A stretch of DNA of 41,772 nucleotides, taken from Candidatus Borkfalkia stercoripullorum. GTDB lineage: Bacteria; Bacillota; Clostridia; Christensenellales; Borkfalkiaceae. The notes under the pieces were generated by a model. The model made no database searches and had not been told where the DNA came from. It saw only the letters and a list, made by a program, of their open reading frames with translations. Position 1 is the stretch's first letter. The number at the start of each line of letters is the position of its first letter. Made by a program: the position numbers and the translations under genes. The DNA is taken from positions 1 through 41,772 of the forward strand of contig DWXC01000017.1 of NCBI GenBank assembly GCA_019119395.1, written 5' to 3'. Positions 1 to 41,772 of this stretch are shown here, in pieces.

Positions 1-237
1 AAAAAAGGCAACCGCACTCAATTCTATTATTGCCACCCTTATAGTGCATATGAGCGCGGCACGAATGAGCGCATGAACAGGGAGATACGCCGAAAGTTCC
101 CGAAAGGTACAGATTTTAGCAAAGTATCTCCAAAAAAAGTGAAAGAGGTTGAAACGTGGTTAAACAATTACCCCCGCGAAGTGCTGGGCTATGATACCCC
201 TGAAAACCTCTTTAACTACTATTTGTCATGTCTTTGA
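1..237 (+). CDS. IS30-family transposase, C-terminal fragment
   Basis: The reading frame is open from the first base and ends at TGA 235-237, so only the last 78 residues are in the window. It contains NERMNREIRRKFPKGTDF, the signature around the last catalytic Glu of the IS30-type DDE domain, and ends with YDTPENLFNYYLSCL, typical of the IS30 C-terminus. IS30 transposases cut and join element ends through an intermolecular circle intermediate. The copy may be intact beyond the window edge. Family assignment is strong; activity cannot be judged. Confidence 0.9.
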   Translation, partial: KKGNRTQFYYCHPYSAYERGTNERMNREIRRKFPKGTDFSKVSPKKVKEVETWLNNYPREVLGYDTPENLFNYYLSCL

Positions 238-285
238 AAAAATTTTTTAACTTTTTTCGCATTTACGCTTGACTTTTACCCGGAA
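1..285 (+). mobile_element. Right end of an IS30-family insertion sequence
   Basis: The transposase stop at 237 is followed by about 45 bp of AT-rich sequence containing CGCATTTACGCTTGACTTTT (259-278), which resembles the terminal inverted repeats of IS30-type elements. The sequence becomes GC-rich again after about 300. The exact end cannot be fixed because the left inverted repeat lies outside the window; 285 is an estimate. Confidence 0.5.
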
Positions 286-340
286 AAATATGGTTTGTAA
301 GGCATTTCCGCCCGCATAACCGTGATATTACGATACAAAA

Positions 341-374
341 CATGCGCGGACGGCCGAAACGCCGCCCGCGCATG
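341..374 (-). terminator. Hairpin terminator downstream of spoIIID
   Basis: A 14-bp stem (one G-T wobble) pairs 341-354 with 361-374 around a six-base loop. On the minus strand it is followed by TTTTGTATC, and on the plus strand by TTTTGC, so it may work in both directions, ending spoIIID transcription and read-through from the IS. Confidence 0.6.
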
Positions 375-490
375 TTTTGCGCATTCCGCACCGTTTTCCG
401 TTTTCACGGCTTACGAGCCCTGCGTTTTGCCGGAAACAGCGCGCCTTCCGTCGCCGCGCGCATACCCCGTGCGGCAATAAACCGCCCGGT

Positions 491-748
491 TTATTTCCCC
501 TTTGCCCCTTCGTATTTGCGGCGGGTCGCGTCCCCGCCCCGGATATGCCGCTCGGCGAGATTCTTTTCGAGAACTTTCCGCACCATACAAAACAGTTGGG
601 GATCGATCTCCGCCAATCGCTCCGATACGTCTTTATGTACGGTCGATTTGCTGATATTGAAGTGCGCGGCGCAGTCGCGCACCGTAGCATTCGTTTCCAA
701 AATATACTCCGCGCATCGCACCGCGCGCCTTTCCATATACTCCCACAT
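491..748 (-). CDS. spoIIID: Sporulation transcriptional regulator SpoIIID
   Basis: An 85-residue protein, the usual length for SpoIIID, the small DNA-binding protein that tunes sigma-E-dependent gene expression in the mother cell of spore formers. The helix-turn-helix segment TVRDCAAHFNISKSTVHKDV (residues 22-41) and the basic tail with RHIRGGDATRRKYEGAKGK match the family closely. ATG 748 is preceded by AGGGGACATATT as ribosome binding site. It is monocistronic, with a terminator at 341-374. Its presence suggests the organism belongs to a spore-forming lineage, though no other sporulation gene is visible here. Confidence 0.93.
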   Translation of the reverse strand: MWEYMERRAVRCAEYILETNATVRDCAAHFNISKSTVHKDVSERLAEIDPQLFCMVRKVLEKNLAERHIRGGDATRRKYEGAKGK

Positions 749-778
749 AATATGTCCCCTGCCTTTTCGCGATGTTAC

Positions 779-807
779 ATTCTATGTCGAAGTTTGAAAA
801 ATTATGA
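779..807 (-). promoter_or_regulatory. Possible sigma-E-type promoter of spoIIID
   Basis: Minus-strand TCATAATT (800-807) and CATAGAAT (779-786), 13 bp apart, resemble the sigma-E pattern (about ATATT, 13-15 bp, CATACAAT). They lie 31-59 bp upstream of the spoIIID start. spoIIID is a sigma-E gene in Bacillus, which supports the reading, but the match is partial. Confidence 0.4.
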
Positions 808-906
808 CGGATCTTTCAGCCGCCCGCCCCTATTTTGCCCGAACTTTTGATTGCCGATCGGCAGTTTCTTCCAATTTATGGGAATAGTCTCTTTTTTCCG
901 ATTGTT

Positions 907-926
907 AGAATATTTGCAAATATTCT
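907..926. promoter_or_regulatory. Perfect 20-bp palindrome, candidate operator
   Basis: AGAATATTTGCAAATATTCT is a perfect inverted repeat without a loop, 26 bp before the start of the small XRE-type gene at 953 and between it and spoIIID. The position suggests autoregulation by the downstream helix-turn-helix protein. There is no T-run after it, so a terminator is unlikely. Confidence 0.55.
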
Positions 927-952
927 GCAATTTTTTACAAAGGAGCGAAGCT

Positions 953-1198
953 ATGGAGCTTTCGAAGGCTATTTCTTACCGCATTTCTCAATTGCTGGCC
1001 GAAAAAGATTGGTCATCCTATAAATTATCGGGCAAATGCGCCGTCCCCACGTCAACGATTTCAAACATATTGCTGTGCAACGGAAAATCCTGCACGCTCT
1101 CCACTTTGAACAATCTTTGCAGAGGCTTCGGCATAAAACTCGTCACTCTTTTCGACTCGGAACTCTTTGATCCGGAAAATCTGGACGACAACGATTGA
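953..1198 (+). CDS. Small XRE-type helix-turn-helix regulator
   Basis: An 81-residue protein starting MELSKAISYRISQLLAEKDW, followed by a helix-turn-helix of the Cro/CI (XRE) kind: YKLSGKCAVPTSTISNILLC with the recognition helix at about residues 31-38, then TLSTLNNLCRGFGIKLVTLF, the typical last helices. ATG 953 was chosen because AAAGGAGCGAAGCT precedes it; an upstream in-frame ATG at 851 has no such site and adds a non-conserved leader. The acidic tail ENLDDND is short. The target is unknown; the palindrome at 907-926 is the natural candidate. Confidence 0.8.
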   Translation: MELSKAISYRISQLLAEKDWSSYKLSGKCAVPTSTISNILLCNGKSCTLSTLNNLCRGFGIKLVTLFDSELFDPENLDDND

Positions 1199-1210
1199 AA
1201 CCTCTTTTAC

Positions 1211-1239
1211 TTGCATATCTTCCGAGGATATGTTATAAT
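1211..1239 (+). promoter_or_regulatory. Sigma-A promoter of manA-glucokinase
   Basis: TTGCAT (1211-1216), 17-bp spacer, TATAAT (1234-1239), with an extended -10 TG at 1231-1232. It lies 35 bp before the manA start, giving that gene its own promoter independent of the XRE gene. Confidence 0.8.
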
Positions 1240-1273
1240 GATATAAGATAACGTTCCTCGGACGGTGAATGCC

Positions 1274-2194
1274 ATGATGCTCAGACTCATACCGACCCTG
1301 AAAGACTATATTTGGGGCGGATGCAAACTCAAATCCCTTTACGGGCGCGAGGGCGGCGAAAAGATCAGCGAAAGCTGGGAAGTTTCCGTCCACCCCGACG
1401 GGCCGAGCAAATTAGAAAACGGCGGCACGCTCGCGCAATACCTGCAGGGCCGCCCCGAAGCGGTTTCCCCGAAGGGCGGGGAACTGCCTGTACTCATCAA
1501 GTACATAGACGCGGCGGACAACCTTTCCGTGCAGGTACACCCCTGCGACGAATACGCCCGCAAGTACGAAAACGACAACGGCAAGACGGAGATGTGGTAC
1601 ATCGTGCAGGCGGACGAGGGCGCGGGCATCTACTGCGGTTTCCGCGAGGACACAGACAAAGCCCTGTTCCGCCAAAAAGTTTCCGACGGCACGGTGGAAG
1701 AGCTTCTGAACTTCATCCCCGTGAAGGCGGGCGACTGCTACCTCATCGAGGCGGGCACGGTGCACGCCATCGGCGCGGGATGCGTCATCTGCGAAGTGCA
1801 GCAGAGCAGCAACGTAACTTACCGCGTGTACGATTATAACCGAAAAGGCGCCGACGGCAAGCCGCGCCAACTGCACCTGGAAAAGGCGCTCGACGTGATC
1901 GACTTCAAAAAATTCAAAGACAACACGAACGGCGGCGCGCCCGGACGCGTTGCGGGCGGAAGCGTGCGGCGTCTGACCGAGTGCGCCTACTTCCGCTGCC
2001 GCGAACTGTCGCTTCGCGGTACGTTTTCGGAACAGAACGTCTCCTTTACCGCCGTAAACGTGCTTTCGGGCGAAGGCAAAGCGGACGGCAACACATTCCG
2101 GGCGGGCGACAGCTTTTTCGTGCCCGCGGGCGAGCGCTTTGCGCTCGAAGGGAACGCGAAAATCATTCTGACGGACGCGCCGCAAAACAAATGA
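1274..2194 (+). CDS. manA: Class I mannose-6-phosphate isomerase
   Basis: A 306-residue cytoplasmic, zinc-dependent enzyme that interconverts mannose 6-phosphate and fructose 6-phosphate. Family signatures are LKDYIWGGCKLKSLYG near the N-terminus, ISESWEVSVHPDGPS, LPVLIKYIDAADNLSVQVHP (two ligands of the cupin metal site), KTEMWYI, and EAGTVHAIGAGCVICEVQQS. Its length fits the short bacterial (Firmicutes) form. ATG 1274 or 1277 is likely; an in-frame GTG at 1265 is also open and no clear Shine-Dalgarno decides. The next gene, a sugar kinase, follows after 46 bp and probably shares the transcript. Confidence 0.9.
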   Translation: MMLRLIPTLKDYIWGGCKLKSLYGREGGEKISESWEVSVHPDGPSKLENGGTLAQYLQGRPEAVSPKGGELPVLIKYIDAADNLSVQVHPCDEYARKYENDNGKTEMWYIVQADEGAGIYCGFREDTDKALFRQKVSDGTVEELLNFIPVKAGDCYLIEAGTVHAIGAGCVICEVQQSSNVTYRVYDYNRKGADGKPRQLHLEKALDVIDFKKFKDNTNGGAPGRVAGGSVRRLTECAYFRCRELSLRGTFSEQNVSFTAVNVLSGEGKADGNTFRAGDSFFVPAGERFALEGNAKIILTDAPQNK

Positions 2195-2240
2195 AGCGCG
2201 CTGAAAAGAAAAACATAAAATCGAAAGGGAGAACACAATT

Positions 2241-3197
2241 ATGCAGTACTATGCGGGACTCGACCTCGGCGGCACGTTCGTCAAGGGCGGCATTGTAGAC
2301 GATAAGGGGAATATCGTCGCAAAGGACAAAATACCGACGGGCAAAGACCGGCCCTATACCGAGATCGCGCGCGACATGGCGGCGCTCGTAAAGTTGCTCG
2401 CGAAAAAGGCGGGCGTCGCGGAAAGCGACTTAAAAGCGGTCGGCATCGGCTCGCCCGGCACGATAGACAGCAAAAACGGGGTCATCGTGTATTCCAACAA
2501 CATCCGTTGGGAAAACGTGCCCCTCGCGAGCGAGATAGAAAAGGAACTTTCCCTGCCCGTATCCGTCACCAACGACGCGAACGCGGCGGCGCTCGGCGAA
2601 AGTTTTGCGGGCGCGGCCAAGCAGTACCCTTCCAGCATCTTCGTGACGCTCGGCACGGGCGTGGGCGGCGGCATCGTCATCGACGGCAAACTGTTCGAGG
2701 GCAACCGCTCGGCGGGCGCGGAGATCGGGCACATGGTCATACATACGGACGGAGAGCCCTGCACCTGCGGCAGGAAGGGCTGTTTCGAGGCGTACGCCTC
2801 GGCGACGGCGCTCATCCGCCAAACGCAAGAGGCAATGCGCGCGCACCCCGAAAGCGGGCTTTGGAAGATCTGCCCCGACCTTGAAAAGGTTGACGGCAAG
2901 ACTGCGTTCGACGGCATGCGCGCGGGCGACGAAATGGCGAAAGAGGTCGTTTCCGCCTACATCGCATACCTCGCGGAAGGACTTGCCAACCTTGCCAACA
3001 TATTCCGCCCCGACGCGATCGTTCTGGGCGGCGGCGTCTGCGCGGAAGGCGATACCCTCCTTCTGCCTCTTAAAGAAGAGATGAACAAGCGGCTGTACGG
3101 CGGCACGGGATACGCGCCCGTGGAGCTGATCGTGGCAAAACTCGGCAACGACGCGGGGCTTGTGGGCGCCGCATGCTTTGCCCGGCAGCGTATATAA
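2241..3197 (+). CDS. glcK: ROK-family glucokinase
   Basis: A 318-residue cytoplasmic kinase that phosphorylates glucose with ATP. The N-terminal phosphate-binding motif is YYAGLDLGGTFVKGGIVD. The ROK signature with sugar-binding and zinc ligands is at about residues 160-183 (EIGHMV, CTCGRKGCFEAYAS), and IVLGGGVC lies near the C-terminus. The start has AAAGGGAGAACACAATT upstream. With manA it forms a hexose-phosphate entry operon ending in a strong terminator. Confidence 0.92.
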   Translation: MQYYAGLDLGGTFVKGGIVDDKGNIVAKDKIPTGKDRPYTEIARDMAALVKLLAKKAGVAESDLKAVGIGSPGTIDSKNGVIVYSNNIRWENVPLASEIEKELSLPVSVTNDANAAALGESFAGAAKQYPSSIFVTLGTGVGGGIVIDGKLFEGNRSAGAEIGHMVIHTDGEPCTCGRKGCFEAYASATALIRQTQEAMRAHPESGLWKICPDLEKVDGKTAFDGMRAGDEMAKEVVSAYIAYLAEGLANLANIFRPDAIVLGGGVCAEGDTLLLPLKEEMNKRLYGGTGYAPVELIVAKLGNDAGLVGAACFARQRI

Positions 3198-3215
3198 ATT
3201 TGAATACCGACAGAT

Positions 3216-3257
3216 AAAAAGCCGCGCCCGAAACATCAGTTTCGGGCGCGGCTTTTT
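3216..3257 (+). terminator. Strong rho-independent terminator after glcK
   Basis: A perfect 19-bp stem (3216-3234 with 3239-3257) closes an ATCA loop and ends in TTTTT. The A-run on the left arm makes it usable for the opposite strand too, where the aldo/keto reductase remnant ends at 3291. Confidence 0.92.
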
Positions 3258-3290
3258 GCAACATAATTTGCGGCAACATCGCGCGCCGTT

Positions 3291-3785
3291 TCAGAATTTA
3301 TAATTGTGCAGCATTCTGATCCAATGCGGGTCGAAATGATCGACGATCTCGCCATGCCCGATATCCATCGCGGCGATCGCCTTCATGTCGTCTTCGGAAA
3401 GCGTAAAATCGAACACGTCTGAATTTTCGCGGATGCGCTCTTCGTGTACGGATTTCGGAATGACGACGACGCCGCGCTGCAAATTCCAACGGAGCGCGAC
3501 CTGCGCGGCGCTCTTGCCGTATTTTTTGCCGATACCCGTCAAAACAGGGCCTAGGAAGATATTGCGCAGTCCCTCGTCGAACGGCGCCCACGCCTCGGGC
3601 ACGACGCCGTATTCTTTCATCGTTTCAAGATTCTTTCCCTGCTGAAAGAAAGGATGCATCTCCGCCTGGTTGACCATCGGTGCGGCAAGCACCGCCCTTT
3701 TCGCCTCTTCATGATCCGGTATCTGAAAAACCCCGAACCCGAGCATCGGCATTTCAACGCCGTTATATAATTTGATATATTCCAT
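3291..3785 (-). pseudogene. Aldo/keto reductase with large internal deletion
   Basis: A 164-residue frame begins like a normal aldo/keto reductase (MEYIKLYNGVEMPMLGFGVF) and ends like one (LRWNLQRGVVVIPKSVHEER, then a C-terminal tail). At about residue 35 it jumps from KRAVLAA straight to PMVNQAEMHPFFQQ. About 110 residues are missing, including the segments that carry the catalytic Asp, Tyr, Lys and His of the barrel. The junction is in frame. Family members are about 275-285 residues, so the product should not reduce aldehydes or ketones. The start chosen has GAGGCGGCGAAT before it. Either a decaying gene or a cofactor-binding leftover; I favour decay. Confidence 0.8.
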
Positions 3786-3851
3786 ATTCGCCGCCTCAGT
3801 CATGCACCTTATAATTTTTCAGGAGCATTTCTCCGAATTTTGAAAAATTTT

Positions 3852-3894
3852 AAAATGAACGCCGCGCGGCATTCGGCCGCGCGGCGTTCATTTT
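3852..3894. terminator. Bidirectional terminator between HIT operon and AKR remnant
   Basis: A perfect 19-bp stem (3852-3870 with 3876-3894) with loop ATTCG and runs of A on one side and T on the other. It ends the minus-strand prmA-rsmE-mtaB-HIT operon and can insulate the other strand. Confidence 0.9.
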
Positions 3895-3937
3895 GCTTTA
3901 TAATCGTTTTTGATGTATTTTACAGGCAATCATTGTC

Positions 3938-4279
3938 TCACACGAGCTTTTCGCCGAGATCTTGCCCGCCCAGGATATGGATGTGCAGGTGGAACACCGT
4001 CTGACCCGCGTCCTTACCCTGATTGATGATGAGCCTGTACCCGTCCGAAAGGCCCAGTTCCGCAGCGATCCCGGGGATCTTGACGAGGCACTTTTTGACG
4101 ATCTCCGCCTGTTGTTCGTTCATCTCGGAAAGCGTCGCGAAGTGCGATTTGGGCACGCAAAGGCAGTGCACTTTCGCCTGCGGGTTGATGTCGCGGAATA
4201 CGAGCATGTCTTCGTCTTCGTAAACCTTGTTCGAAGGGATCTCCCCCGCGATGATCTTGCAGAAAATACAGTTTTCCAT
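3938..4279 (-). CDS. HIT-family nucleotide hydrolase (HinT-like)
   Basis: A 113-residue cytoplasmic protein of the histidine triad family, which hydrolyses phosphoramidates of AMP or GMP. The triad HLHIHILGG is at about residues 97-105. The N-terminus has CIFCKIIAGEIPSNKVYEDE, including the Cys pair seen in zinc-binding members. The start is preceded by AAGGAGATTAAAA, which overlaps the stop codon of mtaB 2 bp upstream, so translation is probably coupled. It is the last gene of the operon, a common position in Clostridia. Confidence 0.93.
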   Translation of the reverse strand: MENCIFCKIIAGEIPSNKVYEDEDMLVFRDINPQAKVHCLCVPKSHFATLSEMNEQQAEIVKKCLVKIPGIAAELGLSDGYRLIINQGKDAGQTVFHLHIHILGGQDLGEKLV

Positions 4280-4281
4280 TT

Positions 4282-5526
4282 TTAATCTCCTTCCTTATGC
4301 GGTATTTGCGCAAAAAGCCCGTCCTTGAACGCGTCTTCGGCGCGCACGGGCATGCTTTTCGCATATTCGCCCGCAAGGTACAGGCGGATATAGTTTTCCG
4401 AATACCCCTCGGTATACCCGTCCTTTACCTCTTCGGGCACAAATTCCAAAATTTTGCCTATAAATTTTTGTTCGTATTCCCCTTTCAGCTTTTCGGCAAG
4501 CGCCAGAAGTTTATGAAGGCGCGCGCTCTTTACCTCGGCGGGGACTTCCTTCATTTTCGCCGCGACCGTGCCCGTCCGCCTGCTGTACGGGAAGCAGTGG
4601 ATCTGCGAAAACCCGATCTCTTCGGCAAAGGCGAGCGTTTCTTCGAAGTCCTCTTCCGTTTCGGAGGGGAAACCCGCGATGATGTCCGTCGTGATCGCCG
4701 CGTCGGGGAAATATTCCCGTATCAGCGCGACGCGCGCGCGGTAATCGTCCTTCGTGTAGTGGCGGTTCATCTTCTTTAAGACGCTCTCCGCGCCGCTCTG
4801 CAAAGACAAATGAAAATGCGGCGCGAACCGCCCGACCCGTTTCGCCGCGTCCAACAGCGCCGCGGTCACGGCATTTACTTCGAGCGAGCCGAGCCGGATG
4901 CGGCAACGCGCATCCTTTACGGCGAGCAAAAGGTCTGCAAGCCCCCTGCCGCCGTCGTCGTACGACGAAATGTCTATGCCCGTTATGACCGCCTCTTCCG
5001 CCGTGCAGGAAAGGATCTCTTCGGCGGCGCTCTCCAACCGCCGCGAGCGGCTCCTTCCGCGCAGGTACGGGATGATGCAGTAGGAACAGAAGTTATTGCA
5101 ACCGTCCTGTATCTTCACGAACGCGCGCGATTTGAATCGCTTGGGGGCGGGCAGTTCGTCGTACTCTTTATCGTTTTCGTCGAGGAATATCCCCTTCTCA
5201 TTCAAAAGGCCTAGAATTTTGCCCTTTTGCCGCGCGCCCGAAACGACGGTCACGTTTTCCTTTTCCGCGAAAACGGCGGGGGTCTTTTCCGCGGCGCAGC
5301 CGCAGACAATGATCTTTGCTTCGGGATTGACCCTGCGTATCCGCGCAACCGCCTGGCGCGACTTTTTTTCCGCTTCGGCGGTCACGGCGCAGGTATTCAG
5401 AATGTACACGTCGGCGGGGACGAGCCCTTCCGCGACTTCCCAGCCCGCCCTTTCCAAGCCCTCGATGAGGGAGCCGCTCTCGCAGTCGTTCACCTTACAG
5501 CCCAACGTAAAAACCGATGCCTTCAT
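4282..5526 (-). CDS. mtaB: tRNA t6A37 methylthiotransferase MtaB
   Basis: A 414-residue radical-SAM enzyme that adds a methylthio group to N6-threonylcarbamoyladenosine at tRNA position 37. It has the N-terminal UPF0004 domain with three cluster-binding cysteines (TLGCKVN, ILNTCAV, VCGCAAE), the radical-SAM motif CNNFCSYC at about residues 143-150, and a C-terminal TRAM-like tail. The VNDCES N-terminus and gene neighbours fit MtaB (YqeV) rather than MiaB or RimO. The ATG overlaps the rsmE stop as ATGA, so the pair is translationally coupled. Confidence 0.92.
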   Translation of the reverse strand: MKASVFTLGCKVNDCESGSLIEGLERAGWEVAEGLVPADVYILNTCAVTAEAEKKSRQAVARIRRVNPEAKIIVCGCAAEKTPAVFAEKENVTVVSGARQKGKILGLLNEKGIFLDENDKEYDELPAPKRFKSRAFVKIQDGCNNFCSYCIIPYLRGRSRSRRLESAAEEILSCTAEEAVITGIDISSYDDGGRGLADLLLAVKDARCRIRLGSLEVNAVTAALLDAAKRVGRFAPHFHLSLQSGAESVLKKMNRHYTKDDYRARVALIREYFPDAAITTDIIAGFPSETEEDFEETLAFAEEIGFSQIHCFPYSRRTGTVAAKMKEVPAEVKSARLHKLLALAEKLKGEYEQKFIGKILEFVPEEVKDGYTEGYSENYIRLYLAGEYAKSMPVRAEDAFKDGLFAQIPHKEGD

Positions 5527-6236
5527 CTGAGTTCTCCCAGCGCGAACATAACCACGGACGTAAAGGCGATCGCCGCCGTCTCCGCCCGAAGGATGCGCTT
5601 TCCGAGCGTTACGCCCGCAAAGCCCTCCGCCTTTGCCTCGGCAAATTCATCTTCCGAAAACCCGCCTTCGCTCCCGACGACGAGCGCACAGCCGCCTTTC
5701 AGCGCGGATATATCCGCCTCGCTCTCTTTGGCGAATTCGCAGGCGAACAGTTTATTCTCAAACCCATTGCAGGAGGTGAGCGCGGCATTCAGATTGTCAT
5801 AATATACGATCTCGGGCGCGCGGGCGCGCAGGCACTGCTTTGCCGCTTCCCGCGCCACCTTTTTCAGCCTTTCCAGTTTGTTTTCGTTCATGTACGCGGA
5901 GCAGTAGCGGCTGGAAAAAATGCCTATCTCCGACACGCCCAGTTCGGTCGCCTTTTGCACGACGAGCTCGGTCTTGTCCCCTTTGAGCGCGCCCGCAAGC
6001 AGTTTTACGCGCGTTTGCGGTTCTTTGTCGGATACGCGCTCTCCCGTAACGTGGCAGTACAGCGCGCCCTTTTCCGCGCGGCAGACGATGGCGGTATATT
6101 CCTTTCCGCTGCCGTCCAAAAGAACGACTTCGTCGCCGGCGTTCAGGCGCAGAACGTTTTTCGCGTGCGCGTATTCCTCGCCGGCAAGCGCCGTTTCGGG
6201 CGTTATTTTATCTACAAAAAAGCGGCGCGCCGTCAT
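5523..6236 (-). CDS. rsmE: 16S rRNA m3U1498 methyltransferase RsmE
   Basis: A 237-residue SPOUT-class methyltransferase that methylates N3 of U1498 in 16S rRNA. N-terminal PUA-like segment MTARRFFVDKITPE and HAKNVLRLNAGDEVVLLDGS, then the knot with KTELVVQKATELGV and the SAM-binding loop CALVVGSEGGFSEDE and LGKRILRAETAAIAF. ATG 6236 has GGAGAG six bases upstream and overlaps the prmA stop as ATGA; an open leader further upstream is not conserved. Confidence 0.94.
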   Translation of the reverse strand: MTARRFFVDKITPETALAGEEYAHAKNVLRLNAGDEVVLLDGSGKEYTAIVCRAEKGALYCHVTGERVSDKEPQTRVKLLAGALKGDKTELVVQKATELGVSEIGIFSSRYCSAYMNENKLERLKKVAREAAKQCLRARAPEIVYYDNLNAALTSCNGFENKLFACEFAKESEADISALKGGCALVVGSEGGFSEDEFAEAKAEGFAGVTLGKRILRAETAAIAFTSVVMFALGELR

Positions 6237-7183
6237 TTTTCTCTCCGCATCGCGAGTGCGAACCATTCGCCCTTGCGTATCTGTTCGATAAGGCAAAGCC
6301 CCTTTTCGGCATACGCACGCTTTACCTGTTCCAGTTTGCTCTCAATGATGCCGCTCAGAATGAGCGTACCGCCCTCTTGCAGGTTTTTGGGTATGCTCCC
6401 GGAAAGGCGGCACAAGATGTCGGCGGTGATGTTCGCCGTCATCAGCCCGCCCCTGATCTCCGCGTTTTCCAAAAGGTCGGAGAGAGCCACCTTCGTTTTA
6501 TCGGCGGTGCCGTTGAGCAGGCAGTTATGCTCGGCGCTGCGCACGGCGACGTAGTCGATGTCCGTCAGGTACGCGAACTTTGCGCCCAGTTTGACGGCGG
6601 CGATGCCGAGGATGCCGCTGCCGCAGCCCACGTCTATGACCGTTTCGCCTTCTTTGAGATATTTTTGCAGAAGTTCGAGGCACATGGAAGTCGTTTCGTG
6701 CTCGCCCGTGCCGAACGCCATGTTCGAGTCGAGGCGGATGACGATCTCGTCCGGCTTTTTCTCGTATTTGATCCATTCGGGGCAGACGACCACCCTTTCG
6801 CCGATATGGATGGGGCGGAAATGCTTTTTCCAGATGTCGATCCAGTCGTCGCCGTCCACTTCGCGCCTTCCCGTTTCGAGCGAGCCGAGGCGGAAAATAC
6901 CCGCGCTGCGTTCGCGCAGGGCGTCGAGGTCGGATACGATCTCCCTTATTTTTTCGGCCGCCACGTCGAGCGGCAGAAAGCATTTGACGAGTACGTCGCC
7001 GCCCGCCTGCTCGCAAAGGTCGTCGTCCATGTAGTCCCAAAAGGTACGCTTGTCGTTTTGCAGGGCGATGACGTCGTTCACGTCGGATATGGCGACGCCG
7101 TAATTCGTATAATCCCACAAAATGTCCGCGATCAGTTCGCTGCCTTCCGTGGTCGTATGTATGGTAAGTTCAATGAATTTCAT
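6233..7183 (-). CDS. prmA: Ribosomal protein L11 methyltransferase PrmA
   Basis: A 316-residue class I SAM methyltransferase that trimethylates ribosomal protein L11. Motifs are DDWIDIWKKHFRPIHIGERV, the substrate-side loop LDSNMAFGTGEHETTSMCLE, and the SAM-binding VIDVGCGSGILGIAAVKLGA. ITADILCRLS stands where many members have a longer NPPY-like active-site segment. AAAGAGG precedes the start. It heads a four-gene run (prmA-rsmE-mtaB-HIT) joined by 4-bp overlaps. Confidence 0.94.
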   Translation of the reverse strand: MKFIELTIHTTTEGSELIADILWDYTNYGVAISDVNDVIALQNDKRTFWDYMDDDLCEQAGGDVLVKCFLPLDVAAEKIREIVSDLDALRERSAGIFRLGSLETGRREVDGDDWIDIWKKHFRPIHIGERVVVCPEWIKYEKKPDEIVIRLDSNMAFGTGEHETTSMCLELLQKYLKEGETVIDVGCGSGILGIAAVKLGAKFAYLTDIDYVAVRSAEHNCLLNGTADKTKVALSDLLENAEIRGGLMTANITADILCRLSGSIPKNLQEGGTLILSGIIESKLEQVKRAYAEKGLCLIEQIRKGEWFALAMRREK

Positions 7184-7230
7184 AAAAACCTCTTTGCGCC
7201 GCCCTTGTTCGGGCGGCGCGGGAAAAGCGT

Positions 7231-7806
7231 TTACATTAAAAAGAGAAGCATTGCGGCTTCGTCCGCCGCGCCTTCCGTTACGAAGCGCACGGGGTTGATA
7301 TCGTACAGCGTGCCGAGGAAAGACCCGTCGATCTTCGCGAGAAAATCCTGTACGAACTGCGTGCTTTCAAAAATTTTCAGAACACCGAAGAAGAGCAGCA
7401 ACAGCAGGAACACCGCCGCGACCATGAGGATCATGCCGAGTATGCGGTTGACCGTGCGCACAGCCGTGTTGTTTGCCGAAAAGATGCCGCCGAGGAATTT
7501 TACGATAAGGATGCGAACGATCTGCACCGCGAAAAAGAGCAGTACGTAATAGATGACCGTTTCCAGATGGATCTTTCCGAGGAAGCTCCATGCGTCCGTG
7601 AGCGCATTGTTGATCTTGTCGATGAGGGCGGCCACCCCGGGAATGCCCGCGATCATGCCGCCGAACGTAACACAGACAAAAATAGACAGAATAAACCCGA
7701 AAATACCCTTTGTAAAAAAGCGGAGCGTCCGCGCAAAGCCGACGGCAAGCCCCAGCCCCGCAAACAAGACCGCGACGAGGATCGTCATCGCGTTCAAAGT
7801 CGTCAT
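7231..7806 (-). CDS. CvpA-like multispan membrane protein
   Basis: A 191-residue protein with four hydrophobic stretches (about residues 5-25, 33-55, 82-105 and 120-145). The pattern of small residues and GF..G..RG-like turns (LAVGFARTLRFFTKGIFGF) resembles the CvpA/colicin V production family, whose role is poorly defined. The ATG at 7806 has ACAAGGAGAATCAATT upstream; an open frame further upstream lacks this. It sits 47 bp upstream of prmA, separated by a 9-bp GC hairpin (7196-7219) without T-run, so it may be co-transcribed. Assignment is tentative. Confidence 0.55.
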   Translation of the reverse strand: MTTLNAMTILVAVLFAGLGLAVGFARTLRFFTKGIFGFILSIFVCVTFGGMIAGIPGVAALIDKINNALTDAWSFLGKIHLETVIYYVLLFFAVQIVRILIVKFLGGIFSANNTAVRTVNRILGMILMVAAVFLLLLLFFGVLKIFESTQFVQDFLAKIDGSFLGTLYDINPVRFVTEGAADEAAMLLFLM

Positions 7807-7849
7807 AATTGATTCTCCTTGTTTTATACCGCCGAAAACGCGGTAACAA

Positions 7850-7873
7850 ATTATTGCCCGCCCGGGCAATAAT
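7850..7873 (-). terminator. Weak terminator or hairpin after DUF1846 gene
   Basis: An 11-bp inverted repeat (ATTATTGCCCG with CGGGCAATAAT, 2-base loop) lies 14 bp past the DUF1846 stop. The following minus-strand sequence is TTTGTTACC, with few Ts, so read-through into the membrane gene is possible. Confidence 0.5.
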
Positions 7874-7886
7874 CATTCGCCCGGAC

Positions 7887-9371
7887 TTAAAATCCGTACA
7901 GATCTTTCGTCCCGAACTCGGGTTCGCTCGTCATGTTGATGCCGAGTTTGCGCACATAGCGCATATCCGACTCGGGAAGGATGCACGAGGAATGCGCTTC
8001 AGCGCCGCGCAGGGAAACGAGCATATCCAGCGCCTTTTCCGCGACGGGATTGGTCGCCGCGCAGATCGAAAGCGCCGTAAGCACGTCGCCGAGATTGAGT
8101 TTCACCTTATCCTCGCACAAAACTTCCTTTTTGAGTTTGATGATGGGCGCGAGGATGATCGGCGAAAGCAGGAGCATGTCGTCGCTGATCGAAGAGAGCG
8201 ACTTGATCGCATTGAGCACCGCCGAGGAGCAGGCGCTCATGAGGTTGCTCGAACGGCCCGTGACCGTCTCACCGCTGTCGAGACGGATGGCGACCGCCGT
8301 GCCGTTGCATTTTTCCGCCTTTTCGAGCGCGGGTTTGATCACGGTGCGCTCTTCGGCGGAGATCTTGTTCTGATTCATCAGAAGCCGGATCCGCTCCACC
8401 GCGTCCGCCGTGCCGTTGCCCGTCTTGTAATCGCACGCGGCTTTATAGTAGCGGCGGATGATCTCCTGTCGGGAAGCCTCGCGGCACGCTTCGTCGTCCA
8501 CGATGGCAAACCCCGCCATGTTGACGCCCATGTCCGTCGGGGAATTGTAAATGGACTCGTCCCCCGTGATCTTCGTAAGGATGGACTTGACGATCGGGAA
8601 ACATTCGATGTCGCGGTTGTAATTGACCGTCGTTTCCCCGTACGTTTCAAGGTGGTAAGAGTCGATCATGTTGATGTCGCCGAGGTCTGCCGTCGCCGCC
8701 TCGTACGCGACGTTAACGGGATGGCGGAGCGGGAGATTCCAGATCGGGAAGGTTTCGAACTTCGCATACCCCGCGCGCACGCCGCGCCTGTATTCGTGGT
8801 ACAGCTGCGAAAGGCAGGTCGCGAGTTTTCCGCTGCCGGGGCCGGGGGCAGTCACCACGACGAGCGGGCGGGTCGTTTCGATGTACGGGTTCGCGCCGTA
8901 CCCCTCGTCCGACACGATGACGTCCACGTCCGTCGGATACCCCTTCGTTTTCCTGTGTATGTATGTTTTCAAACCGTGCTGTCTGAGTTTGTTGATGAAT
9001 TTGTCGGCGGCGGGCTGATCCTGATACTGCGTGACGACCACGCTGTTCATCGTAAGCCCCATGCCGCGCATTTTGTCGATCAGGCGCAGAACGTCCGTAC
9101 CGTACGGAATACCGAAATCGGCGCGGATCTTGTTGCGCTCGAGGTCCGCCCCGCTGATGACGAAAATGATCTCCGACTGATCTTTCAGGGTGAGAAGCAT
9201 TTTGCATTTCGCGTCCGCTTCAAAACCCGGAAGGACGCGGGTCGCGTGCATGTCGTCGAACAGTTTGCCCCCGAATTCGAGATACAGCTTGTTGTCGAAC
9301 TTTTTGATGCGCTCGAGTATTTTCTCGCTCTGCAGTTTAATATACAGATCGTTGTCAAACCCTTTTTTCAT
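7887..9371 (-). CDS. DUF1846 family protein
   Basis: A 494-residue cytoplasmic protein matching DUF1846 along its whole length: KKGFDNDLYIKLQSEKILER at the start, FGGKLFDDMHATRVLPGFE, GLKTYIHRKTKGYPTDVDVI, VVTAPGPGSGKLATCLSQLYHEY (a P-loop-like stretch at about residues 173-195) and FPIWNLPLRHPVNVAYEAAT. The family is widespread in Firmicutes and lacks an established function. The gene has its own promoter (9410-9438). No signal peptide or membrane segment. Confidence 0.9.
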   Translation of the reverse strand: MKKGFDNDLYIKLQSEKILERIKKFDNKLYLEFGGKLFDDMHATRVLPGFEADAKCKMLLTLKDQSEIIFVISGADLERNKIRADFGIPYGTDVLRLIDKMRGMGLTMNSVVVTQYQDQPAADKFINKLRQHGLKTYIHRKTKGYPTDVDVIVSDEGYGANPYIETTRPLVVVTAPGPGSGKLATCLSQLYHEYRRGVRAGYAKFETFPIWNLPLRHPVNVAYEAATADLGDINMIDSYHLETYGETTVNYNRDIECFPIVKSILTKITGDESIYNSPTDMGVNMAGFAIVDDEACREASRQEIIRRYYKAACDYKTGNGTADAVERIRLLMNQNKISAEERTVIKPALEKAEKCNGTAVAIRLDSGETVTGRSSNLMSACSSAVLNAIKSLSSISDDMLLLSPIILAPIIKLKKEVLCEDKVKLNLGDVLTALSICAATNPVAEKALDMLVSLRGAEAHSSCILPESDMRYVRKLGINMTSEPEFGTKDLYGF

Positions 9372-9409
9372 CCGTATTTCCTCAAACCAATCTATTCAAT
9401 ATCTGATAT

Positions 9410-9438
9410 ATTGTATCACACCCGCGTCGATTTTGCAA
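9410..9438 (-). promoter_or_regulatory. Sigma-A promoter of the DUF1846 gene
   Basis: Minus strand TTGCAA (9433-9438), 17-bp spacer, TACAAT (9410-9415), with extended -10 TG. It is 39 bp upstream of the start at 9371. Confidence 0.8.
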
Positions 9439-9502
9439 GGGAATCGGCATATTTTGAAACGGCGAAAAATCGTCCTCCCCCTGCCCGCGCGCGCCGCCGC
9501 CC

Positions 9503-9538
9503 TTATATAAAAGCCGCCCCCTGTTTACGGGAGCGGGC
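9503..9538 (-). terminator. Terminator of the radC-gltX-kinase-regulator operon
   Basis: On the minus strand, GCCCGCTCCC pairs with GGGGGCGGC (one bulge, one wobble) around TAAACA and is followed by TTTTATATAAG. It lies 8 bp beyond the response-regulator stop. Confidence 0.7.
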
Positions 9539-9545
9539 ATTCTCT

Positions 9546-10193
9546 TCATACGGAAAGCGTTTCTTTCATCCTGCGTATGGCGTCGGCGCGGTTGTCGCAG
9601 CCGAGTTTCATATAGATGGCGCTGATATAGTTGCGCGACGTACCTTCGGACAGGTCGAGCGCGGACGCGATCTGGCGGTTGTTGAATCCCTCGTACAGCA
9701 TGACGGCGATCTCCGTTTCCCGTTCGGAAAAGCCGAACGCCTTTTTCAGCCGCAGTTCCCTGTCCGCGGAAACGTTCTTCGCCGCATCGGAAATTTTCTT
9801 CGCGATCTTGGCGGGCAGGATAGTGTCGCCCGCATACGCGTTTTTGATCGAATCGACGAGCGCCGCCGCGCCTATATCTTTGAGCAGGTACCCGCACGCG
9901 CCGTTGTTGAGCGCGCTCAGAATGTAATCGCTGTCGTCGAAAGTGGTTAAAATGAGCACCTTCACGTCGGGAAATTTCTTTTTGATCTCGCCCGTCGCCA
10001 CCACGCCGTTCATATTCGGCATGCGGATATCCAAAAGAACCACGTCGGGCGTGTCGCGCTCCATTTTTTCGAGCGCGTCCAGCCCGTCGCCGGCAACGCC
10101 GACCACTTCGAGCGCGTCCGAATTGGACAGCACGCTGCGTATCCCTTCCGCAAGTATGGGCTGATCGTCCACGATCATGACCTTAATTTTCAT
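9546..10193 (-). CDS. NarL/LuxR-type response regulator
   Basis: A 215-residue two-component regulator. The receiver domain (about 1-120) has the acidic pair DD at 9-10, the phospho-acceptor Asp55 in VVLLDIRMPN, Thr in LTTFDD and Lys in LLKDIG. The C-terminal LuxR helix-turn-helix has FSERETEIAVMLYEGFNNRQ followed by IASALDLSEGTSRNYISAIY. GGAGG stands 8 bases before the start, inside the end of the kinase gene, which it overlaps by 11 bp. It is the output of the adjacent kinase; the target genes cannot be told from here. Confidence 0.93.
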   Translation of the reverse strand: MKIKVMIVDDQPILAEGIRSVLSNSDALEVVGVAGDGLDALEKMERDTPDVVLLDIRMPNMNGVVATGEIKKKFPDVKVLILTTFDDSDYILSALNNGACGYLLKDIGAAALVDSIKNAYAGDTILPAKIAKKISDAAKNVSADRELRLKKAFGFSERETEIAVMLYEGFNNRQIASALDLSEGTSRNYISAIYMKLGCDNRADAIRRMKETLSV

Positions 10194-11448
10194 TTTCCGC
10201 CTCCTCCGCGCCGCTTTCGCCGCCCGTCTCTTTTAATTTCCCCGGCAGGCTGACCTCTATTTCGAAGCCCTCTCCTTCTTCCGAAGAAAAGCGCACCATG
10301 CCGCCCAACTTTTCCGCCTTCGCACGCAGGCCCGAAAGCCCGAAGCCCTCCTTGAAATTCTGCATGTCGACCCCTTTGCCGTTATCGGAAAGGAGAAAAT
10401 CCACAAAATTGCCCTTGTCTTTGAGTTCGAAGAAAAACGCCGTACTGCCGCCGTGGCGGATGCCGTTGGAGATACCCTCGCGCAGGGTGTTCGCGATGAA
10501 CCGCTCCGCCTCGCCGCTCAAATCCACGTCGTCGATGCGGCTGCGCACGGTGACGCCCGTGCCGTCCTGCGTTTCGCCCAGTATGCCCTCAAGATATTCT
10601 TTGAAGCTCACGTTCTCGCGCCTGCCCGAGAGCAGGTGCACGGAAAGCCGCAGTTCGTCGAGGCAGTTTTTCGCCTGGATGTTCGCCGCCGCGATGCACC
10701 GTTTCGCCTCTTCCGGAGAGGCGTCGACGGCGAGTTTCGCCGCCTCCGTCTGCATAATGATCGTCGTGAGGGAATGCCCCGCGGTATCGTGTATCTCCTT
10801 GGCGATGCGGTTGCGCTCTTCGATAAGCGTGACCTCTTCGAGTTTGTCGTATGCGCGCAAAAGTTCGTTGCGGCTCTCTTCGAGTTCTTTCACGTTTTCC
10901 TCGATCGTCCTGTTTTTGCGGTATACGGTCATGGAAAAGTTGAACATAATGAAATGCAGAAAGAAAACGATGAGTTCCAGAAAGTACTGCGACGAGGTGC
11001 GGAACACAGAACCGATGTACCCGTTCAAAATCGCGATGACGACGTAAGTGATCGTATACGCGCCCAAATTTACGGCGAACATGATGACGTTGTTGCGCAG
11101 GCTCGGACTGGAAAGGTAAAACTCGGAAAGGACGAGCATGTAAACGATATAGTTGTAAGTCGTCGTTTCCCCGCTGCGGTTGCGCACGCCCGAAAATATG
11201 GTCAGCAGGATGAGCAGCACGGAATCGAGCACGAACCAGAAGATCTTGCTGTTAAAAGTTTTGACTACGAACAGCTTCACCACCATGGAAACGATGAGCA
11301 CGACGAGCACGGTGATCGTAAAGCCTATGACGCCCGTTTCCACGCTCGCAAGCGCCACGGGTATGCACATGACGGCAAGCAGGAGCAGTATGACGAATTC
11401 GAGCAGGCGGATAACGCCCTTATCCGTTTTCAGCGCTTTCAGATTCAT
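10183..11448 (-). CDS. HisKA_3-type sensor histidine kinase
   Basis: A 421-residue membrane kinase. Five hydrophobic segments occupy about residues 14-175 with little outside the membrane, so the signal is probably sensed within or near the membrane. A coiled linker (about 176-208) leads to the dimerisation box with His220 in EIHDTAGHSLTTIIMQ. The ATPase domain has NTLREGISNGIRHGG, SDNGKGVD and GFGLSGLRAKAEKLGG. This is the DesK/NarX-like class that partners with LuxR regulators. The ATG overlaps the gltX stop as ATGA, which fixes the start; a longer open frame upstream is only the other-frame image of gltX. Confidence 0.9.
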   Translation of the reverse strand: MNLKALKTDKGVIRLLEFVILLLLAVMCIPVALASVETGVIGFTITVLVVLIVSMVVKLFVVKTFNSKIFWFVLDSVLLILLTIFSGVRNRSGETTTYNYIVYMLVLSEFYLSSPSLRNNVIMFAVNLGAYTITYVVIAILNGYIGSVFRTSSQYFLELIVFFLHFIMFNFSMTVYRKNRTIEENVKELEESRNELLRAYDKLEEVTLIEERNRIAKEIHDTAGHSLTTIIMQTEAAKLAVDASPEEAKRCIAAANIQAKNCLDELRLSVHLLSGRRENVSFKEYLEGILGETQDGTGVTVRSRIDDVDLSGEAERFIANTLREGISNGIRHGGSTAFFFELKDKGNFVDFLLSDNGKGVDMQNFKEGFGLSGLRAKAEKLGGMVRFSSEEGEGFEIEVSLPGKLKETGGESGAEEAENEN

Positions 11449-12884
11449 ACGCCGAGAAACCCGAGCGCTTTTTCCAGCCGTTCGAGCGTGCGTTCCCTGC
11501 CGAGCAGTTCCGCCATTTCGCTCGCGCCGCCGGGCGTGTTTTCCCTGCCCGTAAGCGCCACGCGCACGCACCAGAGTACCTGCCCGTTTTTCATGCCGTT
11601 TTCCTGCGCCAAAGCGCACAGCGCCTGATAGATCGCGGAATTTTCAAACGGTTCGAGCCCTGCCAGCAGCTCTTTTGCGAGCGGAAGCACCTTTTTGGCG
11701 GTTTCCGCGTCCGATTTCATCTTTTTGTTGAAATAAAGCGCCTCGTCGAATTTCCCGTATTCTTCGAGGAAATCGATCTTTTCGGGGATCTCGCTCAATA
11801 TCTCCACCCTCGTTTTGAGGATCTTGAGCAGTTTCGCCTCGTCGTACTTGCCGTACGCCTTGCTCTTCGCGAGGAAGGGGCGCGCGATCCCGGCGAACGC
11901 GTCGTCCGTCATTTCTTTGATATATTCGCCCGAAAGCCAGCGCAGTTTCGGCTCGTCGAAAATGGAGGGCGATTTGTTGATGCCCGAAAGGGAAAAACTC
12001 TCTTCCAGTTCTTTCAGGCTCATCTTTTCGCGGTTGTCCTTGGGGCTCCATCCGAGCAGGGCGATGTAGTTTATGATCGCTTCCTTGATGTAGCCCTTTT
12101 CGACGAGATCCTGATAACTCGCGTCGCCGTTGCGCTTTGAAAGTTTTTCGTGCGCGTTTTTCATGATCGGCGGCAGGTGGATATAGGCGGGCCTTTCCCA
12201 CCCGAACGCGTCGTACATGAGGTTGTACTTCGGCGTGGAAGAGAGGTACTCGCTCCCCCTGATGACGTGCGTGATGCCCATGAGGTGGTCGTCCACCACG
12301 TTCGCAAAGTTATAAGTCGGCAGCCCGTCGCTCTTGAGAAGGATGCCGTCCTCGATGTCCTTGAAGTCCACCGTAACTTTGCCGTAGACCATGTCCTCGT
12401 AACTGCCGCTCCCCTCTTCTGGCACGTTCTGGCGGATGACGTACGGTTCGCCCGCGGCAAGTTTCGCCGCAACTTCCTCTTTGGTAAGGCGCAGGCAGTG
12501 CTTGTCGTAACGGCCGACGCCGTTTTCGTCTTTGAGACTTTCCAGGCGTTCCTTATCGCAGAAACAGTAATACGCCCCGCCGAGTTCCACCAGTTTTTCG
12601 GCGTACTCTTTATAGATCGCCGCGCGCTCGCTCTGCACGTACGGCCCGCACGGGCCGCCGATGTCCGGGCCTTCGTCGTAGACGATGCCCGCGTCTTTGA
12701 GCGTATCGTAAATGACCTGCACCGCGCCTTCCACAAAGCGCTTGCTGTCCGTATCCTCGAGGCGGAGGATAAACTCGCCCCCCTCTTTTTTCGCGTACAG
12801 ATAGCCGTAAAGGGCGGTACGCAAATTGCCGATGTGCATATACCCCGTAGGGCTGGGCGCAAAGCGCGTTCTCACTTTTTTCAT
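11445..12884 (-). CDS. gltX: Glutamate--tRNA ligase
   Basis: A 479-residue class I aminoacyl-tRNA synthetase that charges tRNA-Glu (and, in many Clostridia, tRNA-Gln). The ATP-binding HIGH-type motif is in RFAPSPTGYMHIGNLRTALY, and the KMSKS-type loop is HEKLSKRNGDAS. CFCDKE suggests remains of the zinc-binding insertion. ATG 12884 is preferred because AAAGGTG lies 8 bases before it; ATG 12893, three codons earlier, falls inside the end of radC. It is overlapped 4 bp by the downstream kinase gene, an unusual partner. Confidence 0.95.
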   Translation of the reverse strand: MKKVRTRFAPSPTGYMHIGNLRTALYGYLYAKKEGGEFILRLEDTDSKRFVEGAVQVIYDTLKDAGIVYDEGPDIGGPCGPYVQSERAAIYKEYAEKLVELGGAYYCFCDKERLESLKDENGVGRYDKHCLRLTKEEVAAKLAAGEPYVIRQNVPEEGSGSYEDMVYGKVTVDFKDIEDGILLKSDGLPTYNFANVVDDHLMGITHVIRGSEYLSSTPKYNLMYDAFGWERPAYIHLPPIMKNAHEKLSKRNGDASYQDLVEKGYIKEAIINYIALLGWSPKDNREKMSLKELEESFSLSGINKSPSIFDEPKLRWLSGEYIKEMTDDAFAGIARPFLAKSKAYGKYDEAKLLKILKTRVEILSEIPEKIDFLEEYGKFDEALYFNKKMKSDAETAKKVLPLAKELLAGLEPFENSAIYQALCALAQENGMKNGQVLWCVRVALTGRENTPGGASEMAELLGRERTLERLEKALGFLGV

Positions 12885-12885
12885 G

Positions 12886-13623
12886 TCATACACCTTTCTT
12901 GTTTTTATTTTGGTTCATCACGATATAAGACTTCTCCGCATGCCTGTCAAGGCCGATCCGTTCAAATCTTTGCCCGAGAAAATAGCTGAACGCCTCGCAC
13001 CCGTCCGCAAAAACGAGACAGTCGGAAAAGAGCACGCCGTGTATGCGGCAGATCTGATAGATCTCGCGGGCGGCATCGTCGTCCCCGCAGGACGGCTCGG
13101 TGTTGCCGCTCGGATGATTGTGCGCCACGACGAGGGAAAGCGGCTGCACGGAAGAAAGCAGTTCGCTCAGTTGTTTTGACTGCACGGAAACGCTTTCGCC
13201 GTCGCCGCAGGCAAACGTCTTTACGCATAAAAGCCTGCCGCGAGCGCCGAGGAAATAAAATTCGAGAGTTTCTTCCTTCCTGCCCTCAAACCGCTCCCGC
13301 GCGAATTGCCTGACCGCCGCGGCGTTCGTGAGGTAGCGGGCATTCTCTCCGCTCCTGCGGGCGCGCCCGCACAACAGCCCCACGACGCGGATGAGTTCCG
13401 CCGACTTTTTTCCGACGCCCGCGATCTTTTCGATCTCCGCAGCGTCGGCTTCAAATAATTTTTCCAGGCTGCCGAAGCCGTCGAGGAGCGCGTGCGCGGT
13501 CGGATTGGTGTTACACCTGGGGATCGCGAAAAAAAGCAAAGTTTCCAGCAGTTCGTGGTCGCTCATCGAATCGCCGTGAAAGTACAGCCTGTTCCACATC
13601 CTTTCCCTGTGTCCTTCGTGCAT
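12886..13623 (-). CDS. radC: RadC/YicR-type JAB-domain protein
   Basis: A 245-residue protein with an N-terminal helix-hairpin-helix region (LFEADAAEIEKIAGVGKKSA, about residues 56-75) and a C-terminal JAB1/MPN-like domain whose metal site is HNHPSG with a downstream Asp (about residues 169-185). RadC proteins are widespread, but their old DNA-repair role is doubtful. ATG 13623 has AAGGTG 7 bases upstream; the in-frame GTG at 13632 is part of that ribosome binding site. Its stop is one base before the gltX start. Confidence 0.85.
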   Translation of the reverse strand: MHEGHRERMWNRLYFHGDSMSDHELLETLLFFAIPRCNTNPTAHALLDGFGSLEKLFEADAAEIEKIAGVGKKSAELIRVVGLLCGRARRSGENARYLTNAAAVRQFARERFEGRKEETLEFYFLGARGRLLCVKTFACGDGESVSVQSKQLSELLSSVQPLSLVVAHNHPSGNTEPSCGDDDAAREIYQICRIHGVLFSDCLVFADGCEAFSYFLGQRFERIGLDRHAEKSYIVMNQNKNKKGV

Positions 13624-13662
13624 ATATTTCACCTTGATTTTTCAAAACAATGCTGAAATTAT

Positions 13663-13691
13663 TTTACCATATTTCCGAAAAAGTGTATACT
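13663..13691 (+). promoter_or_regulatory. Promoter of the M20 dipeptidase gene
   Basis: TTTACC (13663-13668), 17-bp spacer, TATACT (13686-13691), 70 bp before the start at 13761 and divergent from radC. Confidence 0.6.
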
Positions 13692-13760
13692 ATATTTGCG
13701 GGCTTTTTCGTGAGCCCGCGGCGATTTTTTGATGTTTTTTCTCAAAACAAGGAGTTTTTT

Positions 13761-15026
13761 ATGCAAAAATATTTTGACCGCATCGTGCGCTCGATCCGCG
13801 AAATGATCTCTTTCGACAGTTCCCAGACCCCGCCCGAGGACGGCATGCCGTTCGGCCGGGGCGCGGCAAAATGCCTCGGCGCGTTCCTCGCGCTCGCCGA
13901 TTCGCTCGGCTTTCAGACCCGCAATTACGACAATTATGCGGGCGAAGTCGTTTTCGGCGAAGGGGAAGAGTTCGCAATTTTGTGCCACCTCGACGTCGTC
14001 CCCGCGGGCGGCGGCTGGACGCATCCCCCTTTCGGCGGAGAGATCGAGGACGGCAAACTGTTCGGACGGGGCGCCATGGACGACAAAGGCCCCGCCGTCA
14101 TATGCCTGTATTGCCTGAAAGCGCTCAAAGACGAGGGCTTTGCGCCCCGCAAAAAAATCAAACTCATCGTCGGCTGCAACGAGGAGAGCGGCTGGGCGTG
14201 CATCGAGCGTTATAACCGGTGCGCGCATATGCCCGAAACGGGATTTTCCCCCGACGCGGATTTCCCCGTCATCTATGCGGAAAAGGGCATCCTGCATTTT
14301 AAAGCCGCCTTTCCCCTCGGAAACGCGCCCTTTACAAAACTGTACGGCGGGGAACGGGCGAACATGGTCTGCGCCTTTGCCTCGGCCGAGGGCGTAAAAG
14401 AGGCCGCGGGGTACGAAAAATCCGGGCTGACGTACAAAGACGGCGCGCTCTGCGCGCGCGGCGTTTCCGCGCACGCTTCCACCCCGGACGAGGGGGAAAA
14501 CGCGCTGGGCAAACTGCTCGCGTTTTTCACCGTTCAAAACGAGGGCGTGAAACGCGCGTACGACATCCTGTTCGCCGATTCTCTCGGGCTGAAAAAATTC
14601 GCGGACGAAACGGGCGGGCTCACGATGTCGCCGGACGTGGCGGAATACGAAGACGGAACGCTGTATATAACGACGGACATCCGCTACCCCGCTACGATGA
14701 AGCAGAAAGACGTGACGGACGTACTCGATAGAGCGGGCGTGCGGTACGAACTTCTGCACTGCCAGCCGCCCCTGTTCAACGACAAAGACGGCGAGCTCGT
14801 CCGCACCCTGCTCGAAGTATACGAAGAGCGGACGGGCGAAAAGGCGGAGCCGGTCGCCATAGGCGGCGGAACGTACGCCCGCGCTCTCAAAAACGGCGCG
14901 GGATTCGGCCCGCAGTTCGCGGGAGAGCCTTCCACCATCCATCAGGCGGACGAATACATCACCCTCGAAAACATCCGCAAACTTGCAGACATTTATCATG
15001 CGGCGATCGAAAGGCTGACCCGCTGA
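13761..15026 (+). CDS. Sapep-type M20 dipeptidase (PepV-like)
   Basis: A 421-residue cytoplasmic metallopeptidase. The two-metal site of the M20 family is visible: CHLDVVPAGGGW (His), GRGAMDDKGPA (bridging Asp), NEESGW (Glu), SPDADFPVIYAEKG (Asp), and STIHQADEYI near the C-terminus (His). A lid domain lies between. Sapep/PepV enzymes release amino acids from dipeptides with an unblocked N-terminus. ATG 13761 has ACAAGGAGTTTTTT upstream; the longer frame to 13650 covers the promoter. Single gene with its own terminator. Confidence 0.9.
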   Translation: MQKYFDRIVRSIREMISFDSSQTPPEDGMPFGRGAAKCLGAFLALADSLGFQTRNYDNYAGEVVFGEGEEFAILCHLDVVPAGGGWTHPPFGGEIEDGKLFGRGAMDDKGPAVICLYCLKALKDEGFAPRKKIKLIVGCNEESGWACIERYNRCAHMPETGFSPDADFPVIYAEKGILHFKAAFPLGNAPFTKLYGGERANMVCAFASAEGVKEAAGYEKSGLTYKDGALCARGVSAHASTPDEGENALGKLLAFFTVQNEGVKRAYDILFADSLGLKKFADETGGLTMSPDVAEYEDGTLYITTDIRYPATMKQKDVTDVLDRAGVRYELLHCQPPLFNDKDGELVRTLLEVYEERTGEKAEPVAIGGGTYARALKNGAGFGPQFAGEPSTIHQADEYITLENIRKLADIYHAAIERLTR

Positions 15027-15047
15027 CCCGTCGCCGACAAACAGAGA

Positions 15048-15082
15048 GCGCCCCGCGCATTCCTGCGCGGGGCGCCTTTATT
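15048..15082 (+). terminator. Terminator after the dipeptidase gene
   Basis: A 12-bp perfect stem (15048-15059 with 15064-15075), loop TTCC, followed by CTTTATTTG. It stands between two convergent genes. Confidence 0.88.
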
Positions 15083-15103
15083 TGAATTTCATTTGCGCAC
15101 GCA

Positions 15104-18100
15104 TCAGACCATCGGCCAGATCGCGATCTCTCCGCTTTCGTAGCGCCAGAAATTTCCGTCGCTGATCGGGTCTTCTTCGCAATAGCAATACGCGTTGTTT
15201 TTGACTGCCGTCGGGAAAGAAGTCGCCGCAAGTTCTTCCGCCGTGCCGCTGTAATAGTAAGAGCTTATGCCCGAAGAACCGAACGCGGAGGACGTGACCT
15301 TCGTCAGGCTCTTCGGAAGGACGAGCGAAGCGAGCGCATCGCAATCGCGGAACGCGTAATTGTTGATCGTCTGCACCCCCTCTTCCAGCGTGACGGAGGA
15401 AAGCGCCGTGCAACCGCGGAACAGATACTGCGGAAGGGCCGTGACGTACGAAGGCACGGTCACGCTTTCGAGCGAAGTCATGTACGCAAAGGCGTAATTC
15501 GCGAGTTCGAGTTCCTCATCCCTCGATTCCGCAAAGACGATCTCTTTGACCGCGGAATATTCGAAGGGTTGCCTGCCGATGCTCGCAACGCTTTCCGCAA
15601 CGCGCAGGGTCTGCAGCCTCTTCGTACGGGAGAACGCATAATCGCCGACCGCGCTTACCCCCGCAAGATCGAGTTCGTACGCCGTATCGGAGTTGAAGAA
15701 CATGACGTTCGAATAAGCAAAGGCATACGGGCCGACGCTCTCGCACGCGCCCGCAAAGGTTATCTTGAGAAGGTCGGTGCGGTAGAACGCATAATCGCCG
15801 ATCGCCGTGACCGCCGCGGGAACGGCGACGGAAGTAAATTTCTTCCCGATGAAAGCCCCCGCAAAAATTTCGTAAGAGGAAACCGTCTCGTCCCCCGCCG
15901 CAAACCGTGAAGGGAGAGTGAGCATGCCGTCCGCCCCGCCGTACGAAACGAGGTAGGCGCGCGCGGGCGTTTCGCCGTCCCCGGGGAGATACAGGAAGGT
16001 GTATCCGTCCGCCGAATACAGCCTGCTCTGCCCGCTTTGCGCCGTATATACGTTGTACGCTTCGGGGAGATTTTCGATGTCTCCTGCGAGGTTACGGATC
16101 TCGGCAAACGTGCATCCGCCGAAAGAACTGCTCGCGATGCTCGTAACGCTCGCGGGGACGGTCAGCGTTTTCAGAGAATAACAATTCGCGAAAGCGCTCG
16201 TTCCGATGGTCTGAACACCCCCGAGGCTGACGGAGGAGAGCAGATAACACCCGCTGAAAGCGCCGTTTCCGACCGAAACCAGCGAATCGGGCAGAGAAAC
16301 CGCCGTCAGAGCCGTACAGTTCGCAAACGCGTTGATATCGATCGAAGCGAGCGACGAGCCTTCTTCGAACGTGACCGAAGCGAGGTTCGGACAATTCGCA
16401 TAGGCATATGCGCCGACCGCCGTCACCGACGAAGGCACGGTGAGCGAGAGAATGTCATCGTTGCCGTAAAATACGCGGCTGTGGATCTCGTAACTCGTTA
16501 CGGGCGCGCCTTCTCCGACGTCGAAAGATTCGGGCAGGACGAGCGCGCCGTCTTCGCCGACTGCGCCGTGAAAGCCCGTCACATACCATTTTTCACCGGA
16601 AGCGGCGCCGTCGCGGTACAGCGTATAATCGCCGACGGTCACGTAGCCGCTGTCGGGATCGGCCGTCACGATATTCTTCGCGAACTGCGCGATGCTGCCG
16701 TTGTCCGTGCCGCCCGCCGTGAGGGTAAGGCCGCTCAGATTGACGATCTCGATGAGCGCGTAGTTGCCCGTGCATGCGGAGACCGAAGTCACGTTCGCAG
16801 GGATCGTGAGGCTTGTAAGCGAAGTGCATCCGGAAATGCCCGCGAGAGAAGAAAGTTGGCTGTCCGCGCCGAACACGACGGACGAAAGCGACGTGCAGCC
16901 GTTGAAAGCGTTGCTGCCGATCGAAGTCACGGCGTCGGGTATGCCGATCTCTTCCAGGGATACGCAGTCGGCAAAACAGTTCGCGGGGATCGCCTCGACG
17001 CCGCCGCCCAGCGCGATGTTTTCGAGGGAAGAACACCCGCTGAACATCGTGCCTCCCAAAACGCAGTTTGCGGGAAGCGCGATCGCCTGCAGCGCGGCGC
17101 AGCCCCTGAAGGTCTGATTTCCGAAGGTGACCGTGCCCGAATTTTCATTGAAGTCGACTGCCGCGAGGTTTTTGCAGTTTGAAAACGAGTCGGAACCCGT
17201 GTCCGTAAGCGTCGGCGAGAATTTGACCGTTTTTACGGCGGTGCTCATGAACGCCGCATTTCCTATCGAGGAGAAGGCGGTCAGATCGGCAGTCCCTTCC
17301 GTGTCCGAATTGAACCGGGAAAGGGACGTGCAGCCCGAGAAAGTCGAATTGGGGAGAGCGCCGCCGAGTTCCGCGAGGACGGAAGCGGAAACGATGCCCG
17401 TGCATCCGCTGAAAACGGACGTGCCGAGCGAAGCCACGCCCGCGGGCACGGAAACCGTTTCCAGGGACGCGCAGTTCATGAACGCGCTGTTGCCGATGCT
17501 CTCCAGCCCCGAAGGCAAATCGGCGCTTTCAAGCGAAGAGCAATTGTAAAACGCGCTGCTTCCGATCGTTTTCAGCCCTGCGGGCAGGGATATGCTTTGA
17601 AGAGCGGTGCAGCCGTAAAACGCGTTGTTCGGTATTTCCGTGACGGCCGCGTTCAGCGCGACGCCGCCCTTTATCCCGCAGTTCCGGAAGGCGAACGCGC
17701 CGACAGAAGTCACGCCCGAAAGGTTTGCGCTTTCCAGAGCCGTGCAGCCCGCAAAGGCGCCGACGCCCACCGTTTTCAGATTGCTCCCGAAAACGACCGT
17801 TTTGATCTCGGTATGATCCATAAACACGCCCGACTGCAAGACCGTGCCGAACATCGTCGTGCCGTCCGCGATCGCCGTGACGGGCAGGCCGTTGTATGTA
17901 TCGGGCACGGCGACGGTGTCCCACGCGCGGCTGGCATATTCGGTGAGCGTATACCCCTGTTCGTCGTCGTTGAGGGCGAACGTCATGTCGTCCTCCTGCG
18001 CGTGCCCGCACGTTTCGCACACGCCGTCTTTATACGTATGCCCCGTGGCGCGTTCGATGGTGCGCACGCCAAGCACTTCCTGCTTGGTCGCGTCGGCATA

Positions 18101-19309
18101 CGTCGTGCGCACGCCGTCCTGCGTGCAGCTCGCGCTCGTTTCCGTCACGTTGTCGGGCAAAGAAGTATCCTCGCCCGTTTCGAGGTTGAATTCATAATGC
18201 GTGCCGTTCGTCAGGTAAATATGCAGGACGGGCGCTTCGTAAACGATGTTCGAAATGCCGACGCCCTGCGCGCCGTCGTCGCCCTTCACGAGCCCCGCGT
18301 CCAGCCGCGTTCCGTCGGAAAGGGTGAGGATGAGGTGTCCGTTATCGTCGATTTCCGCATCCTTGATGCCGGAAACCGCTTCATCGGGTTCCTCGGGCGT
18401 TTCGATCTCCGTCATGCCGTTGATGGTGAGCACCGCCGCGGAAGAGCTGGACGAGGACGCGCTGTTGCAGAACTGCGCACCCATCACCTGCGAATTGACG
18501 AAAAAGGTCAATTCGAGTTCTTTGAGGTCTTGCAGTTCCCCTACGTTGTCGAGGATCATGTCGATGCCCGTCACGTAGCGCACCTGCGTGTAATTCGTTC
18601 CCCCGTCGGGGTCGGGCGCGTTGACGAGGTCGTCCTCGGCGGAGAGGGTGTACGTGACCCCTTCGGTCACGAGGTTTCCGTCCTTGTCGTAATAGCCGAT
18701 CGTGCCGTTTTCCACTTCTTCGCGCTCCGAAGTCGCGTTCGTGCCCTCGGGGTCGATGAACGTGTCGCAGGAAACGGTGAAAATGGTCACCTGGCTCTTA
18801 TCCGTCACCATGCTCAGGAGATACCTGCCGTCCGAAAGTTCGCTGATCGTCGAACTGACGTACAACCCGTCGCCGAACTCCACGCCGCCCATCGCGTTGA
18901 TGTACGCGCTCAGGCTCGCGTCGAGTTGATAGGTCTTGCCCGTTTCGGGCGCGGCGGCGGGGGCGGCGTACAGCGTCATGTCTTCCGTGACGGAATACCC
19001 CGCAAAACTCCAGTATTCGGTCGCCCCGCTCGGGTACTTGTAGTACCACTGCGTGATCGCGTTGCCGTATTCGTCCGTATAGGAAGGGAGCACGGCCTTC
19101 CGCCCCGATTCCACTTCCTGCGTTCCGTAAACATACCCGCCTTCCGACGAAAAGGTCACCGTGAACTTTTCCGTCTGCGGGGTCACGACGGACGGCGTTT
19201 CGCCGTTCCCTTCGGAATCGCATGCGGAGAGCACCGCGCCCGCGCCCAGGGCAAGGGCGAGACTCATCGCGCATGCCGCAAATTTTCTGCCTTTTGTTCC
19301 TTTTTTCAT
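15104..19309 (-). CDS. Giant lipoprotein: Shp-like domain plus BspA-type LRR array
   Basis: A 1401-residue surface protein. Signal peptide 1-29 with lipobox LSAC (Cys30). Residues about 47-116 resemble an InlB-type beta repeat. Residues about 128-298 are homologous to the small lipoprotein at 22063-22659: shared YINAMGGVEFG (Met140), a VTIFTVSCDTFID block, GTIGYYDKDGNLVTEGVTYT, and VNSQVMGAQF (Met276). A Ser-rich linker follows, then GHTYKDGVCETCGH (about 423-436). From about 470 to the end there are more than twenty LRR_5/BspA-type repeats (FSGCTSL, IGNSAFMNC and similar), broken twice by ...SYEI... spacers, ending GNFWRYESGEIAIWPMV as BspA-like proteins do. There is no LPXTG motif. It is last in the haem operon, 21 bp after the ATPase, with AAAGGAG upstream. 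I infer a surface haem or haemoprotein receptor, the counterpart of streptococcal Shr. The lipoprotein and LRR calls are firm; haem binding is inference. Confidence 0.85.
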   Translation of the reverse strand: MKKGTKGRKFAACAMSLALALGAGAVLSACDSEGNGETPSVVTPQTEKFTVTFSSEGGYVYGTQEVESGRKAVLPSYTDEYGNAITQWYYKYPSGATEYWSFAGYSVTEDMTLYAAPAAAPETGKTYQLDASLSAYINAMGGVEFGDGLYVSSTISELSDGRYLLSMVTDKSQVTIFTVSCDTFIDPEGTNATSEREEVENGTIGYYDKDGNLVTEGVTYTLSAEDDLVNAPDPDGGTNYTQVRYVTGIDMILDNVGELQDLKELELTFFVNSQVMGAQFCNSASSSSSSAAVLTINGMTEIETPEEPDEAVSGIKDAEIDDNGHLILTLSDGTRLDAGLVKGDDGAQGVGISNIVYEAPVLHIYLTNGTHYEFNLETGEDTSLPDNVTETSASCTQDGVRTTYADATKQEVLGVRTIERATGHTYKDGVCETCGHAQEDDMTFALNDDEQGYTLTEYASRAWDTVAVPDTYNGLPVTAIADGTTMFGTVLQSGVFMDHTEIKTVVFGSNLKTVGVGAFAGCTALESANLSGVTSVGAFAFRNCGIKGGVALNAAVTEIPNNAFYGCTALQSISLPAGLKTIGSSAFYNCSSLESADLPSGLESIGNSAFMNCASLETVSVPAGVASLGTSVFSGCTGIVSASVLAELGGALPNSTFSGCTSLSRFNSDTEGTADLTAFSSIGNAAFMSTAVKTVKFSPTLTDTGSDSFSNCKNLAAVDFNENSGTVTFGNQTFRGCAALQAIALPANCVLGGTMFSGCSSLENIALGGGVEAIPANCFADCVSLEEIGIPDAVTSIGSNAFNGCTSLSSVVFGADSQLSSLAGISGCTSLTSLTIPANVTSVSACTGNYALIEIVNLSGLTLTAGGTDNGSIAQFAKNIVTADPDSGYVTVGDYTLYRDGAASGEKWYVTGFHGAVGEDGALVLPESFDVGEGAPVTSYEIHSRVFYGNDDILSLTVPSSVTAVGAYAYANCPNLASVTFEEGSSLASIDINAFANCTALTAVSLPDSLVSVGNGAFSGCYLLSSVSLGGVQTIGTSAFANCYSLKTLTVPASVTSIASSSFGGCTFAEIRNLAGDIENLPEAYNVYTAQSGQSRLYSADGYTFLYLPGDGETPARAYLVSYGGADGMLTLPSRFAAGDETVSSYEIFAGAFIGKKFTSVAVPAAVTAIGDYAFYRTDLLKITFAGACESVGPYAFAYSNVMFFNSDTAYELDLAGVSAVGDYAFSRTKRLQTLRVAESVASIGRQPFEYSAVKEIVFAESRDEELELANYAFAYMTSLESVTVPSYVTALPQYLFRGCTALSSVTLEEGVQTINNYAFRDCDALASLVLPKSLTKVTSSAFGSSGISSYYYSGTAEELAATSFPTAVKNNAYCYCEEDPISDGNFWRYESGEIAIWPMV

Positions 19310-19330
19310 GTTCGGTCTTTGACTCCTTTT

Positions 19331-20110
19331 TTATTCGAAAATACAAATTTTTTTATCCTGCACCGTCGCCAGTTTCGCGTCCACGCCGTAAACCTCGCGC
19401 AGCCGCTCTTCGGTGATCACTTCCTCCGCGGAGCCCGTCGCGAGTATTTTGCCGTGCTTCATCATGACGACGTTGTCGGCATACCGGATGGTTTGGTTGA
19501 TGTCGTGCAGCACCATGAGCACCGTCGTGCCGTGTTCGCGGTTGAACGAACGGATCAGGTTCAGGATCTCGTACTGGTAATGCACGTCGAGATAGGTCGT
19601 GATCTCGTCGAGCAGAAGCGTTTCGCGCGTTTGGGCAAGCGCGAGCGCGAGCCATACCCTTTGCATCTGCCCGCCCGAAAGTTCCCCGACCTGCTTTTCG
19701 GCAAACTCCGCGGTGTGCGTCTCTTCGAGCGCGCGGTCTACCGCTTCGAAATCGTCGGTTGTCGCGCGGGGAAACATCATGTTGTGATAGGCCGTCCGCC
19801 CCATCGAAACGAGCCGCCTGACCGTCATGTCGTCGGGCACGGTGTTGTATTGGTGCACCGCCGCGACGCGGCGGGCATAGTCCTTCCTCGGGATCTCGGA
19901 AAGATCTTTCCCGTCGAACACGATTTTTCCCGATCTCGGCCGGTATGTTTTTGTGAGAAGGGCGAAAACCGTCGTTTTGCCGCAGCCGTTCGGCCCGATG
20001 AGCGCGGTGACTTTGCCCTTCGGCACGACCAGATCGACGCCGTCGAGCACCTGCGCCGTCTTTTCGTACCCGAACGAAACGCCCGAAAGTTCGAAAATAT
20101 TGTCAGGCAT
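19331..20110 (-). CDS. Haem/siderophore ABC transporter ATPase
   Basis: A 259-residue ATP-binding subunit of the FepC/FecE class. Walker A GPNGCGKTT (about 38-46), Q-loop AAVHQYNTVPDDMTV, signature LSGGQMQRVWLALAL (about 144-158), Walker B LLLDE, and the switch His in VLHDINQTIRYADNVV. The residue after Walker B is Ile (DEITTYLD) where the family nearly always has Pro; the catalytic Glu is kept. The start overlaps the permease gene by 8 bp. It powers the import complex with the two preceding genes. Confidence 0.93.
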   Translation of the reverse strand: MPDNIFELSGVSFGYEKTAQVLDGVDLVVPKGKVTALIGPNGCGKTTVFALLTKTYRPRSGKIVFDGKDLSEIPRKDYARRVAAVHQYNTVPDDMTVRRLVSMGRTAYHNMMFPRATTDDFEAVDRALEETHTAEFAEKQVGELSGGQMQRVWLALALAQTRETLLLDEITTYLDVHYQYEILNLIRSFNREHGTTVLMVLHDINQTIRYADNVVMMKHGKILATGSAEEVITEERLREVYGVDAKLATVQDKKICIFE

Positions 20111-21170
20111 GTTTTTTACTCCTCAAAAGAAGCACGATGAACAGCGGCCCGCCGATGACGGACATGATGATGCTCACGCCGATCTCGTAAGGATAGGCGA
20201 TCCACCGCCCCACCGTGTCCGCCACGAGGAAAAAGAGCGCCCCCAGCAGCGCGCTGTACGGGATGAGTTTTTTATGGTCGTTCCCCACCAGAAGCCGCGC
20301 GATGTGCGGCACGATGAGCCCGAGGAAACTGATGCTCCCCACCACCGCCGTGGAAGCGGACGCCAGGAACACCGCGACGGCGGAGACTTGCAGGCGCGTC
20401 CTCGCCACGTTGACGCCGATGCTGCCCGCGAGCCTGTCGGACAGGGCAAGCAGGTTGCACTTTTTGATACAGAACACGCACGCCGCCGCACCGATCGCGA
20501 CGTATACGGCGAGCGTTTTGACGTCGTCCCAGTCTTTGAGCGAAATGTTCGACTCAACGATGCTCGCCGCGCCCGAATAATTGTTGCCCGTCATTTGGTT
20601 GAAGGCTTCCGAAAGCCCCGTGAACAGCGCGTTGACCGCTATGCCGACGAGGATGAGCCGAACGGGGCTCAGACCTCCCTTCCAGGAAAGCGCGTACACG
20701 ATGACGAACGCCAGCACCCCGCCCGCGAAGGAAAACAGGGGCGTAAGGGCGCCGAGCGCGGGAAAAAACGCCGTGACGAGCACCGCCACGAACGACGAGC
20801 CCGCGCTGATGCCGATGATGCCCGGGTCGGCGAGCGGGCTGCGCATGACCGCCTGGGTGATGACGCCCGCGGCCGACATCGCCATGCCGCCGAGTATCGC
20901 CACGAATATGCGCGGAAACCGAAGCTGCAAAATGATGTATACGTCCTCGTCGTATTCGACAAAAATGCCCTTCAGCAACTGCCAAAAGCCCACTTTGATA
21001 CCGCCGATATTCGCCGCAAGCACGGCAAAGACCACGAGCAGCGCCGCCGTGACGGCGAAGGCGAGAACGGTCTGCAAAGCTCCGCCCCGTTTCCGCTTTT
21101 TCTTCTTTTCGGAGATTCCTTCCGCGCACCCGCACGCGCGTTCGTCCGTTTTCTTTTCCGTCTGCTCCAT
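20103..21170 (-). CDS. FecCD/BtuC-type haem ABC permease (IsdF-like)
   Basis: A 355-residue integral membrane protein with about ten hydrophobic segments. Family motifs are RFPRIFVAILGGMAMSAAGV followed by TQAVMRSPLADPGIIGISAG, the coupling region RLAGSIGVNVARTRL, and FLGLIVPHIARLLVGNDHKK near the C-terminus. The N-terminal 36 residues are basic and cytoplasmic. ATG 21170 was taken as start; a TTG three codons earlier overlaps the previous stop. It lies 5 bp after the binding-protein gene and overlaps the ATPase gene. A single homodimer-forming permease fits the IsdEF/HtsBC arrangement. Confidence 0.92.
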   Translation of the reverse strand: MEQTEKKTDERACGCAEGISEKKKKRKRGGALQTVLAFAVTAALLVVFAVLAANIGGIKVGFWQLLKGIFVEYDEDVYIILQLRFPRIFVAILGGMAMSAAGVITQAVMRSPLADPGIIGISAGSSFVAVLVTAFFPALGALTPLFSFAGGVLAFVIVYALSWKGGLSPVRLILVGIAVNALFTGLSEAFNQMTGNNYSGAASIVESNISLKDWDDVKTLAVYVAIGAAACVFCIKKCNLLALSDRLAGSIGVNVARTRLQVSAVAVFLASASTAVVGSISFLGLIVPHIARLLVGNDHKKLIPYSALLGALFFLVADTVGRWIAYPYEIGVSIIMSVIGGPLFIVLLLRSKKHA

Positions 21171-21175
21171 ACCGC

Positions 21176-22066
21176 TCAAGCCTCGGCAAAAACCGTATCC
21201 GTAAGATAATCGAATGACTCATACCACCCGAGATTCGCGCTCATGCCGAACCCGTCGTCCGAGGAGAGATAGTACACTTCCCCTTCCCTCACCGCGCGGA
21301 AGTTCTGCCATATCGCGCCCGTTTCGATCTCTTCGCGCATATATTTGAAGGCGTTTTCCTCATCGTAATGCGCAAACACGACGATCTTGTCGGGGTCGGT
21401 CTGGATCATATGTTCGGTGTTGACCGCCGCAACGCCCGAACCGTCGGTGATATAGTTTTCGTCGTATACGTTGACGCCGCCCGCAAGTTCGATAAGGCTT
21501 CCGACATACGAATCCGCCGTGACGATGAGGTAAAACCTGCCCGGGTACGCCATGAGCACGAGCACGGTGGAAGGGTCGTCCGACTGCACGCGGTTTTCCT
21601 CGACGTACGTTTCGTATTCCGCGCGCAGCGCCGCCGCCTCCGTCTGTTTGCCGTACTGCTCGCCGAGGGCGTCGATATCGCCGTACATCCCCTCCACGTC
21701 GGACAGGTCGAAATACTGCGCATGGATGCCCGCGCTCTCGAACTGCGCGGAAAGCCCCGCTTCGAGCGAACGCGGCACGATGACCGTTTCGGGGTTGATC
21801 CGGCTCAATATTTCCATGTCGGGAGACATCGCGCTGCCGATCGTCCTCACGTCTTTATACCTTTCGGGAAGTTCTATGTCCTCCGCCGCAGACGGGATGC
21901 CGACCACATTGTCGATACCGAGTTTATCGAGGATCTGGCAGATCGCCATGGAAGTGGTCGCGATGCCGTCCGGCTCGCTTCTCTTGCCCGCAAGGCCGCA
22001 CCCGCCGAGGCAGGATGCCGCCGCGATCCCCGCGCAAGCGAGCGCGGCAACTTTTACGCCCTTCAT
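21176..22066 (-). CDS. isdE: IsdE-like haem-binding lipoprotein of ABC importer
   Basis: A 296-residue extracytoplasmic lipoprotein (lipobox CLGGC, Cys23) of the class III periplasmic-binding fold. It follows IsdE closely: ILDKLGIDNVVGIP, LPERYKDVRTIGSAMSPDME, LSDVEGMYGDIDALGEQYGK, SYVGSLIELAGGVNVY, AVNTEHMIQTDPDKIVV, GFGMSANL. In staphylococcal IsdE the haem iron is held by a Met in the MSPDMEI segment and a His before the C-lobe helices; here Met80 (AMSPDME) and His233 (VVFAHYDEE) occupy these places. The ATG overlaps the upstream lipoprotein stop as ATGA. It hands haem to the permease encoded next. Confidence 0.9.
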   Translation of the reverse strand: MKGVKVAALACAGIAAASCLGGCGLAGKRSEPDGIATTSMAICQILDKLGIDNVVGIPSAAEDIELPERYKDVRTIGSAMSPDMEILSRINPETVIVPRSLEAGLSAQFESAGIHAQYFDLSDVEGMYGDIDALGEQYGKQTEAAALRAEYETYVEENRVQSDDPSTVLVLMAYPGRFYLIVTADSYVGSLIELAGGVNVYDENYITDGSGVAAVNTEHMIQTDPDKIVVFAHYDEENAFKYMREEIETGAIWQNFRAVREGEVYYLSSDDGFGMSANLGWYESFDYLTDTVFAEA

Positions 22067-22659
22067 GCGGAGACCTCCGTCAGGTCGTCCCAATCGACGG
22101 TGAGCGTCGCCGCGCGCGTAACGCTTCCGTCCGCCGTGATCTTGAACTGCGCGCCCATGACCGTGGAATTGATATAAAAAGTCAGATAATATGTATCCTT
22201 CTTTTCCGCGATCGGGAAGGTGATCGAATCGACGTAATGCACCTGTTCCTGCAAATTGTTTTCCGTCGTATCCTCGCTCAACGTGTAACTGACCCCTTCC
22301 GTGACGAGTCGATTGTCCGCATCGTAATATCCGATCGTCCCGTCCTCGGGTTCGCCCTCCACGGGGTCGGCGCCCGTGTTCGGCTCGGCGTCGATGAAGG
22401 TATAGCAGGTGATGGAATAAATCGTAACGCTGCTCTTCGTAAAATACAGCGTGAGCGACATGGAACCGTCCTCTTCCTTCGCGTAACGCGTCTGCGTGAG
22501 GAGCGGCTCGCCGAACTCCACCCCGCCCATCGCGGGTATGTAACAACTCAAAGACGACCCTACGGTATACGTCCCCGCGGCCTCTTCCTTTTCGCACCCG
22601 CCGAACGCCGCCAGCGCGCCCGCCAGAAGCATAGCCGCAAGCATGACTGCCTTTTTCAT
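22063..22659 (-). CDS. Small lipoprotein, Shp-like putative haem-binding domain
   Basis: A 198-residue protein: signal peptide 1-21, lipobox FGGC (Cys22), then a single domain of about 170 residues. The domain recurs in the giant LRR lipoprotein of the same operon: SCYIPAMGGVEFG (Met44), TKSSVTIYSITCYTFID, GTIGYYDADNRLVTEGVSYT, FYINSTVMGAQF (Met168). The second block recalls the region of streptococcal Shp that carries one of its two axial Met ligands (EPMGREVVF), and the strand pattern around the first Met is also similar. AAGGAG precedes ATG 22659; the longer open frame upstream is the leader. First gene of the operon, directly before isdE, the place IsdC or Shp holds elsewhere. Haem binding is inference; lipoprotein status is firm. 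Confidence 0.75.
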   Translation of the reverse strand: MKKAVMLAAMLLAGALAAFGGCEKEEAAGTYTVGSSLSCYIPAMGGVEFGEPLLTQTRYAKEEDGSMSLTLYFTKSSVTIYSITCYTFIDAEPNTGADPVEGEPEDGTIGYYDADNRLVTEGVSYTLSEDTTENNLQEQVHYVDSITFPIAEKKDTYYLTFYINSTVMGAQFKITADGSVTRAATLTVDWDDLTEVSA

Positions 22660-22701
22660 ATAAAAATCTCCTTTTTTGCCGCATCCGAACGCGGACAACG
22701 C

Positions 22702-22717
22702 GTTCGTATATGCGAAC
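22702..22717. promoter_or_regulatory. Operator-like site, GTTCGTATATGCGAAC
   Basis: One mismatch from a perfect 16-bp palindrome of the GTTCGC-N4-GCGAAC type. It is 43 bp before the first haem-operon gene, inside the leader. Confidence 0.6.
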
Positions 22718-22815
22718 TTTATTGCCGAAAAAATAAGGGGGATCGCCCGCACGCATATAGTGACGCGTATTGAGACGCCGCGCAACAGATCGCGCCGAAC
22801 GCCGCAGGCAAACAT

Positions 22816-22831
22816 GTTCGCATATGCGAAC
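22816..22831. promoter_or_regulatory. Operator-like site, GTTCGCATATGCGAAC (perfect)
   Basis: A perfect 16-bp palindrome about 55-70 bp downstream of the predicted transcription start of the haem operon. The same arms recur four more times within 750 bp, next to the regulator gene at 23084-23455. Confidence 0.65.
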
Positions 22832-22890
22832 CAAATCCCCCGAAAAGCGGGCGCCCGCAAAAGGAACGCCCGTATCCCCTAAACGCCGCT

Positions 22891-22920
22891 ATTATAGCAG
22901 ACCGGCGCGCCGCATGTCAA
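22891..22920 (-). promoter_or_regulatory. Consensus sigma-A promoter of the haem operon
   Basis: Minus strand TTGACA (22915-22920), 18-bp spacer, TATAAT (22891-22896): consensus hexamers. The transcript would carry a leader of about 225 nt containing both operator-like palindromes. Confidence 0.85.
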
Positions 22921-22938
22921 TAGGTAACCTAGGCTAAC
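22921..22938. promoter_or_regulatory. DtxR/IdeR-like iron box next to -35
   Basis: TAGGTAACCTAGGCTAAC directly abuts the -35 hexamer. It contains TAGGT-A-ACCTA (an 11-bp odd palindrome) overlapping CCTAGGCTAAC, both recalling the DtxR/IdeR consensus (TTAGGTTAG-CTAACCTAA), although the full 19-bp match is only partial. A DtxR-type protein is encoded 0.7 kb away. Confidence 0.45.
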
Positions 22939-23036
22939 TTTTTTAAAATGCTTTTTTATCCGCCAAGGAAACGAAGCATCCGCGCGGCCGTTCGCATGCC
23001 CGCACCCTTATATATGCCCGAACGCACGCGGATATG

Positions 23037-23075
23037 CGGGCGGGGGCGCGGGCATATTGCCCGCGCCCCCGCCCG
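23037..23075 (-). terminator. Very stable GC hairpin after regulator gene
   Basis: A perfect 18-bp, almost all-GC stem with loop TAT starts 9 bp beyond the regulator stop. There is no T-run, so it is either an atypical terminator or a transcript-stabilising end. A longer imperfect inverted repeat (about 22977-23037, GCATCCGCG with CGCGGATATGC) lies between it and the haem-operon promoter. Confidence 0.5.
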
Positions 23076-23083
23076 AAATGCGG

Positions 23084-23455
23084 TTATGTACGATCTTTCT
23101 TGCGCAAATAGGAAAGAAGCGCCGAACGGCTGTGTTCCCCCACCGCGCAGACAATGCCCACCGCGTCCGCAAAGGCGGCGGTTTTCGGCGTGCGACAGCA
23201 CTTTTCGAGCGCGTTCCGAACAAAATCGACGCATAACATGTATTCATCCAGTAGTTTTTTGCCCCGTTCCGTCAAAAAAATGCGGCTGCGCTCTCCCCGA
23301 GCCATCATGCCGCCCGCTTCCAGCCGTTCGCTCATCCTGTACACGCTCACCTTGGTAACGCCGAGTTTATCGGCAATATCCGTAAGCCGCGCGCCGATGC
23401 CTTCTTTTGAAAGCGAATGCGTTGCTATAAGGTATTTGAGTTCCGAAGCCGACAT
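23084..23455 (-). CDS. Divergent DtxR/MarR-like winged-helix regulator
   Basis: A 123-residue DNA-binding protein. The N-terminal winged helix is RLTDIADKLGVTKVSVYRMS with the wing GERSRIFLTERGKKLLDEY. The C-terminal helical part holds Cys75, Cys86, Cys87, Cys103 and His107 (IVCAVGEHSRSAL). The Cys..Glu-His pattern echoes the DtxR metal site (C-R-W-E-H) with one extra residue, so a metal- or haem-responsive repressor is plausible. ATG 23455 has GAGGGAGGAAAG before it. The gene has a consensus promoter and three GTTCGC..GCGAAC-type palindromes in its 5' leader, which suggests autoregulation; the same sites sit in front of the haem operon. MarR family is the alternative label. Confidence 0.75.
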   Translation of the reverse strand: MSASELKYLIATHSLSKEGIGARLTDIADKLGVTKVSVYRMSERLEAGGMMARGERSRIFLTERGKKLLDEYMLCVDFVRNALEKCCRTPKTAAFADAVGIVCAVGEHSRSALLSYLRKKDRT

Positions 23456-23470
23456 CTTTCCTCCCTCTCG

Positions 23471-23486
23471 ATTCGCCATTGCGAAC
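23471..23486. promoter_or_regulatory. Operator-like site, ATTCGCCATTGCGAAC
   Basis: A member of the GTTCGC-N4-GCGAAC set with one outer mismatch, 16 bp before the regulator start codon. Confidence 0.5.
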
Positions 23487-23514
23487 CAAACCGCTTTTAA
23501 AAAGGCCCCGTCTT

Positions 23515-23530
23515 GTTCGCACAAGCGAAC
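23515..23530. promoter_or_regulatory. Operator-like site, GTTCGCACAAGCGAAC
   Basis: Perfect 6-bp arms with a 4-bp centre in the regulator leader, about 40-55 bp downstream of the predicted start of transcription. Confidence 0.6.
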
Positions 23531-23541
23531 AGAGCCCTCTT

Positions 23542-23575
23542 AAAACAGGAGTTCGCACAACCGAACTCCTGTTTT
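23542..23575. promoter_or_regulatory. Inverted repeat with embedded operator-like site at +1
   Basis: A 14-bp perfect stem (23542-23555 with 23562-23575) around CACAAC contains GTTCGCACAACCGAAC (23551-23566). It begins immediately after the -10 box, so it covers the transcription start of the regulator gene. It could be an operator, a hairpin at the 5' end of the mRNA, or a terminator for the plus strand (TTTTATTAT follows). Confidence 0.55.
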
Positions 23576-23604
23576 ATTATACCGCTTTGCGAACGGAATG
23601 TCAA
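23576..23604 (-). promoter_or_regulatory. Consensus promoter of the regulator gene
   Basis: Minus strand TTGACA (23599-23604), 17-bp spacer, TATAAT (23576-23581). A half-site GCGAAC (23589-23594) lies in the spacer. Confidence 0.85.
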
Positions 23605-23643
23605 CGACATCCGCGCGGCAGCTGCAAAAATTTCGGCGCAGAT

Positions 23644-24009
23644 TCAGCCCTGCCCCGCGTATTTTTTGACGATCTCAAACAGCTCGTCCGAAATGACGTG
23701 TTCTATGCGGCAGGCGTTTTCCTCCGCCGTGGCGGGGTCTGCGCCCATTTTGATCAGGGCGGCGGTGATGACTTTATGGCGTTCGAAAACGCTTTCCGCC
23801 TTTTTCCTGCCCTCGGCGGTCAGGATGAGTTCTCCCCCCTGCCCGAAGTCGATATAGCCGTGTTTTTTGAGCAAATTGACCGCGCGGGAAACGGACGACT
23901 TCGCATATCCGAGTTCGTCCACGACGTCCACCGAACGGACGGCGGACTTTTTTTCGCCTATGCGCAGAATGGTTTCGAGATACATTTCTTCCGATTCGTG
24001 ATTTTTCAT
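23644..24009 (-). CDS. DtxR/IdeR-type iron-dependent repressor (two-domain form)
   Basis: A 121-residue metal-dependent regulator. The winged helix has RSVDVVDELGYAKSSVSRAV and the dimerisation domain ERHKVITAALIKMGADPATA. The primary-site ligands of DtxR (Met10, Cys102, Glu105, His106) are matched by Met9 in EMYLETIL and Cys100, Glu103, His104 in NACRIEHVISDE, and His78 matches the ancillary His79. The Met/Cys pair points to an iron-sensing rather than manganese-sensing (MntR) type. The SH3-like third domain of DtxR is absent. ATG 24009 was chosen from CAGGGGAAATCGC. It has its own promoter and is the likely iron sensor for the adjacent haem operon. Confidence 0.9.
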   Translation of the reverse strand: MKNHESEEMYLETILRIGEKKSAVRSVDVVDELGYAKSSVSRAVNLLKKHGYIDFGQGGELILTAEGRKKAESVFERHKVITAALIKMGADPATAEENACRIEHVISDELFEIVKKYAGQG

Positions 24010-24041
24010 GCGATTTCCCCTGTTTGCGGATCGTTGCCAAT

Positions 24042-24070
24042 ATTGTAACACATCGGAACAAATTTTTCAA
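24042..24070 (-). promoter_or_regulatory. Promoter of the DtxR-type gene
   Basis: Minus strand TTGAAA (24065-24070), 17-bp spacer, TACAAT (24042-24047), 33 bp before the start at 24009. Confidence 0.8.
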
Positions 24071-24117
24071 GCGATATTTTTAAAACGGCAACCCGCATTT
24101 TTGCGCGGAATAAAATA

Positions 24118-24148
24118 CGTGCCCGCGCGGAAAATCCGCGCGGGCACG
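24118..24148 (-). terminator. Terminator after the 24164 membrane-protein gene
   Basis: A 14-bp perfect stem (24118-24131 with 24135-24148), loop AAA, followed on the minus strand by TATTTTATT. Confidence 0.85.
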
Positions 24149-24163
24149 ATGTTCCGGCCGCCG

Positions 24164-24868
24164 CTATGCGAGCGCGCCGATATACGTTTCCAACTTTCCC
24201 TCCGCGCTTTGCGTGGTCACTTGCAAATAGTACACAAGCGAATCCAAACGGAAAGACGCGTACAGGATGCAAGAGCCGTTTGCCTGTTCTTCCTGTAAAT
24301 ACTGTACGGAAAGCCCGTCTATCTCCATTGTTTCAGTCAAATCCTCGAAGTCGTCGAATTCTTTGAACCGCCCTTCAACAAATACTATACCTAATTCTAT
24401 AGTATCAAAACCATCTGCACCAATTACAAGCGACTGTTGCTGTAAAAAAGCCAAGACATTGGTTTCGATAATATAGCCTGCCTGGTATGTGCTGGAAACA
24501 GCACTTCCTTTATAATACTTACAAGCCAATTCGTTATCATTCAAAAATACAGAAATATCATCAATGTTTTCTGTTTTTATCTGTTCATAATTATAATATT
24601 TTAAATCGTTTCCTCCCCGCAATGTCAAAGGCAAAAAAATTGCCAAAAACAACGCGCACACCAAAAAGACGGATACGCACCATATCACGATGTTTCGCTT
24701 GCGCGACGAGGCGAGAACTTCCCCCTTTTCCTCTTTTTCATGCGTGGGCGCTTTGCCCCCGTACAGTTCGCGCGTTAGGTCTTCCGCCTTTTTCGTGTCC
24801 TCCGCGTTCAGCGGAAACTGTTCTTTGAAATTTTTAATCTCGTCGATGATATCCCGTTTATCGTCCAT
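24164..24868 (-). CDS. Unrecognised single-pass membrane protein
   Basis: A 234-residue protein I do not recognise. Residues 1-57 are charged and cytoplasmic (MDDKRDIIDEIKNFKEQF), one strong membrane helix spans about 59-84 (NIVIWCVSVFLVCALFLAIF), and the remaining 150 residues are outside, acidic, with alternating strand-like segments (YLQVTTQSAEGKLETYIGAL at the end). It starts 6 bp after the stop of the secreted protein gene and has no Shine-Dalgarno, so translation is probably coupled. Function unknown; likely works with the secreted protein. Confidence 0.75.
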   Translation of the reverse strand: MDDKRDIIDEIKNFKEQFPLNAEDTKKAEDLTRELYGGKAPTHEKEEKGEVLASSRKRNIVIWCVSVFLVCALFLAIFLPLTLRGGNDLKYYNYEQIKTENIDDISVFLNDNELACKYYKGSAVSSTYQAGYIIETNVLAFLQQQSLVIGADGFDTIELGIVFVEGRFKEFDDFEDLTETMEIDGLSVQYLQEEQANGSCILYASFRLDSLVYYLQVTTQSAEGKLETYIGALA

Positions 24869-24874
24869 TGCGTT

Positions 24875-25741
24875 TTAACTAATATTGACTATTAGCGCCT
24901 CCTGAATCGTCAGCGAATCGTCGCCCAATAAAACATAACCTTGATCCCCCGTACTGTACCCGCTGGATACCTGCAGATAAGTATCGGTGCGGAAAACTTC
25001 CCCGTCTTTATAATAATCCACCGTATAGTATCCGTACACCATCATCATGTGTGCGCGGGTATAGTCCGATTTACTGATAAAGGTATACCCCTCTCTGTTG
25101 TTGATCGCAAAAATATAATTATAAGTCGTGCAAAGCAGAACGCCCACCTTGTTGCTGTTGACCATGTTCTGCAAAGTAGTCAAGTTGACGTTCGTCGAAT
25201 TCTGATAAAAAGACCCGTAATTCAGGCTGTATCCGCGATCCTGCACATATTCTTTGAGTCCGTTCTTAAAATCATTGCCGGAAGTGCCGATGCCGTCCTC
25301 GTTCGTGTGCATCAATTCGTACAGGTCTTCGAACACCTGCACGACGGGCGCAAAATTCATGTCGGGGAAATACCAATAGTCGTCGCCGTTCATCATGCCC
25401 GGCTCAAAATTCGGGATGAGGTTGGGGTAATAACGGTCGTAATACCCGATGACGTTCGTCCCCGCCGCGGGCGCGCAGTAATTCAAATCTTCCATATCTC
25501 TTACCCCGTAAGAGGGCGCCTGGAAAACATAGTATTCGTTATGCTCCACATAACTGTCCCAATAAACGTATTCGTCCGCGTCAATAGGTGTCCCCTCTCC
25601 TTCATACGAACCGTCGGAACAATATTTGATATCCGACGCGGAAGCGGAAACGGGCAGGGACAACCCCGCCAGCGCTGCAAGCGCCGCCAACGCGCAAGCC
25701 AACACGATACTGACTGCCGAAAGCCTCTTTTTTGCCAACAT
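24875..25741 (-). CDS. Secreted papain-like (C39-like) protein
   Basis: A 288-residue exported protein with a signal peptide (about 1-36, ending ASAS). NYCAPAAGTNVIGYYDRY places Cys89 at the start of a helix as in papain-like C39 and related peptidases, and YTRAHMMMVYGYY provides the matching His231 followed by the family-typical hydrophobic strand. LQVSSGYSTGDQGYVLL fits the closing strands. A peptidase or an inactive homologue is possible; the Cys-His pair is present. GGAGGAG precedes the ATG. Together with the following membrane protein and the upstream sigma factor it may form an exported stress or defence unit. Confidence 0.7.
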   Translation of the reverse strand: MLAKKRLSAVSIVLACALAALAALAGLSLPVSASASDIKYCSDGSYEGEGTPIDADEYVYWDSYVEHNEYYVFQAPSYGVRDMEDLNYCAPAAGTNVIGYYDRYYPNLIPNFEPGMMNGDDYWYFPDMNFAPVVQVFEDLYELMHTNEDGIGTSGNDFKNGLKEYVQDRGYSLNYGSFYQNSTNVNLTTLQNMVNSNKVGVLLCTTYNYIFAINNREGYTFISKSDYTRAHMMMVYGYYTVDYYKDGEVFRTDTYLQVSSGYSTGDQGYVLLGDDSLTIQEALIVNIS

Positions 25742-25800
25742 AATAAACTCCTCCTTTGTTGTTTACTATATTAACAGAAAAAAAAGCCCCGCGTGCCACA

Positions 25801-26322
25801 TTACTTTTTATAATATTTTCTGATTTTTTCAAAAATCTTGTTCAGGTTGTAATTTACGTTGGTTTTGGAACGGTGAAAAATCTTCCCTAATTCAGAAAGA
25901 GAACAACCGTACCAATACCTGTAAATAAGGAAACGGCGTTCTCTTTCCGTCAGATAATCAAAAACTTCATTGATAATGATAGCAGATTCATTGGGTTCGA
26001 TCATGAAACCGAAAGATTCTTCCAAACAAACTTCGCGCTTGCGTTTGCGCTCGCTCAATTTGTTCTTTGCCAGGTTTGAAACGATCCTGTTTATCCACGC
26101 GCTTGCATTATCGTTGGTTCTGAATTGCGACGCCTTCCTTACGATCGTGATCAGCGCTTCCTGCACTACGTCATCCATGTCGGCGTAATTTTTAACGTAT
26201 GTATAGGCGGTCGCTTTCATCGCTTTGCCGACGAGCTCATATATTTTCGCTATCGCCGAAGGATCGCCCCGCGCGATCGATTCGATCAGCTCACCCAATT
26301 TGTAATTTTGACTCTGCTCCAT
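25801..26322 (-). CDS. Small sigma-70-family RNA polymerase sigma factor
   Basis: A 173-residue protein with region 2 (ARGDPSAIAKIYELVGKAMK then YADMDDVVQEALITIVRKAS) and region 4 (LTERERRFLIYRYWYGCSLS followed by ELGKIFHRSKTNVNYNLNKI), joined by a short linker: the ECF-like or SigI-like two-domain layout. It lies 16 bp after the stop of an XRE gene, and no strong Shine-Dalgarno is visible before ATG 26322 (an in-frame TTG at 26352 overlaps the XRE gene). It may direct transcription of the two genes downstream. Confidence 0.85.
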   Translation of the reverse strand: MEQSQNYKLGELIESIARGDPSAIAKIYELVGKAMKATAYTYVKNYADMDDVVQEALITIVRKASQFRTNDNASAWINRIVSNLAKNKLSERKRKREVCLEESFGFMIEPNESAIIINEVFDYLTERERRFLIYRYWYGCSLSELGKIFHRSKTNVNYNLNKIFEKIRKYYKK

Positions 26323-26338
26323 AATCGGCTTTTGTACT

Positions 26339-26650
26339 CTATTCCGATGCAAGTATCCTGACGATCTGAATGACGTCGGATTTCTGCTTTGCGTTCAGTT
26401 TGCCGTACAGATCAAGAAGTTCGATCTGATCGTCCGACAGGTTTCCCGTATCCGTTTCCGCGAACAACTGCGTTTTCGTTATGCCGAAAACATTGCATAT
26501 CTCGTCCAACAGGCGAAGCGACGGCATGAAATCCTTTTCGTTATACCAGTTTTTGACCGCGGTGTAACTCACGCCGATACGCTTTGCAAATTCCGAACGC
26601 GACCACCCTTTCTCCCTGCGGAGCAGATCGATCTTGATCCTTACATCCAT
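26339..26650 (-). CDS. XRE-family helix-turn-helix regulator
   Basis: A 103-residue protein: MDVRIKIDLLRREKGWSRSE, FAKRIGVSYTAVKNWYNEKD (classic XRE recognition helix), then LRLLDEICNVFGITKTQLFA. The C-terminal third (LSDDQIELLDLYGKLNAKQK) is a helical pairing segment common in these regulators. GGAGCATAAGGTATCAT precedes the ATG. It probably controls itself and the sigma factor through the inverted repeat at 26722-26752. Confidence 0.88.
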   Translation of the reverse strand: MDVRIKIDLLRREKGWSRSEFAKRIGVSYTAVKNWYNEKDFMPSLRLLDEICNVFGITKTQLFAETDTGNLSDDQIELLDLYGKLNAKQKSDVIQIVRILASE

Positions 26651-26690
26651 ATGATACCTTATGCTCCTGAAAACGGAAACTTACATTACT

Positions 26691-26752
26691 ATTGTATAGC
26701 AATCAGCCGAATAACGGAAGTACTATGATTGCCATATTTTGGCAATCATAGT
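26691..26752 (-). promoter_or_regulatory. XRE-sigma promoter with 13-bp-arm operator
   Basis: Minus strand TACAAT (26691-26696) with a weak -35 TTCCGT at 26714-26719. Immediately upstream, ACTATGATTGCCA (26722-26734) pairs perfectly with 26740-26752 around TATTT. A perfect repeat bordering the -35 is a good candidate operator for the XRE protein. No T-run follows it on the minus strand. Confidence 0.55.
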
Positions 26753-26886
26753 TCGGATTTATGAAACCGTTTGGAAAAAAACTCCCGTTTACACAAAAAG
26801 CGTTTAAATTTTAATTGTGGAAAAACCGCGCAAAGCCGCTAAATAAAACGGGATTACGGCCAAACAAGCCGAGAGCGCCGCACCAA

Positions 26887-27145
26887 AACAGCGATGTTTG
26901 CCAGAGGCGCAATCGCGGCACGTTATTTCGGCAATGCGGCAGCAGCCAAAACAAAGCCCCCGAATTTTTTATTCGGGGGCTTGCATGGAGCTACTGGCCG
27001 GACTTGTAAGGAGCGCAGCGACGGAACAGCGATTGTTCGCCAACGGCGCAATCGCGTCACGTTATTTCGGCAATGCGGGCAGTAGCCAAAGCAAAGCCCC
27101 CGAATTTCCATTCGGGGGCTTGCATGGAGCTACTGGCCGGACTTG
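26887..27145. repeat. Two direct copies including tRNA-Thr 3' end and terminator
   Basis: Copies at about 26887-27006 and 27025-27145, period about 139 bp, nearly identical. Each holds CGTTATTTCGGCAATGCGG, a GC hairpin (26954-26982 and 27094-27121; stem AAGCCCCCGAA) and the last 21 bases of tRNA-Thr. Only the second copy is joined to the complete tRNA, so the first is a duplicated tail. The hairpins are probably the tRNA terminator and its copy. Confidence 0.8.
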
Positions 27146-27200
27146 AACCGGCGACCTGCTGATTACGAATCAGCTGCTCTACCGACTGAGCCACAGTAGC
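27125..27200 (-). tRNA. tRNA-Thr (anticodon CGU)
   Basis: Minus strand 76 nt: acceptor GCTACTG with CAGTAGC, D-arm with GGCTCAGTCGGTAGAGC, anticodon arm GCTGA-TTCGTAA-TCAGC (anticodon CGT, reads ACG, Thr), T-arm GCCGGTTCAAGTCCGGC, discriminator T and an encoded CCA. All cloverleaf stems pair. Confidence 0.95.
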
Positions 27201-27221
27201 GTTTTTACTTTTCTGTTATCC

Positions 27222-27338
27222 AACTCATCTCTCGCAACGAATCAGCTGGAGCGACTGAGCCACAGTAGCATACTATCTTTTATTGTACCAAACTCATCTC
27301 TCGCAACGAATCAGCCGGAGCGACTGAGCCACAGTAGC
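27222..27338 (-). repeat. Two tandem remnants of the tRNA-Thr 5' half
   Basis: 48-bp copies at 27222-27269 and 27291-27338 (period 69) differ at one base. On the minus strand each begins GCTACTGTGGCTCAGTCG, as the real tRNA, then loses part of the D-loop and continues GCTGATTCGTTGCGAGAGAT, so neither can fold as a tRNA. They precede the intact gene in its direction of transcription. Confidence 0.8.
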
Positions 27339-27352
27339 ATTTTCGGCGATAA

Positions 27353-27382
27353 AATATACTGCCGCTTTCCGCTAACCGTAAA
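27353..27382 (-). promoter_or_regulatory. Possible promoter for the tRNA-Thr region
   Basis: Minus strand TTTACG (27377-27382), 18-bp spacer, TATATT (27353-27358), just upstream of the first tRNA remnant. Confidence 0.45.
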
Positions 27383-27416
27383 CAGCTTATATATTATAGC
27401 ACATTTTCAAAAAAAA

Positions 27417-28328
27417 TCAAATGTTTTTCGTACCTTTTGGCACGATCATATTGATTTTTTTCGGAAGAACGCAAATTTTAACGCTTCCGCTGACGCCCTT
27501 TTCGCCGTCGAAATTCCAAACGACGCTTTCGTCCGCTTCGATCTCGAATTCCGCACCCGTAAAACGGGTGATCTGCTTTTCCGGCACGCGGTAACCGAAG
27601 ATAAAGAGGTGCGCCAATGCGAGCAACGCCCGTATTTTTTTGAAAACGTTCGGGTCTTTCTGCTGGCGGATGACGGCAAGTTCGAGTTTGCCGTCCGCAA
27701 TGCTTCCCTTTTTATTGAGATGCGTACCCGCCACATACCTTCCGTTCATAACGATGACGAACACGCTTTCCGTCTCTTCGCATTTCTCCCCGCATTTTAT
27801 TTTGACTTTGAATACCTGGAATTTCAGGTTCTTTTTGATCCCTTCGATCCCGTAAGCGAGCCTGCCGACCCGTTTTTTTTCCGTCTGCGGCGTGGTATAC
27901 GACGCGCTCGTAAACGCACCCGCCGCAACGACGTACATCGCGTGGCGGTCGTTGATCTTCATGCAGTCGACGAGTACGTTGTCACCCGTAAGAACGGTTT
28001 TTACCGCGCCGCGAATGCTTTTGGGGATGCCGAGCGTATGCGCGATGTCGTTGACCGTGCCGCTCGGGATGTAGCCGAGTTCGGGCGGGAACTCCGCGCT
28101 TCCGATACCCTGCACGACCTCGTTGAACGAGCCGTCGCCGCCCGAAAAAATGATCGCGTCGTACTTATCCGCGGCTTCTCTTGCGGCACGCTCCATGTCG
28201 CCCGTTTTTTGGGTGGCGTATACGTCCACGGTATCGTACTTTTCCCCCAGCTTACGGACGATATAATCCAATTTTTTCGCAATTTTTCCCCGCCCGCTGA
28301 CGGGATTGTAGACAAAAAAGCAACGCAT
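27417..28328 (-). CDS. Diacylglycerol/lipid kinase family protein (YegS/DgkB-like)
   Basis: A 303-residue cytoplasmic or membrane-associated kinase. Hallmarks are RCFFVYNPVSGRGK at the start, FSGGDGSFNEVVQGI (nucleotide-binding GGDG motif, about residues 61-75), IPSGTVNDIAHTLGIPK (about 87-103) and the C-terminal segment with SIADGKLELAVI. It probably phosphorylates diacylglycerol or a related lipid in phospholipid turnover. Single gene with its own promoter. Confidence 0.9.
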   Translation of the reverse strand: MRCFFVYNPVSGRGKIAKKLDYIVRKLGEKYDTVDVYATQKTGDMERAAREAADKYDAIIFSGGDGSFNEVVQGIGSAEFPPELGYIPSGTVNDIAHTLGIPKSIRGAVKTVLTGDNVLVDCMKINDRHAMYVVAAGAFTSASYTTPQTEKKRVGRLAYGIEGIKKNLKFQVFKVKIKCGEKCEETESVFVIVMNGRYVAGTHLNKKGSIADGKLELAVIRQQKDPNVFKKIRALLALAHLFIFGYRVPEKQITRFTGAEFEIEADESVVWNFDGEKGVSGSVKICVLPKKINMIVPKGTKNI

Positions 28329-28372
28329 TCCTTTGACCGCCGAATGTGGTTATCCTGTCGTGTGTTGTGCAT

Positions 28373-28401
28373 ATTATAAACGATAATCGGATATTTTGCA
28401 A
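28373..28401 (-). promoter_or_regulatory. Sigma-A promoter of the lipid kinase gene
   Basis: Minus strand TTGCAA (28396-28401), 17-bp spacer, TATAAT (28373-28378), directly after the upstream gene's stop codon. Confidence 0.82.
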
Positions 28402-29127
28402 CTACTTGCCGAAAATTTCGAAAGATAATATATAAAAAACGCACAGCCACGCCTGCAACCCCCGCGCCTCGCCCGCGGAAAGCCCGCCCGAAAGCGCATC
28501 ATCCGTTTGCGCGGCAAAGTTTTCCCCGAACGAAAAAAAGCCGCGATACTTTTCCTTTTTGACGATTTTGAACGCGTCCGCGCGCGAAAACGCGGAAGAA
28601 ACAAGTTCCGCGTTTTCCTTTACGGCTGCCGCCGCGCCCGCCTGAGAGATCTCCCCTTTTTCCAGACCGTTGGCAACCGAATACAGCGCCCTCGAACATT
28701 CCAGCGCGGCGGAAACGATCGCGCAGACGGCGTTTTTCGCCTCCTTTTCGGCCGCGCCCCCGAAGCAAAGCGCACCGCCGCCACGCTCCAGCACGGAAAC
28801 GCTCTCACCCGCATCCCGCAGGCGCGCCGCGACCGATTCGGCTTCCGCCCTGACGTAATAACAGGCGTAAAGCGGATATCTTTCCCCTCCGCTTTCGTAC
28901 ACGACGCCCGCGCCGCCCTTCGATGAAACCTCTTCCGCATCGGAAGTTTCCGCCGCAAGCAGGTACACGCAGTCGGGGAAACCCGCCTTTTCGGAGGAAA
29001 AAGCGGTTACACAAACGATTGCGACCGCCGAAAGCGCAAAAACGGAGAACAAAACGATCGCTTTTGCAAAAAACGCTTTCCTTTTCGCACGCTTTCTATT
29101 ATAATATTCGTAAGGATAATCGTACAT
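28402..29127 (-). CDS. Unrecognised membrane protein with SPOR-like segment
   Basis: A 241-residue protein: a basic N-terminus rich in Tyr and Arg (MYDYPYEYYNRKRAKRKAFF), one membrane helix at about 21-43, then an external part. Residues about 80-115 (YYVRAEAESVAARLRDAGES) look like the SPOR peptidoglycan-binding fold (YxV...A..LR..G...V), preceded by a strand YLLAAETS. The rest is Ala-rich and helical. A cell-wall or sporulation role is possible but inferred. The ribosome binding site is weak (TAGGAT). It is divergent from the DUF6062 gene. Confidence 0.65.
   Translation of the reverse strand: MYDYPYEYYNRKRAKRKAFFAKAIVLFSVFALSAVAIVCVTAFSSEKAGFPDCVYLLAAETSDAEEVSSKGGAGVVYESGGERYPLYACYYVRAEAESVAARLRDAGESVSVLERGGGALCFGGAAEKEAKNAVCAIVSAALECSRALYSVANGLEKGEISQAGAAAAVKENAELVSSAFSRADAFKIVKKEKYRGFFSFGENFAAQTDDALSGGLSAGEARGLQAWLCVFYILSFEIFGK
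29077..29105 (+). promoter_or_regulatory. Possible promoter of the DUF6062 gene
   Basis: TTTCCT (29077-29082), 17-bp spacer, TATAAT (29100-29105), inside the first codons of the divergent gene and 54 bp before the ATG at 29160. The -35 is weak. Confidence 0.5.
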
Positions 29128-29159
29128 ATCCTATTTACTATGCAAAAGGCGGAAAAAAT

Positions 29160-29837
29160 ATGAATTACCATATCGGCAACATGCTCATCTATCAGGAATT
29201 CAACGGCACGAACGAGTGCCCGATGTGCAAAATACGGAACATTCTCGAAAAGCGGCTCGTTGACCAATACCTGAACGAATCCGTCATGGAAGACTTTCAA
29301 CGCCGCATGGTAAACGAACTGGGTTTTTGCGCCCACCATACCGAAATGCTGTACAGCCGCCCCAACAAACTCTCCCTTGCGCTCCAGCACACGACGCGGC
29401 TCACTGCTCTCAAAAGCAAGATCGAAGTGACGGCAGACGTCAAAACCGCCGATAAAATGGCAGAGATATTCATGCATTCGGGCGATACGTGCGTCATCTG
29501 CGAAGGCGTGGAAGTGAACATGATCCGTTATTATAAGACGGTCGCGGAGATGTTTTACGCGGAGAGCAAATTCAAGGACATCCTGCTCTCCACGAACGGG
29601 TTCTGCCTCGAACATTTCGGCGCGCTGCTCAAATACGCGAGGTACGCGCGCGGCAAAAAGAAAGATTACATTTACACGCTGACCAAGTTGGAGCGCGACG
29701 TTTTGAACAAACTTCTCGAAGACTTGCAATGGTTCGCCGCAAAACACGACTACCGCAACGCCGACAAGCCCTGGAACGGCGCGGACAAGGCGCCGGAACG
29801 TTCCATTTATAAATTACACGGAATAGAGGCAAAATAA
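29160..29837 (+). CDS. DUF6062 family protein with two CxxC..CxxH metal motifs
   Basis: A 225-residue cytoplasmic protein. Two similar motifs are evident: C20-PM-C23 with C57-AH-H60 (GFCAHH), and C111-VI-C114 with C149-LE-H152 (GFCLEH). Each would form one zinc (or iron) site, so the protein looks like an internal duplication of about 90 residues. Between them are amphipathic helices. I recognise the pattern of DUF6062 but know no function. GCAAAAGGCGGAAAAAAT precedes the ATG. Single gene ending in a strong terminator. Confidence 0.8.
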   Translation: MNYHIGNMLIYQEFNGTNECPMCKIRNILEKRLVDQYLNESVMEDFQRRMVNELGFCAHHTEMLYSRPNKLSLALQHTTRLTALKSKIEVTADVKTADKMAEIFMHSGDTCVICEGVEVNMIRYYKTVAEMFYAESKFKDILLSTNGFCLEHFGALLKYARYARGKKKDYIYTLTKLERDVLNKLLEDLQWFAAKHDYRNADKPWNGADKAPERSIYKLHGIEAK

Positions 29838-29904
29838 AATTTTACGGGCGCGCATCCCGCCGTACGTTTTTGACGCGAAAAGCGGTCATCCGCAAGAACA
29901 ACAA

Positions 29905-29931
29905 AAGGCAACGGAGCAAACCCGTTGCCTT
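29905..29931 (+). repeat. Hairpin after the DUF6062 gene
   Basis: A 10-bp stem AAGGCAACGG with CCGTTGCCTT around AGCAAAC, without T-run, 30 bp before the terminator at 29959-29992. Confidence 0.5.
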
Positions 29932-29958
29932 GACCGATACACACCCCATTTAAAATCG

Positions 29959-29992
29959 CAACAGGGCGGGAGCATCCCCGCCCTGTTGTTTT
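29959..29992. terminator. Bidirectional terminator between convergent genes
   Basis: A 12-bp perfect stem (29959-29970 with 29977-29988), loop AGCATC, TTTT on the plus strand, GATTTTAAA on the minus strand. It serves the DUF6062 gene and the carboxymuconolactone-decarboxylase-like gene. Confidence 0.88.
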
Positions 29993-30052
29993 CATATTTT
30001 TCAAACGAACACGGCGATCCCGCGCGAAATCTTTTTCTTTTCGCCGACATTT

Positions 30053-30808
30053 TTATCCGGTCAATCCTTCTTTGGCGCAATCAAGCGCACGGAGCAGACG
30101 GGGAATGCCCATATACGGCATTGCCTGGACGAGCGCACAGACGATCTCTTCCTTCGTATTGCCCGTTTTGAGTGCGCCCGCAACGTGGGAACGCAGTAGA
30201 ATTTCCGCATCGCCGAGTGCCGCAAGGGCGACCGTTGCCAGCAGCTCTCTTTCCTTTGCGTTCAGCGCCTTACGGGTAAAAAAATCCCCGACGCCGAACG
30301 CCGTAAGGAAACCGGGAACGGCGTCCGCAAATTCTGCGGGAAGCCACGCGCAACGCTCTTTGATTTCCGCACCATAGACCGGAACCTGCAGGGCGAGCCC
30401 CTTTTCATAACGGTCGGATTCGGTAACCGTTCCGCAATCTTCGAGAGGCAGAGCAATGCCGTTTGCCGCAAACACCTCATTGATAGCCGCAATTGCGTTG
30501 AGCGTTTTCGGAAACCCGATAAATGGTGCGCACTGATATACGGTTTCGCGGATCTGCGCCGGCGAAACGCCGATATGCAGGCAGGCGCCCGTATGCGCTT
30601 TGAACTGCGGCAGCGTCTGATTGACCGTAAGCACGGTAACGGTGATCAGTTCACGCATGCGGTTATCGAGAGAACCCGTATAACACACCTCTCCGAAAAT
30701 AAACCGCTGCAAAACGCGCATGAATTCGGGGTCGTTCCCCTCGTTTCCCGTGGGTTTGCCGCCGAACAATTCGCCGAATTTTTCTTCGCAGTTTTTTACT
30801 CTGTCCAT
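30053..30808 (-). CDS. Double carboxymuconolactone-decarboxylase-fold protein
   Basis: A 251-residue cytoplasmic protein with two CMD/AhpD-like domains. The first (about 30-115) has RELITVTVLTVNQTLPQFKA followed by HTGACLHIGVSPAQIRETVY. The second (about 165-245) has RELLATVALAALGDAEILLR followed by SHVAGALKTGNTKEEIVCAL. A Cys and two His lie near the usual active site of domain one; domain two has only the His. Proteins of this kind act in peroxide defence or aromatic/lactone metabolism, and the substrate cannot be told here. GGGAGGTCATAAAA precedes the ATG. Confidence 0.88.
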   Translation of the reverse strand: MDRVKNCEEKFGELFGGKPTGNEGNDPEFMRVLQRFIFGEVCYTGSLDNRMRELITVTVLTVNQTLPQFKAHTGACLHIGVSPAQIRETVYQCAPFIGFPKTLNAIAAINEVFAANGIALPLEDCGTVTESDRYEKGLALQVPVYGAEIKERCAWLPAEFADAVPGFLTAFGVGDFFTRKALNAKERELLATVALAALGDAEILLRSHVAGALKTGNTKEEIVCALVQAMPYMGIPRLLRALDCAKEGLTG

Positions 30809-30810
30809 TT

Positions 30811-31040
30811 TTATGACCTCCCTTCAAAAGAATTTTTTATCGTGTTCAAATGCCCGACGCATATATCGCGCACCTCTTTCCCGCCGGCGGCCTGCCGCAT
30901 CCTTTGTTCCAAACCGCGCGCCGCGCTTGCCGCACCCCTCGCGGCGAAGCATCTGCCAAACAGGGCCGACGAGACGTTCCCGCCCCGGGCTTATTTCTAA
31001 AACAACGGTCTTCTTTCGCCCGTTTTCATTTTCCGCCTAT
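30811..31040 (-). other. Leader of the CMD-protein transcript
   Basis: The predicted promoter at 31041-31069 would give a leader of about 225 nt. In it, a short frame ending in TAA 30811-30813 (just before the CMD ATG) reads KEVRDICVGHLNTIKNSFEG near its end. It looks protein-like but has no convincing start (ATG 30898-30900 follows AAAGG with no spacing). It may be a remnant of a longer upstream gene. No other feature seen here. Confidence 0.3.
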
Positions 31041-31069
31041 ATTATAGCGCAACGACCCTTGGATGTAAA
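31041..31069 (-). promoter_or_regulatory. Promoter upstream of the CMD-protein gene
   Basis: Minus strand TTTACA (31064-31069), 17-bp spacer, TATAAT (31041-31046), 233 bp before the gene start. Confidence 0.7.
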
Positions 31070-31391
31070 ATACTTATTTTTTATCGCTTGATATGCTTTT
31101 TTGCTATCCGTCGCCGCACGGCAGTTTCGAAGAATGCCTCTTACGCCGCAGGCAGAAATTCGTCACCTTTTGAAAAGAACGGCCCGCCGCGGCCGGAATT
31201 TTCCGACAAAAGCGGCAGGCCTTATCACGTCACACGCCCGCAATGCGCCGATAAACGATAAAAATAAAACACCCGCCGATATCCGAACCGAACGGTTCAA
31301 ATCCGACAGGCGCTTTACCCGTATTCCGCCGAAACATACTTTCCGGCTCATCTGCGGCGGATCGCGTCAGAATTATGTGTGCTCTCTCCCT
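31070..31391. other. Intergenic stretch without recognised gene
   Basis: Between the CMD promoter and the end of the DUF1667 gene. Short open frames exist on both strands but none has a ribosome binding site or family-like sequence. No clear terminator is visible for the oxidoreductase operon that ends at 31392. Confidence 0.5.
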
Positions 31392-31739
31392 TTATTCCGC
31401 ATTTCCCGCCACGACGAGGTCTGCCCCCTCGTCGACGTCGCGCACCAAAACGTCGCCGATGTGCAGCGGCAGATCGGGGTGCGCGGCATTGATGATCTTC
31501 ATGACTCGGAAGATCTCCGTCTTGCGCACGGGCGCGCTCGTTTTGACGGGAACCATTTTCCCTGAGGACGTGCGCACGGTGCTCGTGACCACGCGCACGG
31601 GGCAAGTGGCTTCGCTTTGGGCATACGCTTTGCCGCGCGGGCAGCCGTTGCCGCGCACGCTTACGACGGCGCCGCCCTCCGCTTCCGCTTCGATCGTACA
31701 GCCGATCGGGCATTCGATACACGTTATCGTTTGCAGCAT
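31392..31739 (-). CDS. DUF1667 protein, small partner of GlpA/GlpB-like oxidoreductases
   Basis: A 115-residue protein. The N-terminus TCIECPIGCTIEAE (Cys at 7, 10 and 14) and GNGCPRGKAYAQSE (fourth Cys about 32) are the DUF1667 signature and probably hold an iron-sulfur cluster. The C-terminal half has PVRKTEIFRVMKIINAAHPD. DUF1667 genes usually follow glpA/glpB-like flavoenzymes, as here. AAGGAGAACTGAT precedes the ATG and overlaps the upstream stop, so translation is coupled. Confidence 0.9.
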   Translation of the reverse strand: MLQTITCIECPIGCTIEAEAEGGAVVSVRGNGCPRGKAYAQSEATCPVRVVTSTVRTSSGKMVPVKTSAPVRKTEIFRVMKIINAAHPDLPLHIGDVLVRDVDEGADLVVAGNAE

Positions 31740-31740
31740 A

Positions 31741-32994
31741 TCAGTTCTCCTTTACCGAAAGGGTGAGCGTGCCGTCGACGGCAGCAAGTTTATCCTCCGT
31801 TAAAAGCACGGATTCCATTTCGCCCGGCGTTACGACTTTTCTCTTTCGCGACGCGATCAGTACATCTCCGCACTTCACTTCAACGGTGCAATCGCGCATG
31901 GCCCGCCGCACGCGGAAAAACATTTTTACGCTGCCCGCCGTGTTTTTGTCCAGCTTCTGCGGCAGCGCATAACTCACGTTCTGCCCGTTGACGACGTCGA
32001 CCGTCTTTCTCTCTTTTGCCCCCGCAGAAACATAGTCAGCCGCCGCGCGGCCCGCGATCTCCGCCTCTTCGGATACGAAATCGACGAGATCGTGCACCTG
32101 TAACACGTTGCCGCAGGCAAAGATCCCCTCCGCCATCGTCTGCCGCGTCTGGTCGACCACCGCGCCGCGCGTACCGGGCGACAGCGGTATGCCCGCCTGC
32201 TTGGTCAGTTCGTTTTCGGGGATCAACCCCACCGAAAAGAGCACGGTGTCGCAGTCGAAGTGCATCTCCGTTCCCGGGGTCGGGCGTTTGTTTTCGTCCA
32301 CTTCGGAAACCGTAACGCCCGTCACCCTGTCTTTCCCCTCTATTTTCGTGATGGTATGGTTGAGATACAGCGGGATGCCGAAGTCGTCGAGGCACTGCAC
32401 GATATTGCGGCGAAGCCCGCTCGAATAGGGCATGATCTCGCACACCGCGTGCACCTTTGCGCCTTCCAAGGTCATGCGCCGCGCCATGATGAGGCCGATA
32501 TCCCCCGAACCGAGGATGACGACCTCTTTCCCCGGCATATACCCCTTGATGTTGACGTACTTCTGCGCCGTGCCCGCGGAATAGATGCCCGCGGGGCGGC
32601 TGCCCGCGATGTTGAGCGCGCCGCGGCTGCGTTCGCGGCAGCCCATGGCGAGTACGACCGCCTTTGCCTGCAACGTAAATACCCCGCGCGCCGGGCTGAT
32701 CGCCGTCACCTGCCTGTCGGCCGTGAGGGAAAGGACGGTCGTTTCGGTGAGCGTTTCTATTCGCCTCGCCTCCGCTTCGCGCTGAAACCGCGCCGCGTAT
32801 TCGGGGCCCGAAAGGCTCTCCTTGAACCGCGTGAGCCCGAATCCGTTATGTATGCATTGGTTGAGGATGCCGCCCGTCTGCGCTTCGCGCTCCAGAATGA
32901 CGATATCCTTTGCGCCGCCGTCGTATGCGGCGATCGCCGCGGCAAGCCCCGCGGGCCCGCCGCCGATGACCACGATGTCGTAATTTGTCTTCAT
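31741..32994 (-). CDS. NAD(P)/FAD-dependent oxidoreductase (GlpB-like partner)
   Basis: A 417-residue flavoprotein. FAD-binding Rossmann motif IVVIGGGPAGLAAAIAAYDG at the N-terminus, LEREAQTGGILNQCIHNGFG with a Cys near the isoalloxazine, a second dinucleotide motif VVILGSGDIGLIMARRMTLE (about 155-174), and GIFACGNVLQVHDLVDFVSE for FAD. This is the middle gene of the widespread Firmicutes trio (GlpA-like, this protein, DUF1667), thought to pass electrons from glycerol 3-phosphate or a similar donor. It starts one base after the previous stop. Confidence 0.9.
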   Translation of the reverse strand: MKTNYDIVVIGGGPAGLAAAIAAYDGGAKDIVILEREAQTGGILNQCIHNGFGLTRFKESLSGPEYAARFQREAEARRIETLTETTVLSLTADRQVTAISPARGVFTLQAKAVVLAMGCRERSRGALNIAGSRPAGIYSAGTAQKYVNIKGYMPGKEVVILGSGDIGLIMARRMTLEGAKVHAVCEIMPYSSGLRRNIVQCLDDFGIPLYLNHTITKIEGKDRVTGVTVSEVDENKRPTPGTEMHFDCDTVLFSVGLIPENELTKQAGIPLSPGTRGAVVDQTRQTMAEGIFACGNVLQVHDLVDFVSEEAEIAGRAAADYVSAGAKERKTVDVVNGQNVSYALPQKLDKNTAGSVKMFFRVRRAMRDCTVEVKCGDVLIASRKRKVVTPGEMESVLLTEDKLAAVDGTLTLSVKEN

Positions 32995-32995
32995 C

Positions 32996-34426
32996 TTATT
33001 TGCTTCTCCCCGCGAGCAGCCGCGAATTTTTGCCGCTCTTTGTCACTTGTTCGATAGGAATGCCCGTCTCCCGCGCGATGATCTCCGCGACGGAAGGCTG
33101 ACAGAACCCGCCCTGACATCTGCCCATCCCCGCGCGGGTGCGGCGCTTGACCGCGTCGATATTGCGCGCGGGCGGGTTTTCACGGACGGCGCGCACGATC
33201 TCCCCTTCCGTGATCTGTTCGCAGCGGCAAACGATCTTGCCGTAGGCAGGATCTTGGGCGATGAGCGCGTTCTTTTCCTGCACGGAAAGCTGTTTGAAGA
33301 AATAATCGGGGGCGCGCCTGCCCGAAAAATTCTCGTTCCTGACCAATGAAAAATGTTTTCCGACCAGGTTTTCGACCGTATACTTTGCGATGGCGGGCGC
33401 GCTCGTAAGCCCCGGAGATTCTATGCCCGCAAGATGGATAAGCCCTGCCGCGGAGCCGCTCTCTTCGATGATAAAATCGTGGCGGTCGCTGTACGCGCGG
33501 ACGCCCGCAAAAGAGGTGATCACGCTTTGCAGCGGCACGCTTTCGCACAGCCTCTTTGCGCCCTCTGTAACGGCGGCGAGCCCTTCGGCAGTCGTGTCGG
33601 TACTCGACTCGCGCAGTTCTTCGGCGGTCGGGCCGAGCAGGATATTCCCGTCCGCCGTGGGAGAAACGAGAATCCCTTTGCCCTTCGCGGTGGGCGTCAT
33701 GAACAATGTGTGCCGCGCCGTGCCCGCGCTCTCTTTGTCGAGCAGGATATATTCCCCGCGCCGCGCGCCGATATGTATGCTTGTATCTCCGCAGAGCCGC
33801 GCGATCTTCTCCGCGCCCAGCCCCGCGCAATTGATGAGCAGTTTTGCCCGCAGCGCCCTGCCTTCCGCGTCGAAGACGGTGAACGCGCCGTTCTCCTTTT
33901 CGATTTTCATAACATCGAAATCGGTGTAAAGTTCGGCGCCGTTGTCCATCGCGTTTCCGATGGCGGCGATCGTCAGTTCATACGGGCAGACGATGCCGCC
34001 CGTAGGCGCATACAGCGCGCCGATGGCGGCGCGCGATACGCTCGGCTCCATCTCGCGCAATTGACTTTGACCGATGACGCGCAGCCCCTTTACGCCGTTT
34101 TTTTCGCCGCGCGCACGGAGCGTTTGCAGCGTACGCTCATCTTCCTCCGAAAACGCGAGGACGAGCGAGCCGATCCGCGAGAATTTGACGCCCAGTTCTT
34201 CTGCATACTCTTCCATCATTTCGTTGCCCGAAACATTGAATTTCGCCTTCAAGCTGCCCTCGGCCGCATCGAACCCCGCATGGACGATGCCGCTGTTCGC
34301 CTTGCTCGCCCCCATCGCAACGTCGCTTTCCCTCTCGACGAGGCAGACTTTCAGGCGGTATTTACTCAATTCCCGCAAAACCGCGCCGCCGATCACGCCG
34401 CCGCCGATCACCATTACGTCGTACAT
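32996..34426 (-). CDS. GlpA-like FAD oxidoreductase with [2Fe-2S] BFD-type domain
   Basis: A 476-residue DAO-family flavoenzyme. FAD-binding DVMVIGGGVIGGAVLRELSK at the N-terminus, the substrate-side segments ANSGIVHAGFD and LHLAG-type IHLAGIESPGLTSAPAIAKY, and a C-terminal BFD-like cluster site (CRCEQITEGEI, GMGRCQGGFCQPSV, four Cys). It resembles anaerobic glycerol-3-phosphate dehydrogenase GlpA, although related enzymes oxidise other 2-hydroxy acids. AGAGGCAATATAAA precedes ATG 34426. First gene of the three-gene operon, divergent from a DeoR/GlpR-type repressor. Confidence 0.9.
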   Translation of the reverse strand: MYDVMVIGGGVIGGAVLRELSKYRLKVCLVERESDVAMGASKANSGIVHAGFDAAEGSLKAKFNVSGNEMMEEYAEELGVKFSRIGSLVLAFSEEDERTLQTLRARGEKNGVKGLRVIGQSQLREMEPSVSRAAIGALYAPTGGIVCPYELTIAAIGNAMDNGAELYTDFDVMKIEKENGAFTVFDAEGRALRAKLLINCAGLGAEKIARLCGDTSIHIGARRGEYILLDKESAGTARHTLFMTPTAKGKGILVSPTADGNILLGPTAEELRESSTDTTAEGLAAVTEGAKRLCESVPLQSVITSFAGVRAYSDRHDFIIEESGSAAGLIHLAGIESPGLTSAPAIAKYTVENLVGKHFSLVRNENFSGRRAPDYFFKQLSVQEKNALIAQDPAYGKIVCRCEQITEGEIVRAVRENPPARNIDAVKRRTRAGMGRCQGGFCQPSVAEIIARETGIPIEQVTKSGKNSRLLAGRSK

Positions 34427-34469
34427 TTTATATTGCCTCTCCGACTCCTTGACATTTTTTACTGTTCGT

Positions 34470-34499
34470 ATTATAATCCAAATATGCAATTTGCGGCAA
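34470..34499 (-). promoter_or_regulatory. Promoter of the GlpA-like operon
   Basis: Minus strand TTGCCG (34494-34499), 18-bp spacer, TATAAT (34470-34475), 44 bp before the start. Confidence 0.65.
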
Positions 34500-34571
34500 T
34501 ATAAATTCCATCGTTTTGCGCATATTGAAAAAAATTGGCGCAAATGAGCAAAATAAATGCGCAATTTGCGC
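34486..34571. promoter_or_regulatory. Cluster of GCGCAA/TTGCGC half-sites, candidate DeoR operators
   Basis: Between the divergent genes: GCAATTTGC (34486-34494, in the operon promoter spacer), TTTTGCGC (34514-34521), GCGCAAAT (34538-34545) and GCGCAATTTGCGC (34559-34571, a perfect odd-length palindrome). The shared TTGCGC half-site and the position fit binding by the DeoR-type protein. Confidence 0.55.
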
Positions 34572-34587
34572 GCGGGAGAAAGAAAAA

Positions 34588-35337
34588 ATGAAAGATACGA
34601 TAGACAAAGAAATCCTCACCCTGCTGAGGGCGGAAAAACAGGCGGACATCGGCGAACTTGCAAAGCAGCTGTTCGTCAGCCCCTCCACCGTGCGGCGCAG
34701 ACTTGCCGCCCTGCAGGAAAAGGGTCTCGTCACGCGCATACACGGCGGCGTAAAGATCAACGACGAATACGATTTTTTTCCGAGTTTCACCTTCCGTTCG
34801 CATCAGAACTGCTTGGAAAAGAAAAAGATCGCCCTTTCGGCGATCAGACTTATCAATAACGGCGATCTCATTTTTCTGGACGGCTCCACTTCGGCTTTCT
34901 TTATCGCCGAATATCTTGCAGGATATAAAAACATAAAAGTCGTGACCAACGGCATCGACACCCTCTCTCTGCTCTCGCGCAACAAGATCCCCGCTTATTC
35001 CACGGGCGGATTCATCTCTCCGGTCAATAATTCGGTACTGATCGGCGAACACGCCGAACGCACCATTCGGCAATTTCGGGCAGACGTCGCCTTTGTTTCC
35101 GCGCAATCGGTACAGGCGGACGGAGAAGTTTACGACTGTTTCGAGGACGAGAACGTATTGCGCAATGCGATGTGCGCGCACGCCGCGCGGCGCGTGATCC
35201 TGTGCGACAGCACAAAATTCGGTCGCACCGCGCAGTACAGGCTGTGCTCTTTGAAGGAGTTCGATTATATGGTATGCGACAGGGACGTGGGCGATTACTT
35301 CACCACCCGCGACCTGCCCGAAATCCTCTTCGATTGA
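34588..35337 (+). CDS. DeoR/GlpR-family transcriptional repressor
   Basis: A 249-residue regulator. N-terminal DeoR helix-turn-helix: ADIGELAKQLFVSPSTVRRR, LAALQEKGLVTRIHGGVKIN (the HGG wing is typical). The C-terminal sugar-phosphate sensing domain has ALSAIRLINNGDLIFLDGST, SAFFIAEYLAGYKNIKVVTN, and RVILCDSTKFGRTAQYRLCS. Such proteins release DNA on binding a phosphorylated metabolite, for GlpR glycerol 3-phosphate. GGGAGAAAGAAAAA precedes ATG 34588. Divergent from the GlpA-like operon, which it most likely controls. Confidence 0.92.
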   Translation: MKDTIDKEILTLLRAEKQADIGELAKQLFVSPSTVRRRLAALQEKGLVTRIHGGVKINDEYDFFPSFTFRSHQNCLEKKKIALSAIRLINNGDLIFLDGSTSAFFIAEYLAGYKNIKVVTNGIDTLSLLSRNKIPAYSTGGFISPVNNSVLIGEHAERTIRQFRADVAFVSAQSVQADGEVYDCFEDENVLRNAMCAHAARRVILCDSTKFGRTAQYRLCSLKEFDYMVCDRDVGDYFTTRDLPEILFD

Positions 35338-35407
35338 GCAAAGCCAATGCAAGATTGATGGCCATATAATGTTGTAACCTATCTTTATGGACACTATCGG
35401 CAAGGGA

Positions 35408-35468
35408 GCAAAAGCATAAAATAAATATCCACCGGCATAGCCGGTGGATATTTATTTTATGCTTTTGC
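35408..35468. terminator. 28-bp perfect inverted repeat after the DeoR gene
   Basis: 35408-35435 pairs perfectly with 35441-35468, loop CATAG. The stem is GC-rich at the loop and AT-rich at the base, and ends ATGCTTTTGC rather than in a pure T-run. It is the likely terminator of the DeoR gene, though its length and perfection are unusual, and it lies close to the expected boundary of the mobile element. Confidence 0.6.
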
Positions 35469-35469
35469 C

Positions 35470-35739
35470 AAGTTTCAGTTCGAGTCTGTCAAGTCTTTGA
35501 AAATCGCCGAAAAATATCTACGAAAACGCACTTCATTTGTCAAAAATTTTACCCTCGAAAAAGTGCCACTTTTGCCCGTATAAATGGCAAAAACCTCGGT
35601 AAAACCGAGGTTTTTGAAGGCGATATCTTTTTTATCGCCACATTATGTGATTTGTGAACGAAAAGGCTACACGCATCAGTCTTTATATTGCCTATATAAT
35701 ATCAAATTGCACCGCAAAAATCAATGAATACACACCATG
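35470..35739. other. Junction region between chromosome and mobile element
   Basis: AT-rich, without genes. It holds a 12-bp hairpin (35589-35615, AAAAACCTCGGT, loop AAA, then TTTTT, a good plus-strand terminator) and a smaller one (35619-35639, GGCGATA with TATCGCC). The attachment site used by the serine recombinases is expected here, but cannot be identified without the other end. Confidence 0.4.
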
Positions 35740-35777
35740 AAAATATCGGAGGCAAATTTCTTTGCCCCCGATATTTT
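35740..35777 (-). terminator. Terminator of the recombinase operon
   Basis: A 17-bp stem with one mismatch (AAAATATCGG.GGCAAA with TTTGCC.CCGATATTTT), loop TTTC, overlapping the stop codon of the last recombinase gene. Confidence 0.75.
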
Positions 35778-37388
35778 ACTCAACCCGTTCCTCTATTGTA
35801 ATTCCGCCTTTTAGCATAATCACGATTTTCCCATCTTCCATCACGCGAATATACTCAATTAACAACCGCACCGACCTATCGTCGTACACGTCGAAGTTCA
35901 GAGAATCATCAGTCAACAATTTTTTGATACGTTCCAATTCTGTATTGACGCTTTGATTACTCTCGATCTTGGCCTGTACAAGTTTTAATTGTTCCCGCAA
36001 AACAGCCAGCTCATTTGTCTGCCGTTCGATTATCTTCTCGATCCGCCCCTTATCCCCTTCCGTTCTTTCGAGCAATTCGATGTTTCCGTCAATTTCTCCC
36101 CTGATCGTTTCCATCTGTTTCTCTATGGCATAGGTATCCAACACATCATTTTCTCCCGTAAAAGCGTAAGAAAGATTGGACACGATCAAATCCATAACTT
36201 CTTTTCTATCTCTGACGGCAACCGTCAATGCGCGGCAGATCGCCTTTTTCAGTTTTTCTTCATCGAGGGTAACCGAATTTTTGCAAAATTCCGTTCCGTG
36301 ATCGACACGGCTCACGCACCGCCAAACTTTTCGATTCACCCCGTTTCTCACCCATGTCCGCCTTCGGTATGGACTGCCACACTCGCCGCAAATCAAAAGA
36401 TTAGTCAAAGCGAACTTGCCGCTGTATTTTCCCTGCTCCGTTATTGTTTTATCGGATACCTTCCGCATACTTCCCCTGCGGGCAATCTCTGTCTGCGCCA
36501 TCTTAAAGGTTTCGCGGTCAATGATTGCAGGGTGATTATTCGTTACCAAATACTTTGTCAGTTCTCCGCGGTTTCGTTTCACCTTTTTTGTGATGCAATT
36601 CTCTACATATGTTTTCTGATAGACACGTCGCCGCAGTACCGTTCGTTCGTAAGGATACTGTATATGTTCCCTTTGCTCCATACGCTTTTCCCCTTTTTGG
36701 TCAAATAGCCGTTTCCTTCCAAATAGGCTTTGATTTGATCTGTGGTATCACCTGCAAGGTATTTTTGGAAAATCTCTTTCACAATGTCGGCTTCTTCGGG
36801 AACAATTTCCGGCTCGCCGTTCTCGCCTTTACGATAGCCCAAAATATTATATCGGAAAGCATACGTTCCCGTGCGCATCCGCTGATGGATTCCCCACTTG
36901 ACATTGGCACTGATGTTTTCGCTTTCCGCCTGCGCCATAACGCTGTGAAAACCGATCACCATTTCACTTTCCATTTTGAGGGTATCTAAATTCTGCTCCT
37001 GAAAATAGACGCCGATCCCCATCGCTTTCAGCTGCCGCACATACCGCAGGCTGTCCACGACATTTCGGGCAAATCTCGCGACAGATTTTGTCAGGATCAA
37101 ATCTATCTTTCCTTTCTCGCAGTCGCGTATCATCTCCAAAAAGTGTTTCCTCTTTTTAGCAAGCGTACCCGTTATTCCTTCATCCGCATATATCTTGACA
37201 AATCTCCACCGTGGATTTTTCCCTATAATATCCGTATAATAAGAAACCTGCGCGGCATAACTTTCAAGCTGATCCTCACTGTCCGTCGAAACACGGCAAT
37301 ACGCCGCCACCCGCAAAATGGCATTGGCATCATTTTGCTTTACCAACAGCGGATTCGCTTCTATTTTTGTTACGACCTTTTGCCGCAT
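35776..37388 (-). pseudogene. Large serine recombinase split by a frameshift
   Basis: Two adjoining frames together make one recombinase of about 535 residues. The first (37388-36603) has the catalytic serine in RVAAYCRVSTDSEDQLESYA, SVARFARNVVDSLRYVRQLK and the Recombinase domain, up to SILTNERYCGDV. The reading then needs one extra base between about 36603 and 36630 to continue as QKTYVENCITKKVKRNRGEL in the second frame, which carries the zinc ribbon (CGECGSPYRR ... CKN) and the long coiled-coil region. So a one-base deletion inactivates it, unless it is a sequencing error or a slip site. GGAGGGCGTGACAA precedes ATG 37388. Its start overlaps the middle recombinase gene by 59 bp. Confidence 0.85.
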
Positions 37389-38253
37389 TTGTCACGCCCT
37401 CCTTCTTTCCGATCACCTCTGCGCCGTTCACGAACACCACGCCGATCGCACCGTCTTTGTATATTTTTACCTGCGATACGGCTACCGTCAAAAAATCCAT
37501 ACTGACTTTTCCGCTCTCGAACTCCTGTTCGACCTTTCTTCTGACAAATTCCGTATAAGCAGCAGCTTTATTCTCCCGGCAAGCCTGAAACTTTAATGCC
37601 GCACATTCGAGGATCACCTTTTTCCCCGCCATAAAACTCGGAGCCGGTTGATTCGTCATTCTGCCGATTTCATTTGTATAGCGCATGATCTCCTGTGTGG
37701 GATAATAAGTTACAACCTCTTCCTTTGATAACAACGCATCGGATTGCGTTGCAGCCATACCGATTGCCGACAGTATCCCTCCAAACACCTCCACATCGGA
37801 GATATACTTGTCGTTTTTACACCCGTTCGGACAAATCCATTTTTCTCGGTTCTTCCATTTTGTCCTTCGATAAAAGGGTTTGCCGCATTGCGCACAAACT
37901 GTGATCTTTTTGAGATACTCGACTTCTGCGTCCAAAGCGATTTTCTGATTCCCGCGAGCGGACTTTCTCTGATTGGCTTTCTGATACTCTTCCAGACCGA
38001 TAATGGCGGGATACCCCTCTGCACCGATATATTTTTCGTTTTCTATGATACGGAAAACTTTGTTTTTATTCCACAAGCGGCTTTCCAAATAAAACTCCAC
38101 TCCTTCTTCCGTCAGTTCGTCCGCTATCTCCTGCAAAAGTTTTCCCTCTATGTATTCCCGAAACACTCTGCGCACGATCTCCGCTTCGCTGTCTATCACA
38201 ACGAGCTTACCGCTTTCCATTCCGTATCCGTAGCTGATCATCCTGTTCGCCAT
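37330..38253 (-). CDS. Recombinase-like protein lacking the resolvase domain
   Basis: A 307-residue protein that begins directly with the Recombinase DNA-binding domain (MANRMISYGYGMESGKLVVI, then REYIEGKLLQEIADELTEEG and RIIENEKYIGAEGYPAIIGL), continues with a zinc ribbon (VCAQCGKPFYRR ... WICPNGCKN) and ends in a helical tail. The N-terminal catalytic domain with its serine is absent, and the gene has its own start with TAGGATAAAGAT, 9 bp after the first recombinase. It probably acts as a partner of the catalytic recombinases, for example for directionality. Confidence 0.88.
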   Translation of the reverse strand: MANRMISYGYGMESGKLVVIDSEAEIVRRVFREYIEGKLLQEIADELTEEGVEFYLESRLWNKNKVFRIIENEKYIGAEGYPAIIGLEEYQKANQRKSARGNQKIALDAEVEYLKKITVCAQCGKPFYRRTKWKNREKWICPNGCKNDKYISDVEVFGGILSAIGMAATQSDALLSKEEVVTYYPTQEIMRYTNEIGRMTNQPAPSFMAGKKVILECAALKFQACRENKAAAYTEFVRRKVEQEFESGKVSMDFLTVAVSQVKIYKDGAIGVVFVNGAEVIGKKEGVTNAAKGRNKNRSESAVGKAK

Positions 38254-38262
38254 ATCTTTATC

Positions 38263-39804
38263 CTACCGTTTCACTCTTAATTTCAATTCGCACTTCAAAG
38301 CAAAGGTCAACGAACCGTCCTGTCCGACGCGAATCTTATCCACGATCTCATCGAATAAAGCCTCATCCATTGCTGTTAAAAACGGCTTCTTTTCTACGAT
38401 CCGCTTCAACGCACGAAGTTTCTCCAAGCATTTTTCTTCTTCGTCCTCATTTACGAGTTTCTGCCTTCGTTCCCGAAGTTCTGCCATTCGGTTTTTTAAC
38501 CGATCCGTCTTTTCAAAATACAGTACAGAATCAATTACCCCTTTCAAAAATAAGTCACTGAATGTACTGTTTTGTTTAGAAAGCGTAGCCATTTCATTGT
38601 CTATTTCCGCTATCATACCGTTGCCACCGTTTACTTTTATTTTCAGGGTCTGCAACTGCTGTATTGTATCTCCAATGACTGTCTTTTCGTTTTGTTTTAA
38701 GGTATTAAACATTCTTACGAATGCCCTGCGTATCTCTTTATCCGACAATAGCGGTGCATGGCATACCTCCGACGTCAGCCCCTTTTTCCCGCACTTCCAA
38801 TACCATTCCCTGTCCTTCTGATGTTTCCTGTACCTCCATCCGCATTGCTCGCATACGATTTTACCTTGAAAGAACTGCTTTTCCTGCGGCGGCTTAAAAT
38901 ACTTTTCGCTCCGTTCACGGCGCATCTCCTGCACCGCCAGATAATCTTCTTTCGGAATGATCGCCTCGTGCGCACCTTCGCAAAGAAACATATCCTCTTC
39001 TCCGCGGTTCTTTTTCGCGCGCAGCGGCAGCATCGGCGGCGTGTAATATTTCCGCATCAATAAGTCGCCCACATATCTTTCATTCGTCAAAAGATAGGAA
39101 ACCTGTTTCATCGACCATTGCAGTCCGCCCGTTTCATGCGTCTGCATATATTTTACGATTGCCTTTTCTCCCATGCCGGACAAGTAAAGTTCATATACTT
39201 TCCGTACTTGCTCCGCCTCATCGGGCAAAACGATTAAATCACCGTCCTCTAATTTATAACCATACGGTGCAGAGGACGGCTTATACGTCCCGTTCTCCAT
39301 GCGCATACGAACCGACATTGCCATTCGTCTGGATGCAGACAAGGCCTCCTGCTGCGCAAATGCGCTCTTGATGTAAAGTATTATCTCCGAATTCATCTGC
39401 TCTGTGTCGAGATTGTCGTTCTCAAAAAACACGCTCACACCGCAGGCTTTCAGTTCCCGCACCGCTTCGATACATTCAAGGGAGTTGCGCGCAAACCTCG
39501 TAACGCTCTTTACAAGAACACGGTCGAGCTTCCGATTTTTTGCATCTTTCAGCATACGCTTGAACTCGTCCCGCTTTTGCATCTCCGTTCCCGTGATACC
39601 CTCGTCGGCGTATATATCTACGAGCCGCATCATTTCGTTTCGGCGGATATAATCGTTATAATACTTGACCTGTGCAAAAAAGGAATTGAGCTGATCTTCC
39701 GAATCCGTACTCACGCGGCAATACGCCCCGACTCGGATATACCCCGCGTCATCACCTTCTTTGGTTGGTCTTATGATTTTGACTTCCTTTTCTCTTGCCG
39801 ACAT
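38263..39804 (-). CDS. Large serine recombinase (intact)
   Basis: A 513-residue site-specific recombinase. Resolvase domain with VGAYCRVSTDSEDQLNSFFA (catalytic Ser), DIYADEGITGTEMQKRDEFK and SVTRFARNSLECIEAVRELK; Recombinase domain with YLLTNERYVGDLLMRKYYTP; zinc ribbon CEQCGWRYRKHQ ... CHAPLL; then a long coiled-coil region (about 370-470). GAGGAAACGATT precedes the ATG. It is presumably the integrase of the element. Confidence 0.94.
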   Translation of the reverse strand: MSAREKEVKIIRPTKEGDDAGYIRVGAYCRVSTDSEDQLNSFFAQVKYYNDYIRRNEMMRLVDIYADEGITGTEMQKRDEFKRMLKDAKNRKLDRVLVKSVTRFARNSLECIEAVRELKACGVSVFFENDNLDTEQMNSEIILYIKSAFAQQEALSASRRMAMSVRMRMENGTYKPSSAPYGYKLEDGDLIVLPDEAEQVRKVYELYLSGMGEKAIVKYMQTHETGGLQWSMKQVSYLLTNERYVGDLLMRKYYTPPMLPLRAKKNRGEEDMFLCEGAHEAIIPKEDYLAVQEMRRERSEKYFKPPQEKQFFQGKIVCEQCGWRYRKHQKDREWYWKCGKKGLTSEVCHAPLLSDKEIRRAFVRMFNTLKQNEKTVIGDTIQQLQTLKIKVNGGNGMIAEIDNEMATLSKQNSTFSDLFLKGVIDSVLYFEKTDRLKNRMAELRERRQKLVNEDEEEKCLEKLRALKRIVEKKPFLTAMDEALFDEIVDKIRVGQDGSLTFALKCELKLRVKR

Positions 39805-39874
39805 AATCGTTTCCTCTTTATTTTCCTTGTGTTTCGGACATCTCTCCGATATGTCATACGACTTTTCAGCTCAT

Positions 39875-40039
39875 TCAATCGATCGGGATGACACCGCTGC
39901 CCGTTTTCTCTGCGTTTTTATGATTCAGCCGCTCCGCTACCTTTCCGTTTATCTCTCCGTGCAAATATAAATTTCGCACAACCGCCCATGACAACCTATA
40001 AACATTCTCCCTGTGCATCCGTTCTTCCGCGCTTATCAT
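39875..40039 (-). CDS. Small protein (54 aa) upstream of the recombinases
   Basis: Starts MISAEERMHRENVYRLSWAV and ends EKTGSGVIPID, with GGAGGAAAA before the ATG. The pattern of a helix, a hydrophobic turn (LYLHGEINGKVAERLN) and a short tail is like the small SHOCT-like proteins that commonly precede recombinase clusters in clostridial elements. A role in excision control is possible, but inferred. Confidence 0.65.
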   Translation of the reverse strand: MISAEERMHRENVYRLSWAVVRNLYLHGEINGKVAERLNHKNAEKTGSGVIPID

Positions 40040-40062
40040 TTTTCCTCCATCCTATTTATATA

Positions 40063-40137
40063 TAAGGAAAGACGAAGCGCGGCGGCATAAGTCCGTTACG
40101 CTCCATCTTTCCGATGTCCGTTTTCTTCCTTATGCCG
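40063..40137 (-). other. Overlapping inverted repeats, possible structured RNA
   Basis: CGGCATAAG (40083-40091) pairs with 40129-40137, GGAAAGACGAAGCG (40066-40079) pairs with 40099-40112 (two wobbles or mismatches), and a TAAGGAA repeat offers a third pairing. The first two cross each other, so they are alternatives or form a pseudoknot. The element lies in the leader of the 54-residue gene. Confidence 0.35.
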
Positions 40138-40155
40138 TTCGGCATATTCTGTTGT

Positions 40156-40326
40156 TTATCTTTGTTTCGTAAATTTATGGTGACGGATATATTCCGCAAC
40201 ATTTTGCCTTGCAAAATCGGGTATATCTTCCCATAAAATTTCTTTACGCTTTTTCTCGCACGGTATATCGTGCGCTTGTGCCATCGTAGGAACTCGTATA
40301 TAAATTACTGCCTTACAAGTTTTCAT
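40156..40326 (-). CDS. Small protein (56 aa) resembling a resolvase N-terminus
   Basis: Begins MKTCKAVIYIRVPTMAQAHD, which copies the first strand of serine recombinases (AVIYIRVSTxxQ), but Pro replaces the catalytic Ser. The rest (KKRKEILWEDIPDFARQNVA) is charged and unlike a resolvase. The ribosome binding site is weak (GGCAGAAACG). Possibly a fragment of a recombinase that gained a new end, or a small protein of other function. Confidence 0.5.
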   Translation of the reverse strand: MKTCKAVIYIRVPTMAQAHDIPCEKKRKEILWEDIPDFARQNVAEYIRHHKFTKQR

Positions 40327-40364
40327 CGTTTCTGCCTCAAACCTTAAATACTCCGTTAAAGCAG

Positions 40365-40392
40365 GAGCGCAAGGGCCGTAGTCCTTGCGCTC
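40365..40392 (-). terminator. Hairpin after the ribbon-helix-helix gene
   Basis: A 10-bp stem GAGCGCAAGG with CCTTGCGCTC, loop of 8, followed on the minus strand by CTGCTTTAAC. Weak T-run. Confidence 0.5.
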
Positions 40393-40398
40393 GCACTT

Positions 40399-40635
40399 TT
40401 ACTCTTTATTTAGTTGATTTTTCGGGCCGTAGTGATCGAGCAGGGCTTGATACCCTGCAACGATCAGTTCTACCTTTGTAATTCTATTCTTTTTGAGAAA
40501 GGCACAAATCTCATCGTGCAGCTCCCTCGGCAATCGTGTATTGTACTGCTTTGTCGCCTGCACTCGCTCCGTTTTATTACGCACCTCGTAATTCCGACGC
40601 GCGCGACGGAGCGGCGTTTCTTCTTTCTTTGCCAT
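40399..40635 (-). CDS. Ribbon-helix-helix-like DNA-binding protein
   Basis: A 78-residue basic protein. After an Arg/Lys-rich start, ATKQYNTRLPRELHDEICAF, then LKKNRITKVELIVAGYQALL: a beta strand followed by two helices, the ribbon-helix-helix layout of plasmid and element regulators and relaxosome accessory proteins. It begins a few bases after a 39-residue membrane peptide. Candidate ligand of the palindrome at 41180-41197. Confidence 0.65.
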   Translation of the reverse strand: MAKKEETPLRRARRNYEVRNKTERVQATKQYNTRLPRELHDEICAFLKKNRITKVELIVAGYQALLDHYGPKNQLNKE

Positions 40636-40644
40636 AGCACCCTC

Positions 40645-40764
40645 TCATTCCGTAATCGCACAGATGATCGCGCCAATAAAGTTCATAACACAGGTTCCGA
40701 TAAACACAAACCCTATGAATAACGCTTTCAGCAACCCCTTCCCGATTCCTAAAACAGCTCTCAT
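40645..40764 (-). CDS. 39-residue membrane peptide
   Basis: MRAVLGIGKGLLKALFIGFV opens the protein and one helix (about 12-36) fills most of it, ending IICAITE. GGAGGTACAAG lies at ideal distance before the ATG, and the gene is packed between TnpV and the ribbon-helix-helix gene, so it is likely real. Function unknown. Confidence 0.65.
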   Translation of the reverse strand: MRAVLGIGKGLLKALFIGFVFIGTCVMNFIGAIICAITE

Positions 40765-40779
40765 CTTGTACCTCCGTCT

Positions 40780-41142
40780 TTAATCCACATACACAAGCTC
40801 GGAAAGTATTTCTTCCTCTATGAGCCTTTGTATCTCCGTCTGTCTGCGGTAGTCCTCCATAAAGTTTCCCGTCCGCTTATACCGTTCGTCTTGGGACAGC
40901 TTGGCGTACATGGTTTCGTACAGCTCGTCCGCCTGACGGTCGATGCCGTGCAGGTATTCGGGGAGGTTCTCTATCGCCCAAAACTTTCCGACATTCTCCT
41001 CTTCCAAATACTTCTTGGCGAGCGTTCCGTACTTGCCGTAAGTGTGCTTGACAGGCTTGACCGCTTCACGATAGACTCTGATTTCTTCTTCCGTCAGCCC
41101 CTCGCCCCTGTCCGCTTTTGCAATGATTTCCTGTGCGTTCAT
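40780..41142 (-). CDS. TnpV-family transposon protein
   Basis: A 120-residue protein. LPEYLHGIDRQADELYETMY and the C-terminal ILSELVYVD match the TnpV pattern (YLADIDRQAEEMF...AELIY), and YGKYGTLAKKYLEEEN corresponds to its middle. TnpV occurs in Tn4451-type and related clostridial elements; its role is not defined. ATG 41142 has AAGGAGGGCGCACTC before it. It has a consensus promoter with an embedded palindrome. Confidence 0.75.
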   Translation of the reverse strand: MNAQEIIAKADRGEGLTEEEIRVYREAVKPVKHTYGKYGTLAKKYLEEENVGKFWAIENLPEYLHGIDRQADELYETMYAKLSQDERYKRTGNFMEDYRRQTEIQRLIEEEILSELVYVD

Positions 41143-41175
41143 GAGTGCGCCCTCCTTCTGTTTCATTGTACTTCT

Positions 41176-41204
41176 ATTATATCGTGCTATCACGATATTG
41201 TCAA
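41176..41204 (-). promoter_or_regulatory. Consensus promoter with operator palindrome, TnpV operon
   Basis: Minus strand TTGACA (41199-41204), 17-bp spacer, TATAAT (41176-41181). The spacer contains TATCGTG-CTAT-CACGATA (41180-41197), perfect 7-bp arms that overlap the -10, so a bound protein would block polymerase. Confidence 0.8.
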
Positions 41205-41235
41205 GAGTACCAAGTGAATTTCCCGAATAAATTTT

Positions 41236-41772
41236 TTATGTCACCAAAGCAGCAATTCCACGGATAAGATACGGGCAGGCAACGAGTATTGCAAAGATTA
41301 CGACAAGCCCTATAAAGTAGTTCACGATCATCTTCCTCGCTTTCTCTTTGTCCTCGTTCTTATGGGCGATTGCAAAGAACACGCCCATCACGATGCTCCA
41401 AATGGCAGCAGTCGCAAGGAATACCCATATCATATACGGGCGGTATTGCTCAAACAGATCTTCCACATACGACGTTACCTCGTCATACTGATCGCCAAGT
41501 TCCTGCGTATAGGAATCGCCGCATATCGTACAAGTATATACTCTTGTCGTCTTACCGTTTTCGGAAGTCGAATCGGTAATCGCATAGCTATGCCCCGGTG
41601 CAGCAATGACTTCCGTATATTCGTCGCCGCACTTGTCACAAACATATCTGCGTTCTCCGTCCTCCGTACAGGTAGCCGCCTTTACAATAAAGTTGGAATA
41701 ATTATGCCCCGTAGGATACGCACCGGTTTCTTCGGTGTGTTCGTACCCGCAAACCTGACAGGTATAAACCGT
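41236..41772 (-). CDS. Cys-motif repeat/membrane protein of the element (5' end missing)
   Basis: The frame is open from the window edge, giving 178 C-terminal residues. First come three similar modules with a Cys pair: YTCQVCGYEHTEE, YVCDKCGDEYTEV and YTCTICGDSYTQE, linked by GHNYS / ATCTEDG and GHSYA. Such modules occur in clostridial surface proteins. Then two membrane helices (MIWVFLATAAIWSIVMGVFF and YFIGLVVIFAILVACPYLI) with a basic loop KNEDKEKARK, resembling VirB2/TrbC-like or Maff2-like small membrane proteins of conjugative elements. It is unusual to find the two parts fused. Confidence 0.7.
   Translation of the reverse strand, partial: TVYTCQVCGYEHTEETGAYPTGHNYSNFIVKAATCTEDGERRYVCDKCGDEYTEVIAAPGHSYAITDSTSENGKTTRVYTCTICGDSYTQELGDQYDEVTSYVEDLFEQYRPYMIWVFLATAAIWSIVMGVFFAIAHKNEDKEKARKMIVNYFIGLVVIFAILVACPYLIRGIAALVT

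Follow-up and report, generated by a model that had tools for sequence, protein, structure and literature searches.

Organization of the locus

The window analysed here, a stretch of 41,772 nucleotides from Candidatus Borkfalkia stercoripullorum (contig DWXC01000017.1), includes a group of five genes that are all encoded on the minus strand, in the order small lipoprotein (P0001), substrate-binding protein, permease, ATPase and giant surface lipoprotein (P0002). The ATG of the binding-protein gene overlaps the stop codon of P0001, and two genes for DtxR/MntR-like regulators are located upstream of the operon. The features are:

15104-19309, minus strand: P0002, giant surface lipoprotein, 1401 amino acids; shared domain at about residues 122-300, Met140 and Met276
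18407-18949, minus strand: DNA of the shared domain within P0002, from a search of the own assembly
19331-20110, minus strand: ABC ATPase of the iron/haem/corrinoid type (Pfam/NCBIfam-type family matches)
20103-21179, minus strand: FecCD-type permease; the coordinates are those of the longest reading frame, and translation may begin further in
21176-22066, minus strand: IsdE/HtsA-type substrate-binding lipoprotein, 296 amino acids; Met80 and His233 are aligned to a Met and a His of IsdE
22063-22659, minus strand: P0001, small lipoprotein, 198 amino acids; NEAT/Shp-like domain at about residues 26-195, Met44 and Met168
22816-22831, no strand assigned: second palindrome GTTCGCATATGCGAAC in the leader, with a one-mismatch copy at 22702-22717
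22891-22938, minus strand: promoter-like site with an imperfect palindrome GTTAGCCTAGGTTACC (22923-22938), TTGACA (22915-22920), an 18-base spacer and TATAAT (22891-22896)
23084-23455, minus strand: short MntR-like helix-turn-helix protein (E=6e-13, under the model cut-off); three GTTCGC-type palindromes ahead of the gene
23644-24009, minus strand: DtxR/MntR-family metal-dependent repressor (family-model matches)

The reading frame of P0001 is intact and encodes a signal peptide as well as the lipobox-like sequence FGGC. P0002 carries the lipobox LSAC and, from about residue 534, BspA-type LRR_5 repeats. A weak Flg_new-like repeat at residues 49-115 of P0002 stayed under the Pfam cut-off, and P0002 showed no SLH match.

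A domain shared by the small and the giant lipoprotein

A preliminary description of this DNA had proposed that both lipoproteins share one domain, and this is the case: the mature part of P0001 and residues 122-280 of P0002 are homologous, sharing the same residue at 73 of 160 aligned sites (46%) in a single BLASTP with E=2e-32. The sequence blocks quoted for them (PAMGGVEFG/NAMGGVEFG, TKSSVTI/DKSQVTI, GTIGYYD...LVTEGV.YT and VMGAQF) are found, and all four numbers given for Met44 and Met168 of P0001 and Met140 and Met276 of P0002 are correct. In the own assembly, which is 1.87 Mb in size and about 92% complete, the domain is found in two clear copies, the second at 1.8e-32, plus one match at E=0.1.

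The domain gave no significant match to Pfam, NCBIfam or PDB sequences. Matches to PF10634 (Fe2+ transport protein, E=0.14) and to a beta-galactosidase (E=0.08) were at chance level and were rejected. No copy was detected in 72,556 plasmid records, and the literature covered, mostly open-access, yielded no description of the family. The shared domain is real, conserved and described by none of the libraries searched.

Distribution of the domain and conservation of the two methionines

A contig scan gave 31 pattern matches in seven loci; one is from a Treponema and the others are from Clostridia MAGs, among them Candidatus Enterenecus and Candidatus Coproplasma. Two of the six scan patterns include the Met blocks; searches of the sampled genomes are free of this bias. 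Carriers amounted to 8 of 301 genomes at family level, 4 of 396 at order level, 1 of 391 at class level and 1 of 398 at phylum level, in overlapping samples that each include the own genome, which is the only carrier at class and phylum level. The domain family is therefore rare.

Altogether 101 domain rows reduce to 35 distinct copies, of which two are truncated at the N-terminal end and one at the C-terminal end. Of the 33 copies reaching the first Met site, 32 have a clear Met there, and the second Met is present in 33 of 34. Both exceptions concern the second domain of L051/L027, in which the first site is ambiguous (IIPMGETMEVNF) and the second Met is replaced by Thr (SATGQQF); its tandem neighbour keeps both. 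This degenerate domain is part of a tandem two-domain lipoprotein (L051:5038-6294, G629). An alignment of homologues, set in the preliminary description as a test for both Met residues, thus shows them kept in nearly all copies, including copies of only 33-47% identity and one from a Treponema. In an alignment of 15 rows (A1), Met44, Met168, Tyr31, Tyr112, Tyr125 and Tyr142 (P0001 numbering) are invariant and there is no invariant His or Cys. Mature P0001 contains three Met residues, the third of which, Met67, is kept in 1 of these 15 rows.

It had also been argued that two copies within one operon keeping exactly these residues suggest function. The residues are kept; the argument from two copies is weak by itself, as two given residues would be expected to agree by chance in about 1 of 5 cases at 46% identity. 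The Met pair is notable because it is conserved over 35 distinct copies, rather than in two.

We compared the two Met hairpins (LSCYIPA-MGGVEFG and LTFYINSTVMGAQF) for internal duplication, too. In the two best of nine A1 rows the score was reached by 8 and 20 of 500 shuffles, and in the other seven rows by 61 to 350 of 500.

Two further copies were observed at the margins of the distribution. A domain fragment with an internal stop (L052:1145-1438, genome G421) is probably a decayed copy; this genome, like G328, has no IsdE-family match at E<=1e-10. In Treponema sp. RUI111 a 444-aa protein (L024/L059:7632-8963) ends in one domain copy with both Met residues kept. The best IsdE-family match of this organism reaches 97 bits, far under the cut-off, and no haem transporter lies beside the domain gene.

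Predicted fold and relation to NEAT domains and Shp

Structures of both domains were predicted by AlphaFold2 with 15 rows; the two models share one sequence set and are therefore not fully independent. The models of the P0001 domain (pLDDT 90.9, pTM 0.87) and of the P0002 domain (pLDDT 87.2, pTM 0.85) consist almost wholly of strands and loops. In Foldseek searches against the PDB the top match of both was a haem-bound NEAT domain, that of IsdA for one model (E 0.027, probability 1.00, TM-score by target 0.56) and NEAT2 of Hbp2 for the other (E 0.010, probability 1.00, TM-score by target 0.53). The bis-methionyl Shp (2q7a) ranked fourth and fifth, with probabilities of 0.91 and 0.92, and among the best 50 of 568 and the best 50 of 671 matches, all those with a probability above 0.5 were NEAT proteins or Shp. 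Both models match the immunoglobulin-like beta sandwich of NEAT domains with moderate strength: no E-value was below 0.001, and the TM-scores of IsdA, Hbp2 and Shp lie between 0.38 and 0.57.

Met44 (domain residue 19) comes directly behind the strand 9-16 in the model of P0001, and Met168 (domain residue 143) is placed between the strands 131-140 and 145-147, ahead of the last long strand (159-164). The haem-ligand motif YxxxY of NEAT domains is absent between the last two long strands, where [VILM]MG.[QE]F with the conserved Met is found instead.

The comparison at sequence level was not significant. The Pfam model PF05031 (NEAT) matched none of the 15 domain rows up to E 10 and nothing in the own genome at E 0.001, and PF11545 (Shp) matched neither the rows nor the own genome. 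Aligned by hhalign, A1 reached probabilities of 8.6% against three Shp rows (domain 27-49 aligned with Shp 39-61), 2.2% against seven clostridial NEAT rows and 3.8% against all ten, none of them significant, vs 83% in the control of Shp against NEAT. At a loose threshold, the comparison with the ten rows was collinear over the full length and placed the VMG block on the MG block of Shp/NEAT. An ungapped profile of the second Met site of NEAT/Shp points the opposite way: of 32 copies, 31 gave their best fit at the first Met block and none at the second, with 0-12 of 300 shuffles reaching the score for 30 copies and 65 of 300 for one. In the domain family the second Met lies six residues past a strand Tyr and the Met of the first block four, a spacing that may explain part of this preference. 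A circular permutation of NEAT, a conceivable reading considered because of the profile fit to the first block, was not adopted in view of the collinear, if non-significant, hhalign result and the NEAT-like GTY.V start.

The likeness that had been noted between VMGAQF and the EPMGREVVF of Shp is not statistically significant in hhalign (8.6%), and the profile favours the first Met block; the order of the two Met sites along the chain agrees with Shp. The ligands of Shp, quoted there as Met66 and Met153, correspond to those given in the available text of PMC5026354. Since the sequence comparison is not significant, the case for NEAT/Shp is carried by fold and gene position, and we regard a NEAT/Shp-type fold as very probable.

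In a rival reading of the NEAT/Shp-like haem domain, the axial ligand might be one Met or an invariant Tyr, with the other Met packing on the haem; four Tyr residues (31, 112, 125 and 142) are invariant in the 15 rows, haem-bound NEAT structures outside S. pyogenes use Tyr according to the excerpt available of PMC12796733, and in a modelled clostridial NEAT domain a hairpin Met lies against a haem vinyl group (PMC4143258, as far as that text was available). We consider this unlikely, as YxxxY is missing at the NEAT position, where a conserved Met stands instead, and nearly every copy keeps both Met residues.

More doubtful still is a NEAT fold that binds no haem and serves for binding haemoglobin or another protein, or as a scaffold. 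The non-haem NEAT domains of IsdB and IsdH grip haemoglobin. NEAT domains without haem binding are present in each of the two proteins (PMC4143258, in the part available), and one tandem copy of our domain lacks the second Met; a non-haem domain would not, however, be expected to keep two Met residues across copies of 33-47% identity that extend to Treponema.

Transport genes

The binding protein has IsdE (TIGR03659) as its best NCBIfam family, with 227 bits over the first 281 amino acids and 232 in a second search, both under the curated cut-off of 298.65 bits; the next family reaches 53.5 bits. Among PDB entries it is closest to Lmo2184 (E=1e-42) and IsdE (E=9e-32). E-values alone do not name this protein IsdE, because TIGR03659 gives sub-cut-off matches in 8 of 14 control genomes as well. 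In the alignment with IsdE (2q8p), Met80 and His233 fall on the Met and His that serve as haem ligands of that protein, so that the axial Met/His pair of IsdE/HtsA is found by comparison with IsdE. All 14 homologues compared from related loci retain both residues; three of the 14 adjoin PF11545 (Shp) genes. The haem ligands of HtsA are Met79 and His229, as stated in the available part of PMC5026354. Genes matching PF11545 occurred in 3 of 249 phylum genomes, every one beside an IsdE-like gene; in these loci (L087-L089) the Shp gene immediately precedes the IsdE/HtsA-like gene, the same placement as that of P0001.

Cargoes differ among FecCD transporters, and two Met residues together can bind Cu(I). 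A different cargo (copper through Met, a corrinoid or a siderophore), with the transporter following it and the sub-cut-off score of the binding protein (227 vs 298.65 bits) in its favour, is nevertheless very improbable, as no other family comes near the score of IsdE and the two haem-ligand residues are retained, and for copper there is neither a Met-rich or His-rich stretch by eye nor a copper protein among the best 50 Foldseek matches of either model.

Related loci and surface anchors

Besides the window, 16 related loci were examined (a set of 15 and L019), and in 12 of them binding protein, permease and ATPase are encoded near the domain gene. The other four are L049 (ATPase only) and L050, both at contig ends, the fragment L052 and the Treponema locus L059, which has no transporter genes nearby. 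Gene order differs among the loci: the domain gene comes after the ATPase gene in L048, L049 and L051 rather than ahead of the one for the binding protein, and in L060 an additional domain gene separates those for permease and ATPase.

An LRR giant is present in 6 of the 16 loci (L053-L056, L061, L062), and L057 ends inside such a gene. Other domain proteins end in a hydrophobic helix (L058_13523 with a mean hydropathy of 2.8, L060_9351 with 2.5) or, in the case of L058_7323, SLH repeats behind two domains (Pfam SLH, E=2e-31). These anchors match those of NEAT proteins. In the 624-aa frame of the last example (L058:7323-9194), the two domain copies ahead of the SLH repeats are near-identical, which suggests a recent duplication.

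Regulation

In L054 and L061 a perfect palindrome GTTAGCCATGGCTAAC is located just ahead of TTGACA. Sites resembling this palindrome with up to 3 mismatches number 11 in the window vs 12.6 by chance; because this count is not above chance, the case for the promoter palindrome rests on its position and on the relatives. The palindrome GTTCGCnnnnGCGAAC, with up to 2 mismatches, is found 14 times in the window vs 5.65 expected, a number reached by 0 of 100 shuffles, and its exact form occurs in 18 of 89 loci, many of which are overlapping stretches of the same contigs. With 0-1 mismatch it occurs five times (22702-22717, 22816-22831, 23471-23486, 23515-23530 and 23551-23566), in the leader of the domain gene and in the region before the short MntR-like gene, and it is seen in related operons, too. 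The GTTCGCnnnnGCGAAC palindromes are a candidate operator of the short MntR-like regulator and differ from the GTTAGC palindrome of the promoter region. Between 22600 and 23700 no Rfam element exceeded the gathering score, and a DtxR box consensus gave no match with up to 3 mismatches.

A putative haem relay

Taken together, we propose that the shared domain represents a new divergent branch of the NEAT/Shp fold that would hold haem between two methionines and serve a relay from the LRR giant via the small lipoprotein to the importer, a reading to which we assign a probability of roughly 0.6. That the domain binds haem is, in our judgement, highly likely; ligation by both Met residues is probable. 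The haem-domain part of what the preliminary description had suggested is well supported by the fold matches, by the IsdE/HtsA-type transporter in the operon and by the conservation of both Met residues; the residue-level resemblance to Shp (hhalign 8.6%) is not significant.

The haem iron would be held between the two conserved Met residues of the domain, the first in a loop after an early strand, the second in a hairpin before the last long strand. The LRR giant would act as outer receptor capturing haem or a haem protein, and P0001 as a relay near the membrane, which is the task of Shp. From P0001 the haem would move on to the IsdE/HtsA-like binding protein, where Met80 and His233 would take over from the two Met residues, and FecCD permease and ATPase would import it. 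The DtxR/MntR-type repressor probably turns the operon on under metal scarcity. For S. pyogenes, the available part of PMC5026354 describes such a transfer from Shp to HtsA, in which Met79 and His229 displace Met66 and Met153. The parts of a relay are encoded in the window in this order: domain gene, binding protein with Met/His, permease and ATPase. The observed basis is the homology of the copies, the conservation of both Met residues, the similarity of the models to the NEAT/Shp fold, the operon and the Met/His pair of the binding protein; beyond it, we infer haem binding as such, ligation by both Met residues, the direction of transfer and the regulation.

A bolder version is tentative, with slightly less than even chances: an undescribed bis-Met branch of the NEAT superfamily, spread over Clostridia not yet in culture and reaching as far as a Treponema, would provide LRR receptor and lipoprotein relay, with two similar Met hairpins gripping the haem from both faces. 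If this were true, neutral bis-Met haem capture would be common among anaerobes rather than a streptococcal speciality.

As the domain matches no library, such operons would probably be annotated as lipoproteins of unknown function beside a generic iron transporter. According to the available excerpt of a 2025 paper, Met ligation is a feature of the haem proteins of S. pyogenes that NEAT domains from other Gram-positive species do not show (PMC12796733). A Met pair conserved in the domain family would widen Met ligation beyond S. pyogenes, and so would the pattern in clostridial NEAT rows (A3; 7 of 24 PF05031 matches, three of them under the cut-off), all seven of which carry a late Met and six an SM motif in the early part of the domain. 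From these rows, Met-type NEAT domains may be common in Clostridia. The two copies in the window would offer a ready system for testing transfer from receptor to relay.

Comparison with known haem uptake systems

The domain is most likely a new variant within the NEAT/Shp haem-binding group, with a putative bis-Met pocket as a sound and testable hypothesis. NEAT domains (PF05031; IsdA, Hbp2, NEAT1 and NEAT2 of Shr) are its top fold matches (probability 1.00), but it has no PF05031 match and no YxxxY. Met ligation is described for Shr NEAT1 and NEAT2 and for Shp in the available part of PMC12796733.

P0002 resembles IlsA of Bacillus cereus (NEAT, LRR and SLH) in carrying a haem-type domain on an LRR surface protein (PMC2777315, available part), and the relative L058_7323 shares with IlsA the joining to SLH repeats, there of two domain copies. 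In contrast, the NEAT domain of IlsA keeps the Ser/Tyr/Tyr of IsdA (same source), and P0002 has LRR_5 repeats and a lipobox and no SLH match. HupY/LrrG is an LRR surface protein with a role in haem use. P0002 matches its NCBIfam model at E=1e-31, most strongly over the repeats, but is far under its cut-off (110 of 1250 bits). As far as described in the excerpt of PMC6593403, HupY has no known haem domain.

ChtE and ChtA of C. perfringens combine a Shp-like NEAT protein with an HtsA-like binding protein in which the Met/His ligands are kept (PMC5026354, available part). ChtE is 25% identical to Shp (same source), whereas by sequence the domain in the window fits neither of the two family models.

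From Shp of S. pyogenes (PF11545, 2q7a) the domain differs by its greater length (167 vs 148 model positions), with the conserved GTIGYYD...LVTEGV stretch, by the absence of a Pfam match, by the lipoprotein nature of P0001 and by the fusion of the second copy to LRR repeats. It shares with Shp the fold match of both models (probability 0.91 and 0.92), an MG Met in a late hairpin together with a Met in a loop before an early strand, in some relatives a C-terminal hydrophobic helix as given for Shp in the available part of PMC5026354, and the position of the gene directly upstream of that for an HtsA/IsdE-type binding protein.
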